NCBI GenBank assembly: GCA_016191165.1
Contig: JACPPF010000173.1
Span: forward strand, 1 to 32,705
Length of the DNA stretch: 32,705 nt
Direction of reading: 5' to 3'
From: Planctomycetota bacterium
Lineage (GTDB): Bacteria; Planctomycetota; Planctomycetia; Gemmatales; Gemmataceae
In this document: piece by piece, positions 1 to 32,705 of the stretch
Position numbering within the stretch: position 1 is the stretch's first letter
Layout of the letters: each line of letters starts with the position of its first letter
Notes under the pieces: model-generated
Told to the model about the DNA's origin: nothing
Seen by the model: the letters and a program-made list of their open reading frames with translations, nothing else
The model's database searches: none
Made by a program: the position numbers and the translations under genes

Positions 1-1
1 C

Positions 2-2104
2 CAAATCCTCACCGCGCCGATTCCGCGCGCTCCCCCGCGTCCACGGCCCACCGCCACCGCCGTCTGTCACCGACGGCGATCCGAACCCGCCGGCGTCGGC
101 GCGCGGCCGCCGGGAAGGCTCAGCAACGCAACTGCCTCGCCTCTTGGCCGGCTCGAAAAGGACATTGCCGAGTACAAACGGCTCGGCGTAAGAATTCTCG
201 GCGTTTATCCGCCGTGCTTGCAGGGGGAGGTCTACGAACAACACCCCGATTGGCGGCGCATCGCGACCGACACCACGAAGATTCCGCAGATCGACATGAA
301 GAAATATCCACATGGCGGCATGCTTTGCCTGCTCGGCCCCTATGGTGATTTCTTCATCGACGTGCTTGCGGAGATCCAGACACGTTTCCCCGACGTTGAC
401 GCCTTTAGTTTCGATGGCCTGCATTACGGCGGTGTTTGCTACTGCAAACATTGCCGGGAGAATTTTCGCAAGGATACCGGCAAGGAGATTCCGAAGGCTG
501 ACATGAACGATTCGGCATTCCGTCGGTATCAGCACTGGGCAGACCGGCGCATGGAAGATTTGGTGCGGCGGATGCAGAACCGAATCAAAGCCATCAAGCC
601 GTCAGTCGGTCTCGTCACCTGGACGACCAATGCGGGCCGATTCGGACACTTCTTGAGCATCCCACGCAACATGCCGGCACGAATGAACCTCCTGTTCGAT
701 GCGCCTGATCAGGAGCTTTGGCTTGACGAGTCGAACCGTGGCACCACGGTCGTCCCTGCGTTCGGTTGCGCGTATATCTGGGCGACCACGAATCATCGAG
801 TTGCCTTTAGCGAGCCCTATTTGATGACGCATGGCAATCCGTATGGGAAAGACAGCTTTCCGCCGCACGAAATCTTGCGACGCATGATGCTCACCCTGAC
901 CTATGGCGCCTCGCCGAGCATTGCAGTCATCCAGCCGAAGAACCTGCAGCAGGGGCTGTATGACTGCCTGGATGAAGTGCAACGCCGCAAGCCCTGGCTT
1001 ACCCACAAGAAGCCGGAACCGTGGGCGGCCCTGGTAATGAGCGACAACACGCGCAACTTCTACGGACGATCGGCAGGACAGGTCGAGCAGCGTTACCTCG
1101 CTTCGGTCCTCGGCGTCTTCCGCACGGCGGTCGAGGAGCATTTGCCAGTCACCGTCATAAATGACTGGAACTTGAATGCCAGGGATCTCGCGAAATTCAA
1201 GCTGCTCATCCTGCCAAACACTGCGTGTCTGGACAACGCGCAAGTCACCGCGATCGAGCAATTCGTCAAGAACGGTGGTGGTCTGGTCGCAAGCCTCGAT
1301 ACGTCGCTCTTCGACGAAATCGGTGACGCGCGAGCCAACTTCGCTCTCGCCAAGGTGTTTGGCGTCGATTATCATGGCCTGCCCGCCGAGTCGGCCGCCA
1401 AGGACGAAATCGACGTCAACTTCGCCAAATCGATTGGTCCGGATTACTGGGAGAAACGGAAACGCATCTTCGATTTCAAATGCGCCCCAACGTCCTTTCT
1501 CAACCAGGGTAAGATGAAAAGCTACGTCGGTGACGAAAGTGTTACCTTCAAGGGCTCGGCCATCAAGGTTGTCGCGAAAAGCTCGGCTGCAAAAGTCGTT
1601 GGCACGTTGCGAACCAGAGGACCGGGCGACAGAACCGTTCCAGCCGTGGTGACCAATACCTATGGGCGGGGGCGAGTCGTTTACCTGGCCGCGGGATTCG
1701 ATGCTGCCTATTACCTTTACCCGTACCCCTATCAACGACTCGTATTGCGCCACGCCATCGACTGGGCAGTGTCAGCGCCGCCGCCGATATCCGTTGAAGC
1801 GCCGATGTGTGTCCACGTGACGTTGATGCGACAGAAGAAGGACGGCGAGCGCCTGATCGTACATCTTTTCAACGATGTCAACACGACCGCGCATCATGCG
1901 TTTGCCAACGATGATGTACCATTACGTGAGGAGACCCTTCCAATCCATGACATCAAGGTGACGTTGGCGCCGCATTATCGAATTCGGCGCATTCGCCTTG
2001 AGCCGGGCGGGAAAATCTTGGCGGTCCGGAGGATCAACGGCCACCATGTCGTGATTGTGCCGAGGTTGGACGTCCACGCGATGGTCGTGGCGGATTTGGA
2101 GTAG
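2..2104 (+). CDS. Glycoside-hydrolase-like protein with GH42-type trimerisation domain (5' partial)
   Basis: The frame is open from the left edge to the stop at 2102-2104, so the true start lies outside; a TTG at 218 is unlikely to be the start because recognisable protein (LEKDIAEYKRLGVRILGVYP) is encoded just before it. The first half looks like a TIM-barrel hydrolase: FSFDGLHYGG followed by CYCKHCRENF, a Cys-rich signature of planctomycete glycosidase-like proteins. The second half (from about 1070) resembles the beta-galactosidase trimerisation (glutamine-amidotransferase-like) domain, with LLILPNTACLDNAQV and EQFVKNGGGLVAS. A likely role is carbohydrate breakdown; substrate cannot be told. 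Roughly the first 40 codons are Pro/Arg-rich and do not look like this family, so that stretch may be poor sequence at a contig end or a frame error. Confidence 0.7.
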   Translation, partial: QILTAPIPRAPPRPRPTATAVCHRRRSEPAGVGARPPGRLSNATASPLGRLEKDIAEYKRLGVRILGVYPPCLQGEVYEQHPDWRRIATDTTKIPQIDMKKYPHGGMLCLLGPYGDFFIDVLAEIQTRFPDVDAFSFDGLHYGGVCYCKHCRENFRKDTGKEIPKADMNDSAFRRYQHWADRRMEDLVRRMQNRIKAIKPSVGLVTWTTNAGRFGHFLSIPRNMPARMNLLFDAPDQELWLDESNRGTTVVPAFGCAYIWATTNHRVAFSEPYLMTHGNPYGKDSFPPHEILRRMMLTLTYGASPSIAVIQPKNLQQGLYDCLDEVQRRKPWLTHKKPEPWAALVMSDNTRNFYGRSAGQVEQRYLASVLGVFRTAVEEHLPVTVINDWNLNARDLAKFKLLILPNTACLDNAQVTAIEQFVKNGGGLVASLDTSLFDEIGDARANFALAKVFGVDYHGLPAESAAKDEIDVNFAKSIGPDYWEKRKRIFDFKCAPTSFLNQGKMKSYVGDESVTFKGSAIKVVAKSSAAKVVGTLRTRGPGDRTVPAVVTNTYGRGRVVYLAAGFDAAYYLYPYPYQRLVLRHAIDWAVSAPPPISVEAPMCVHVTLMRQKKDGERLIVHLFNDVNTTAHHAFANDDVPLREETLPIHDIKVTLAPHYRIRRIRLEPGGKILAVRRINGHHVVIVPRLDVHAMVVADLE

Positions 2105-2293
2105 AATTCGAGATCAAACCGGCAGGGTGAACGAGATATTCGCATGCCTCGCAGGCCGCCCTGCCGTCAGCCTCGGCCACCAGGCATCGTCCGGAACCTA
2201 ACCCAGCCGGTTGCTTCCGCCGCACCGGGTAGGTACAAAGATTAATGTAAATTGACAGGTCCGCCCCAGTGCCTACTTCAAAGGAGGCGACCC

Positions 2294-2424
2294 ATGCAAC
2301 GCAGACGTTCGACGTGCAGTTGGATTGCGTGTGAGCTCGCGGTGGTGGTCGCCGTCCTGACCGGTTACCGGAACAAACGCAGGTGCGCGTTACCGTTGTG
2401 TGTGCCGGTTTGGTTCAAAAACTA
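2294..2424 (+). pseudogene. Possible remnant of a DUF1559/prepilin-like N-terminus
   Basis: ATG at 2294 follows a near-ideal Shine-Dalgarno (AAGGAGG, 2281-2287, six bases before the start). The 43-residue frame begins MQRRRSTCSW and contains CELAVVVAVLTG, which resembles the prepilin-type IELLVVIAIIAVLIG segment that opens DUF1559 proteins such as the one at 5021. After that the similarity stops, and the frame closes just inside the inverted repeat that begins at 2411. I infer a decayed or truncated copy. It could also be a real short peptide, or chance similarity in a hydrophobic stretch. Confidence 0.3.
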
Positions 2425-2532
2425 ATGCGTCAGCCTCGTATTTTCTTGTGGCACACGGTTCCAATCGTGGGATTACTCAAACCGAACGATTTGAATGGTG
2501 CGCCACAAAATGGGCCACCTGTGTTTGAACCA
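2411..2532. repeat. Imperfect inverted repeat, about 120 bp
   Basis: The ends are TGGTTCAAA (2411-2419) and TTTGAACCA (2524-2532). Inside, ATTTTCTTGTGGCACAC on the left matches, with gaps, the reverse complement of GGTGCGCCACAAAAT on the right. The outer ends resemble those of the better preserved elements at 6827-6965 and 13813-13939, but the interior does not clearly match them. Probably a decayed non-coding palindromic element. Confidence 0.4.
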
Positions 2533-2708
2533 TGCCGACAGGCTGACGTCGGAGTTTCAAAGAGAATAGGATGCGACGAAGGAAGAAAGATTGGCGGCTC
2601 TCGAAAGCTCATGGTGCTTGCCGAATCCGCTCGGCAACCATCTCACGTGACGAAACTCATGAATGCCATTGAAACCAACGTCGTTTCAATATTTATCCTT
2701 CAAACGCC

Positions 2709-4889
2709 ATGCGAAAATACCTTCTTACGTTGATCGCCGTCTTCTTGATGGCTTCATCCATTCATGCCCAACTTCCACTCATTCGCCTCGATCGCATCCT
2801 GCCGATTGGCGCCAGGGCGGGGTCGGAGATTACCCTCGAAATCGCGGGCCGCGATCTCGACGATGCCCGGTCGCTGCACTTCGATCATCCCGGCTTCAAA
2901 TCAACTTGGCTCAAAGAACGCCAGTTCAAGGTCGCGATCGCGGCCGATGTGGCCCCCGGAACCTATGAGGTGCGCGCCGTGGGCCGTTTCGGCATCAGCG
3001 GCGCTCGGCTCTTTGCCGTCCAGCATGGTCTGACCGAAATCGCGGAAAAAGAGCCGAACGACGAAGCCGGCAAGGCTCAGGTCGTGCCGTTGAATTCCGC
3101 CATCACCGCGACGAGCGACAACAATGGCGACGACTACTTTCGCTTCACGCTGAAGAAGGGCGAGCGCATCACCGTCGATTGCTTCGCGTATCGGCTCGAT
3201 TCGCAGATGCGGCCCATCTTATCACTGTCGCACGCGATTTCTCCGCCAGCCCCGAGCGCAAGCTCGGGGACATTCAAATCCCCACGCTCGCGCGTGGGGC
3301 TGGTTGGGCAAGTGAAGGAGTTAATGCAGAGCAAGCCGTATTATCATCGCACTGATCCGTTCCTCGATTTCGTCGCGAATGCCGATGGGGACTACATCGT
3401 TGGCGTTCACGACATGACTTACCGCGGCGGGTTGCCGTATCGGCTCGTTATTTCCAATCGTTCGCATATCGAGGCGGCGTTTCCGATGGCGGTTGTGCCC
3501 GGCGCGAAGGCGGAGTTGACGCTTGTCGGACGCAACCTGCGGGGGGGGAAGCGCTCAACCTGGAGGACGCACGATGAACCGCTCGATGTGCTGTCGTGGA
3601 TGTTTGCCCCGCTTGCTGACGCGACTCGACTTGCTGGGCGTTTCACGTTTTCCAATCATCTGCCGTCGCCTACGCTAAACGCGCGCGGGATGCAAGTTTG
3701 GCCCGTGAAGGGCGCGCTCAACCCGATCACGCTGGCATTCGCCGATGCGCCAATCGTGCTCGACAAGGAGCCGAACGATTCGCGCGAGGCGGCCCAGCCA
3801 ATCGCGCTTCCCGCCGTGATTTGCGGGCGATTCGATAAACCGGGCGATGCCGATTGGTATCGTTTCAGGGCCAAAAAGGGGGCGGCATTTGGCGTCGATC
3901 TTTTGTGCGAGCGGCTGGAGCTACCCGGCGATCCCTTCGTGATCGTTTTTGACGCCAAGGGGAACGAGGTCGCGACGTTCGACGATCATGGCATCAACTT
4001 CAACGCCCTCGCGCAATTCAACCGCGATCCGCTGGGCGTTTTGCGCATTCCCGCTGACGGAGAGTACCGGCTCTTCGTGCAGGAGCGCTACCGCAATGGC
4101 GGGGCGCGGTATCAGTATGTTTTGAAGGTCACGAATCTGGAGCCGGACTTTTATCCGGTGCTCGTGCATGAAACGCCGAACGAGCCGTCGTGCCCGTGCG
4201 TGCGCCGCGGCGGGTCGGCGTTCTACGAATTATGTCTTAATAGGCGAAATTACCAGGGGCCGGTCACGATCGAAGCGGAGGGCTTGCCCGCGGGCGTCAA
4301 GTGCGCGCCGGTGCAGGTCAGCCCGCAGGGGCAGTTCGCGCCGATCGTTTTCACGGCCGCGGTTGATGCTCCCGCATGGACCGGCGCGATCAATCTCAAA
4401 GCGTGGGCCATGGTGGACGGCAAGAAGATCGAGCGCGCGGTGCGCCCGGTGCAGCGGCGTTATCCGGTCGCGAACATCAACACCTCGGTGATGCTGCGTG
4501 AAATCTGCCTGGCGGTGCGCGACCAGGCGCCGTACGCGGTTCAACTCCCAACGGAAGAAATGCTTGTGGTCGCCGGTTCGCCGCTCGAAACCACGGCGAA
4601 GGTCGCCCGTCTCTGGCCCGTTTTCAAAGGCAAGGTACAGCTCATCGGCCTCACCTTGCCGCCTGGATTTTCATTCGCCACGACTGACATCCCGGCCGAC
4701 AAGAGCGAGACGAAGATCAAACTCAACATCGCCGCCAACGTCCCGCCTGGTTTATACACCGTGGTGTTGCGCGGTGACGCACAAGTTCCTTATTCGCGCG
4801 ATCCGAAGGCGTCGGCCCGCCCGAACGTGCGCATCGCCGATCCGTCCACGCCGATGTTGGTGCGCGTCGCGCCCAAGGCCAAGAAGTAA
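2709..4889 (+). CDS. Exported protein with two PPC domains
   Basis: A 726-residue protein opening with a clear Sec signal peptide (residues 1-20, MRKYLL then a hydrophobic run, cut after Ala in SIHAQ). An Ig-like N-terminal domain is followed by two PPC (bacterial pre-peptidase C-terminal) domains, each opening with the hallmark KEPND motif: EKEPNDEAGKAQ at about residue 115 with DDYFRFTLKKGE, and DKEPNDSREAAQ at about 353 with DADWYRFRAKKG. The family is exported and abundant in planctomycetes; the domain is beta-rich and has no enzymatic role by itself. The next gene is a DUF1559 protein 131 bases on. Within the first PPC domain a 58-bp palindromic element (3246-3303) is read through in frame, adding about 20 residues (PAPSASSGTF...SRVGLV) that do not look native. 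Function in the cell is unknown. Confidence 0.85.
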   Translation: MRKYLLTLIAVFLMASSIHAQLPLIRLDRILPIGARAGSEITLEIAGRDLDDARSLHFDHPGFKSTWLKERQFKVAIAADVAPGTYEVRAVGRFGISGARLFAVQHGLTEIAEKEPNDEAGKAQVVPLNSAITATSDNNGDDYFRFTLKKGERITVDCFAYRLDSQMRPILSLSHAISPPAPSASSGTFKSPRSRVGLVGQVKELMQSKPYYHRTDPFLDFVANADGDYIVGVHDMTYRGGLPYRLVISNRSHIEAAFPMAVVPGAKAELTLVGRNLRGGKRSTWRTHDEPLDVLSWMFAPLADATRLAGRFTFSNHLPSPTLNARGMQVWPVKGALNPITLAFADAPIVLDKEPNDSREAAQPIALPAVICGRFDKPGDADWYRFRAKKGAAFGVDLLCERLELPGDPFVIVFDAKGNEVATFDDHGINFNALAQFNRDPLGVLRIPADGEYRLFVQERYRNGGARYQYVLKVTNLEPDFYPVLVHETPNEPSCPCVRRGGSAFYELCLNRRNYQGPVTIEAEGLPAGVKCAPVQVSPQGQFAPIVFTAAVDAPAWTGAINLKAWAMVDGKKIERAVRPVQRRYPVANINTSVMLREICLAVRDQAPYAVQLPTEEMLVVAGSPLETTAKVARLWPVFKGKVQLIGLTLPPGFSFATTDIPADKSETKIKLNIAANVPPGLYTVVLRGDAQVPYSRDPKASARPNVRIADPSTPMLVRVAPKAKK
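3246..3303. repeat. Palindromic element inside the PPC gene (CCAGCCCC family)
   Basis: Outer inverted ends CCAGCCCC (3246-3253) and GGGGCTGG (3296-3303) enclose two perfect hairpins: CCCCGAGC/GCTCGGGG with a GCAA loop (3250-3269) and CCCCACGC/GCGTGGGG with a TCGC loop (3280-3299). They are joined by ACATTCAAAT. The same ends and a similar centre occur at 8067-8127 and 14749-14817. Here the element lies within a coding frame and leaves it open. Confidence 0.75.
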
Positions 4890-5020
4890 TTCGGCTTGCG
4901 ACGAGCAAAACGTTTCCGCGAAGCGTCGCCTTTCCGTATCTTGGCGAGACGCCAGGAAATGGTTAGGATACCCGTGCGCCATTTCACCGTGTTCATTTCG
5001 GCAAAATCAGGAGAAATTCC

Positions 5021-5881
5021 ATGAAAGCACGTATCGGACTTTCGGTTCGCCGCGGCCTGGGCTTGCTCGAATTGTTTGTCGTCATCGCCGTCATCGCCTT
5101 CTTGATCGCGCTTTTGGTCCCGGCGATTCAGAAGGTGCGTGAGGCGGCGATGCGCACGCAGTCGATGAACAACCTCAAGCAAATCGGCTTGAGTTTTCAC
5201 AACTTCCAAGACACGAACAAGCGACTCCCATTCAACGGTATGGACGGCGCCGCCGACGGCATCAAATTCAAAGCCGCCGCCGAGGGCAAGAACAGCAATA
5301 GCGGCTCGTGGGCGTTCATGATCCTGCCCTACCTCGAAGAAGGCCCGGCATTCAACAACGTCGATCGCAAACGGCCCATGCCGGTTTTCTTGTGCCCGGG
5401 GCGCGCCCGCCCTCGTTTGGAGGTGTCCAATGGCGGCGGCGGCGCCTGGACCGACTACTTCTACAACGGCTACATGAACAAGGACCCCAAGAAACCCGAT
5501 GGCGGGCCTGCCAAGTACAACCTGGTCGCCATCCCCGATGGCACCTCCAACACCGTCATGGTCGGCCATGGCAACATCAACGCGAAGCAGTACAAGGCCG
5601 ATCGCGATGTGACGCTTTCCACCAACATCTTCAAGGGGGGCACCAATGGCACGCTGCGCGGAGGCGCATTCGGCAAGGGCGAAGACAAGGCCGGCACCGT
5701 CACCATCGCGCGCGATTCCGACAAGGCGCCCACCGTCGGCAGCTGGGGCGGGCCCTTCTCCGGCGGTTTCCTCATTGCGATGTACGACGGCTCCGTGCGC
5801 ATGGTTTCCTACAACGTCACCCCGGCGACCTTTCGCTGGGCACTTATCCCCGACGATGGGAATGCCTTCAGCCTCGATTGA
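5021..5881 (+). CDS. DUF1559 prepilin-like protein
   Basis: A 286-residue protein with a type IV prepilin-like N-terminus: basic residues RRGLG, then LLELFVVIAVIAFLIALLVP, with the conserved Glu five residues after the glycine region. The typical KVREAAMRTQSMNNLKQIGL follows, which is the DUF1559 signature, and near the C-terminus GGFLIAMYDGSVRMVS matches the conserved 'DGSVR' end of the family. The ATG at 5021 has GGAGAA upstream (5010-5015). These are membrane-anchored or pseudopilin-like proteins, hugely expanded in planctomycetes and of unknown role. The N-terminal motif is slightly divergent (GLGLLEL instead of GFTLIEL), so cleavage by prepilin peptidase is uncertain. Confidence 0.92.
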   Translation: MKARIGLSVRRGLGLLELFVVIAVIAFLIALLVPAIQKVREAAMRTQSMNNLKQIGLSFHNFQDTNKRLPFNGMDGAADGIKFKAAAEGKNSNSGSWAFMILPYLEEGPAFNNVDRKRPMPVFLCPGRARPRLEVSNGGGGAWTDYFYNGYMNKDPKKPDGGPAKYNLVAIPDGTSNTVMVGHGNINAKQYKADRDVTLSTNIFKGGTNGTLRGGAFGKGEDKAGTVTIARDSDKAPTVGSWGGPFSGGFLIAMYDGSVRMVSYNVTPATFRWALIPDDGNAFSLD

Positions 5882-5922
5882 TTTTCCGAAAAGACCCCGA
5901 AATCCGGGAACGAAACCGTGCC

Positions 5923-5947
5923 GGGCCTCCAATTCCCTTGGAGGCCC
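5923..5947 (+). terminator. Hairpin after the DUF1559 gene
   Basis: A perfect 10-bp stem, GGGCCTCCAA/TTGGAGGCCC, with a 5-base loop, 42 bases after the DUF1559 stop. There is no T-tract, so it may be a Rho-assisted terminator, a 3'-end stabiliser or a palindromic repeat. Confidence 0.35.
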
Positions 5948-6101
5948 AGCGCCGGCGAGCGGCTCCGGGGTGTCCCGCCCCGGGTATTCGGGCCCGAACC
6001 TGCGCCTAACAAACTTGACCCCGTGGGTCGTGCCGAATAGGATCAATAAACGGGGCGCGACATGCCACCCCTTTTTTTTCGACCACGGGAAGGTTCCCTT
6101 C

Positions 6102-6809
6102 ATGAAGGCTGAACAACGCAAGGAACTGGAAACCAACACCCTGGCCGACCGCATGGGCCATGTGGTCCAGCGCGTCAAGACCGGCCAGCGCCGCACGATG
6201 CTGATCTATTTTGTCGCCGTGGCGGGTCTGGTCATCGCCACCTGGGTTGGCTACCGCTGGTGGTACAGTGGCGTCGAGGAAACCTCCGTGCGCTGGCTGA
6301 ACTTCTACGACGGCGGCGGGGACTACCTTTCCTCCCTGGCCGGGAAGGATTTGAGTACTCCGGAAGGTAAAGCAGCGCGTTTGCAAATTGCCTGGATTCT
6401 CTACTGGGACGAGGGCGTCAAGTGGATTGGCGCCAACCAGGGCCGGGGCATCGCCGGCCTCAAGAAAGCCTCCGAGTTCTATGAGGAACTCGTCACCGCG
6501 TGCGAAAAAGACAAAGTCCTGCAGCCCCAGGCCATGCTCGGTCATGCTGCCTGTGAGGAAAACCTGGCCGTGCTCGATCCTGCCAAGAGGTTACGCAAGG
6601 CGCGCGATCTTTACGAAGAGCTCGTCAAAAAACACCCCGAAAGCGCGGAAGCGAATTTCGCCCGCGAACGCCTTGAAATTCTCAATGACGCCAAAAAGAC
6701 CGAGAAACTCGTGGCGACCTATACCACCATCGATCAAGTCCTTCGCATCCGACTCATGGCGGAGTTGCAGCGCATGAAAGTGCCTAACCTGAAAGGGCTT
6801 CCGAAATAG
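6102..6809 (+). CDS. Membrane-anchored protein with TPR-like helices
   Basis: A 235-residue protein. The start chosen is ATG 6102 (MKAEQRKELE), with GGGAAGG 10 bases upstream (6088-6094). A longer frame reaches back to 5646 but overlaps the DUF1559 gene in another frame and looks like a shadow. A cytoplasmic basic stretch is followed by one transmembrane helix (about residues 33-52, MLIYFVAVAGLVIATW). The rest is helical, with pieces such as LRKARDLYEELVKKHPESAEANFARERLEIL that look like tetratricopeptide repeats. A scaffold or envelope role is plausible; no partner is visible. It lies upstream of the pseudouridine synthase gene, separated from it by a palindromic element. Confidence 0.75.
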   Translation: MKAEQRKELETNTLADRMGHVVQRVKTGQRRTMLIYFVAVAGLVIATWVGYRWWYSGVEETSVRWLNFYDGGGDYLSSLAGKDLSTPEGKAARLQIAWILYWDEGVKWIGANQGRGIAGLKKASEFYEELVTACEKDKVLQPQAMLGHAACEENLAVLDPAKRLRKARDLYEELVKKHPESAEANFARERLEILNDAKKTEKLVATYTTIDQVLRIRLMAELQRMKVPNLKGLPK

Positions 6810-6826
6810 CCCCGAAACGCTTTCAG

Positions 6827-6965
6827 GCCTGGTTCAATGCATCGATTCCAGGGTAACATTCACTCAGCGTGCCGCCGGGCTTGTCCAGGCGGGGTATCAG
6901 GCTTGATTGGGATGCACCGCCGGGACAATCCAGTCGGCTCACTGTGACCTTTACCTGAACCAGGC
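6827..6965. repeat. Palindromic element, GCCTGGTTCA family
   Basis: Inverted ends GCCTGGTTCA (6827-6836) and TGAACCAGGC (6956-6965) enclose 119 bases that carry GCCGCCGGGCTTGTCC and ACCGCCGGGACAA. The reverse complement of its right arm aligns closely with the left arm of the element at 13813-13939: both read GGTTCAGGT, AAGGT, then TTGTCCC at the same spacing. It fills most of the spacer between the TPR-like gene and the pseudouridine synthase gene. Confidence 0.7.
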
Positions 6966-7006
6966 GCGTTTTCAAGGCTGGTCCCGGGCATATCGATGCG
7001 GCCCAC

Positions 7007-8059
7007 ATGAACGTTCCTATCTTCTCTGACGATCTTCCCGACGACGAACAGGTCGAAGAACTGCTGCCCATCCCCGGCATCGGGCGGGCGATCGAACTCA
7101 ACGTGCAACTCAAGACCTCCGGCATGAGGCTCGATCAATACCTCGTCCTGCAATTTCCCGACTTTAGCCGTTCACTTCTACAAAAGGCGATCGAGGCCGA
7201 CAGCGTCAAGATCAATGACCTGCCGATCAAACGCAGCACGAAGGTCAAGCAGGGCGATCGCGTTCGTATCTGGCTGCCCGAACCCGAACGGCCGGATCCG
7301 GCGCCGGAGAATATTCCGCTCGAAATTCTCTACGAGGACGAGTTTCTCGCCGTGGTAAACAAGCCCTACAACATGGTGGTGCATCCCGCGCGGGGCAACT
7401 GGTCGGGCACGCTCGTCAACGCGCTGGCGTTTCATTTCCAGCACCTGAGTACGTTGAACGGCGCGTATCGCCCGGGCATCGTCCATCGCCTGGACCGCGA
7501 CACCTCCGGCGCCATCCTCGTCGCCAAGGAAGAGAAGACGCACCGCGACCTCGGCATGCAATTCGAAACGCGCAAGATCTTCAAGGAATACGTCGCCATC
7601 ACCCAGGGCGTGCTCGACCGGGACAGCGATTACATTGAACGGCGGATCGATCATCATCCGCACGACCGTATCAAAATGATCGTCACCGACGACACAGAAA
7701 AAGGCAAGGACGCTTGCACCTATTACGAGGTCGAAGAGCGTTTTCGCGGATACACGTTCGTGCGCTGCCAGCCGCGCACCGGAAGGACCCATCAGATTCG
7801 CGTGCATCTGGCCAGCGTTGGCTGTCCGGTACTGGCGGACAAGGTATACAGCGGGCGCGATGGTTTTCGCCTTTCCGACCTATCACCAAATCTCGGCGCC
7901 GATCAGGATGAAATCCTCATGCACCGCCAGGCGCTCCATGCGAAGCGGTTGCGACTGATCCATCCGCGCACGCAAAAGCCGATCGCCGTCGAGGCGCCGT
8001 TGCCGGCGGAGTTTGTCCGAACCCTGGCGGCGCTGCGAGAGCATCGCCCGGGGCGGTAG
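7007..8059 (+). CDS. RluA/RluD-family 23S rRNA pseudouridine synthase
   Basis: A 350-residue protein with an N-terminal S4 RNA-binding domain (about residues 38-95, MRLDQYLVLQF...VKQGDRVRIWLP) and a pseudouridine synthase domain. The catalytic motif HRLDRDTSG is at residues 160-168, with Asp163 as the expected nucleophile; IVHRLDRDTSGAILVAK and QPRTGRTHQIRVHLA are both strong family signatures. It converts uridines to pseudouridine in RNA, most likely 23S rRNA as in RluD. The N-terminal 35 residues are longer than in E. coli RluD. There is no strong ribosome binding site at ATG 7007, but no better start is seen. A palindrome 7 bases after the stop may end the transcript. Confidence 0.93.
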   Translation: MNVPIFSDDLPDDEQVEELLPIPGIGRAIELNVQLKTSGMRLDQYLVLQFPDFSRSLLQKAIEADSVKINDLPIKRSTKVKQGDRVRIWLPEPERPDPAPENIPLEILYEDEFLAVVNKPYNMVVHPARGNWSGTLVNALAFHFQHLSTLNGAYRPGIVHRLDRDTSGAILVAKEEKTHRDLGMQFETRKIFKEYVAITQGVLDRDSDYIERRIDHHPHDRIKMIVTDDTEKGKDACTYYEVEERFRGYTFVRCQPRTGRTHQIRVHLASVGCPVLADKVYSGRDGFRLSDLSPNLGADQDEILMHRQALHAKRLRLIHPRTQKPIAVEAPLPAEFVRTLAALREHRPGR

Positions 8060-8066
8060 GTATTTC

Positions 8067-8127
8067 ACCAGCCCGCGGCGCAAGCAAGGGGCGTACTCAA
8101 GATCCCCTGCTTGCGCTGCGGGCTGGT
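8067..8127. repeat. Palindromic element between convergent genes (possible bidirectional terminator)
   Basis: A long near-perfect inverted repeat: ACCAGCCCGC at 8067-8076 pairs with GCGGGCTGGT at 8118-8127, continuing inward through GCGCAAGCA/TGCTTGCGC and GGGG/CCCC with one or two mismatches. The ACTCAAGATCCCC centre matches the ATTCAAAGCGATCCCC of the copy at 14749-14817. It lies between the pseudouridine synthase stop and the convergent amidohydrolase stop, so it could end both transcripts. Confidence 0.75.
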
Positions 8128-8153
8128 AGACGAAGTGCGGCACGAGAGGTTTG

Positions 8154-9107
8154 TCAATTCAGTCCATAAAATCGAATCGCATTGTCATGGAATAGCTTGC
8201 GCTGGTCGGCGGCGGTGCGGTTGCTCACGATGGTGCCAAGCGCCTCAACCCACTGGCGATAGGTTGCCCGCAGCGTGCAGACCGGCCAGTCGCCCGCGAA
8301 CATCACCCGGTCGGGGCCAAACGTGTTGAGCGAATGGTTGATGACCGGCGCCAGGTCTTTCGCCGTCCATTCTTTCCGTGCCTGGACTACGATGCCGGAA
8401 ATTTTGCACACGACGTTGTTCATGCGCGCAAGCGCCTGCATGTCGCGCTGCCATTGTGTGCGATTCTTGGCATACACCGGGCCGTTGCCGCAATGGTCGA
8501 GAATAAAACGGGTGTCCTTACAGGATTCGACGAGTTTGACGGCATCGCCGATCTCGGCGGGCCTCATGCACAGATCGAAGCTCAGGCCTTGAGCGCCCAG
8601 AAGGCGAACGCCGCGGACGAAGCCCGGCGTCAGGCAGAAGCCCGCCTTGGCGGAGGGGTTGTGCAAGACCTGGCGCACGCCCTTCAGGTGCCGATTGCCG
8701 CGGAAACGCTGGAGGTACTTGCCAAAATCCTCCGCCGCGGGCCTGCCGCCGATGACTGCGGCGACGAGGGGCGTGTTGCCCTGCCGGCAGATTTCCAGCA
8801 CGTACTCGGCCTCGGCGACGAGTTGTTTGGGATCGACATCCACCTCCATGTAGACGCCCTTGACGACGTTGAGCCCGGTGGTCGCCGTGCGAAAGTCCTT
8901 GATAAGGTGGCTGCGCGCCAGCGGCGAGTTTTTTTCAAGCCACGGCAGCCGGAAGCGAGTCAGGTCCCAAAGGTGAACGTGCGTGTCAACGATGCGCTGG
9001 GCGGCCGGTTGTTTGGCGCCCTGCTCGTTGAACACGGGGGCCGCACTGGCGACGGTCGCGGCGGCGGCGCTCACGGCGGCGCCTGTCAGGAACTCTCGGC
9101 GTTTCAT
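8154..9107 (-). CDS. Tat-exported amidohydrolase-2 family protein (COG3618-like)
   Basis: A 317-residue protein beginning MKRREFLTGAAVSAAAATVA, a twin-arginine-type signal peptide ending near ASAA (about residue 23). The metal-dependent TIM-barrel signature DTHVHLWDL places HxH at His43 and His45; ILDHCGNGPV supplies a further His and MFAGDWPVC the conserved Asp (Asp273). This family includes L-rhamnono-1,4-lactonases and related sugar-lactone or decarboxylase-like hydrolases; the substrate here is unknown. It follows the larE operon genes by 66 bases on the same strand, with a small palindrome in that gap, and may be co-transcribed. Confidence 0.88.
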   Translation of the reverse strand: MKRREFLTGAAVSAAAATVASAAPVFNEQGAKQPAAQRIVDTHVHLWDLTRFRLPWLEKNSPLARSHLIKDFRTATTGLNVVKGVYMEVDVDPKQLVAEAEYVLEICRQGNTPLVAAVIGGRPAAEDFGKYLQRFRGNRHLKGVRQVLHNPSAKAGFCLTPGFVRGVRLLGAQGLSFDLCMRPAEIGDAVKLVESCKDTRFILDHCGNGPVYAKNRTQWQRDMQALARMNNVVCKISGIVVQARKEWTAKDLAPVINHSLNTFGPDRVMFAGDWPVCTLRATYRQWVEALGTIVSNRTAADQRKLFHDNAIRFYGLN

Positions 9108-9131
9108 GGTGTGAACCTCGTTTGGAGGGAT

Positions 9132-9160
9132 CCCCAGGTTTCGCTGCGCTCCTCCTGGGG
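9132..9160. repeat. Small palindrome with TTCGCTGCGCTC core
   Basis: CCCCAGG (9132-9138) pairs with CCTGGGG (9154-9160) around a loop containing TTCGCTGCGCTC. The same loop with the same type of arms occurs at the right arm of the inverted repeat between atpD and atpC (28436-28462), so both likely belong to one repeat family. Confidence 0.55.
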
Positions 9161-9173
9161 CCTGGGTGGAGTT

Positions 9174-9437
9174 TCAATAGCGCGGCTTGGGCTTGTCCCA
9201 GGCGGGATCGTATTCCAGCGAGAAGATTTGCTGGATGCGTTCGGCCCGGCCGCCGGATTGATCGTGCAGGACTTCCAGGGCTTTGCGGATATTCTCGATG
9301 CGCGGGTCGGTCGCGAGCACCTCGCCCGTTTCCTGGCCGCGATTGATGCGATCGAGAATGCCGGCGATATCAAGTAGCTTGGAGCGAGCCTCGAAGAAGT
9401 ATTGTTCGAGCGCCTTGCTCGCGGGCAGGGTTTTCAT
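9174..9437 (-). CDS. Small conserved-looking protein of unknown function
   Basis: An 87-residue soluble protein, MKTLPASKALEQYFFEAR..., mostly helical, ending in DPAWDKPKPRY. Its start overlaps the stop of the preceding gene (ATGA, 9434-9437), which is strong evidence for translation in an operon with it. It contains no Cys, no membrane segment and no motif I can name. Its place after larE and another small gene does not reveal a job. Confidence 0.7.
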   Translation of the reverse strand: MKTLPASKALEQYFFEARSKLLDIAGILDRINRGQETGEVLATDPRIENIRKALEVLHDQSGGRAERIQQIFSLEYDPAWDKPKPRY

Positions 9438-9676
9438 GACTTGCCTCCCTTTTTCTTTGCGCGCTTTTCAGCGTACTCCACACCGGTAATGTGCAAGAGC
9501 GAGCACCGAACGACATGATCTCGGTCGGGGTCGGGATACCAAATGTAAAGGCTGGCGCCGGTCACCAAAACCTGTTCGGGATGAGTGATTTGGTATACAT
9601 CGCCGCTTGACAAATGCACCTCAAACGGTTCGAACGGTTGGGCTCGAACAAGTTCGCGCAGGGAATCACCGCTCAT
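9434..9676 (-). CDS. Small protein of unknown function (larE neighbour)
   Basis: An 80-residue protein, MSGDSLRELVRAQPFEPFEV, followed by a predicted beta-rich region HLSSGDVYQITHPEQVLV and a basic tail KRAKKKGGKS. It resembles small planctomycete hypothetical proteins that share the pattern 'LR.LV.AQPF.PF.VHL..G..Y.I.HPE'. ATGA overlaps at both ends (9673-9676 with larE and 9434-9437 with the next gene) tie it into one polycistronic unit. I recognise no catalytic residues. Confidence 0.72.
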   Translation of the reverse strand: MSGDSLRELVRAQPFEPFEVHLSSGDVYQITHPEQVLVTGASLYIWYPDPDRDHVVRCSLLHITGVEYAEKRAKKKGGKS

Positions 9677-10584
9677 CGCGCCTCTCCTTCGATCAGTTCT
9701 TGATTCCGCACTCGCATTTCCAGGGGAATCAATTCGTTCAGGCTGCCGCTGCGGAAGCCCTCTAGGTCGAGCGTAACGTAGCGAAAGCCGAGGGTCTTGA
9801 GATATCGTACAAGGTCGGCGCGGGTGTGTGGATCAGCCAGGTTGGCGAGGCTTTCGGGCCCAACCTCGATGCGTGCCAGCTCGCCCTCATGTAGGCGGAC
9901 GCGGAACTCGCGGTGGCCAAGTTTTTTTAGATAGGCCTCCGCCGCCTCGATGCGCGCGGTTCTTTCGGTCGTAACCGTGACGCCGGGCGCAAGTCGGCTG
10001 GACAGGCACGGCGACGCGGGCTTGTCCCAGGTCGGCAGGTTCCACACTTGCGCCAGGGCGCGCACGTCGGCCTTCGTGAAGCCAGCTTCCTGCAACGGAT
10101 GACGAACCCGGTGCTCGGATGCCGCGACCAGGCCCGGGCGATAGTCGCCGCGATCATCGAGATTGGCGCCGCTACAAATGACCAGGGCCTGGCCTCGCCT
10201 CACTGTGGAGGAGGCGTCCGGGGTGAAGGGCACGTCGCATTCCAGGATTGGCAGCAATTCCTCGATTTGGCTGTAGAGTTCATCCTTGCAATGGTAGCAA
10301 CGCGTGCCGTCGTTCTTGACATAATCCGGATTCGCAAACTCCGTCGTCGTGACGGTGCGATGGCGAATGCCAATTCGGGCGGCGAGTTCCTTCGCTTCGG
10401 CAAGTTCCGCGCGTGGCACACTGGGACTGTCCGCGGTAACGGCAACGGCGGCGTCGCCCAGGGCGAGGAACGCCGCCTGCGCGACGACCGTGCTGTCGAT
10501 CCCGCCGCTAAAGGCGACCGCGACACGCTTCAGGCCGCGCAACACCTCCAGCAAGCGCTCGCGTTTGTTTTCGAGGTCGGTCAT
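9673..10584 (-). CDS. larE: ATP-dependent sacrificial sulfur transferase LarE
   Basis: A 303-residue protein. The PP-loop SGGIDST (residues 26-32) adenylates the substrate, and NDGTRCYHCKDELY (Cys96, Cys99) and SPCLSSRLAPG (Cys193) are LarE hallmarks; Cys193 sits where the sulfur-donor Cys of Lactobacillus LarE is expected. LarE puts sulfur onto the pyridinium dicarboxylate precursor of the nickel-pincer nucleotide cofactor of lactate racemase and relatives. Three cysteines could instead hold an iron-sulfur cluster, as reported for other LarE proteins. The start chosen is ATG at 10584 (MTDLENKRER); the longer frame upstream has no family similarity. No larA, larB or larC is visible in the window. 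A loop of about 15 extra residues (DVPFTPDASSTVRRG) precedes the VICSGANLDD motif. Confidence 0.9.
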   Translation of the reverse strand: MTDLENKRERLLEVLRGLKRVAVAFSGGIDSTVVAQAAFLALGDAAVAVTADSPSVPRAELAEAKELAARIGIRHRTVTTTEFANPDYVKNDGTRCYHCKDELYSQIEELLPILECDVPFTPDASSTVRRGQALVICSGANLDDRGDYRPGLVAASEHRVRHPLQEAGFTKADVRALAQVWNLPTWDKPASPCLSSRLAPGVTVTTERTARIEAAEAYLKKLGHREFRVRLHEGELARIEVGPESLANLADPHTRADLVRYLKTLGFRYVTLDLEGFRSGSLNELIPLEMRVRNQELIEGEAR

Positions 10585-10663
10585 TTCGTTATCATAAAGG
10601 GAATGTGACGGAAGCTCAAGCGATAGGTTGACGCGCAAACAACGACTTGCACCCATTTTCCGC

Positions 10664-10693
10664 TTGCCCACGCGGGGACGGCTCGCGTAAGAT
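10664..10693 (+). promoter_or_regulatory. Possible sigma-70-like promoter for the DUF1501 gene
   Basis: TTGCCC (10664-10669) and TAAGAT (10688-10693) are separated by 18 bases in the gap between the divergent larE and DUF1501 genes. Both hexamers match only four of six consensus bases, so this is weak. Confidence 0.25.
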
Positions 10694-10753
10694 AAACTCG
10701 TCCTGCCCCGATTGCCGATAGGGACAGCAGCCCTCCCGCCAAGGACCATGACG

Positions 10754-12310
10754 ATGTTGACCGTACTGGGTTCCCCGAAACGCCTGTGCGACGGCGTGAC
10801 GCGCCGCGAGGCGCTAGTCGCTGGCGGCCTGAGCATGTTCGGGTTGGGCCTCAGCGATTTCTTTCGCCTCCAGGACGCGCAAGCGTCCGAACCTCGGCGT
10901 GAGAGAAGCTTCGGGCAGGCAAAGGCGTGCATCCTGATTTTTCTCTATGGCTCGCCGAGTCAGCTCGAGTTGGCCGACCAGAAGCCGAACGCCCCGGTGG
11001 AGATTCGCGGCGAGCTCGGTTCGATCCGTTCGACGTTGCCGGGCTGCGATGTTTGCGAGTTGTTGCCCAGTGTTTCCCGAATCATGGACAAGATGACGGT
11101 GGTGCGTTCGATGACGCACCCGCATCCGATCCACGGCGTGGCGTATGCGACGACCGGAACGCCCGTGATCGACATTCCGATGGAGCTCAATCCGCGCGAT
11201 GGTCGGCATCATCCGTATATCGGCTCGGTCGTCGATTACCTGCTGCGCAACAACCTCGTCTTCCCCTCTCCCTCCGGGAGAGGTGCCGGCCGTGAGGGGA
11301 CGCGCCGATCGCGCACCGCGCGAACTCCCGACAACATCGCCTTACCGTTTCAGTTCTCGAGCCATCGCGTCGGCGAGGTGCCGCGCGCGGGGCCTTACGG
11401 CGCTTTTCTTGGCAATGCGTACAACCCGCTCTGGACCGAGTTTCAAGGTCGGGCGACGCGGGTCGCCGTCAAAACGCTGCAGGATCAGCGTTTTGAAGAC
11501 GTCGAGCCGTATGTAGGTATTTCCGATGATAGCCGATTCAGCCTCGCCGCGGCGACCAACCTGGGCCCGCAGCTGACGATCGACCGTCTGAACCAGCGAC
11601 GTTCGCTCCTTCAGCAGCTGGATCAAGCCCGGCGTGAGGCGGAAAACTCTCCCAGCGGGATAGGGGAGTCTGGGCTAGACCGCTATCGCGAGATGGCCTA
11701 TTCGTTGATTGGCTCGCAACGCATTCATGCCGCCCTTGATCTTGGCCGCGAACCGATGGCGTTGCGGGACAGCTATGGCATGACCCTCTTCGGCCAGGGT
11801 TGCCTCACGGCGCGACGGCTGGTGGAAGCGGGCAGCAAGTTTGTCAGCGTTTTCTGGGACGAATACGGCCTGGCAGGCTCCGGTTGGGACACCCACTGGG
11901 ACCACTACAATCGCATGAGAAACGAGTTGATGCCCGGCTTCGACCGCGGTCTGGCGGGACTCATCGGTGACCTCGACCAGCGCGGCATGTTAGACGATAC
12001 CCTCGTGATGGTCTTGAGCGAGCACGGCCGAACGCCGCGCATCAACAACGCGCGCGGCGGCGGGCGCGATCACTGGTCGCAAGCCTACACGACGCTTTTC
12101 GCTGGCGGCGGTGTGGCGCGCGGGCGCGTTGTCGGACGCACGGATCGCCATGGCGCCACAGTCACCGAACGTCCGGTCTCGCCCAAAGATGTCCTGGCCA
12201 CCGCCTACCACTTGCTCGGCATTGACCCGCATACCCTGCTCAACGATCGCACGGGACGTCCAGTTCCTTTGGTGCAGGATGCTCATGTCGTCACCGAGAT
12301 GCTAGGGTAA
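10754..12310 (+). CDS. DUF1501 protein (sulfatase-like, Tat-type N-terminus)
   Basis: A 518-residue protein. ATG 10754 is chosen because AAGGA (10741-10745) lies 8 bases upstream and because MLTVLGSPKRLCDGVTRREAL is the usual family opening; ATG 10748 is only 2 bases from that site. TRREAL followed by a hydrophobic stretch suggests Tat export. Family motifs include ACILIFLYGSPSQLELADQKPN, MTHPHPIHG, and near the end MVLSEHGRTPRINNARGGGRDHW, matching the alkaline-phosphatase-like metal-binding end. DUF1501 proteins are numerous in planctomycetes and often pair with DUF1549/DUF1553 cytochrome-like proteins, none of which is here. At about residues 170-182 a palindromic element encodes PSPSGRGAGREGT, which looks inserted between NNLVF and the native ARTPDNIALPFQF. 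Confidence 0.9.
   Translation: MLTVLGSPKRLCDGVTRREALVAGGLSMFGLGLSDFFRLQDAQASEPRRERSFGQAKACILIFLYGSPSQLELADQKPNAPVEIRGELGSIRSTLPGCDVCELLPSVSRIMDKMTVVRSMTHPHPIHGVAYATTGTPVIDIPMELNPRDGRHHPYIGSVVDYLLRNNLVFPSPSGRGAGREGTRRSRTARTPDNIALPFQFSSHRVGEVPRAGPYGAFLGNAYNPLWTEFQGRATRVAVKTLQDQRFEDVEPYVGISDDSRFSLAAATNLGPQLTIDRLNQRRSLLQQLDQARREAENSPSGIGESGLDRYREMAYSLIGSQRIHAALDLGREPMALRDSYGMTLFGQGCLTARRLVEAGSKFVSVFWDEYGLAGSGWDTHWDHYNRMRNELMPGFDRGLAGLIGDLDQRGMLDDTLVMVLSEHGRTPRINNARGGGRDHWSQAYTTLFAGGGVARGRVVGRTDRHGATVTERPVSPKDVLATAYHLLGIDPHTLLNDRTGRPVPLVQDAHVVTEMLG
11262..11300 (+). repeat. Palindromic element inside the DUF1501 gene (PSPSGRG family)
   Basis: TCCCCTCTCCCTCCGGGAGA followed by GGTGCCGGCCGTGAGGGGA. 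It aligns at about 28 of 36 positions with the element in atpG (25871-25910), in the same orientation and reading frame, giving PSPSGRGAGREG here and PSPSGGGVGGEG there. The flanking protein resumes the family sequence on both sides. Confidence 0.75.
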
Positions 12311-12378
12311 AATGCTAAAGAAGCGTGGCGGGCATTCCGCGCTCTCCTTCGGGTCGCAGCTAAACACGATCCATTCCC

Positions 12379-12873
12379 ATGTTCACGCCGATCCTTGCCA
12401 CGCTGGGTTATGTTCTGTCGCCGGACCGTACTCAGACCCTACTTATTCACCGCAATCGCCGCGCTGATGATCCCCATTTCGAGAAATTCAACGGCCTGGG
12501 AGGCAAGCTAAACGCAAACGAGGACATCGTCGCCGGAATGAGGCGGGAAATCCGTGAGGAAGCGGGAATCGAATGCACCGCACTCCATCTGCGCGGCACC
12601 ATCAGCTGGCCGGGGTTCGGAAAGCAAGGCGAGGACTGGTTTGGGTTCATCTTCCTGATCGACGCCTGGACCGGTACCCCGAAGCCTGACAACCCGGAAG
12701 GAACGCTGGCCTGGGTTGCGCTGGACAAGATTCTCGACCTGCCGCTCTGGCCCGGGGATCGCCACTTCGTGCCGTTGGTGTTTGATGTGACCGTTCAACA
12801 ATTCCATGGCGTGATGCCGTATTCGGAAGGAAAACCCGTGAGCTGGAGTTGTTCCACCTCGATAACCCGTTAG
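12379..12873 (+). CDS. NUDIX hydrolase (MutT/8-oxo-dGTPase-like)
   Basis: A 164-residue protein with a perfect Nudix box, G-x5-E-x7-REUxEExGU, at residues 42-64 (GKLNANE ... MRREIREEAGI). The N-terminal MFTPILATLGYVLSPD and the following TLLIHRN and EKFNGLGGKL agree with MutT-type 8-oxo-dGTP or nucleoside triphosphate pyrophosphohydrolases, which clean oxidised nucleotides from the pool. The C-terminal YSEGKPVSWS is also typical of this subgroup. No good ribosome binding site precedes ATG 12379. The stop codon abuts a long palindrome. It lies 68 bases after the DUF1501 gene on the same strand. Confidence 0.9.
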   Translation: MFTPILATLGYVLSPDRTQTLLIHRNRRADDPHFEKFNGLGGKLNANEDIVAGMRREIREEAGIECTALHLRGTISWPGFGKQGEDWFGFIFLIDAWTGTPKPDNPEGTLAWVALDKILDLPLWPGDRHFVPLVFDVTVQQFHGVMPYSEGKPVSWSCSTSITR

Positions 12874-12921
12874 CCGGACGCGCGAGCGACGGATTAAGCA
12901 ATCCGTCGCTTGCGCGTCCGG
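12874..12921. repeat. Long hairpin directly after the NUDIX stop
   Basis: A 22-bp stem (12874-12895 with 12900-12921) with one mismatch and a 4-base loop, starting at the base after the stop codon. Arms begin CCGGACGCGC and end GCGCGTCCGG. No T-tract follows. It may act as a terminator, but its form fits the palindromic repeats found through this window. Confidence 0.65.
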
Positions 12922-12956
12922 GTATACTGCACGCGCTCGAGATTGGCACAATGGTT

Positions 12957-13017
12957 ACGAGTCGCTTCCGTGAGGGAGCGGGAACCGGCCCAACGCTCCG
13001 TCACGGTCGCGGCTCGT
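12957..13017. repeat. Inverted repeat, GAGTCGCTTCCG type
   Basis: Left arm 12957-12980 and right arm 12994-13017 match over 24 bases with four mismatches, around a 13-base centre. The arms contain CCGTGAGGGAGCG and CGCTCCGTCACGG. It lies between the convergent NUDIX and FHA genes, 35 bases after another palindrome. Confidence 0.6.
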
Positions 13018-13067
13018 TAAAAAGGATGTGTCATTTCGTGGCGCGTGTGGCATAACAGGGCTCGCCA

Positions 13068-13514
13068 TCAATCGGGTTTCGCGGACGTCGGCTCGGATTT
13101 TTGCGGTGAAAGGGGCGAGGGGGCTTCTCGGGTATCAGTAAGGATGGGCTGATTGGTGGTCGTTTCGTCCTGATCCACGAGGGCCGTGTCCTTCATGGAA
13201 ACGTCACCCAGATTCGTTTCGCATTCCATCAACACTTCAAGAACGAGCGGCCCGATCTGGAGGGTATCGCCGTTGGAAAGGACCTGTTCGCCTGCGACGA
13301 GCTGACCGTTGATGAGCGTGCCGTTGCGGCTGCCCAGGTCCCGAATGAGCGCGCGCTCTCCGGCAACCTGGAGCAGGCAATGTTGCCGGCTGACCAGATC
13401 GCTATTGGGGCGAACGTCGCACTCGGGGCCACGTCCAAACATGAATTCGCCAACAGGGAACGACAGGCAGTGTCCCTGGGGCTTGCCTTTGACCACCTTC
13501 ATGCGCAACTGCAT
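13068..13514 (-). CDS. FHA-domain protein
   Basis: A 148-residue cytoplasmic protein. The start is ATG at 13514 (MQLRMKVVKG), preceded by AAGGAG with 5-base spacing; the frame continues 16 codons upstream without a binding site. The FHA domain spans about residues 20-100 with all key elements: FGRG (Gly27, Arg28), VSRQH (Ser42, Arg43, His45) and GSRNGTLING (Asn64, Gly65, Asn69). FHA domains bind phosphothreonine, usually in Ser/Thr kinase signalling, which planctomycetes have in abundance. The C-terminal 45 residues are Ser/Thr/Pro-rich and probably disordered (DQDETTTNQ) and could carry a phosphorylation site. No kinase gene lies in the window. Confidence 0.9.
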   Translation of the reverse strand: MQLRMKVVKGKPQGHCLSFPVGEFMFGRGPECDVRPNSDLVSRQHCLLQVAGERALIRDLGSRNGTLINGQLVAGEQVLSNGDTLQIGPLVLEVLMECETNLGDVSMKDTALVDQDETTTNQPILTDTREAPSPLSPQKSEPTSAKPD

Positions 13515-13733
13515 GAACACTCCTTCTGACGGGAAAAAGTGCGCAGCGAAAGTTGCAGCCACTCTTCGAAAGGAGGGAGCGAGGGAACCCCCTCAAACGA
13601 GCGGGAATCGGCTGACCTTGGAATTAGCGCACAGATCGATGCGCCGCAAATCATTTAGGACGCACTAATCCGATTGTAGCAGGTTGGCTTGGCGGATTCA
13701 AAGCAAATTCGACCAAATACGAAAAATCGCGTG

Positions 13734-13745
13734 CCCCCCCCCCCC
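13734..13745 (+). repeat. C12 homopolymer
   Basis: Twelve consecutive C residues in a spacer. It is not inside a supported gene. It is prone to slippage and sequencing error, so its length should be treated with care. Confidence 0.9.
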
Positions 13746-13812
13746 AAGGCCCTTACCGTACCAGCATCAAAGGGGTTGTCGCGCTACAACAGCGGAGGGT
13801 ATGATGAATATG

Positions 13813-13939
13813 GCTTGGTTCAGGTGAAGGTTCCAGCGGCCCGCCGGACTTGTCCCGACACAGGATGGTTCACCGGCGGGACAAGCCCGGCGGCTCGCGG
13901 ATAGATTGGCGCCCAAGAATTGACGGATTTGAACCAGGC
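13813..13939. repeat. Palindromic element, GCCTGGTTCA family (second copy)
   Basis: Ends GCTTGGTTCA (13813-13822) and TGAACCAGGC (13930-13939). Inside, GCCGGACTTGTCCC and GGGACAAGCCCGGCGG form a second nested inverted pair. The left arm aligns with the reverse complement of the right arm of the 6827-6965 element. It ends 46 bases before the start of the UVR-motif gene. Confidence 0.7.
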
Positions 13940-13984
13940 CATGAAAACAAAGGGCCCGTGATCCTTTTTGATGAGGTAGACGTA

Positions 13985-14719
13985 GTGAATCAGGACATGG
14001 ACTTCATCCTGAAAGATTGGGAGTTCAAGCCCGGAGTTGCCCAGGCGAGGCTGATTCAGGCGCGCGACGGGCGCCAGGTCATCCAGCTGCGCATTGACCT
14101 CGGCTTGTTGCAACTGGAGACCACCGGCCGACCGGATGGTGCGCGACCCCACGGCCATGCGACTTTTTTCGAGCATTTGCGCGAACAAGCAAGGTTGTCC
14201 AAGAAGGCCGAGGGGTCTTTCACGCTGAGCGACGAGCAATGCCAGGACGCCGATCGCGAGTTCTTGCAGTTTTACCATCGCCGCATGTGCTGGCTGGCGC
14301 TGAGGCAGTACCCGCGTGCCATCAAGGATGCCGACCATACGCTGGCATTCATGGATTTCGTCAAGCGTCATGCCCCGAACGAGGACTATTTGAACGCGCA
14401 TGAGCAATACCGCGGCTTCGTGTTGTTTCAGCGCACGCAGGCGGCTGCCGCGCTGGCGGTTGAGAACGAAACCCCGCAGAAGGCCATCGAGGAAATCCAC
14501 GCAGGCCTCGATCGACTGCGCGAGTTCTTCGCCTCCTACGAGCGCGAGGAAGACCTGGAGGAGAGCGGTATGGTTCAGCATCTTCGTCATGTCGAGGCGT
14601 CGTTACGGCAGCAGTTCAAGATCGGCCCCACGCTCCAGGAACAATTGCAGCAAGCCATCGCCGACGAAGACTACGAACGCGCCGCCCGCCTGCGCGACAA
14701 GATGAAAGAAAACGAATGA
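13985..14719 (+). CDS. UVR-motif (UvrB/UvrC-type) protein
   Basis: A 244-residue soluble protein. GTG 13985 is chosen because GAGG (13973-13976) lies 8 bases upstream; ATG 13997 (MDFILKDWEF) is the alternative and is where family similarity starts. The N-terminal half (LKDWEFKPG, RQVIQLRIDLGLLQLE, GRPDGARPHGH) resembles a planctomycete family that couples a conserved region of unknown role to a UVR motif. The C-terminal 27 residues, EQLQQAIADEDYERAARLRD, are a clear UVR motif, the short helical hairpin by which UvrB and UvrC, or McsA-type proteins, interact with partners. Longer frames upstream read through the palindromic element and are not likely. A role in protein interaction is inferred. 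Confidence 0.82.
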   Translation: MNQDMDFILKDWEFKPGVAQARLIQARDGRQVIQLRIDLGLLQLETTGRPDGARPHGHATFFEHLREQARLSKKAEGSFTLSDEQCQDADREFLQFYHRRMCWLALRQYPRAIKDADHTLAFMDFVKRHAPNEDYLNAHEQYRGFVLFQRTQAAAALAVENETPQKAIEEIHAGLDRLREFFASYEREEDLEESGMVQHLRHVEASLRQQFKIGPTLQEQLQQAIADEDYERAARLRDKMKENE

Positions 14720-14748
14720 CGCCTAATAACCACAAATTCGATGAGGTA

Positions 14749-14817
14749 CTAGCCCCACGCGCCAGCGTGGGGTTTGCCCGAATTCAAAGCGATCCCCACG
14801 CTTTCGCGTGGGGCTGG
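14749..14817. repeat. Palindromic element (CCAGCCCC family, third copy)
   Basis: CTAGCCCCACGC at the left and GCGTGGGGCTGG at the right form the outer pair. Two inner hairpins are visible: CCCCACGC/GCGTGGGG on the left (14753-14772) and CCCCACGC/GCGTGGGG with a TTTC loop on the right (14794-14813). The linker GAATTCAAAGCGATCCCC matches those at 3246-3303 and 8067-8127. It lies between the UVR-motif and DUF1573-like genes, just ahead of the latter's ribosome binding site. Confidence 0.75.
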
Positions 14818-14850
14818 TAGGCTACCATGCGTCGAGGAGAACCTTGTCCC

Positions 14851-16275
14851 ATGCAAAGCTCCGATCCCATTCCCGCCGTTCCGAAGCGCTTCGGAAATCG
14901 GGCCGCGGTGCAATACGCGATCGCGATGGCCCTGCTGGTTGCGGTGGTCGGCGGCATCACCTGGTGGAAGCTGAATTCCCGCGGCGGGAGCACCGTCAAG
15001 AAAACCGCGGGCGACAAGGGCAAGGGCAAGGATGTGCTCTCGTTTCCTCACTCGAATATCGCGGTGTGGTACAAGAACCAGGATGCCGACCCGGAAGCCA
15101 AGGAAAAGGAGCCGATTCAGTTCAAGGATTTTGAACCCGGCACGAAGGGGCATTACGACTTCTTGTTCAAAAACGTTTTCGACGGTGACGTGGACATCGT
15201 CTCATACGCCAGCACTTGCGATTGCGCGAACGTGAAGGCATGCGTCTTGCCGGCCGACGACTGGCAGCGAGCTTTGAAACTCCAGGCGTCCGACCCCGGA
15301 GCGACCTTGTTGTATGCTCGTGAGCCAGGTTGGCATGACCTGCCCATTCGCAAGGAGAAACCCGACCCGGACCAAGCGAGCCTGCCCGGTGTACGCGTCA
15401 AGGCGGGCGAAGTGGGCGTCATCCGCGTCGCATGGACTGCCAATAAGGCGCCCGGACAGGAATTGCGAATCTACCCGTATATCTACGTTCAGCCCGCCAG
15501 CGATCAGTCGCGTCTTTTTTTCATGCCACTGAACGTTGGCGTCAAGATGCGGTTGCCCCTTCAGTTTTACCCACCCAGGGCTGTCACGGGCGCGGTGACG
15601 CCCGGTTCCATTCGCACGGCGAAATTCATCGCCTGGTCAGCCACGCGCGACAAATTGGATTTCGAGTTGCTCTTGGTTCCGCCCGACCCGCTTTTTTCCA
15701 TCGAGACCAAACCGAGCAGTGCCAAGGCCCACGCCGCCCTGAAGGCGGAACTGACCAAGCTTGGCCTGGGCTCGCACATCGCAGCCGCTTTTGAAGTGAC
15801 CGTGACCGTGCGCGAGTCCTTGAAAGGTTCCAGGGGCCTCCAACAACTCGAACAGGGCGTTTTCTTCCGTAAGTTCCAGGTCAAGTTCAATGGCCAATTC
15901 GATGAATCCATCCCCGGACCCGAAGTCGTAGGTCGCGTGGAAGGTGACATTCAGATCGGCGGCACCGACGACAAGGGGAAGATACGCTTCAAGCCTTTCG
16001 AGGCTCAGGCCGAAACCCGCAAGACCATTCACCTGGCGGCGGACGCCAAGTTCGTCCTGCAGCACCACTCGCACAAGCCAGACTGGATCAAGGTCCGACT
16101 CGAGCGTGAGACGAAAAAACCGGCCGACGGCCAACACCTTTGGCTTCTGGAGGTGACCATTCCCGCGAATACGCTGGACGTGCGCTCCTTCGACGAACGC
16201 GATGCCGTCGTCGTGCGTATCGCGGGCACGCCTGAGCGGTTCGTGCGCATCCCGCTTGAAGGCGTTGTTCGATAG
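14851..16275 (+). CDS. Membrane-anchored DUF1573-like protein
   Basis: A 474-residue protein. ATG 14851 (MQSSDPIPAV) is preceded by GAGGAGA (14834-14840); ATG 14827 lacks a site and abuts a palindrome. One transmembrane helix lies at about residues 20-39 (VQYAIAMALLVAVVGGITWW). The first outer domain, FKDFEPGTKGHYDFLFKN followed by STCDCANVKAC, matches the DUF1573 pattern (an Ig-like beta domain, HYDF..KN, then a short Cys-rich turn). The rest is beta-rich with no motif I can name. It is probably a periplasmic or cell-surface protein. The Rrf2 regulator gene follows 162 bases later. Confidence 0.75.
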   Translation: MQSSDPIPAVPKRFGNRAAVQYAIAMALLVAVVGGITWWKLNSRGGSTVKKTAGDKGKGKDVLSFPHSNIAVWYKNQDADPEAKEKEPIQFKDFEPGTKGHYDFLFKNVFDGDVDIVSYASTCDCANVKACVLPADDWQRALKLQASDPGATLLYAREPGWHDLPIRKEKPDPDQASLPGVRVKAGEVGVIRVAWTANKAPGQELRIYPYIYVQPASDQSRLFFMPLNVGVKMRLPLQFYPPRAVTGAVTPGSIRTAKFIAWSATRDKLDFELLLVPPDPLFSIETKPSSAKAHAALKAELTKLGLGSHIAAAFEVTVTVRESLKGSRGLQQLEQGVFFRKFQVKFNGQFDESIPGPEVVGRVEGDIQIGGTDDKGKIRFKPFEAQAETRKTIHLAADAKFVLQHHSHKPDWIKVRLERETKKPADGQHLWLLEVTIPANTLDVRSFDERDAVVVRIAGTPERFVRIPLEGVVR

Positions 16276-16437
16276 CATTCCAGGACCCGATTGTCGAACC
16301 TCGATGATCGAAGCGAACTCGAAATCCGAATCGGGAAAGCCAGTAAAAAACAGACGCTTTGGCTTCGTGGTAGGTGTCTCGTATTTGATTCGGAATTCGA
16401 CATTCGTTTTTCGGATTTCCATTGCCGGAGGTGGGTC

Positions 16438-16881
16438 TTGTTTTCGCAAACCGTCGAATATGCCTTACGTGCGGTGGTCCACCTGGCGAGCAATTCGCCC
16501 GCGGCGCAAACGACGGAGGAGATCGCTCGCGCCACCAAAGTGCCCCAGGCCTACCTTTCCAAGGTCCTGCAAGGCCTGGTGGCTGCGGGTGTCGTAAGAT
16601 CGCAGCGCGGCCTCGGCGGCGGCATCTCTCTCGTGAAGAAACCCAGCGAGTTGACCATTCTTGAAGTCGTCAACGCGGTCGATCCCATCCAGCGCATCAA
16701 GACCTGCCCGCTCGCATTGGCATCGCACGGCGTCCGACTTTGTCCGCTTCACTTTCGCGTCGATCGCGCCCTGGCCATGGTTGAGGATGCCTTCCGCGCG
16801 ACCACCCTGCAAGAAATCATTGACGAGCCGACCGAAAGTTTTCCGCTGTGTGAATTCCCGCCACGGAAAGCCGAGGGTTGA
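16438..16881 (+). CDS. Rrf2-family transcriptional regulator
   Basis: A 147-residue protein. TTG 16438 is chosen because GGAGG (16427-16431) lies 6 bases before it and the protein then starts at the usual MFSQTVEYALRAVVHLA. The winged-helix domain spans about residues 1-75 (QTTEEIARATKVPQAYLSKV, then a wing at RGLGGGISL). Rrf2 proteins such as IscR and NsrR sense iron-sulfur status or nitric oxide through three Cys. Here Cys90 and Cys102 keep that spacing and His105 sits where the fourth IscR ligand is, but the middle position is Ser96. So cluster binding is possible but altered. Regulated genes are not identifiable. Confidence 0.9.
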   Translation: MFSQTVEYALRAVVHLASNSPAAQTTEEIARATKVPQAYLSKVLQGLVAAGVVRSQRGLGGGISLVKKPSELTILEVVNAVDPIQRIKTCPLALASHGVRLCPLHFRVDRALAMVEDAFRATTLQEIIDEPTESFPLCEFPPRKAEG

Positions 16882-17225
16882 AAGGTCTTGCGATGAAAAA
16901 TTTGGGCTCTCCCTCCTTTTTTGTGGACGCCCAGGGGTGAGGGTACTCCCGAGCCCCTGGGATTCGGAGTACCTCATCCCAGGGCTTGCCATGAATCCAC
17001 AAATATGGCGGAGAGCCCACATTCGCCACAACTTCCTGCTGCGTAAAAGGCGCGACTTTCGGTGGGTATTGTGAGCATTCACGGCGGGCCGCGGCCGCAA
17101 CCCAAGTCGATAGAAAAAATCGGCGTGTTAAAGGTTGCCCGCCATTGTCGTCGCGCGGGCACGAAATGCGTTCTTTTCTACTCCGATTCGGCGTCGGGAT
17201 TAATTTCGTCTTGTTGGGAAGAAAA
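16882..17225. other. Intergenic region between convergent Rrf2 and DUF4912 genes
   Basis: About 340 bases without a gene. The first third is a 115-bp inverted repeat (16904-17018). The rest, 17019-17225, shows nothing I can name. Confidence 0.5.
16904..17018. repeat. Long imperfect inverted repeat, about 115 bp
   Basis: Ends GGGCTCTCC (16904-16912) and GGAGAGCCC (17010-17018). Inward, TTTGTGGA pairs with TCCACAAA and CAGGGGTGAGGGTACTCC pairs imperfectly with GGAGTACCTCATCCCAGG. The arms together cover most of the element, as in a MITE-like or foldback element. No open frame lies inside. Confidence 0.65.
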
Positions 17226-18335
17226 TTATTCCTGCACTTCGTTGAGGATGGGCTCAAGGTGCTTGGTGTTGCGCTCGACCGCGAGTACGATGGTGCGCTC
17301 CTCGACGCCGTCGGCGGAGTAGGCGACCGCGGGGATGATCTGCCGGCTGTCGGGCAGGCTGTAGCGCATCGTGAATGTGCCGTCGGGACGAAGCTTGACG
17401 GGGTCGCCTTGCAGCGTGACCTTGGCGTTGGGTTCGGTGGCGCCGTAGACGATGAGCTCGGCATCGAGCCGAAACCAGAACTTCCGCTCCTTGCCGAACA
17501 TGAATGCGCCGGAACCGAAGCTCGTTACCGATGGCGACCCCATCGGCCGTCGCAGGCGTTCCTCGAAGAGTTGCTTGATCTCCAGGCTGCTGGCGCCGGG
17601 GTCGAAGCCGCCGGACATGGCGAAGATCTTGTCGGCTTTTTCGAGATCGAAATCGGCCCAGTTTTCGTCGATGACGTCACTCATGGCGGCGCGGGGCGTC
17701 GTTACGACGTTGCTGCGCGCGAGGATGTAGAACTGCCCATTACGGGCGAGGTAGCCGATGTCCACGCGAAACGAGCGCGGCGGATTGGCGACGTCGATGT
17801 ACCAGTTGTTGCACCCGCCGTGGATGTCGATGTCGCGCAGGGCGGATTCGGAGGCGGAAAAAGTCTCGGTGGAGGTCACGTCAAGGACGCGCAGGATCGG
17901 CTTGGCGCCGTGCCAGTCCTGTCCCAGCGCCGCCTCGGCGCGCTGGACGGCCTGGCGCGTCAACTCCCAGTAAACATGGAGCCAGTAAGGGTCACGCACC
18001 ATGCACACAATGCGATCCTTGCCGTAGCCCTTGGGCAATTCTCTGGGCACCTTCGCGGATAGGTCCTTAGTGGGAACACCCATGTCGAATTTGCTGCTGC
18101 CGATCTTTTCCTCGGCCGACGCGGCGCCGTTGGTGAGGTGGGCGGCGTGGCGCTGCGGCCGGGCCTGGGATTTGTGGGCTGTCGTGGACTTTGGCTTGGT
18201 CTTGGATTTGGAAAGTTTGGCGAGTGCGGCGATCAACTCGTCCTTGGTCTTTCGGGTCGCACCGGCGACGCCCTTTTTCTGGGCCAGTTTTTGGAGTTCG
18301 GGTCGGCTCAGAGATTTCCATTTTTCCGTTGACAT
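17226..18335 (-). CDS. DUF4912 protein with Rho_N/SAP-like N-terminus
   Basis: A 369-residue protein. Residues 8-38 (LSRPELQKLAQKKGV...KTKDELIAAL) look like a Rho N-terminal or SAP-type nucleic-acid binding fold. A basic, low-complexity linker follows (KSKTKPKSTTAHKSQ). The DUF4912 domain spans about residues 100-215, marked by KDRIVCMVRDPYWLHVYWEL and the later VDIGYLARNGQFYILARSN. The C-terminal region is beta-rich (VTLQGDPVKLRPDGTFTMRY). DUF4912 proteins often occur with this SAP-like segment; the role is unknown. GGAG lies 9 bases before the ATG. Divergent from the ATP synthase operon. Confidence 0.88.
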   Translation of the reverse strand: MSTEKWKSLSRPELQKLAQKKGVAGATRKTKDELIAALAKLSKSKTKPKSTTAHKSQARPQRHAAHLTNGAASAEEKIGSSKFDMGVPTKDLSAKVPRELPKGYGKDRIVCMVRDPYWLHVYWELTRQAVQRAEAALGQDWHGAKPILRVLDVTSTETFSASESALRDIDIHGGCNNWYIDVANPPRSFRVDIGYLARNGQFYILARSNVVTTPRAAMSDVIDENWADFDLEKADKIFAMSGGFDPGASSLEIKQLFEERLRRPMGSPSVTSFGSGAFMFGKERKFWFRLDAELIVYGATEPNAKVTLQGDPVKLRPDGTFTMRYSLPDSRQIIPAVAYSADGVEERTIVLAVERNTKHLEPILNEVQE

Positions 18336-18959
18336 GCGGCACCACTCCGAAAGGGTATGTCAGCAAGGAATTCGCAAGCGAATTCGACAAACCATCCGTG
18401 GTGGAGCAATCCCGACCATCCGCTGGGGGGGAGGTTTTCTTCAGGTCAGGAACGACTGGGGTGTGTACCAGTCGGGCCGGCGGCATTGGGGAGCCAACTA
18501 CTTTTTTAACAAAACGTTCAGCCAAGGCAACGACAATTGATGCGGTAGGACGCCGAAAAAGTCAGAGCAATGCTGCGCGGCGGATTTTCACGTTGCGATC
18601 TCGCGACGATGGGCCGGTCTGGAGGGATTGCATCGAGGAACCGACGCGTATCGTCAAGTGGGATGATACATTTTTTGCCGTAGGTCCGTCAATACGAACT
18701 TCCCCAAAATTCCGTCAATTCAGGATCGGAGCGCGTATTTCTCTCGATTTTTTCGCCATATTAGTTGAACCTTACCAAAGTCAAGAAAAAAACGACACTG
18801 TCAAAAGCCTGCGGATCCCATCGGTTCGCTGCCCTCACTCCAGGGCCTGTGGTGTGACTTTGCGAAAAAATTCACGAATCACGTTGACGAACGCAGACCA
18901 GTTTTCAAAATAGCCTTGCCGCGATGGTTTCACTAGGTCCTGCCCGTTGCGGGCCGTCC
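18336..18959. other. Intergenic region upstream of the ATP synthase operon
   Basis: About 620 bases between the divergent DUF4912 and atpZ genes. A perfect palindrome GAATTCGC-AA-GCGAATTC lies at 18369-18386, 34 bases upstream of the DUF4912 start, and could be an operator. The part from about 18650 to 18920 is clearly AT-richer than the rest, as expected of a promoter region. A frame at 18191-18913 overlaps the DUF4912 gene antisense and has no family similarity. Confidence 0.5.
18884..18911 (+). promoter_or_regulatory. Possible promoter of the atp operon
   Basis: TTGACG (18884-18889) and CAAAAT (18906-18911) with a 16-base spacer, about 50 bases upstream of the first gene. The -35 matches five of six bases and the -10 four of six. 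Position and the AT-rich surroundings make it plausible. Confidence 0.35.
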
Positions 18960-19196
18960 ATGAACAATGACCCGATGCCGCGTGAAATGGGCTATTATGT
19001 TGCCCTGGCCCAGGTCGGCGTGGAGATGGCGTTGCCTGCGGTCGCGGGTTTCTACCTCGATCAATGGTTGGGGACCAACCCCTGGATAACGATCGTCGCG
19101 GCAGTAATTGGATTCGCGGCAGGGCTGATCCATTTGATTGTGATTTTAAGGCAAAAAGAACGGGACGAAAGCTCGAAAAAGAAGCCGCCGCCATGA
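18960..19196 (+). CDS. atpZ: ATP synthase accessory protein AtpZ-like (ATPase_gene1 family)
   Basis: A 78-residue protein with two transmembrane helices (about residues 11-33 and 43-66). GFYLDQWLGTNPWITIVAAVIGFAAG is the typical pattern of the small AtpZ/AtpI family, 'G..LD..LGT.PW.T..GA..GFAAG'. AtpZ proteins are encoded at the head of ATP synthase operons and are thought to help assemble the c-ring or transport Mg2+/Ca2+. The start MNNDPMPREMGY has no strong binding site; a start at 18924 is possible. The stop overlaps the next gene's ATG (ATGA, 19193-19196). Confidence 0.82.
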   Translation: MNNDPMPREMGYYVALAQVGVEMALPAVAGFYLDQWLGTNPWITIVAAVIGFAAGLIHLIVILRQKERDESSKKKPPP

Positions 19197-19582
19197 AGAG
19201 TCTCGCGATTTTTGTTGCCGGGGGCGTGCTGGTTGGCCTAGTTGGCCTGGTTATCGGATACCTGGCCTGGGGAATCGAGTCGCTTGGTCCAGCTGCAACT
19301 GCGTTTGCTCTGGCGTTTGTTCCAGCTGCGAGCACGCTGGCCTGGGTCAGCTGGACCTACCGCGCCGCTCCGGACATGCAGCTGATGGCCAGCCTGGGCG
19401 GTTCCGGCGTGCGCATGGCAATTGCCCTGGGCGGCGGCTTTTTGCTGACGAACTCCTTGCCGGAGTTTTTTGATAAGACGTTCTGGTACTGGCTGTTGGT
19501 CTTTTATCTGGTGCTGCTGGGCTTCGAGATTTTCGTTTTGCTGCACCAGCAACCCAAGCTCAACGGCTCGCCGCACGCGTGA
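19193..19582 (+). CDS. atpI: ATP synthase subunit I-like membrane protein
   Basis: A 129-residue protein with about four transmembrane helices (IFVAGGVLVGLVGLVIGYLA; SLGPAATAFALAFVPAASTL; MAIALGGGFLLTNSLP; WYWLLVFYLVLLGFEIFVLL). The start overlaps atpZ by ATGA, so translation is coupled. Position directly before atpB, size and topology match ATP synthase protein I (Atp1), though primary sequence in this family is poorly conserved. Likely helps build the Fo sector. I would call it by context. Confidence 0.7.
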   Translation: MKSLAIFVAGGVLVGLVGLVIGYLAWGIESLGPAATAFALAFVPAASTLAWVSWTYRAAPDMQLMASLGGSGVRMAIALGGGFLLTNSLPEFFDKTFWYWLLVFYLVLLGFEIFVLLHQQPKLNGSPHA

Positions 19583-19609
19583 CGATGGGTTCCACCGGTG
19601 GAGAAGGGA

Positions 19610-20548
19610 ATGCTTTTCGCTGACGCTTTCAGCCACGTGCTGGACACCATGGACTGGCACCTCTTCGAGAGTCTGCACCTGCACATCCCGATGATCGGCT
19701 CCCACACCGCGTTTCAACGGCGTGGCTTCGGACTGACCAAGTACAGCGTTCTGATGCTCCTCGCCGCGGGAATCATCCTGTGGATCTATCTGCCGCTCTC
19801 GAAAAGGATTCAAACGGGCGAAGCACCCAAGGGTACGTGGTGGAACCTTTTTGAGTCGGTCCTCACCTTCATCCGCGATGAGGTCGCCAAGCCATATATC
19901 GGCAAGGAAGCGGATCGTTATGTGCCCTACCTTTGGACTGTCTTCCTGTTCGTCTTGACGTGCAACCTGCTCGGTATGATCCCCTTCATGGGATCGCCGA
20001 CGGCAAGCTTTGCGGTGACGGCCATCCTGGCGACGGGGAGCTTTATCCTCATCAACGCGGCCAGCATCATGCGTTTTGGCGTGGCGGCCCACTTGAAGTC
20101 GTTCGCGCCGCACCTGGATATGCACATCGGGCTCAAGCTTGGAATCTGGCTGATGCTTTGGCCCATCGAGGTCCTGGGCTTGTTTATCAAATGCTTCGTC
20201 CTGGCGGTTCGCTTGTTCGCGAACATGTTCGCGGGACACATGGTGCTGGCCACAATCTTGCTCTTCATCCCCGCCGTGAGCCGGCATGGGGACGGCCTTT
20301 TTTGGGGCGTCACGGTCGCCAGCGTCGTGGGCGTTTTGGCGCTGAGCATGTTGGAGTTGTTCGTCGCGTTTCTGCAAGCCTATCTGTTCACCTTCCTGAC
20401 GGCCCTTTTTCTGGGCGGCGTCCTTGAGCACGCAGAACACGCGGCTCACGGTGGACACGAAGTTGGCGGCGAGCACGCGCACGGCACGTCGCCCGATGCC
20501 GGGGTTGAGGATGTACATCTGAAGAAGCAAGCGAACCATTCGCACTGA
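19610..20548 (+). CDS. atpB: F1Fo ATP synthase subunit a
   Basis: A 312-residue Fo subunit a. ATG 19610 has GGTGGAG (19597-19603) 6 bases upstream; GTG 19598 is less likely. The essential Arg is in FVLAVRLFANMFAGHM at about residue 201, and the flanking LLGMIPF, LWPIEVLGLFIKCF and LELFVAFLQAYLFTFL complete the signature. It forms the proton half-channels against the c-ring. The protein is longer than the usual 240-270 residues: it has an extended N-terminus (HVLDTMDWHLFESLHLH) and an unusual His-rich C-terminal tail of about 40 residues (EHAEHAAHGGHEVGGEHAHG, then NHSH) that follows the last helix. Confidence 0.95.
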   Translation: MLFADAFSHVLDTMDWHLFESLHLHIPMIGSHTAFQRRGFGLTKYSVLMLLAAGIILWIYLPLSKRIQTGEAPKGTWWNLFESVLTFIRDEVAKPYIGKEADRYVPYLWTVFLFVLTCNLLGMIPFMGSPTASFAVTAILATGSFILINAASIMRFGVAAHLKSFAPHLDMHIGLKLGIWLMLWPIEVLGLFIKCFVLAVRLFANMFAGHMVLATILLFIPAVSRHGDGLFWGVTVASVVGVLALSMLELFVAFLQAYLFTFLTALFLGGVLEHAEHAAHGGHEVGGEHAHGTSPDAGVEDVHLKKQANHSH

Positions 20549-20595
20549 GAAACCTGGGACAAACAATAAACAACTTTTCCTCTGAAGGAGTTTCC

Positions 20596-20952
20596 ATGAA
20601 TCTGGTCAGAAAGCTCGGTTTGGTCATGCTGGCGATGTTGTTGGTCGCTTCGGTAGTCAATTCGGTGTCCGCGCAGGACGCCGACACGAAGAAACACGAA
20701 CTGGCCATGAAGCAGGCGACTCGAACTGGGTTCAGCAGCCCAGGTTGGGGTGCGGGCATCGGCGCAGGCCTGGTCATCATCGGCGCGGGCCTGGGCTTCG
20801 GACGCATCGGCGCCGCCGCCCTCGAGAGCATGGCCCGTCAGCCCGAAACGGCTGGGCGCGTGCAAACGGCGATGATCATCATCGGCGCGCTGCTCGAGGG
20901 TGCGACCTTCTTCGCCCTTATCGTTTGCATTCAAATTGCTGGCGCCGCGTAG
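20596..20952 (+). CDS. atpE: F1Fo ATP synthase subunit c, with signal-peptide-like N-terminus
   Basis: A 118-residue Fo subunit c. AAGGAG (20585-20590) lies 5 bases before ATG. The two c-ring helices are present: helix 1 with the small-residue motif GAGIGAGLVIIGAGLGFGRIG, the polar loop MARQPE, and helix 2 with IIGALLEGATFFALIV; Glu101 is the ion-binding carboxylate. The glycine-rich helix and lack of the Gln and Ser/Thr ligands of Na+ types suggest a proton-driven enzyme. Subunit c is normally 70-90 residues; here the first 26 residues (MNLVRKLGLVMLAMLLVASV, then SVSA) look like a Sec signal peptide, followed by a polar stretch QDADTKKHELAMKQ before helix 1. Confidence 0.93.
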   Translation: MNLVRKLGLVMLAMLLVASVVNSVSAQDADTKKHELAMKQATRTGFSSPGWGAGIGAGLVIIGAGLGFGRIGAAALESMARQPETAGRVQTAMIIIGALLEGATFFALIVCIQIAGAA

Positions 20953-21011
20953 GTCGGCTGCAAAGAAAGCCCGCGCTCCTTCGGGGCGCGGCGAAACCTA
21001 GGGAGAACAGC

Positions 21012-21599
21012 ATGGTGCGCCTCTCGCTTGGAATGCTGATGCTCGTCGTCGTCGGGTTGGTGGGATTCATCAATCCCGCCTTCGCGGCCGACGGCGGCCA
21101 CGATGCCATGGAATTCCGCGCCGATACGGCGTTATGGGCGCTCGTCGTCTTCGTTGGGCTGTTTGTGATCCTCTACCGCAAGGCCTGGCCGGCGGTTCTC
21201 GATGGGCTTCAGAAACGCGAGGAAACCATTCGCTCTTCGCTGGAAGAAGCGAAGAAAACGCGCGACGAGATGGCGGCCATCCAGGCCCAGTTCAAGAAGG
21301 AACTGGCCGAGGCGCATCAGGAAATCCCCAGACTCATGGAGGAGGCACGCAAAAAAGGGGACGAACTCGCCGCCCAGAAACTCGCCGAGGCAACCACGAA
21401 AATCCAGGCGGAACAGGAGCGCTTTCGCCGTGAAATGGAAATTGCCAAGGACCAGGCCATCAAGGAACTCTGGGAGCAGTCGGCCAAGCTCGCGACGCTG
21501 ATCTCCATGAAAGCCATTGGCCGTGCCTTGACCGAGGATGACCACCGTCGGCTGCTCGACGAAGCGATGCTGGAGATGAGCCGCTCGGCACATAACTGA
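21012..21599 (+). CDS. atpF: F1Fo ATP synthase subunit b, with signal-peptide-like N-terminus
   Basis: A 195-residue subunit b. The stator helix begins with a transmembrane segment at about residues 38-55 (TALWALVVFVGLFVILYRKA) and continues as a long charged coiled coil (LQKREETIRSSLEEAKKTRD). A preceding hydrophobic stretch (residues 1-25, LGMLMLVVVGLVGFI, then NPAFAAD) looks like a cleavable signal peptide, as in subunit c. GGGAGA precedes ATG 21012. The b subunit joins subunit a to delta and alpha in the peripheral stalk. The spacer after atpE is 59 bases and contains a small GC hairpin. Confidence 0.92.
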   Translation: MVRLSLGMLMLVVVGLVGFINPAFAADGGHDAMEFRADTALWALVVFVGLFVILYRKAWPAVLDGLQKREETIRSSLEEAKKTRDEMAAIQAQFKKELAEAHQEIPRLMEEARKKGDELAAQKLAEATTKIQAEQERFRREMEIAKDQAIKELWEQSAKLATLISMKAIGRALTEDDHRRLLDEAMLEMSRSAHN

Positions 21600-21610
21600 G
21601 TCTTTGTTGG

Positions 21611-21658
21611 TTCTTCGTTTAGCGCTCGCGCGGCGCCTGGCGGGTGCTAAACGAGGAA
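21611..21658. repeat. Hairpin between atpF and atpH
   Basis: TTCTTCGTTTAGC (21611-21623) pairs with GCTAAACGAGGAA (21646-21658) with one mismatch; the 22-base centre is GC-rich. It ends 10 bases before the atpH start and overlaps the region of its ribosome binding site, so it could modulate translation of atpH. Confidence 0.55.
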
Positions 21659-21667
21659 AGGTGACCT

Positions 21668-22288
21668 ATGATCGAACCGAAGGAACAATTCGCGGATGTG
21701 AGCGTGCAGCGCCTGGCCAAGGTCTATGCCGAGGCACTGCTGAACGCCGCCGAGGCGGCGCAGGCCGTGGATGCGGTTCTGGAGGAGGTCGATTCGCTGA
21801 TCGACGATGTATTCCGCAACGATGCGCGCCTCGAAGCGCTGCTCGCGGGCGCCGCGGTTGGACGCAAGATACGCCAGGTGGCCATCGAAAAAGCGTTCGC
21901 CAATCGGTCCGACAAGACCTTTTACAAGTTTCTGCTGGTCCTCAACGATCATGAACGTTTGGACCTGATCCGCCCGATTCGCCGCGCCCTGCATGACCTC
22001 TCCGACGAGCGCGCCCGGCGGCTGCGCGTTCACGCCTTTTCGGCGGTTCCCCTGAGTCAAGAATTCCAGGATCGCATCAAGGCCGTCGCGCACGATTTTT
22101 TCAAGCTGGAACCGGTGCTGGTGTTGCACGTGGACCCGACGCTGCTGGGCGGGCTCAAGCTACGCATCGGCGACAAGGTTTACGATGGCACCGTTCGCAC
22201 ACGCATAGACAACCTTCGCAATCAACTGATCGAAAGAAGCAGTCATGAAATTCAAAGCCGACGAGATCGTTTCAGTTCTGCAGAGTGA
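21668..22288 (+). CDS. atpH: F1Fo ATP synthase subunit delta
   Basis: A 206-residue protein, a little longer than the usual 175-190. [17 protein letters not shown] is the usual N-terminal opening and [33 protein letters not shown] is the conserved C-terminal signature. Delta sits on top of F1 and ties it to subunit b. AAAGGTGA precedes ATG 21668. The last 44 bases overlap the start of atpA in another frame, which is more overlap than the ATGA type and implies coupled translation. The last 15 residues ([14 protein letters not shown]) lie in the overlap and go beyond the usual end of the family. Confidence 0.93.
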
Positions 22289-23984
22289 AATCCAGGCCTA
22301 CGAGCACAAGCTCGACACGCGCGAAGTAGGCCGCGTGCTCGAAGTGGGCGACGGCATCGCGCGCGTCTACGGCCTTGCCAACGCCATGAACGGCGAAATG
22401 GTGGAGTTCAGCCGCGCGGGCATTCGCGGGCTGGTGTTCAACCTCGAAGAAAACTCCGTCGGCATCATCATCCTGGGCAACCACCTGGAGATCATCGAAG
22501 GGGACGAGGTCCGTTCGCTCGGCACTCTTCTGGAAGTTCCCGTCGGCGACGCCGTCATCGGGCGGGTCGTTGATCCACTCGGGAACCCGCTCGACGGCAA
22601 GGGGCCGATCACCTCGAACAAGACACGCTTCGTCGAATTCACGGCCCCCGGCGTCGCGCATCGCCAGCCCGTCAATCAACCGCTGCAAACCGGCATCAAG
22701 GCCATCGATTCCATGACGCCCGTTGGCCGCGGGCAGCGCGAATTGATCATCGGCGACCGCAAGACGGGCAAAACCGCCATCGCGATCGACACGATCATCA
22801 ATCAGAAAAGCGAGGACGTGATCTGCGTCTACGTCGCGATCGGGCAAAAGGAATCGCAGGTCGCCAACGTCGTTGAATCGCTGCGCAACAACGGGGCGAT
22901 GGATTACACCATCGTCATCGTTTCGTCCGCCGCCGATGCCGCCCCGCTGCAATACCTCGCCCCCTACGCGGGTACGGCAATGGCCGAGTATTACATGTAC
23001 GAGCAAGGCAAGGACACCCTGTGCGTATATGACGATCTATCGAAACAGGCGGCCGCTTATCGTCAACTTTCGCTGCTCGTGCGTCGTCCGCCGGGCCGCG
23101 AGGCCTATCCCGGCGATATCTTCTATTGCCATTCGCGCCTGCTGGAGCGTTCCGCGAAACTGGCCGAGCGCTGGGTCATCGTACCGGAAAGTACGGACCC
23201 GAAAACGGTCACCGACAAGTCGGGCGTTGAAGGCAAGGTCTACGTCGGCCCGCTCGACAAGGAACATGCCGAGAAGCACGATCTGAAAAATCATCCCGGC
23301 TGCAAGGTCGCCAAGGTCGTGAACACCGGCGGGTCGCTGACAGCCTTGCCGATCATCGAGACGCTCGAAGGTGAAGTCTCCGCATACATCCCGACCAACG
23401 TCATCTCGATCACTGACGGGCAGATTTACCTACAACCCGACTTGTTTTACGCCGGTGTGCGGCCCGCCATCGACGTCGGCGTCTCCGTCTCACGCGTCGG
23501 CGGCAAGGCCCAGACGGGCGCCATGAAATCGATCGCTGGCAGCCTGCGTCTCCAACTGGCCGCCTTTCGCGAACTCGAAGCCTTCGCCCAGCTCGGCACC
23601 GACCTCGACAAGGCGACCCAGCAGGAGCTCGACCGCGGTTATCGCATGGTCGAAATCCTGAAACAGGGCCAGTTCAGGCCGATGCACGTGGCGGACCAGG
23701 TCATGATCATCTACGCCGGCACCAAGGGTTACCTCGACAAGATCCCGCGCAACCAGGTGTCGGAGTGGGAAACGCAGTTTCTGACCTTCATGCGCGAGCA
23801 GCGCAAGGCAGTGCGCGATCAGCTCATCAGCGAGAAAAAGCTGTCCGCCGATCTCGAAGCGAAGCTGAAAGCAGGACTCGACGCGTTCGTGCCGCAATAC
23901 AAGGCGCCCGGCGCCGCCACGACGACGCCGGCGAAAAGCACCGCGATCAAGGAAGGCGAGACGCCTGTGGCGGCGGGGCGTTGA
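22245..23984 (+). CDS. atpA: F1Fo ATP synthase subunit alpha, with an insertion of about 50 residues
   Basis: A 579-residue alpha subunit, against about 500-515 in most bacteria. The P-loop GDRKTGKT is at residues 170-177, and VISITDGQI and SVSRVGG are also conserved. The catalytic-site Arg region lies in the latter motif. Two departures account for the extra length. Between ERSAKLAE and [11 protein letters not shown], where other alpha subunits have only a few residues, lie about 50 extra residues at 308-360 ([16 protein letters not shown]... [20 protein letters not shown]). A C-terminal tail ([20 protein letters not shown]) adds about 30. The DNA across the insertion has the same base composition as the gene, and the residues do not look like a palindromic element. 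Confidence 0.95.
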
Positions 23985-23997
23985 TGGTAGAATAAAA

Positions 23998-24257
23998 ATG
24001 CCGCGAATTTCGACCTACTAGGCATCGCCATTTACATGTATTTTCAGGATCACGCACCGCCTCATTTTCATGCAATCTACGGGGAACATGAGGCGGTTAT
24101 CGAGATCACCACGGCAAAATTGATCGACGGATCGTTGCCGCGTCGGGCGAAAAAAATGGTCGCCGAATGGACCAAGGCGCATCGAGCGGAGTTGGAGGAA
24201 AACTGGAAAAGAACGCAGACGGCCCAGGCGTTGCAAACGATCGATCCGCTTGAATAG
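23998..24257 (+). pseudogene. Frameshifted DUF4160 protein gene
   Basis: ATG 23998, 13 bases after the atpA stop, begins MPRISTY and stops at TAG (24019-24021). The frame one base back continues LGIAIYMYFQDHAPPHFHAIYGEHEA, which is the DUF4160 signature and normally follows 'MPRIS.F.GI.IYMY'. The two parts join if one base is restored near 24018 (TACCTAGGC would read Y-L-G), so I infer a one-base deletion or a sequencing error. An internal ATG at 24036 would give 73 residues (MYFQDHAPPHFHA to IDPLE). DUF4160 genes commonly sit before DUF2442 genes, as here, in a pair often viewed as a toxin-antitoxin-like module. Its role is unproven. Confidence 0.72.
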
Positions 24258-24267
24258 GAAGCTTGTC

Positions 24268-24543
24268 ATGATTCTTAGAATTGTCGCGGTGACAGTGGTT
24301 GGCCCGCGCCGGTTGGACCTGCGTTTTAGCAATGGCGTCCGAAAGCACGTGGACCTTTCGCCGCTCCTGGAAGGGCCAATGTTTGAGCCTCTAAGAGAGG
24401 CTCGGTATTTTGAACGGGTCGAACTCGACAACGTCTGTGGCACAGTCGTTTGGCCCAATGGCGCCGACTTCGCGCCGGAAAGCCTGTTCGCCTTGCCTGA
24501 ACTGACCCAAGCAAGGAAACGCCGAACCATGGCGCGAAAATGA
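24268..24543 (+). CDS. DUF2442 protein
   Basis: A 91-residue protein. ATG 24268 has AGGAA (24256-24260) 7 bases upstream; a start at 24250 would overlap the previous gene. MILRIVAVTVVGPRRLDLRFSNG, then LSPLLEGPMFEPLRE and the closing TVVWPNGADFAPESL, match the DUF2442 family ('V.....L.L.F.dG....dl...l.g..f..L.....f..v......I.WpnG.Dl.pe.L'). It pairs with the DUF4160 gene before it. Both lie between atpA and atpG on the same strand. Confidence 0.85.
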   Translation: MILRIVAVTVVGPRRLDLRFSNGVRKHVDLSPLLEGPMFEPLREARYFERVELDNVCGTVVWPNGADFAPESLFALPELTQARKRRTMARK

Positions 24544-24552
24544 GAAAGAGCA

Positions 24553-25206
24553 ATGGCGGTTCTCGAGGACCATGAAAGAAGGTTGAGGCGGTCCGCGGAA
24601 ATTGCTCGTTTCCAGCTGGAGGTCCAGATGGAAAAGCGATTCCTCTCGCCGCTGGATGTGATCCGCGTTCTCAATAGAGAGAAGATCAGCTTTGTATTGG
24701 TGGGAGCCTATGGCCTATCTGGTTACCGGACCCAGGCGCGCGCGACGGACGATGTGGATGTGGTCGTCGCCGCCCGGCAGGTTGCCAAAGCGGTGCGGGC
24801 CTTGAACAAGGCGTTCCCGTGGCTTGAACCCTATGACGCGGAAGTCGTGGTTCGCCTGTGCGACAAGGAAACCAAGGAAGTGGCAATCGATGTCATGAAG
24901 CCGCTTCAACCGCCCTATCACGTGATCTTCAAGCACGCCAAGAAGGTCACGCTCAAAAAGGCGAGCTACCGCGTTCCAACCCTGGAGATGGCCCTGGCGT
25001 GCAAATTCGCCCCCATGATTAGCTTGATGCGCGTGGACGAAAGGAAGCTGCAGGACGCGGCCGATTTCATTGACATCGTCAAGAAAAACCCAAACATTGA
25101 TCTGGATTTGCTCAACGATTTGGGCGAACGGGTCTACAATGGCCGCGGCGCGGAAATCCTTGAGTTGATTCGCAAGATCCGGGCGGGTGAGAAGCTGGAG
25201 TTGTAG
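24553..25206 (+). CDS. Nucleotidyltransferase-like protein (AbiEii/DUF6036-like)
   Basis: A 217-residue protein. ISFVLVGAYGLSGYRTQARATDDVDVVV fits the nucleotidyltransferase fold, 'vlvGG.A...hg..R.T.DiDvvv', with the Asp pair in DDVDV as the presumed metal ligands; the glycine pair seen in most members is GA here. VPTLEMALACKFAPM and DERKLQDAADFIDIVKKNPN in the second half are typical of the AbiEii/DUF6036-like group that appears in toxin-antitoxin and phage-defence systems. A HEPN partner is not present. It starts 9 bases after the DUF2442 stop, so the three genes form one cassette inside the atp operon. Function is inferred only at the fold level. Confidence 0.72.
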   Translation: MAVLEDHERRLRRSAEIARFQLEVQMEKRFLSPLDVIRVLNREKISFVLVGAYGLSGYRTQARATDDVDVVVAARQVAKAVRALNKAFPWLEPYDAEVVVRLCDKETKEVAIDVMKPLQPPYHVIFKHAKKVTLKKASYRVPTLEMALACKFAPMISLMRVDERKLQDAADFIDIVKKNPNIDLDLLNDLGERVYNGRGAEILELIRKIRAGEKLEL

Positions 25207-25227
25207 GCGATTGCAGCGCAGCGTTGT

Positions 25228-25250
25228 GCGAACGCTAAGCCGCGAGCGGC
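25228..25250 (+). repeat. 23-bp repeat at the left flank of atpG
   Basis: It begins GCGAACGCT and ends GCGAGCGGC, and matches 20 of 23 positions with 26212-26234. It lies 14 bases before the atpG start, between the nucleotidyltransferase gene and atpG. Confidence 0.6.
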
Positions 25251-25263
25251 TGGGAAAACCAAT

Positions 25264-26181
25264 ATGGCCAACACACGTGCCCTCGTCAAACGCCGCAAGG
25301 CGATCCGGAATATCCGCAAGATCACGCGGACGATGGAGCTGATCGCGACCGCGCGCTTCAAGAAGGCGATGGACCGCGCCATCGAGGCCGACGCCTTCAC
25401 GCGCAAGATCGCCGAGCTTGCCGCCGATCTGGCCGCCTCCGCGACCAACATTCACCATCCCCTGCTCGAGAAACGGGCCGAGGTCAAAAACAGCGTCCTG
25501 CTGGTCCTGTGCTCCAACCGCGGCCTGTGCGGCGGTTACAACGCGTCGATCCTGCGCGACGCCAGTACCGCCTTGCGGAAGGTTCAAGGCGAGGGCATTC
25601 AGGTTCATCTGGACCTTTCCGGCAAACGCGCGATCAGCTACTACCGCTACCAGGGCGTGCAGGCCGAGCATACCTACACGCACTTTGAAGACAAGCCAAG
25701 CTTTGAAGAAGTGGACGCGGTCGCCAGCCGTTACCTGGCCGATTATATCGCCGGCAAGATTGACCGCGTCGATGTGGCCTACATGAAATTCCTCAATGCC
25801 GCCCGGCAAGCGCCGGTCGTCGAGACGCTATTGCCGTTGACGACCCTGGCGCCGGTACCGAGCCGCAAATCTCCCCCCTCTCCCTCTGGGGGAGGGGTTG
25901 GGGGTGAGGGCGGGCCCACGCAGGTCGAATACGAATTCCTCCCCAGCGCCGCCGGCATCCTCGAAGAGATTCTGCCGATGTCGTTCAAGATTCGGCTTTT
26001 CAAGTGCTTCCTGGATTCCGCGGTGTCCGAGCAAATCGCCCGCCGCGTCGCCATGAAGGCAGCCACCGAAAACGCGGGCGAGATGATCCGCGACCTGTCA
26101 TCGAAATACAACCGCGCCCGACAGGCACAGATTACCAAGGAGATCAGCGAAATCATCGGTGGGGCCGCGGCGCTGAAGTAG
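25264..26181 (+). CDS. atpG: F1Fo ATP synthase subunit gamma, with embedded palindromic element
   Basis: A 305-residue gamma subunit (usual 285-295). The N-terminal coil RNIRKITRTMELIATARFKK, the motif CSNRGLCGGYNASI, and the C-terminal NRARQAQITKEISEIIGGAAAL are diagnostic. Gamma is the rotor shaft linking the c-ring to alpha-beta. At about residues 203-216, between ETLLPLTTLAPVPS and TQVEYEFLPS, lies KSPPSPSGGGVGGEGGP, encoded by a palindromic element in frame (25871-25910). That spot is a variable surface loop in other gamma subunits, so the insertion could be tolerated. No clear ribosome binding site precedes ATG 25264; GGGAAAACC is nearest. Cassettes flank it on both sides. Confidence 0.95.
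   Translation: MANTRALVKRRKAIRNIRKITRTMELIATARFKKAMDRAIEADAFTRKIAELAADLAASATNIHHPLLEKRAEVKNSVLLVLCSNRGLCGGYNASILRDASTALRKVQGEGIQVHLDLSGKRAISYYRYQGVQAEHTYTHFEDKPSFEEVDAVASRYLADYIAGKIDRVDVAYMKFLNAARQAPVVETLLPLTTLAPVPSRKSPPSPSGGGVGGEGGPTQVEYEFLPSAAGILEEILPMSFKIRLFKCFLDSAVSEQIARRVAMKAATENAGEMIRDLSSKYNRARQAQITKEISEIIGGAAALK
25871..25910 (+). repeat. Palindromic element inside atpG (PSPSGRG family)
   Basis: A GC-rich element, CTCCCCCCTCTCCCTCTGGG followed by GGAGGGGTTGGGGGTGAGGG. It is read in frame as PPSPSGGGVGGEG. It matches at about 28 of 36 positions with 11262-11300 in the DUF1501 gene. The flanking gamma-subunit sequence is conserved on both sides. Confidence 0.75.
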
Positions 26182-26211
26182 TCAATCGAGTTGCCGCTCG
26201 CAGAGTCCTTC

Positions 26212-26234
26212 GCGAACGCCAAACCGCAAGCGGC
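26212..26234 (+). repeat. 23-bp repeat at the right flank of atpG
   Basis: It begins GCGAACGCC and ends GCAAGCGGC. It is the near-identical direct partner of 25228-25250. Its end lies 24 bases before the DUF104 start, and a complementary GCCGCTCGC at 26193-26201 makes a hairpin with its right part. Confidence 0.6.
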
Positions 26235-26258
26235 GGAATTGATTCTTGGAGGTGATCG

Positions 26259-26488
26259 ATGATTACCCACATTGAGGCGATTTACCACGATGGCGTGTTC
26301 CAGCCGGTCCAGGATGTGAAGATGCCCGAGAATCAGCGCGTTCGACTCAGTATTGAGCCGGTCGAGATGGACGGGATTGCCAAAGCCCGCCAGTGGCTCG
26401 TGGATGTTCAAGCGATGCAGCAACGCATCGCGCCGGAGCGGGGGTTTTTTCCTGATAGCGCGGTCAGCATCGCGGAGGACCGCATGCG

Positions 26489-26492
<4 letters not shown>
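26259..26492 (+). CDS. DUF104 (AF2212-like) antitoxin
   Basis: A 77-residue protein. MITHIEAIYHDGVFQPVQDVKMPENQRVRLSIEP is the AF2212/DUF104 antitoxin signature ('I.AiYe.GvfkPl..v.lpE...V.l.Ie'). GGAGGTGA (26249-26256) is a strong ribosome binding site, 2 bases from ATG. The C-terminal part (IAKARQWLVDVQAMQQ) probably wraps and blocks the toxin. The ATG of the following PIN toxin gene overlaps its stop (ATGA, 26489-26492), the standard arrangement that couples their translation. The module lies inside the atp operon between atpG and atpD. Confidence 0.88.
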
Positions 26493-28373
<1,881 letters not shown>

Positions 28374-28379
28374 CCAGCC

Positions 28380-28462
28380 CAAGCCCCGGGGTGAGCGCAG
28401 CGAACCCCGGGGATCGCCGCGTGCAATATCCCAGAGGTTCGCTGCGCTCACCCCTGGGCTTG
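28380..28462. repeat. Long inverted repeat between atpD and atpC
   Basis: Left arm 28380-28406 and right arm 28436-28462 match at 26 of 27 positions around a 29-base centre; a smaller hairpin CCCCGGGGT/ACCCCGGGG lies inside the left part. The right arm's TTCGCTGCGCTC recurs at 9132-9160. A transcript would fold into a very stable hairpin 12 bases before the atpC start. Confidence 0.8.
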
Positions 28463-28474
28463 AAACAAAACATC

Positions 28475-28867
28475 ATGCCAAATTTGAAATGCGTCGTGGT
28501 CACCCCCGAAAAAGCCGTCCTCGACGAGCCCGCTGACCTTGTCGTCGTGCCGATGTACGACGGCGAACTCGGCATCGCCGATCAGCGCCAGCCGCTCATC
28601 GGGCGACTGGGCTTTGGCGAGCTGCGCATCCATAAGGGCAAAACCGCTCGACATCTCTACGTGGACGGCGGCTTCGTGCAGGTGCGCGACAACGTCGTCA
28701 CCGTGCTCACCTCCAAGGCCATCGACGTCAAGGACATCAACGTCGCCGCGGCCCAGGCCGTCCTCAAATCCGAGACCGTTGAAACGACCCCCGAGGGCAT
28801 GGAGGCGCAAGCCAAGAACCAGCAGCGCGCCCGCGTGCAACTGCGGTTGGCCCGGCAAAACCATTAG
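28475..28867 (+). CDS. atpC: F1Fo ATP synthase subunit epsilon
   Basis: A 130-residue epsilon subunit. The start is ATG 28475 (MPNLKCVVVTPEKAVLDEPA); an upstream frame runs into the inverted repeat. The beta-sandwich domain is clear: VVVPMYDGELGIADQRQPLIGRLGFG, LYVDGGFVQVRDNVVTVL. The C-terminal helical hairpin, which inhibits the enzyme in many bacteria, is short and Gln/Arg-rich (MEAQAKNQQRARVQLRL). No good ribosome binding site precedes it; the hairpin may influence its level. Confidence 0.92.
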   Translation: MPNLKCVVVTPEKAVLDEPADLVVVPMYDGELGIADQRQPLIGRLGFGELRIHKGKTARHLYVDGGFVQVRDNVVTVLTSKAIDVKDINVAAAQAVLKSETVETTPEGMEAQAKNQQRARVQLRLARQNH

Positions 28868-28966
28868 AACGCGGACGTTTCTGGTTTCTTTTCTCTTCCG
28901 TTTGGCTTACGATGGTCCTGTCGACTCGTCGTTTTCAATCCCTTTCGCTGGATCGGAAGAACGTTC

Positions 28967-30376
28967 ATGGCCTTTCAACTCAAATGCACCCACTGCGGCG
29001 CCACTCTCAAGACCGGCAGCAAGATCGCTCCTGGCAAAAAGGTCAAGTGTCCCAAATGCGCCAAGCTCTTCACCGTGGAGCCTGACGAGGACGAAGAGGC
29101 CGTGACCGAGACCGAGGAATTTGCGCCGCCGCAGAACGACAGCACGGATGAGGACGAGGCGCCAAAAACCAAGAAGTCCGCGAAGGTCCGCGACGAAGAG
29201 GAAGACGAAGACGAAAAGCCCAAGAGCAAGCGGCCCGCGAAGGCTCGTGACGACGAAGATGAAGAGGACGAAGACGAAAAGCCCAAGAGCAAGCGGCCCG
29301 CGAAGGCTCGTGACGACGAAGATGAAGAGGACGAAGACGAAAAGCCCAAGAGCAAACGGTCCGCGAAGGCTCGTGATGACGACGATGAAGACGACGACGC
29401 ACCCAAAAAAAAGGGGAAGGACCGCTCCGACGATGACAAACCCAAGAAGAAAACCGGCATGATCGTCGGCATCGTGCTCGGAGTCCTGCTCCTGTGTTGC
29501 TGCTTGCCCACCGGCGGCGCTGGTTGGTTCTTCTGGAGCGCCATTTCCAAGTTCCTGGGTTTTGTCGATGCCGTCCAGACGAACATCAAGAAAATGGAGG
29601 ACAAGCGGAAAACCAAGGACGGCGCGAAGGCAATCGACACGAAACCGGCCTTCACCCGCACCGCGCTCGCCATGACTCAGGAATTTCTCGACAACGAAAA
29701 GAACGCCACCGCCAAGTACCAGGACAGGCTCGTCGAAGTCACGGGCGAAATTTGGGACGTGACCCCTAACAAGGGGTTCACCCTCAAAGGCGCGAAAAAG
29801 GACGCCAAGGACGCACTGGGCATCTCCCTCGTTTGTGACGTTCGGCCCTCGGAATTGAACAAGGTCGCGGGACTTGCCAACGGTAACAACGTCCGAGTGG
29901 TCGGCAAGGTTACACGGGTCATCGGCATTGCGGTGCAACTTTCCGATTGCACGCTGACCGAGCTGGCGCCAAAAGAAAAGGTCAAACCGCCGCCGGTGAA
30001 ATTGCAGAAGGTCCACATCATCATCGACTCGCGTTACGCAAAAACGGCGATCTCCCGGTTTGAGATTTTTGGACCGCCCGGGCTTAAACAATACCAAGGC
30101 GCCTATCAACTCCAGGAAGTAGCAGTGGTTCAAGGTTCGCCACCGCCAAACGGGCCGTGTTATCTCCTCAGCTATATCGCACGCGGGGGTGGCGGGGACA
30201 TCAGTAGCGGTGGCGACACAACCCGGGGCACCTTTTTCACAGCTCAACTTCCACCACGAAGCACCTTGACGAATCTAAAAACGATTGGAACGTTCCAGGC
30301 CAAGATGATCGGAGTCGGCAGTTCAGGTCTCCGAATCGAATATACCCTCGTGGAAGCCACCCTGCAAAGTCCCTGA
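28967..30376 (+). CDS. MJ0042 zinc-ribbon membrane protein with tRNA_anti-like outer domain
   Basis: A 469-residue protein in four parts. Residues 1-40 form an MJ0042-type zinc ribbon, CTHCGATLKTGSKIAPGK then CPKC (CxxC pairs). Residues 45-165 are acidic/basic low complexity with three 21-residue repeats (KPKSKRPAKARDDEDEEDED). A transmembrane helix follows at about residues 165-190 (TGMIVGIVLGVLLLCCCLPT, then WFF). The C-terminal region, about 225-330, resembles the tRNA_anti-like OB-fold (YQDRLVEVTGEIWDV and LANGNNVRVVGKVTRVI). A zinc ribbon inside the cell and an OB-like domain outside suggest a membrane linker; the task is unknown. Three smaller paralogues follow in the same direction. 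Confidence 0.8.
   Translation: MAFQLKCTHCGATLKTGSKIAPGKKVKCPKCAKLFTVEPDEDEEAVTETEEFAPPQNDSTDEDEAPKTKKSAKVRDEEEDEDEKPKSKRPAKARDDEDEEDEDEKPKSKRPAKARDDEDEEDEDEKPKSKRSAKARDDDDEDDDAPKKKGKDRSDDDKPKKKTGMIVGIVLGVLLLCCCLPTGGAGWFFWSAISKFLGFVDAVQTNIKKMEDKRKTKDGAKAIDTKPAFTRTALAMTQEFLDNEKNATAKYQDRLVEVTGEIWDVTPNKGFTLKGAKKDAKDALGISLVCDVRPSELNKVAGLANGNNVRVVGKVTRVIGIAVQLSDCTLTELAPKEKVKPPPVKLQKVHIIIDSRYAKTAISRFEIFGPPGLKQYQGAYQLQEVAVVQGSPPPNGPCYLLSYIARGGGGDISSGGDTTRGTFFTAQLPPRSTLTNLKTIGTFQAKMIGVGSSGLRIEYTLVEATLQSP
29216..29395 (+). repeat. 63-bp tandem repeat within the first MJ0042 gene
   Basis: Units start at 29216, 29279 and 29342. The first two are identical at all 63 positions; the third is diverged and partial. 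A still more diverged unit precedes them at about 29171-29215. Each full unit encodes 21 residues, KPKSKRPAKA followed by RDDEDEEDEDE. Confidence 0.9.
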
Positions 30377-30650
30377 GGCCGACACGCAAGCAAAAAAGAT
30401 GGCGACGGTTCAACGCCGTGCGCTCTGGCGCGGTCGCGACTTCCGCGTCATGTCCTTTTCTCGGCGTTCTTTGCGGTGTTTCTGGTTATAATCCGCACAG
30501 GCCGCCTGTTCGTCCTTGCTTGACCAATTTCCCCACATTCCCGGCAAGATAATGTTGTGAATCGGCTTTCCATTGTTCTAAAATGTCTCCGTTCCCGGCC
30601 GGTTTCCCCGTGTGTCCAGCACCCAACCAGGGAAGAAGAGCAGCATTCTC

Positions 30651-31115
30651 ATGCCCTCGATCAAATGCACCAACTGCGGCGCCGTGCTCAAAACCAAGGA
30701 CGAAATTCCCGTCGGGAAAAGGGTGAAGTGCCCGAAATGTGCCCAGCCGTTCGTCGTCCAGGCGGACACGCCGGAGCCGGAGCAACCCGCGGCGTCCGGG
30801 TCGCCCTTCGCTTTTGGCAACGATGACAGCGGTGGCGGCGCGGATGGAACGCCCAGGAAAAAGGAGAAAGGCGGCGAGGGCGACCCCGATGGCGACGGCA
30901 AGCCGAAAAAGAAAAACACCCTCATGATCAGTCTGATCGTCGCGGGTGTGTTGCTGTTCTGCTGTTGTCCGGCCACTTGCACCGGAATCTGGTTCGCGGC
31001 CGGTCAGGCGATCCAGGCGGCGCTGGGATTCGGCGAAGGCGCGGCCAAGAAGGCCTTTGAGGACGCCGCCAAAAAAATGGAGGAAGAGGCGAAGAAGCAG
31101 AAAAAGCCCTTATAA
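30651..31115 (+). CDS. MJ0042 zinc-ribbon membrane protein (second paralogue)
   Basis: A 154-residue protein. ATG 30651 (MPSIKCTNCG) is chosen because it starts the zinc ribbon directly, CTNCGAVLKTKDEIPVGK then CPKC; a GTG at 30612 would add 13 residues. A Gly/Asp-rich and Lys-rich linker (GGEGDPDGDGKPKKK) leads to a transmembrane helix with a triple Cys (LIVAGVLLFCCCPATCTG), which matches the LLLCCCLPT helix of the first paralogue. The end is a Lys/Glu-rich tail (AKKMEEEAKKQKKPL). Function unknown. Confidence 0.78.
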   Translation: MPSIKCTNCGAVLKTKDEIPVGKRVKCPKCAQPFVVQADTPEPEQPAASGSPFAFGNDDSGGGADGTPRKKEKGGEGDPDGDGKPKKKNTLMISLIVAGVLLFCCCPATCTGIWFAAGQAIQAALGFGEGAAKKAFEDAAKKMEEEAKKQKKPL

Positions 31116-31132
31116 AGTCAGCCGAGTTTTTT

Positions 31133-31483
31133 ATGAGCCATTCCATCAAATGTCTGCATTGCATGGCCGTGTTGAAATCGCCGGTTCCGGTGCCGGCCGG
31201 CAAGAAGGTGAAGTGTCCGAAGTGTCAGCAGTCGTTCATCACGCTGGCCGCCCCGGCGCCCGCGCCGCCGCCGCAACCGGTTGTTCCGGTCCAGCAGGCG
31301 GCCACTCCGGCACCGGCGCAGGGATTGAACATCAGTATTTTCACGGGCGACGCCGACCTTGCCATCGCCCACTTGATGAGTGAGCCAGGCGCCGCGCCCC
31401 CAACCGGCCTCGACGATGATCTTGTGACCGAGGAAGACGAGATCGAATCCAAAAAGAATCAGGACGGGGGCAAACGCAAGTAA
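31133..31483 (+). CDS. MJ0042 zinc-ribbon protein (third paralogue)
   Basis: A 116-residue protein with the ribbon CLHCMAVLKSPVPVPAGK then CPKC, followed by a Pro/Ala-rich stretch and an acidic tail ending NQDGGKRK. Unlike the first two it has no transmembrane helix. It starts 17 bases after the previous stop. The ribbon's DNA shares a 26-base identical stretch with the fourth gene (GGCAAGAAGGTGAAGTG onwards), which shows recent duplication. Its last 27 bases, including the stop, recur 188 bases downstream (31645-31671). Confidence 0.78.
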   Translation: MSHSIKCLHCMAVLKSPVPVPAGKKVKCPKCQQSFITLAAPAPAPPPQPVVPVQQAATPAPAQGLNISIFTGDADLAIAHLMSEPGAAPPTGLDDDLVTEEDEIESKKNQDGGKRK

Positions 31484-31510
31484 GGACAACCACCGATACC
31501 AGTTCCGGCT

Positions 31511-31642
31511 CTCGTTCCCAGGCTCTGCCTGGGAACGCACGATGTTGCAGGCTCTGCCTGCCGGACCCGAAATCGCTTCCGCGGCTGGGCGCGAGGCAGA
31601 GCCTCGCGAGTAGGGCGTTCCCAGGCGGAGCCTGGGAACGAG
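31511..31642. repeat. Compound palindromic cassette, CGTTCCCAGGC type
   Basis: The two ends are hairpins of the form CGTTCCCAGGC/GCCTGGGAACG (31511-31538 and 31615-31642) which also pair with each other. Between them lie two more palindromes: GCAGGCTCTGCCTGC (31547-31561) and GCGAGGCAGAGCCTCGC (31591-31607). No reading frame of note. The cassette lies between the third and fourth paralogues. Confidence 0.8.
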
Positions 31643-31644
31643 GA

Positions 31645-31671
31645 AATCAGGACAGGGGCAAGCGCAAGTAA
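31645..31671 (+). repeat. Duplicate of the third paralogue's last 27 bases
   Basis: AATCAGGACAGGGGCAAGCG followed by CAAGTAA matches the end of the previous gene (31457-31483) at 25 of 27 positions, including the stop codon. The palindromic cassette lies between the two copies. This looks like the remnant 3' end of another paralogue, or a duplication that flanks an insertion. Confidence 0.85.
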
Positions 31672-31696
31672 GCGTCAAACGATCAGACGAGCAAGC

Positions 31697-32705
31697 ATGA
31701 GCGACAAGCCAACGAAACCGCAACCGAGTTTTGCCATCAAGTGCGTTCACTGCGGCGCGGTGTTGAAATCGCCGGTGGCGGTGCCTGCGGGCAAGAAGGT
31801 GAAGTGTCCGAAGTGCAAGGAGACCTTCACGACGGGCCCGGCCGCGCCGAAGAAGACGAAACTGGCCGACGAGCCGCCCGAGCCGAAGCCCGCGCCGGCG
31901 GCGCATGATGACTTCGGCGACGACGAGATGGCCGCCGCGATTGCCAAGCTGGCGGGCGATTCCTCCCCCGCGCCGGCGCCCGAACCGAAGGCCGAGGAAA
32001 AGCCCGCGCCGCCCCCGGCAACTGCCGATGAAGAAGAAGACGAGATGGCCGCCGCCATCGCCAAGCTCGAAGCCGAGCAATCGCCGACCAAGAAGCCCGA
32101 ACCAGCGCCCGCGCCCGCGCCGGCGCCGATTCCCGACATGGAGATTCCGGAAATCGACGACGATCTCGTCGTCCCCGATGACGATGAACCGGAAGCCAAG
32201 AGCAAACCCAAAAAAAACAAGCCTCAAAGCAAGCCCCTGCCCGCCAAATCGAAAAAGCGTCGCGATGACGAGGACGATGAGGACGTCGAAGAACCGCGAG
32301 CCAATAAAAAGAAACGCGATGACGAGGACGATGAGGACAACGACGAGCCGCGGTCCAAAAAGCGCAATCGCGACGACGAAGACGATGAGGACACGCCGCG
32401 CCCAAAGAAAAAAGCTCGCGATGATGACGACGAGGACGACAAGCCACGCGCAAAAAAGAAACCCGCTGATGACGACGAGGACGACGACGACAAGCCGCGC
32501 GCGAAAAAGAAACCCGCTGATGACGACGAGGATGACGACGACAAGCCACGCGCGAAAAAGAAACCCGCGGATGACGACGAGGATGACGACGACAAGCCAC
32601 GCGCGAAAAAGAAACCCGCGGATGACGACGAGGATGACGACGACAAGCCACGCGCGAAAAAGAAACCCGCTGATGACGACGAGGATGACGACGACAAGCC
32701 ACGCG
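31697..32705 (+). CDS. MJ0042 zinc-ribbon protein with long charged tail (fourth paralogue, 3' partial)
   Basis: ATG 31697 (MSDKPTKPQPSFAIKCVHCG) starts a frame that is open to the right edge, 336 codons and no stop. The ribbon CVHCGAVLKSPVAVPAGK then CPKC is followed by a Pro/Ala-rich section with two copies of DEMAAAIAKL (about residues 75 and 115), an acidic patch (EIPEIDDDLVVPDDDEPEAK), and then a Lys/Arg and Asp/Glu block repeat that becomes a 17-residue tandem repeat (KPRAKKKPADDDEDDDD). By comparison with the first paralogue a membrane helix may follow beyond the window. Such alternating basic/acidic blocks are likely disordered. Confidence 0.8.
   Translation, partial: MSDKPTKPQPSFAIKCVHCGAVLKSPVAVPAGKKVKCPKCKETFTTGPAAPKKTKLADEPPEPKPAPAAHDDFGDDEMAAAIAKLAGDSSPAPAPEPKAEEKPAPPPATADEEEDEMAAAIAKLEAEQSPTKKPEPAPAPAPAPIPDMEIPEIDDDLVVPDDDEPEAKSKPKKNKPQSKPLPAKSKKRRDDEDDEDVEEPRANKKKRDDEDDEDNDEPRSKKRNRDDEDDEDTPRPKKKARDDDDEDDKPRAKKKPADDDEDDDDKPRAKKKPADDDEDDDDKPRAKKKPADDDEDDDDKPRAKKKPADDDEDDDDKPRAKKKPADDDEDDDDKPR
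32441..32705 (+). repeat. 51-bp tandem repeat at the right edge
   Basis: Units start at 32441, 32492, 32543, 32594, 32645 and 32696, the last cut by the window. The units at 32543 and 32594 are identical; the others differ at a few third positions. Each encodes 17 residues, KPRAKKKPADDDEDDDD, in the fourth MJ0042 gene. Confidence 0.92.

Follow-up and report, generated by a model that had tools for sequence, protein, structure and literature searches.

The window considered here, the whole 32,705-nucleotide stretch of a Planctomycetota bacterium genome that was analysed, harbors three palindromic elements, one inside a gene (E1) and two in spacers (E2 and E3), which raises the question of whether they belong to a single family and by what means such a family could have come to occupy both genes and spacers. 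The source genome is a fragmented assembly of 7.23 Mb in 183 contigs, of which the window is contig 160. The relevant features are listed below; no strand is assigned to the palindromes, and their bit scores are those of R1, a covariance model built from 12 copies, the E-values of which are rough.

2709-4889, + strand: E1 host gene, encoding a 726 amino acid PPC-domain protein (PF04151 at 380-455)
3246-3303: E1 palindrome, a free copy inside the PPC-domain gene (R1: 68.1 bits)
7007-8059, + strand: RNA pseudouridylate synthase gene, left of E2 (PF00849, PF01479)
8068-8126: E2 palindrome, rod type GCG/TGC (R1: 70.7 bits)
8154-9107, - strand: amidohydrolase gene, right of E2 (PF04909)
12869-12924: fourth element of the same superfamily, with the foot GTTA-GCCGGACGCGCGAGCGACGG (R1: 31.1 bits)
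13850-14719, + strand: UVR-motif protein gene, left of E3 (PF02151)
14749-14817: E3 palindrome, between two + strand genes (R1: 62.7 bits)
14827-16275, + strand: gene right of E3, with a weak DUF1573 match (PF07610; 20.1 bits, below the cut-off of 26.1)

The three elements lie where the first-pass annotation had placed them, with the limits of E2 corrected from 8067-8127 to those given above. E2 is situated between convergent genes, the stop codons of which lie 8 bp and 27 bp away. The box types of E1 (CGA/TCG and CAC/GTG) and E3 (CAC/GTG and again CAC/GTG) are twin-compatible and compatible with both rod and twin, respectively. When folded as DNA and compared with shuffled sequences, E1, E2 and E3 have z-scores of -5.2, -9.1 and -7.5, with no shuffle equalling them, while that of the fourth element is -11.2. 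The foot of this fourth element provides the TAG stop codon of the gene at 12379-12873, and DNA resembling its flank (GCTCGAGATTGGCAC) recurs next to copies elsewhere (L020:15228; L079:9463). A further long imperfect inverted repeat (CAAGCCC..GGTGAGCGCAGCGAACC...GGTTCGCTGCGCTCACC..GGGCTTG), with only a weak R1 match, is found at 28374-28464 of the window.

E1, E2 and E3 are copies of one palindrome family, with the common frame (T)ACCAGCCC-nnn-GCGCAAGC-nnnGGG-loop-CCCnnn-GCTTGCGC-nnn-GGGCTGGT(A). The heptamer CCAGCCC by itself is not rare in the window (eight seen versus 5.5 expected); the paired ends CCAGCCC...GGGCTGG, by which the elements had initially been grouped, are matched 14 times in 384 kb as against twice for the reversed control, and this shared feature is upheld. 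The centre that had also been considered common to the elements (TTCAAA or ACTCAAG) is not, as the full pattern occurs in only two genome copies and other loops differ; TTCAAA was thus rejected as a family mark. The genome-wide covariance search proposed by the first-pass annotation revealed many further copies, with at least 150 scored strand-matches to R1 at no fewer than approximately 90 distinct places in the genome of origin. A sample of approximately 324 kb, which was not selected for matches, contains seven to nine copies, from which a genome total of approximately 150-200 is extrapolated. R1 matches are present in all six same-genus genomes and in 24 of 59 genomes overall (own genome included), with nothing found in the other 35, while a search against Rfam gave no match.

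Among 115 unique copies, 113 have enough flanking sequence for sorting: 44 lie inside MITE1, eight inside MITE2 and 61 are free, approximately 45% of the copies being nested within larger palindromic MITEs. MITE1 is itself palindromic, approximately 155 bp long, and carries the family palindrome as its core (GTTTAGCC..ATACCGTTCGTC..palindrome..GACGAACGGTAT..GGCTAAAC), with examples in the own genome at L036:1501 and L076:5092; its ends (GTTTAGCC) look like a foot plus GCC. In the 61 free copies, approximately ten variable rod positions keep their pairing far above the level of 500 shuffles, which bears out the earlier observation of compensatory change in the arms. Many double changes are observed (e.g. 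position 9: C-G in 29 copies, G-C in 27), the counts of which are not independent events since the copies are related. By complementarity, 32 free copies can form a rod only, 16 a rod or twin hairpins, and eight, including those of E1's type, twin hairpins only; the remaining five are mostly chimeras of halves, and halves are exchanged between subtypes. The internal hairpins noted at first sight thus hold for a subset of copies, while E1-E3 fold best as one rod, which is also the predicted minimum in all six examples folded. Twin hairpins were considered as the general fold and rejected, as most copies with within-half complementarity form one MITE1-carried subfamily in which the rod is the predicted minimum even so.

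The first-pass annotation had further proposed that a REP-associated (RAYT) transposase gene be sought elsewhere in the genome. Eleven Y1_Tnp matches of several kinds are present, and three of the genes (C104, C106 and C3, of which C3 contains a stop codon) form one group of class 3-type HUH/Y1 transposases flanked on both sides by palindromes of the E1-E3 family kind, each by its own subtype (CAC, GGA and GAA, respectively). The same gene-plus-palindrome layout is observed in three sister species (G002, G003 and G004) and in a member of another family of the same order (G043). An alignment of the two intact proteins (C104 and C106) reveals the motifs NHVH, WWT and YVVEGQ/YVLERQ, which are class 3 motifs. 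Judged by RAYT protein, the named genome closest to the own genome is the MAG Planctomycetia bacterium F1-60-MAGs120. Both proteins fall below the cut-off of the NCBIfam models IS200 and REP_Tyr_transpos (27.7 and 30.9 bits versus 80 for the latter), and no solved relative was found by sequence. A scan of 84,980 species genomes yielded 80 named RAYT loci, nearly all in Planctomycetota. Strong inverted repeats occur at 70 of these, on both sides in 28, on one side in 27 and only as arms around the gene in 15, compared with 0/80 shuffled and 4/69 displaced controls. The flanked class 3-type genes, together with the repeats at 70 of the 80 loci, indicate a REP/RAYT-like family. Some R1-rich genomes have no RAYT match (e.g. 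G005) or only distant ones, so that copy number follows the presence of a RAYT only loosely; losses, assembly gaps or other mobilisers are possible reasons. At another RAYT locus of the own genome (C14, L007), the frame of a different Y1 transposase opens with repeated RRQAGKPDLRR peptides, which probably represent a translated second repeat family.

The feet of the palindromes across the RAYT loci read ACCA, ACAA, ACTA, ACGA, CTGA, TTGA and GTTA. That of the own C104 and C106 loci is ACCA and that of G004 is CTGA, with ACAA, ACTA and GTTA among the others, while the class 3 foot is given as CnGA by Quentin et al. 2018 (PMC6006769). The foot letters cluster on the RAYT tree, a weakly supported tree from which near-copies had been removed, requiring 29 changes versus a shuffled mean of 34.5, with 0/500 shuffles as low. 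As judged from these sequences, the family would fit class 3 with a changed foot. According to the same study (PMC6006769), class 3 TnpA-Y1 proteins occur in Planctomycetes, Acidobacteria and Proteobacteria, carry the HuH motif NHVH, W[TA] and YV[VI]xxQ (Y----Q), have atypical flanking structures with a CnGA foot, reach high copy numbers (approximately 600 in Solibacter) and possibly stand between IS and REPtron. The system described here resembles that account (PMC6006769) in its motifs, planctomycete host, hairpin-flanked gene and many copies; it differs from class 3 as described there in its dominant ACCA foot (CTGA, however, in a sister species), and its 54-75 nt rods, twin-fold subtype and MITE nesting were not found in the consulted parts of that account.

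We consider it probable (approximately 0.8) that E1-E3 represent non-autonomous members of a palindromic, REP-like family with a partner class 3 RAYT. The RAYT genes lie between full palindromes, or between two arms that serve as terminal inverted repeats. The RAYT would recognise the single-stranded hairpin plus its foot (ACCA in this case, with different letters elsewhere among the lineages), cleave it and rejoin it, by which the palindrome could reach new sites. Copies would then persist mainly just 3' of genes and where a protein loop can take up approximately 19-24 extra residues, and some may have been carried further within larger palindromic MITEs, of which they form the core. We infer the spreading of the palindromes by the RAYT, and mobility throughout, from empty orthologous sites and recurrent insertions in the sequences compared. 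The suggestion in the first-pass annotation of a folded form that spreads is in agreement with the compensated arms, the many copies and the associated RAYT-type transposase.

The family shares with the GTAG REP/RAYT and REPIN systems (Nunvar 2010, PMC2817692; Bertels and Rainey 2011, PMC3116915; Di Nocera 2013, PMC3733652) the palindromes flanking a Y1 transposase, the many dispersed copies, the bias towards gene 3' ends and the occurrence of some copies within ORFs. Unlike those, it lacks the GTAG foot and its unit is the whole palindrome with both feet. The GT[AG]G foot and class 2 RAYT of canonical GTAG REPs are replaced here by an ACCA foot and a transposase below the REP_Tyr_transpos cut-off, and of the separable inverted units that mark REPINs, half-chimeras were observed, as was a single half-unit within a PSD1 loop. 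The 15 arms-only loci recall TIRYT/TIRtrons, in which a tyrosine transposase lies between long inverted repeats (Di Nocera 2013, PMC3733652), although the arms here are halves of a dispersed palindrome. Rickettsia palindromic elements (Ogata 2002, cited in PMC3733652) likewise add residues to proteins in frame, but are unrelated in sequence, and the family described here is accompanied by a family of partner transposases and enters one loop recurrently. The kind of repeat is already known, while its repeated in-frame landing in the loop of one protein family is an unusual habit.

The approximately 20 residues encoded by E1 (PPAPSASSGTFKSPRSRVGLV) fall at a variable turn, around residues 178-200, of a PPC-type domain. 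The element is absent from the 74% identical orthologs in G001 and G003, in line with the earlier reading of E1 as an in-frame insertion of approximately 20 residues. The G001 ortholog has an unrelated short expansion instead, and a copy of its own lies just downstream of this gene (L152:19891-19948). For the E2 and E3 sites, no syntenic blastn match was found in sister contigs that do not end earlier. Thirteen copies are truly internal to genes, ten of which fall in one length class modulo 3, versus 26/84 outside genes (Fisher p = 0.004). Hosts other than PSD1 proteins include an MgsA-type AAA+ ATPase and two presumably essential enzymes, an alanyl-tRNA synthetase and a class I (isoleucyl-type) tRNA synthetase, with in-frame copies at L262:9261-9317 and L073:19106-19169, respectively.

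Six of the 13 truly internal copies are located in PSD1 (DUF1553) paralogs, which account for 18 of 1,401 predicted genes (binomial p ~1e-6 with length weighting, in a sample enriched for copies). Seven PSD1 hosts are known in the own genome, the seventh being L299, and two in the sister species G002. The native loop, of four residues, is bounded by ..HPELLDWLA.EF on one side and W-[SNT]-x-[KR]..H on the other; the inserts all lie there and are all translated as (T/S)SPxR..G...LARGAG-like peptides, in paralogs sharing only 36-50% identity. In a PSD1 tree constructed with the loop omitted, insertions of the family require eight changes (at least six by strongly supported branches), and the family has thus entered this loop independently at least six times; other long inserts at the loop, mostly repeats, require 12 changes (at least ten). 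Ortholog groups within the genus include loops that hold the palindrome, loops that hold another insert and empty ones (L345/L293/L334; L333/L018/L324). Other translated repeats (PFSRPPLAGE..LAKGERLN; SPLPSGGEGPGVRG) occupy the loop in L293, L018, L023, L335, L318, L325, L328 and L165. Elsewhere in the bacterial family, the top-scoring PSD1 domains of other genera nearly all keep the four-residue loop, while domains picked for length are expanded at the same site, mostly by no recognisable repeat. The simplest reading is that the PSD1 loop tolerates inserts. Among the papers searched, none was found that connects DUF1553 either to palindromes or to insertions and repeats.

The possibility that the elements are chance hairpins of a GC-rich genome, to which the commonness of CCAGCCC alone could point, is refuted by the copy number, end-pair control, fold z-scores and covariation, and is given practically no weight. 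Another explanation is that the palindromes are kept mainly as RNA elements, acting as transcript ends, mRNA stabilisers or terminators, with selection on RNA pairing producing the compensation. Genes for this comparison were called approximately, with a home-made gene finder based on codon scores, which gave a coding density of 0.86. Among 103 placed copies, convergent spacers hold 28, tandem spacers 48 and divergent spacers 11, as compared with 12, 51 and 24 expected from spacer bases, with convergent spacers enriched 2.4-fold, divergent ones depleted and a median distance of 28 bp to a gene 3' end. This distribution is as an RNA role would have it, but loss of promoter and gene insertions gives the same positional bias, which fits either insertion tolerance or a putative transcript-end role. 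The remaining 16 copies lie within genes and palindromes surround transposase genes, neither of which favors the RNA explanation. E2, moreover, which had been proposed as a terminator between the convergent genes, has no T-tract and no terminator-like site, and is therefore not an intrinsic terminator. We regard a mainly RNA-based origin of the pattern as improbable.

Only slightly less credence is given to the copies being remnants spread by other elements, such as the 155-bp MITE, with the RAYT merely exploiting the same hairpins. The 52 MITE-borne copies, and the finding that MITE1 arms lacking the palindrome were not clearly found, accord with such an origin; E1-E3 are, however, among the 61 copies that lack such flanks, as are 15 of the 16 in-gene copies, and the arms match the RAYT-flanking repeats. 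Alternatively, the PSD1 pattern might reflect the element's preference for a DNA target and not the tolerance of the protein loop, a proposal we find doubtful. The element starts 191 nt past the PSD1 domain start in six hosts and uses one reading frame in all PSD1 hosts, as a target preference would predict, but unrelated repeats (PFSRPPLAGE.., SPLPSGGEG..) and non-repeat expansions occupy the same loop, and, apart from the MITE arms, no strong target motif is seen next to the element at its other sites. An overlap of the target with native GGCTGG codons at PSD1 was also considered and rejected, given that the junction reads GGT followed by TGG and that unrelated repeats share the loop.

Peptides of the TSPxRKRG...LARGAGW kind are translated repeats, which is of importance for annotation. 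Class 3 was described in 2018 as needing experiments (PMC6006769), and this poorly studied transposase class is now tied to approximately 80 loci at which the cognate repeats can be read, the feet vary and the arms covary, which makes foot recognition directly testable. We offer as a speculation, and one more likely wrong than right, that the PSD1 loop is a recurrent landing site for several palindrome families, with the loops of approximately 20 residues kept for changed binding or action. If so, mobile DNA would represent a loop-diversifying device in the abundant PSD1 proteins of planctomycetes. Within a single genus, the PSD1 loops of orthologs and paralogs stand empty, filled or filled by something else, and this natural series can be used to study the conversion of a mobile repeat into protein sequence.

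Follow-up and report, generated by a model that had tools for sequence, protein, structure and literature searches.

A dispersed, REP/BIME-like palindromic element probably entered the short spacer between the third and fourth genes (g3 and g4) of a planctomycete zinc-ribbon gene cluster, in an insertion event that copied the last 28 bases of g3 through a sporadic template switch or break repair. We assign this account a probability of about 64%. The sequence between the two gene tails is repeated elsewhere in the genome, and each of its conserved ends meets the inner edge of a tail. In a genome of the same genus (G001), the orthologous spacer is empty, and the repeat family does not habitually duplicate its target site. 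The arrangement therefore looks like the fossil of a chance rearrangement and not like the relic of a lost gene.

The stretch of DNA analysed here (the window, 32,705 nucleotides) is contig 160 of a 7.2-Mb genome, labelled G000, whose assembly consists of 183 contigs. Its last 10 kb hold ATP synthase genes of the alpha/beta and delta/epsilon families, followed by four zinc-ribbon-like genes. N-terminal CxxC..CPKC motifs can be read from the ORF translations of all four genes, and their Pfam zinc-ribbon matches all stay below the cut-off (for g3, for example, Zn_ribbon_4 at E=0.0059). The first gene of the cluster, g1 (28967-30376), joins its zinc-ribbon-like start to a tRNA_anti-like domain, which scores above the Pfam cut-off (PF12869, E=1.3e-10). 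In g4, a 51-bp tandem coding repeat, rich in Asp and Lys, occupies 32302-32705. The contig stops within this repeat, which probably caused the break. The features of the g3-g4 region are listed in Table 1; g3 and g4 are separated by 213 bases in the window.

Table 1. Features of the g3-g4 region, in window coordinates.
Feature	Position	Strand	Basis
g3, third zinc-ribbon paralogue, last 27 bases duplicated	31133..31483	+	ORF; sub-threshold Pfam; G001 ortholog
First tail copy, g3 coding end plus one base	31457..31484	+	sequence comparison
Inserted palindromic element	31485..31644	+	ends common to the C42, C72, C165 and C78 copies
Element 5' arm	31485..31510	+	common to four other G000 loci, with divergence
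Hairpin 1 (CGTTCCCAGGC-TCT-GCCTGGGAACG)	31513..31537	+	aligned copies
Hairpin 2	31546..31562	+	aligned copies
Hairpin 3 (GCGAGGC-AGA-GCCTCGC)	31591..31607	+	aligned copies
Hairpin 4, inverse of hairpin 1	31616..31640	+	aligned copies
Second tail copy, non-coding	31645..31672	+	sequence comparison
Leftover spacer 5' of g4, taken as the ancestral g3-g4 spacer	31673..31696	+	25 nt from second TAA to g4 ATG; compare 39 nt in G001
g4, fourth zinc-ribbon paralogue, runs off the contig end	31697..32704	+	ORF; sub-threshold Pfam

The original prediction held that the last 27 bases of g3, including the stop codon TAA, recur downstream with two differences. This is confirmed: the two tail copies are identical at 26 of 28 bases and flank the cassette of four hairpins. 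The repeat is one base longer than the 27 bases first noticed, because the G after TAA is common to both copies. In 30 first-order Markov resamples of the window, two 28-mers agreeing at 26 or more positions never occurred within 500 bp of each other. The window itself contains nine such pairs; apart from the tail pair, all are internal repeats of the g1 and g4 coding sequences. Meanwhile, the flank score of the window (22) exceeds those of all 870 mismatched flank pairs and is double their maximum (11). When R was set at the two variable positions and up to three mismatches were allowed, the tail 28-mer was found at these two places only in G000 and at none in six other genomes of the same genus. 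Fixation of the arrangement in distant relatives, which had been expected to speak for a functional element, is thus not seen in these six genomes. The absence carries little weight, as the tail has diverged so far that it is unrecognisable even in G001. The second tail copy probably plays no role in g3.

The hairpin cassette had been placed at 31511-31642. Its four hairpins stand, while its extent does not: the left end lies at 31481-31485, and four other loci share the 5' arm. DNA matches to the window element begin at 31485 (C42), 31481 (C72) or 31482 (C165), and end at 31646 (C42, C72 and C78) or 31645 (C165). The left edge is uncertain between 31481 and 31485, as TAAG is common to both sides, and the right edge between 31644 and 31646, where AA is common. 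Since the comparison of copies moves both ends of the cassette, the element fills the gap between the two tails, save the ambiguous TAAG on the left and AA on the right. The segment 31485-31510, formerly regarded as spacer, is element sequence. At the right end, GAGGAAA is present in all five arm-bearing copies. The C42 and C72 copies alone carry a further 3' arm, inverted relative to the 5' arm; the window element, of about 160 bp with four hairpins, lacks the 3' arm of these two related copies. Its best core match among the compared copies is 93%, and the C42 and C72 copies are 95.5% identical to each other in the core.

The element belongs to a family of repeats. A 24-base palindrome occurs 51 times in G000 with up to two mismatches, and 31 palindrome clusters with up to five mismatches were read. 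From these clusters, we chose 13 complete copies for alignment, and in all 13 hairpins 1 and 4 are inverse copies of each other. The four-hairpin form has standard pairs in 94.4% of the 468 pair cells of this alignment. The alternative of a single long hairpin reaches 84.0%, yet for the window copy it gives the lowest energy. Beyond G000, DNA matches to the element are present in 7/7 genomes of the genus, and 14 of the 95 genomes from the family to which the window belongs, its own among them, carry the palindrome with at most one mismatch. The exact palindrome was found in one of 199 genomes, the window's own, in a phylum-wide sample holding no other genome of that family. A pattern scan of named genomes matched at least 113 stretches; among the 80 matches listed, we notice planctomycetes, cyanobacteria, Desulfobacterota and single metagenome bins of other phyla. 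Judged by this sequence distribution, the palindrome is a patchy, widespread and mobile-looking repeat. No published description of the family was found in the literature text searched with its sequence, where the papers among the matches listed dealt with other topics.

We considered the gene context of the arm-bearing copies only. TAA stands immediately 5' of the element at four of the five arm-bearing loci, and at two of them, L021 (C42) and g3 of the window, the TAA at the left border is the stop codon of a long open frame (484 and 140 codons, respectively). TAA before the element is possibly a target preference. On the other side of the family's behaviour, local tandem duplications with breakpoints at or inside an element are observed in G000 on C165, C78 (two places), C14 and C126. 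Their sizes are about 122-123, 72, 57 and 53 bp (L024 on C78, L023 on C165, L035 on C126, L039 on C78 and L032 on C14). Because of these duplications, the elements seem prone to slips, and the observation suggests that palindromic elements provoke local duplication.

G001 is the only genome found to carry both the g3 and g4 neighbours. Its g3 ortholog shares 60% identity with g3 over residues 4-105 (49% in another alignment). The G001 spacer, from the stop of the g3 ortholog to the ATG of the g4 ortholog, is 39 nt long (G001:C44:7750-7788) and contains no palindrome, second tail or fifth gene. In the window, the stop of the second tail lies 25 nt before the g4 ATG, compact like the G001 spacer. 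Given the empty 39 nt of G001 and the 25 nt after the second stop, the ancestral state suggested by the sequences is most likely g3, a short spacer and g4, and the duplication most likely came with the element. As G001 is a single and distant genome (49-60% amino-acid identity in g3), it demonstrates the compact arrangement and not the exact pre-insertion sequence. In two other genomes, G006 and G002, one g3/g4-like gene takes the place of the two of G000 and G001, leaving no g3-g4 spacer for comparison, and the compared stretches of G003 and G005 hold one g3-like gene and no atpC. Different hairpins are located between the first and second ribbon genes of the same cluster in G006 (L104, on C137) and downstream of the g3/g4-like gene in G002 (L107, on C120). 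With hairpins in other spacers and one gene in place of g3 and g4 in these two genomes, both the hairpins and the paralogues of the cluster seem to turn over.

One of the two origins first proposed for the arrangement was entry of the cassette through a recombination that copied the gene end. Our findings support this idea: the cassette is a dispersed repeat, its ends abut the tails, and the orthologous spacer of G001 is empty. The mechanism is most likely a one-off event, either a template switch in two steps or repair at a staggered break, using microhomologies of 2-4 bp. In this account, synthesis would have left the g3 tail at TAAG, which the g3 stop has in common with the C72 and C78 copies at their left border. 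It would then have copied an element present elsewhere, up to GAGGAAA, and would finally have rejoined the original template 28 bp upstream, at the AA shared with AATCAGG. The microhomology, directly visible at the junctions, does not exceed 4 bp at the left one and 2 bp at the right one. In the confirmed spontaneous rearrangements in Salmonella described in PMC3411829, the junction homology is longer than 10 bp. The shorter homology of the window junctions argues somewhat against a template switch.

The first alternative is true transposition. In this view, the element is a non-autonomous transposon whose putative transposase makes cuts with a long stagger, and the 28-mer is a genuine target-site duplication, decayed by now at most other copies. 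We consider it unlikely, although several features agree with it. The outer ends of the element are inverted, and the window duplication directly abuts the element ends. Like a MITE, the element has terminal inverted repeats (49-nt arms, 82% complementary) and folds as one long hairpin. Imperfect flank repeats at L303 (G005), L269 (G057) and L274 (G031) are the best candidate parallels to the window duplication.

The flanks of other copies speak for the most part against transposition. By ungapped scoring, a flanking direct repeat was found in the window only, among 30 G000 clusters, and at none of the other 29; the 31st cluster (L032), which is at a contig end, was excluded. The same scoring was applied to 151 of 156 clusters from named genomes and to 67 clusters from 60 stretches of relatives, one of which had no cluster. 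Gapped scoring covered three sets of 14, 37 and 50 two-palindrome elements, 90 loci after removal of duplicates between sets. Flank repeats at p<0.01 were found in 1/14, 3/37 and 4/50 elements, or 8 of the 90 deduplicated loci. Against a same-locus null, which covered 89 loci, seven reached p<0.01 where 0.9 were expected; the window, L269 and L274 are among the seven, and L303 lies at p = 0.015. The excess favors transposition, but the repeat lengths are not constant, and the fixed-length target-site duplication of a MITE is found neither in the G000 clusters (1/30) nor in this mixed sample (7/89). The inverted-flank control is also in excess (6/90, and 5/89 under the same-locus null), which means that the flank test is not clean. 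At 21 of the 90 loci, a 14-mer of the flanks recurs at another locus, and the L269 repeat is itself hairpin-like.

Near-identical copies point in the same direction. Twelve two-palindrome copies match some other copy at 95% identity or more. A flank repeat at p<0.01 is seen in one of these twelve, whose flank has 14-mers in common with the flanks of other loci. The twelve may not all be independent, as two lie in the stretch L299, and L302 and L306 may be orthologous. The C42 and C72 copies, the two closest full-length copies, have no flank duplication in spite of their similarity. We thus reject regular target-site duplication as a rule of the family, given the single case among 30 G000 clusters and the young copies that mostly lack flank repeats. 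Given the slight surplus of imperfect direct repeats, insertion may now and again duplicate the target. A more specific version, in which the family inserts by a copy-in reaction and occasionally duplicates 20-30 bp of target, with the window as the best preserved case and L303, L269 and L274 as decayed ones, appears rather improbable to us. If true, it would point to an undescribed way of moving REP-like DNA.

Another possibility divides the history into two events. The element would have inserted cleanly after the g3 stop, and later an unequal exchange, between one copy of the locus with the element and one without it (from sister or incoming DNA), would have joined the right end of the element to the start of the tail. 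The TAA found directly 5' of most arm-bearing copies, with its long open frames at the window and C42, agrees with such a clean insertion, and tandem duplications of element pieces do occur in G000. However, two alleles would have had to be present together, two events are required, and the intermediate has left no independent trace. We regard this sequence of events as quite improbable, and return to a single insertion that copied the gene end as the preferred reading.

The other origin first proposed, a fifth paralogue of which a deletion left the tail alone, finds no support. In this scenario, a tandem copy of g3 once stood between g3 and g4 and lost all but its last 27 bases as the element came in. 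The duplicated piece is indeed a gene end with its stop, and the cluster does expand and contract, with one g3/g4-like gene in G006 and G002 versus two in G000 and G001. Yet G001, with both neighbours in place, has no fifth gene between them. Homology between the tails ends at the element end, and the element makes up the whole interval, including the 5' arm formerly counted as spacer; the deletion would need to end exactly at the conserved end of the element. We consider a lost paralogue very improbable. A duplicated gene end beside a palindrome, as a caution, need not be the relic of a lost gene. An artefact of the fragmented assembly, suggested by its many contigs and by the end of the window contig inside the 51-bp tandem repeat, is hardly credible, as the tails differ at two positions, the element differs from all compared copies, and neither junction resembles a collapse of identical sequence, the right one sharing 2 bp only.

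REP-like palindromes are common. In our view, the route by which they reach new sites is unsettled, and a copy with clear ends, a flank duplication and an empty orthologous site offers a concrete junction for testing insertion models. A hypothetical model for REP entry is outlined in PMC2817692. We call the present element a REP-like palindromic element: it works like a REP/BIME-type element, and it is not a member of the named REP superfamilies. We do not place it there because the GTAG/CGTC tag and a linked RAYT were both looked for and not found. On the side of likeness, it is a short palindrome in many copies, as the counts in G000 demonstrate, and two inverted palindromes form a unit in the 13 aligned copies, which had been chosen as complete. 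On the side of difference, no GTAG or CGTC tag occurs in the conserved columns of these 13 copies, for which the core was compared. The palindrome was found beside none of the 11 Y1_Tnp genes of G000 within about 1.5 kb on each side (less at contig ends), where the best match has six mismatches. The two Y1_Tnp genes that do lie on palindrome-bearing contigs are separated from it by about 3.1 kb on C147 and 5.8 kb on C14. In G000, the one genome checked, no transposase was found beside the palindrome. Mobilisation of this palindrome by a local RAYT is therefore rejected, none of the 11 Y1_Tnp genes being next to it.

Several described systems share part of this architecture. PMC2817692 reports four rayt gene 3' ends captured between the REPs of an adjacent BIME. 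That case is similar in its inverted hairpin repeats and in a gene tail copied along with palindromes; here, in contrast, the gene encodes a zinc ribbon, there is one element with the copied tail outside it, and the 11 Y1 loci have no palindrome. PMC3116915 describes tandem REPIN clusters whose repeated unit includes flanking DNA. REPINs resemble the element as units of two inverted palindromes and as tandem units that include the flank, whereas the present unit is longer, has two more inner hairpins, consists of one element and one extra flank piece without an array, and has no linked RAYT that we could find. According to PMC3733652, GTAG- and CGTC-tagged REPs also occur in planctomycetes and cyanobacteria, often near the 3' ends of ORFs. 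These are likewise palindromic repeats of both groups, but no conserved tag is visible in our 13 aligned copies. PMC11708052 deals with insertion sequences whose movement lies at the centre of duplications, and proposes that they enter breaks already present. A mobile sequence between two copies of a duplicated segment is common to both cases, while the duplication there is large and the insertion sequence has its own transposase.

An array in a Desulfococcaceae genome (L184:7001-7557) is also reminiscent of BIMEs. In this array, the same palindromic element as in the window (E) alternates with a 73-bp hairpin-bearing unit f in the order f-E-f-E-f, and a further copy of f lies nearby. This array and the f-E-f units at L145 and L177 were dropped as parallels to the window, as f is itself hairpin-like and, at L184, has that further copy.

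A functional RNA is without support. The Rfam search returned no match above the gathering score, and the two microRNA models and one snoRNA model that matched were all far below their cut-offs. The fold of the element is very stable (z = -10.5 as RNA and -8.9 as DNA), as expected of a palindrome. Covariation is not informative: both sides have changed in one of the 36 pairs of the four-hairpin form, a number that 213 of 500 shuffles also attain, and in none of the 36 pairs of the long hairpin. The hairpins may possibly act in transcript termination or in the protection of mRNA 3' ends.

The window holds a second strong palindrome, unrelated to the element, between atpD and atpC (28380-28462; 35-nt arms, 91% complementary). 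The GTG start of the longest atpC ORF lies inside this palindrome. The Pfam match begins at residue 32, so the true start of atpC is probably located further downstream.
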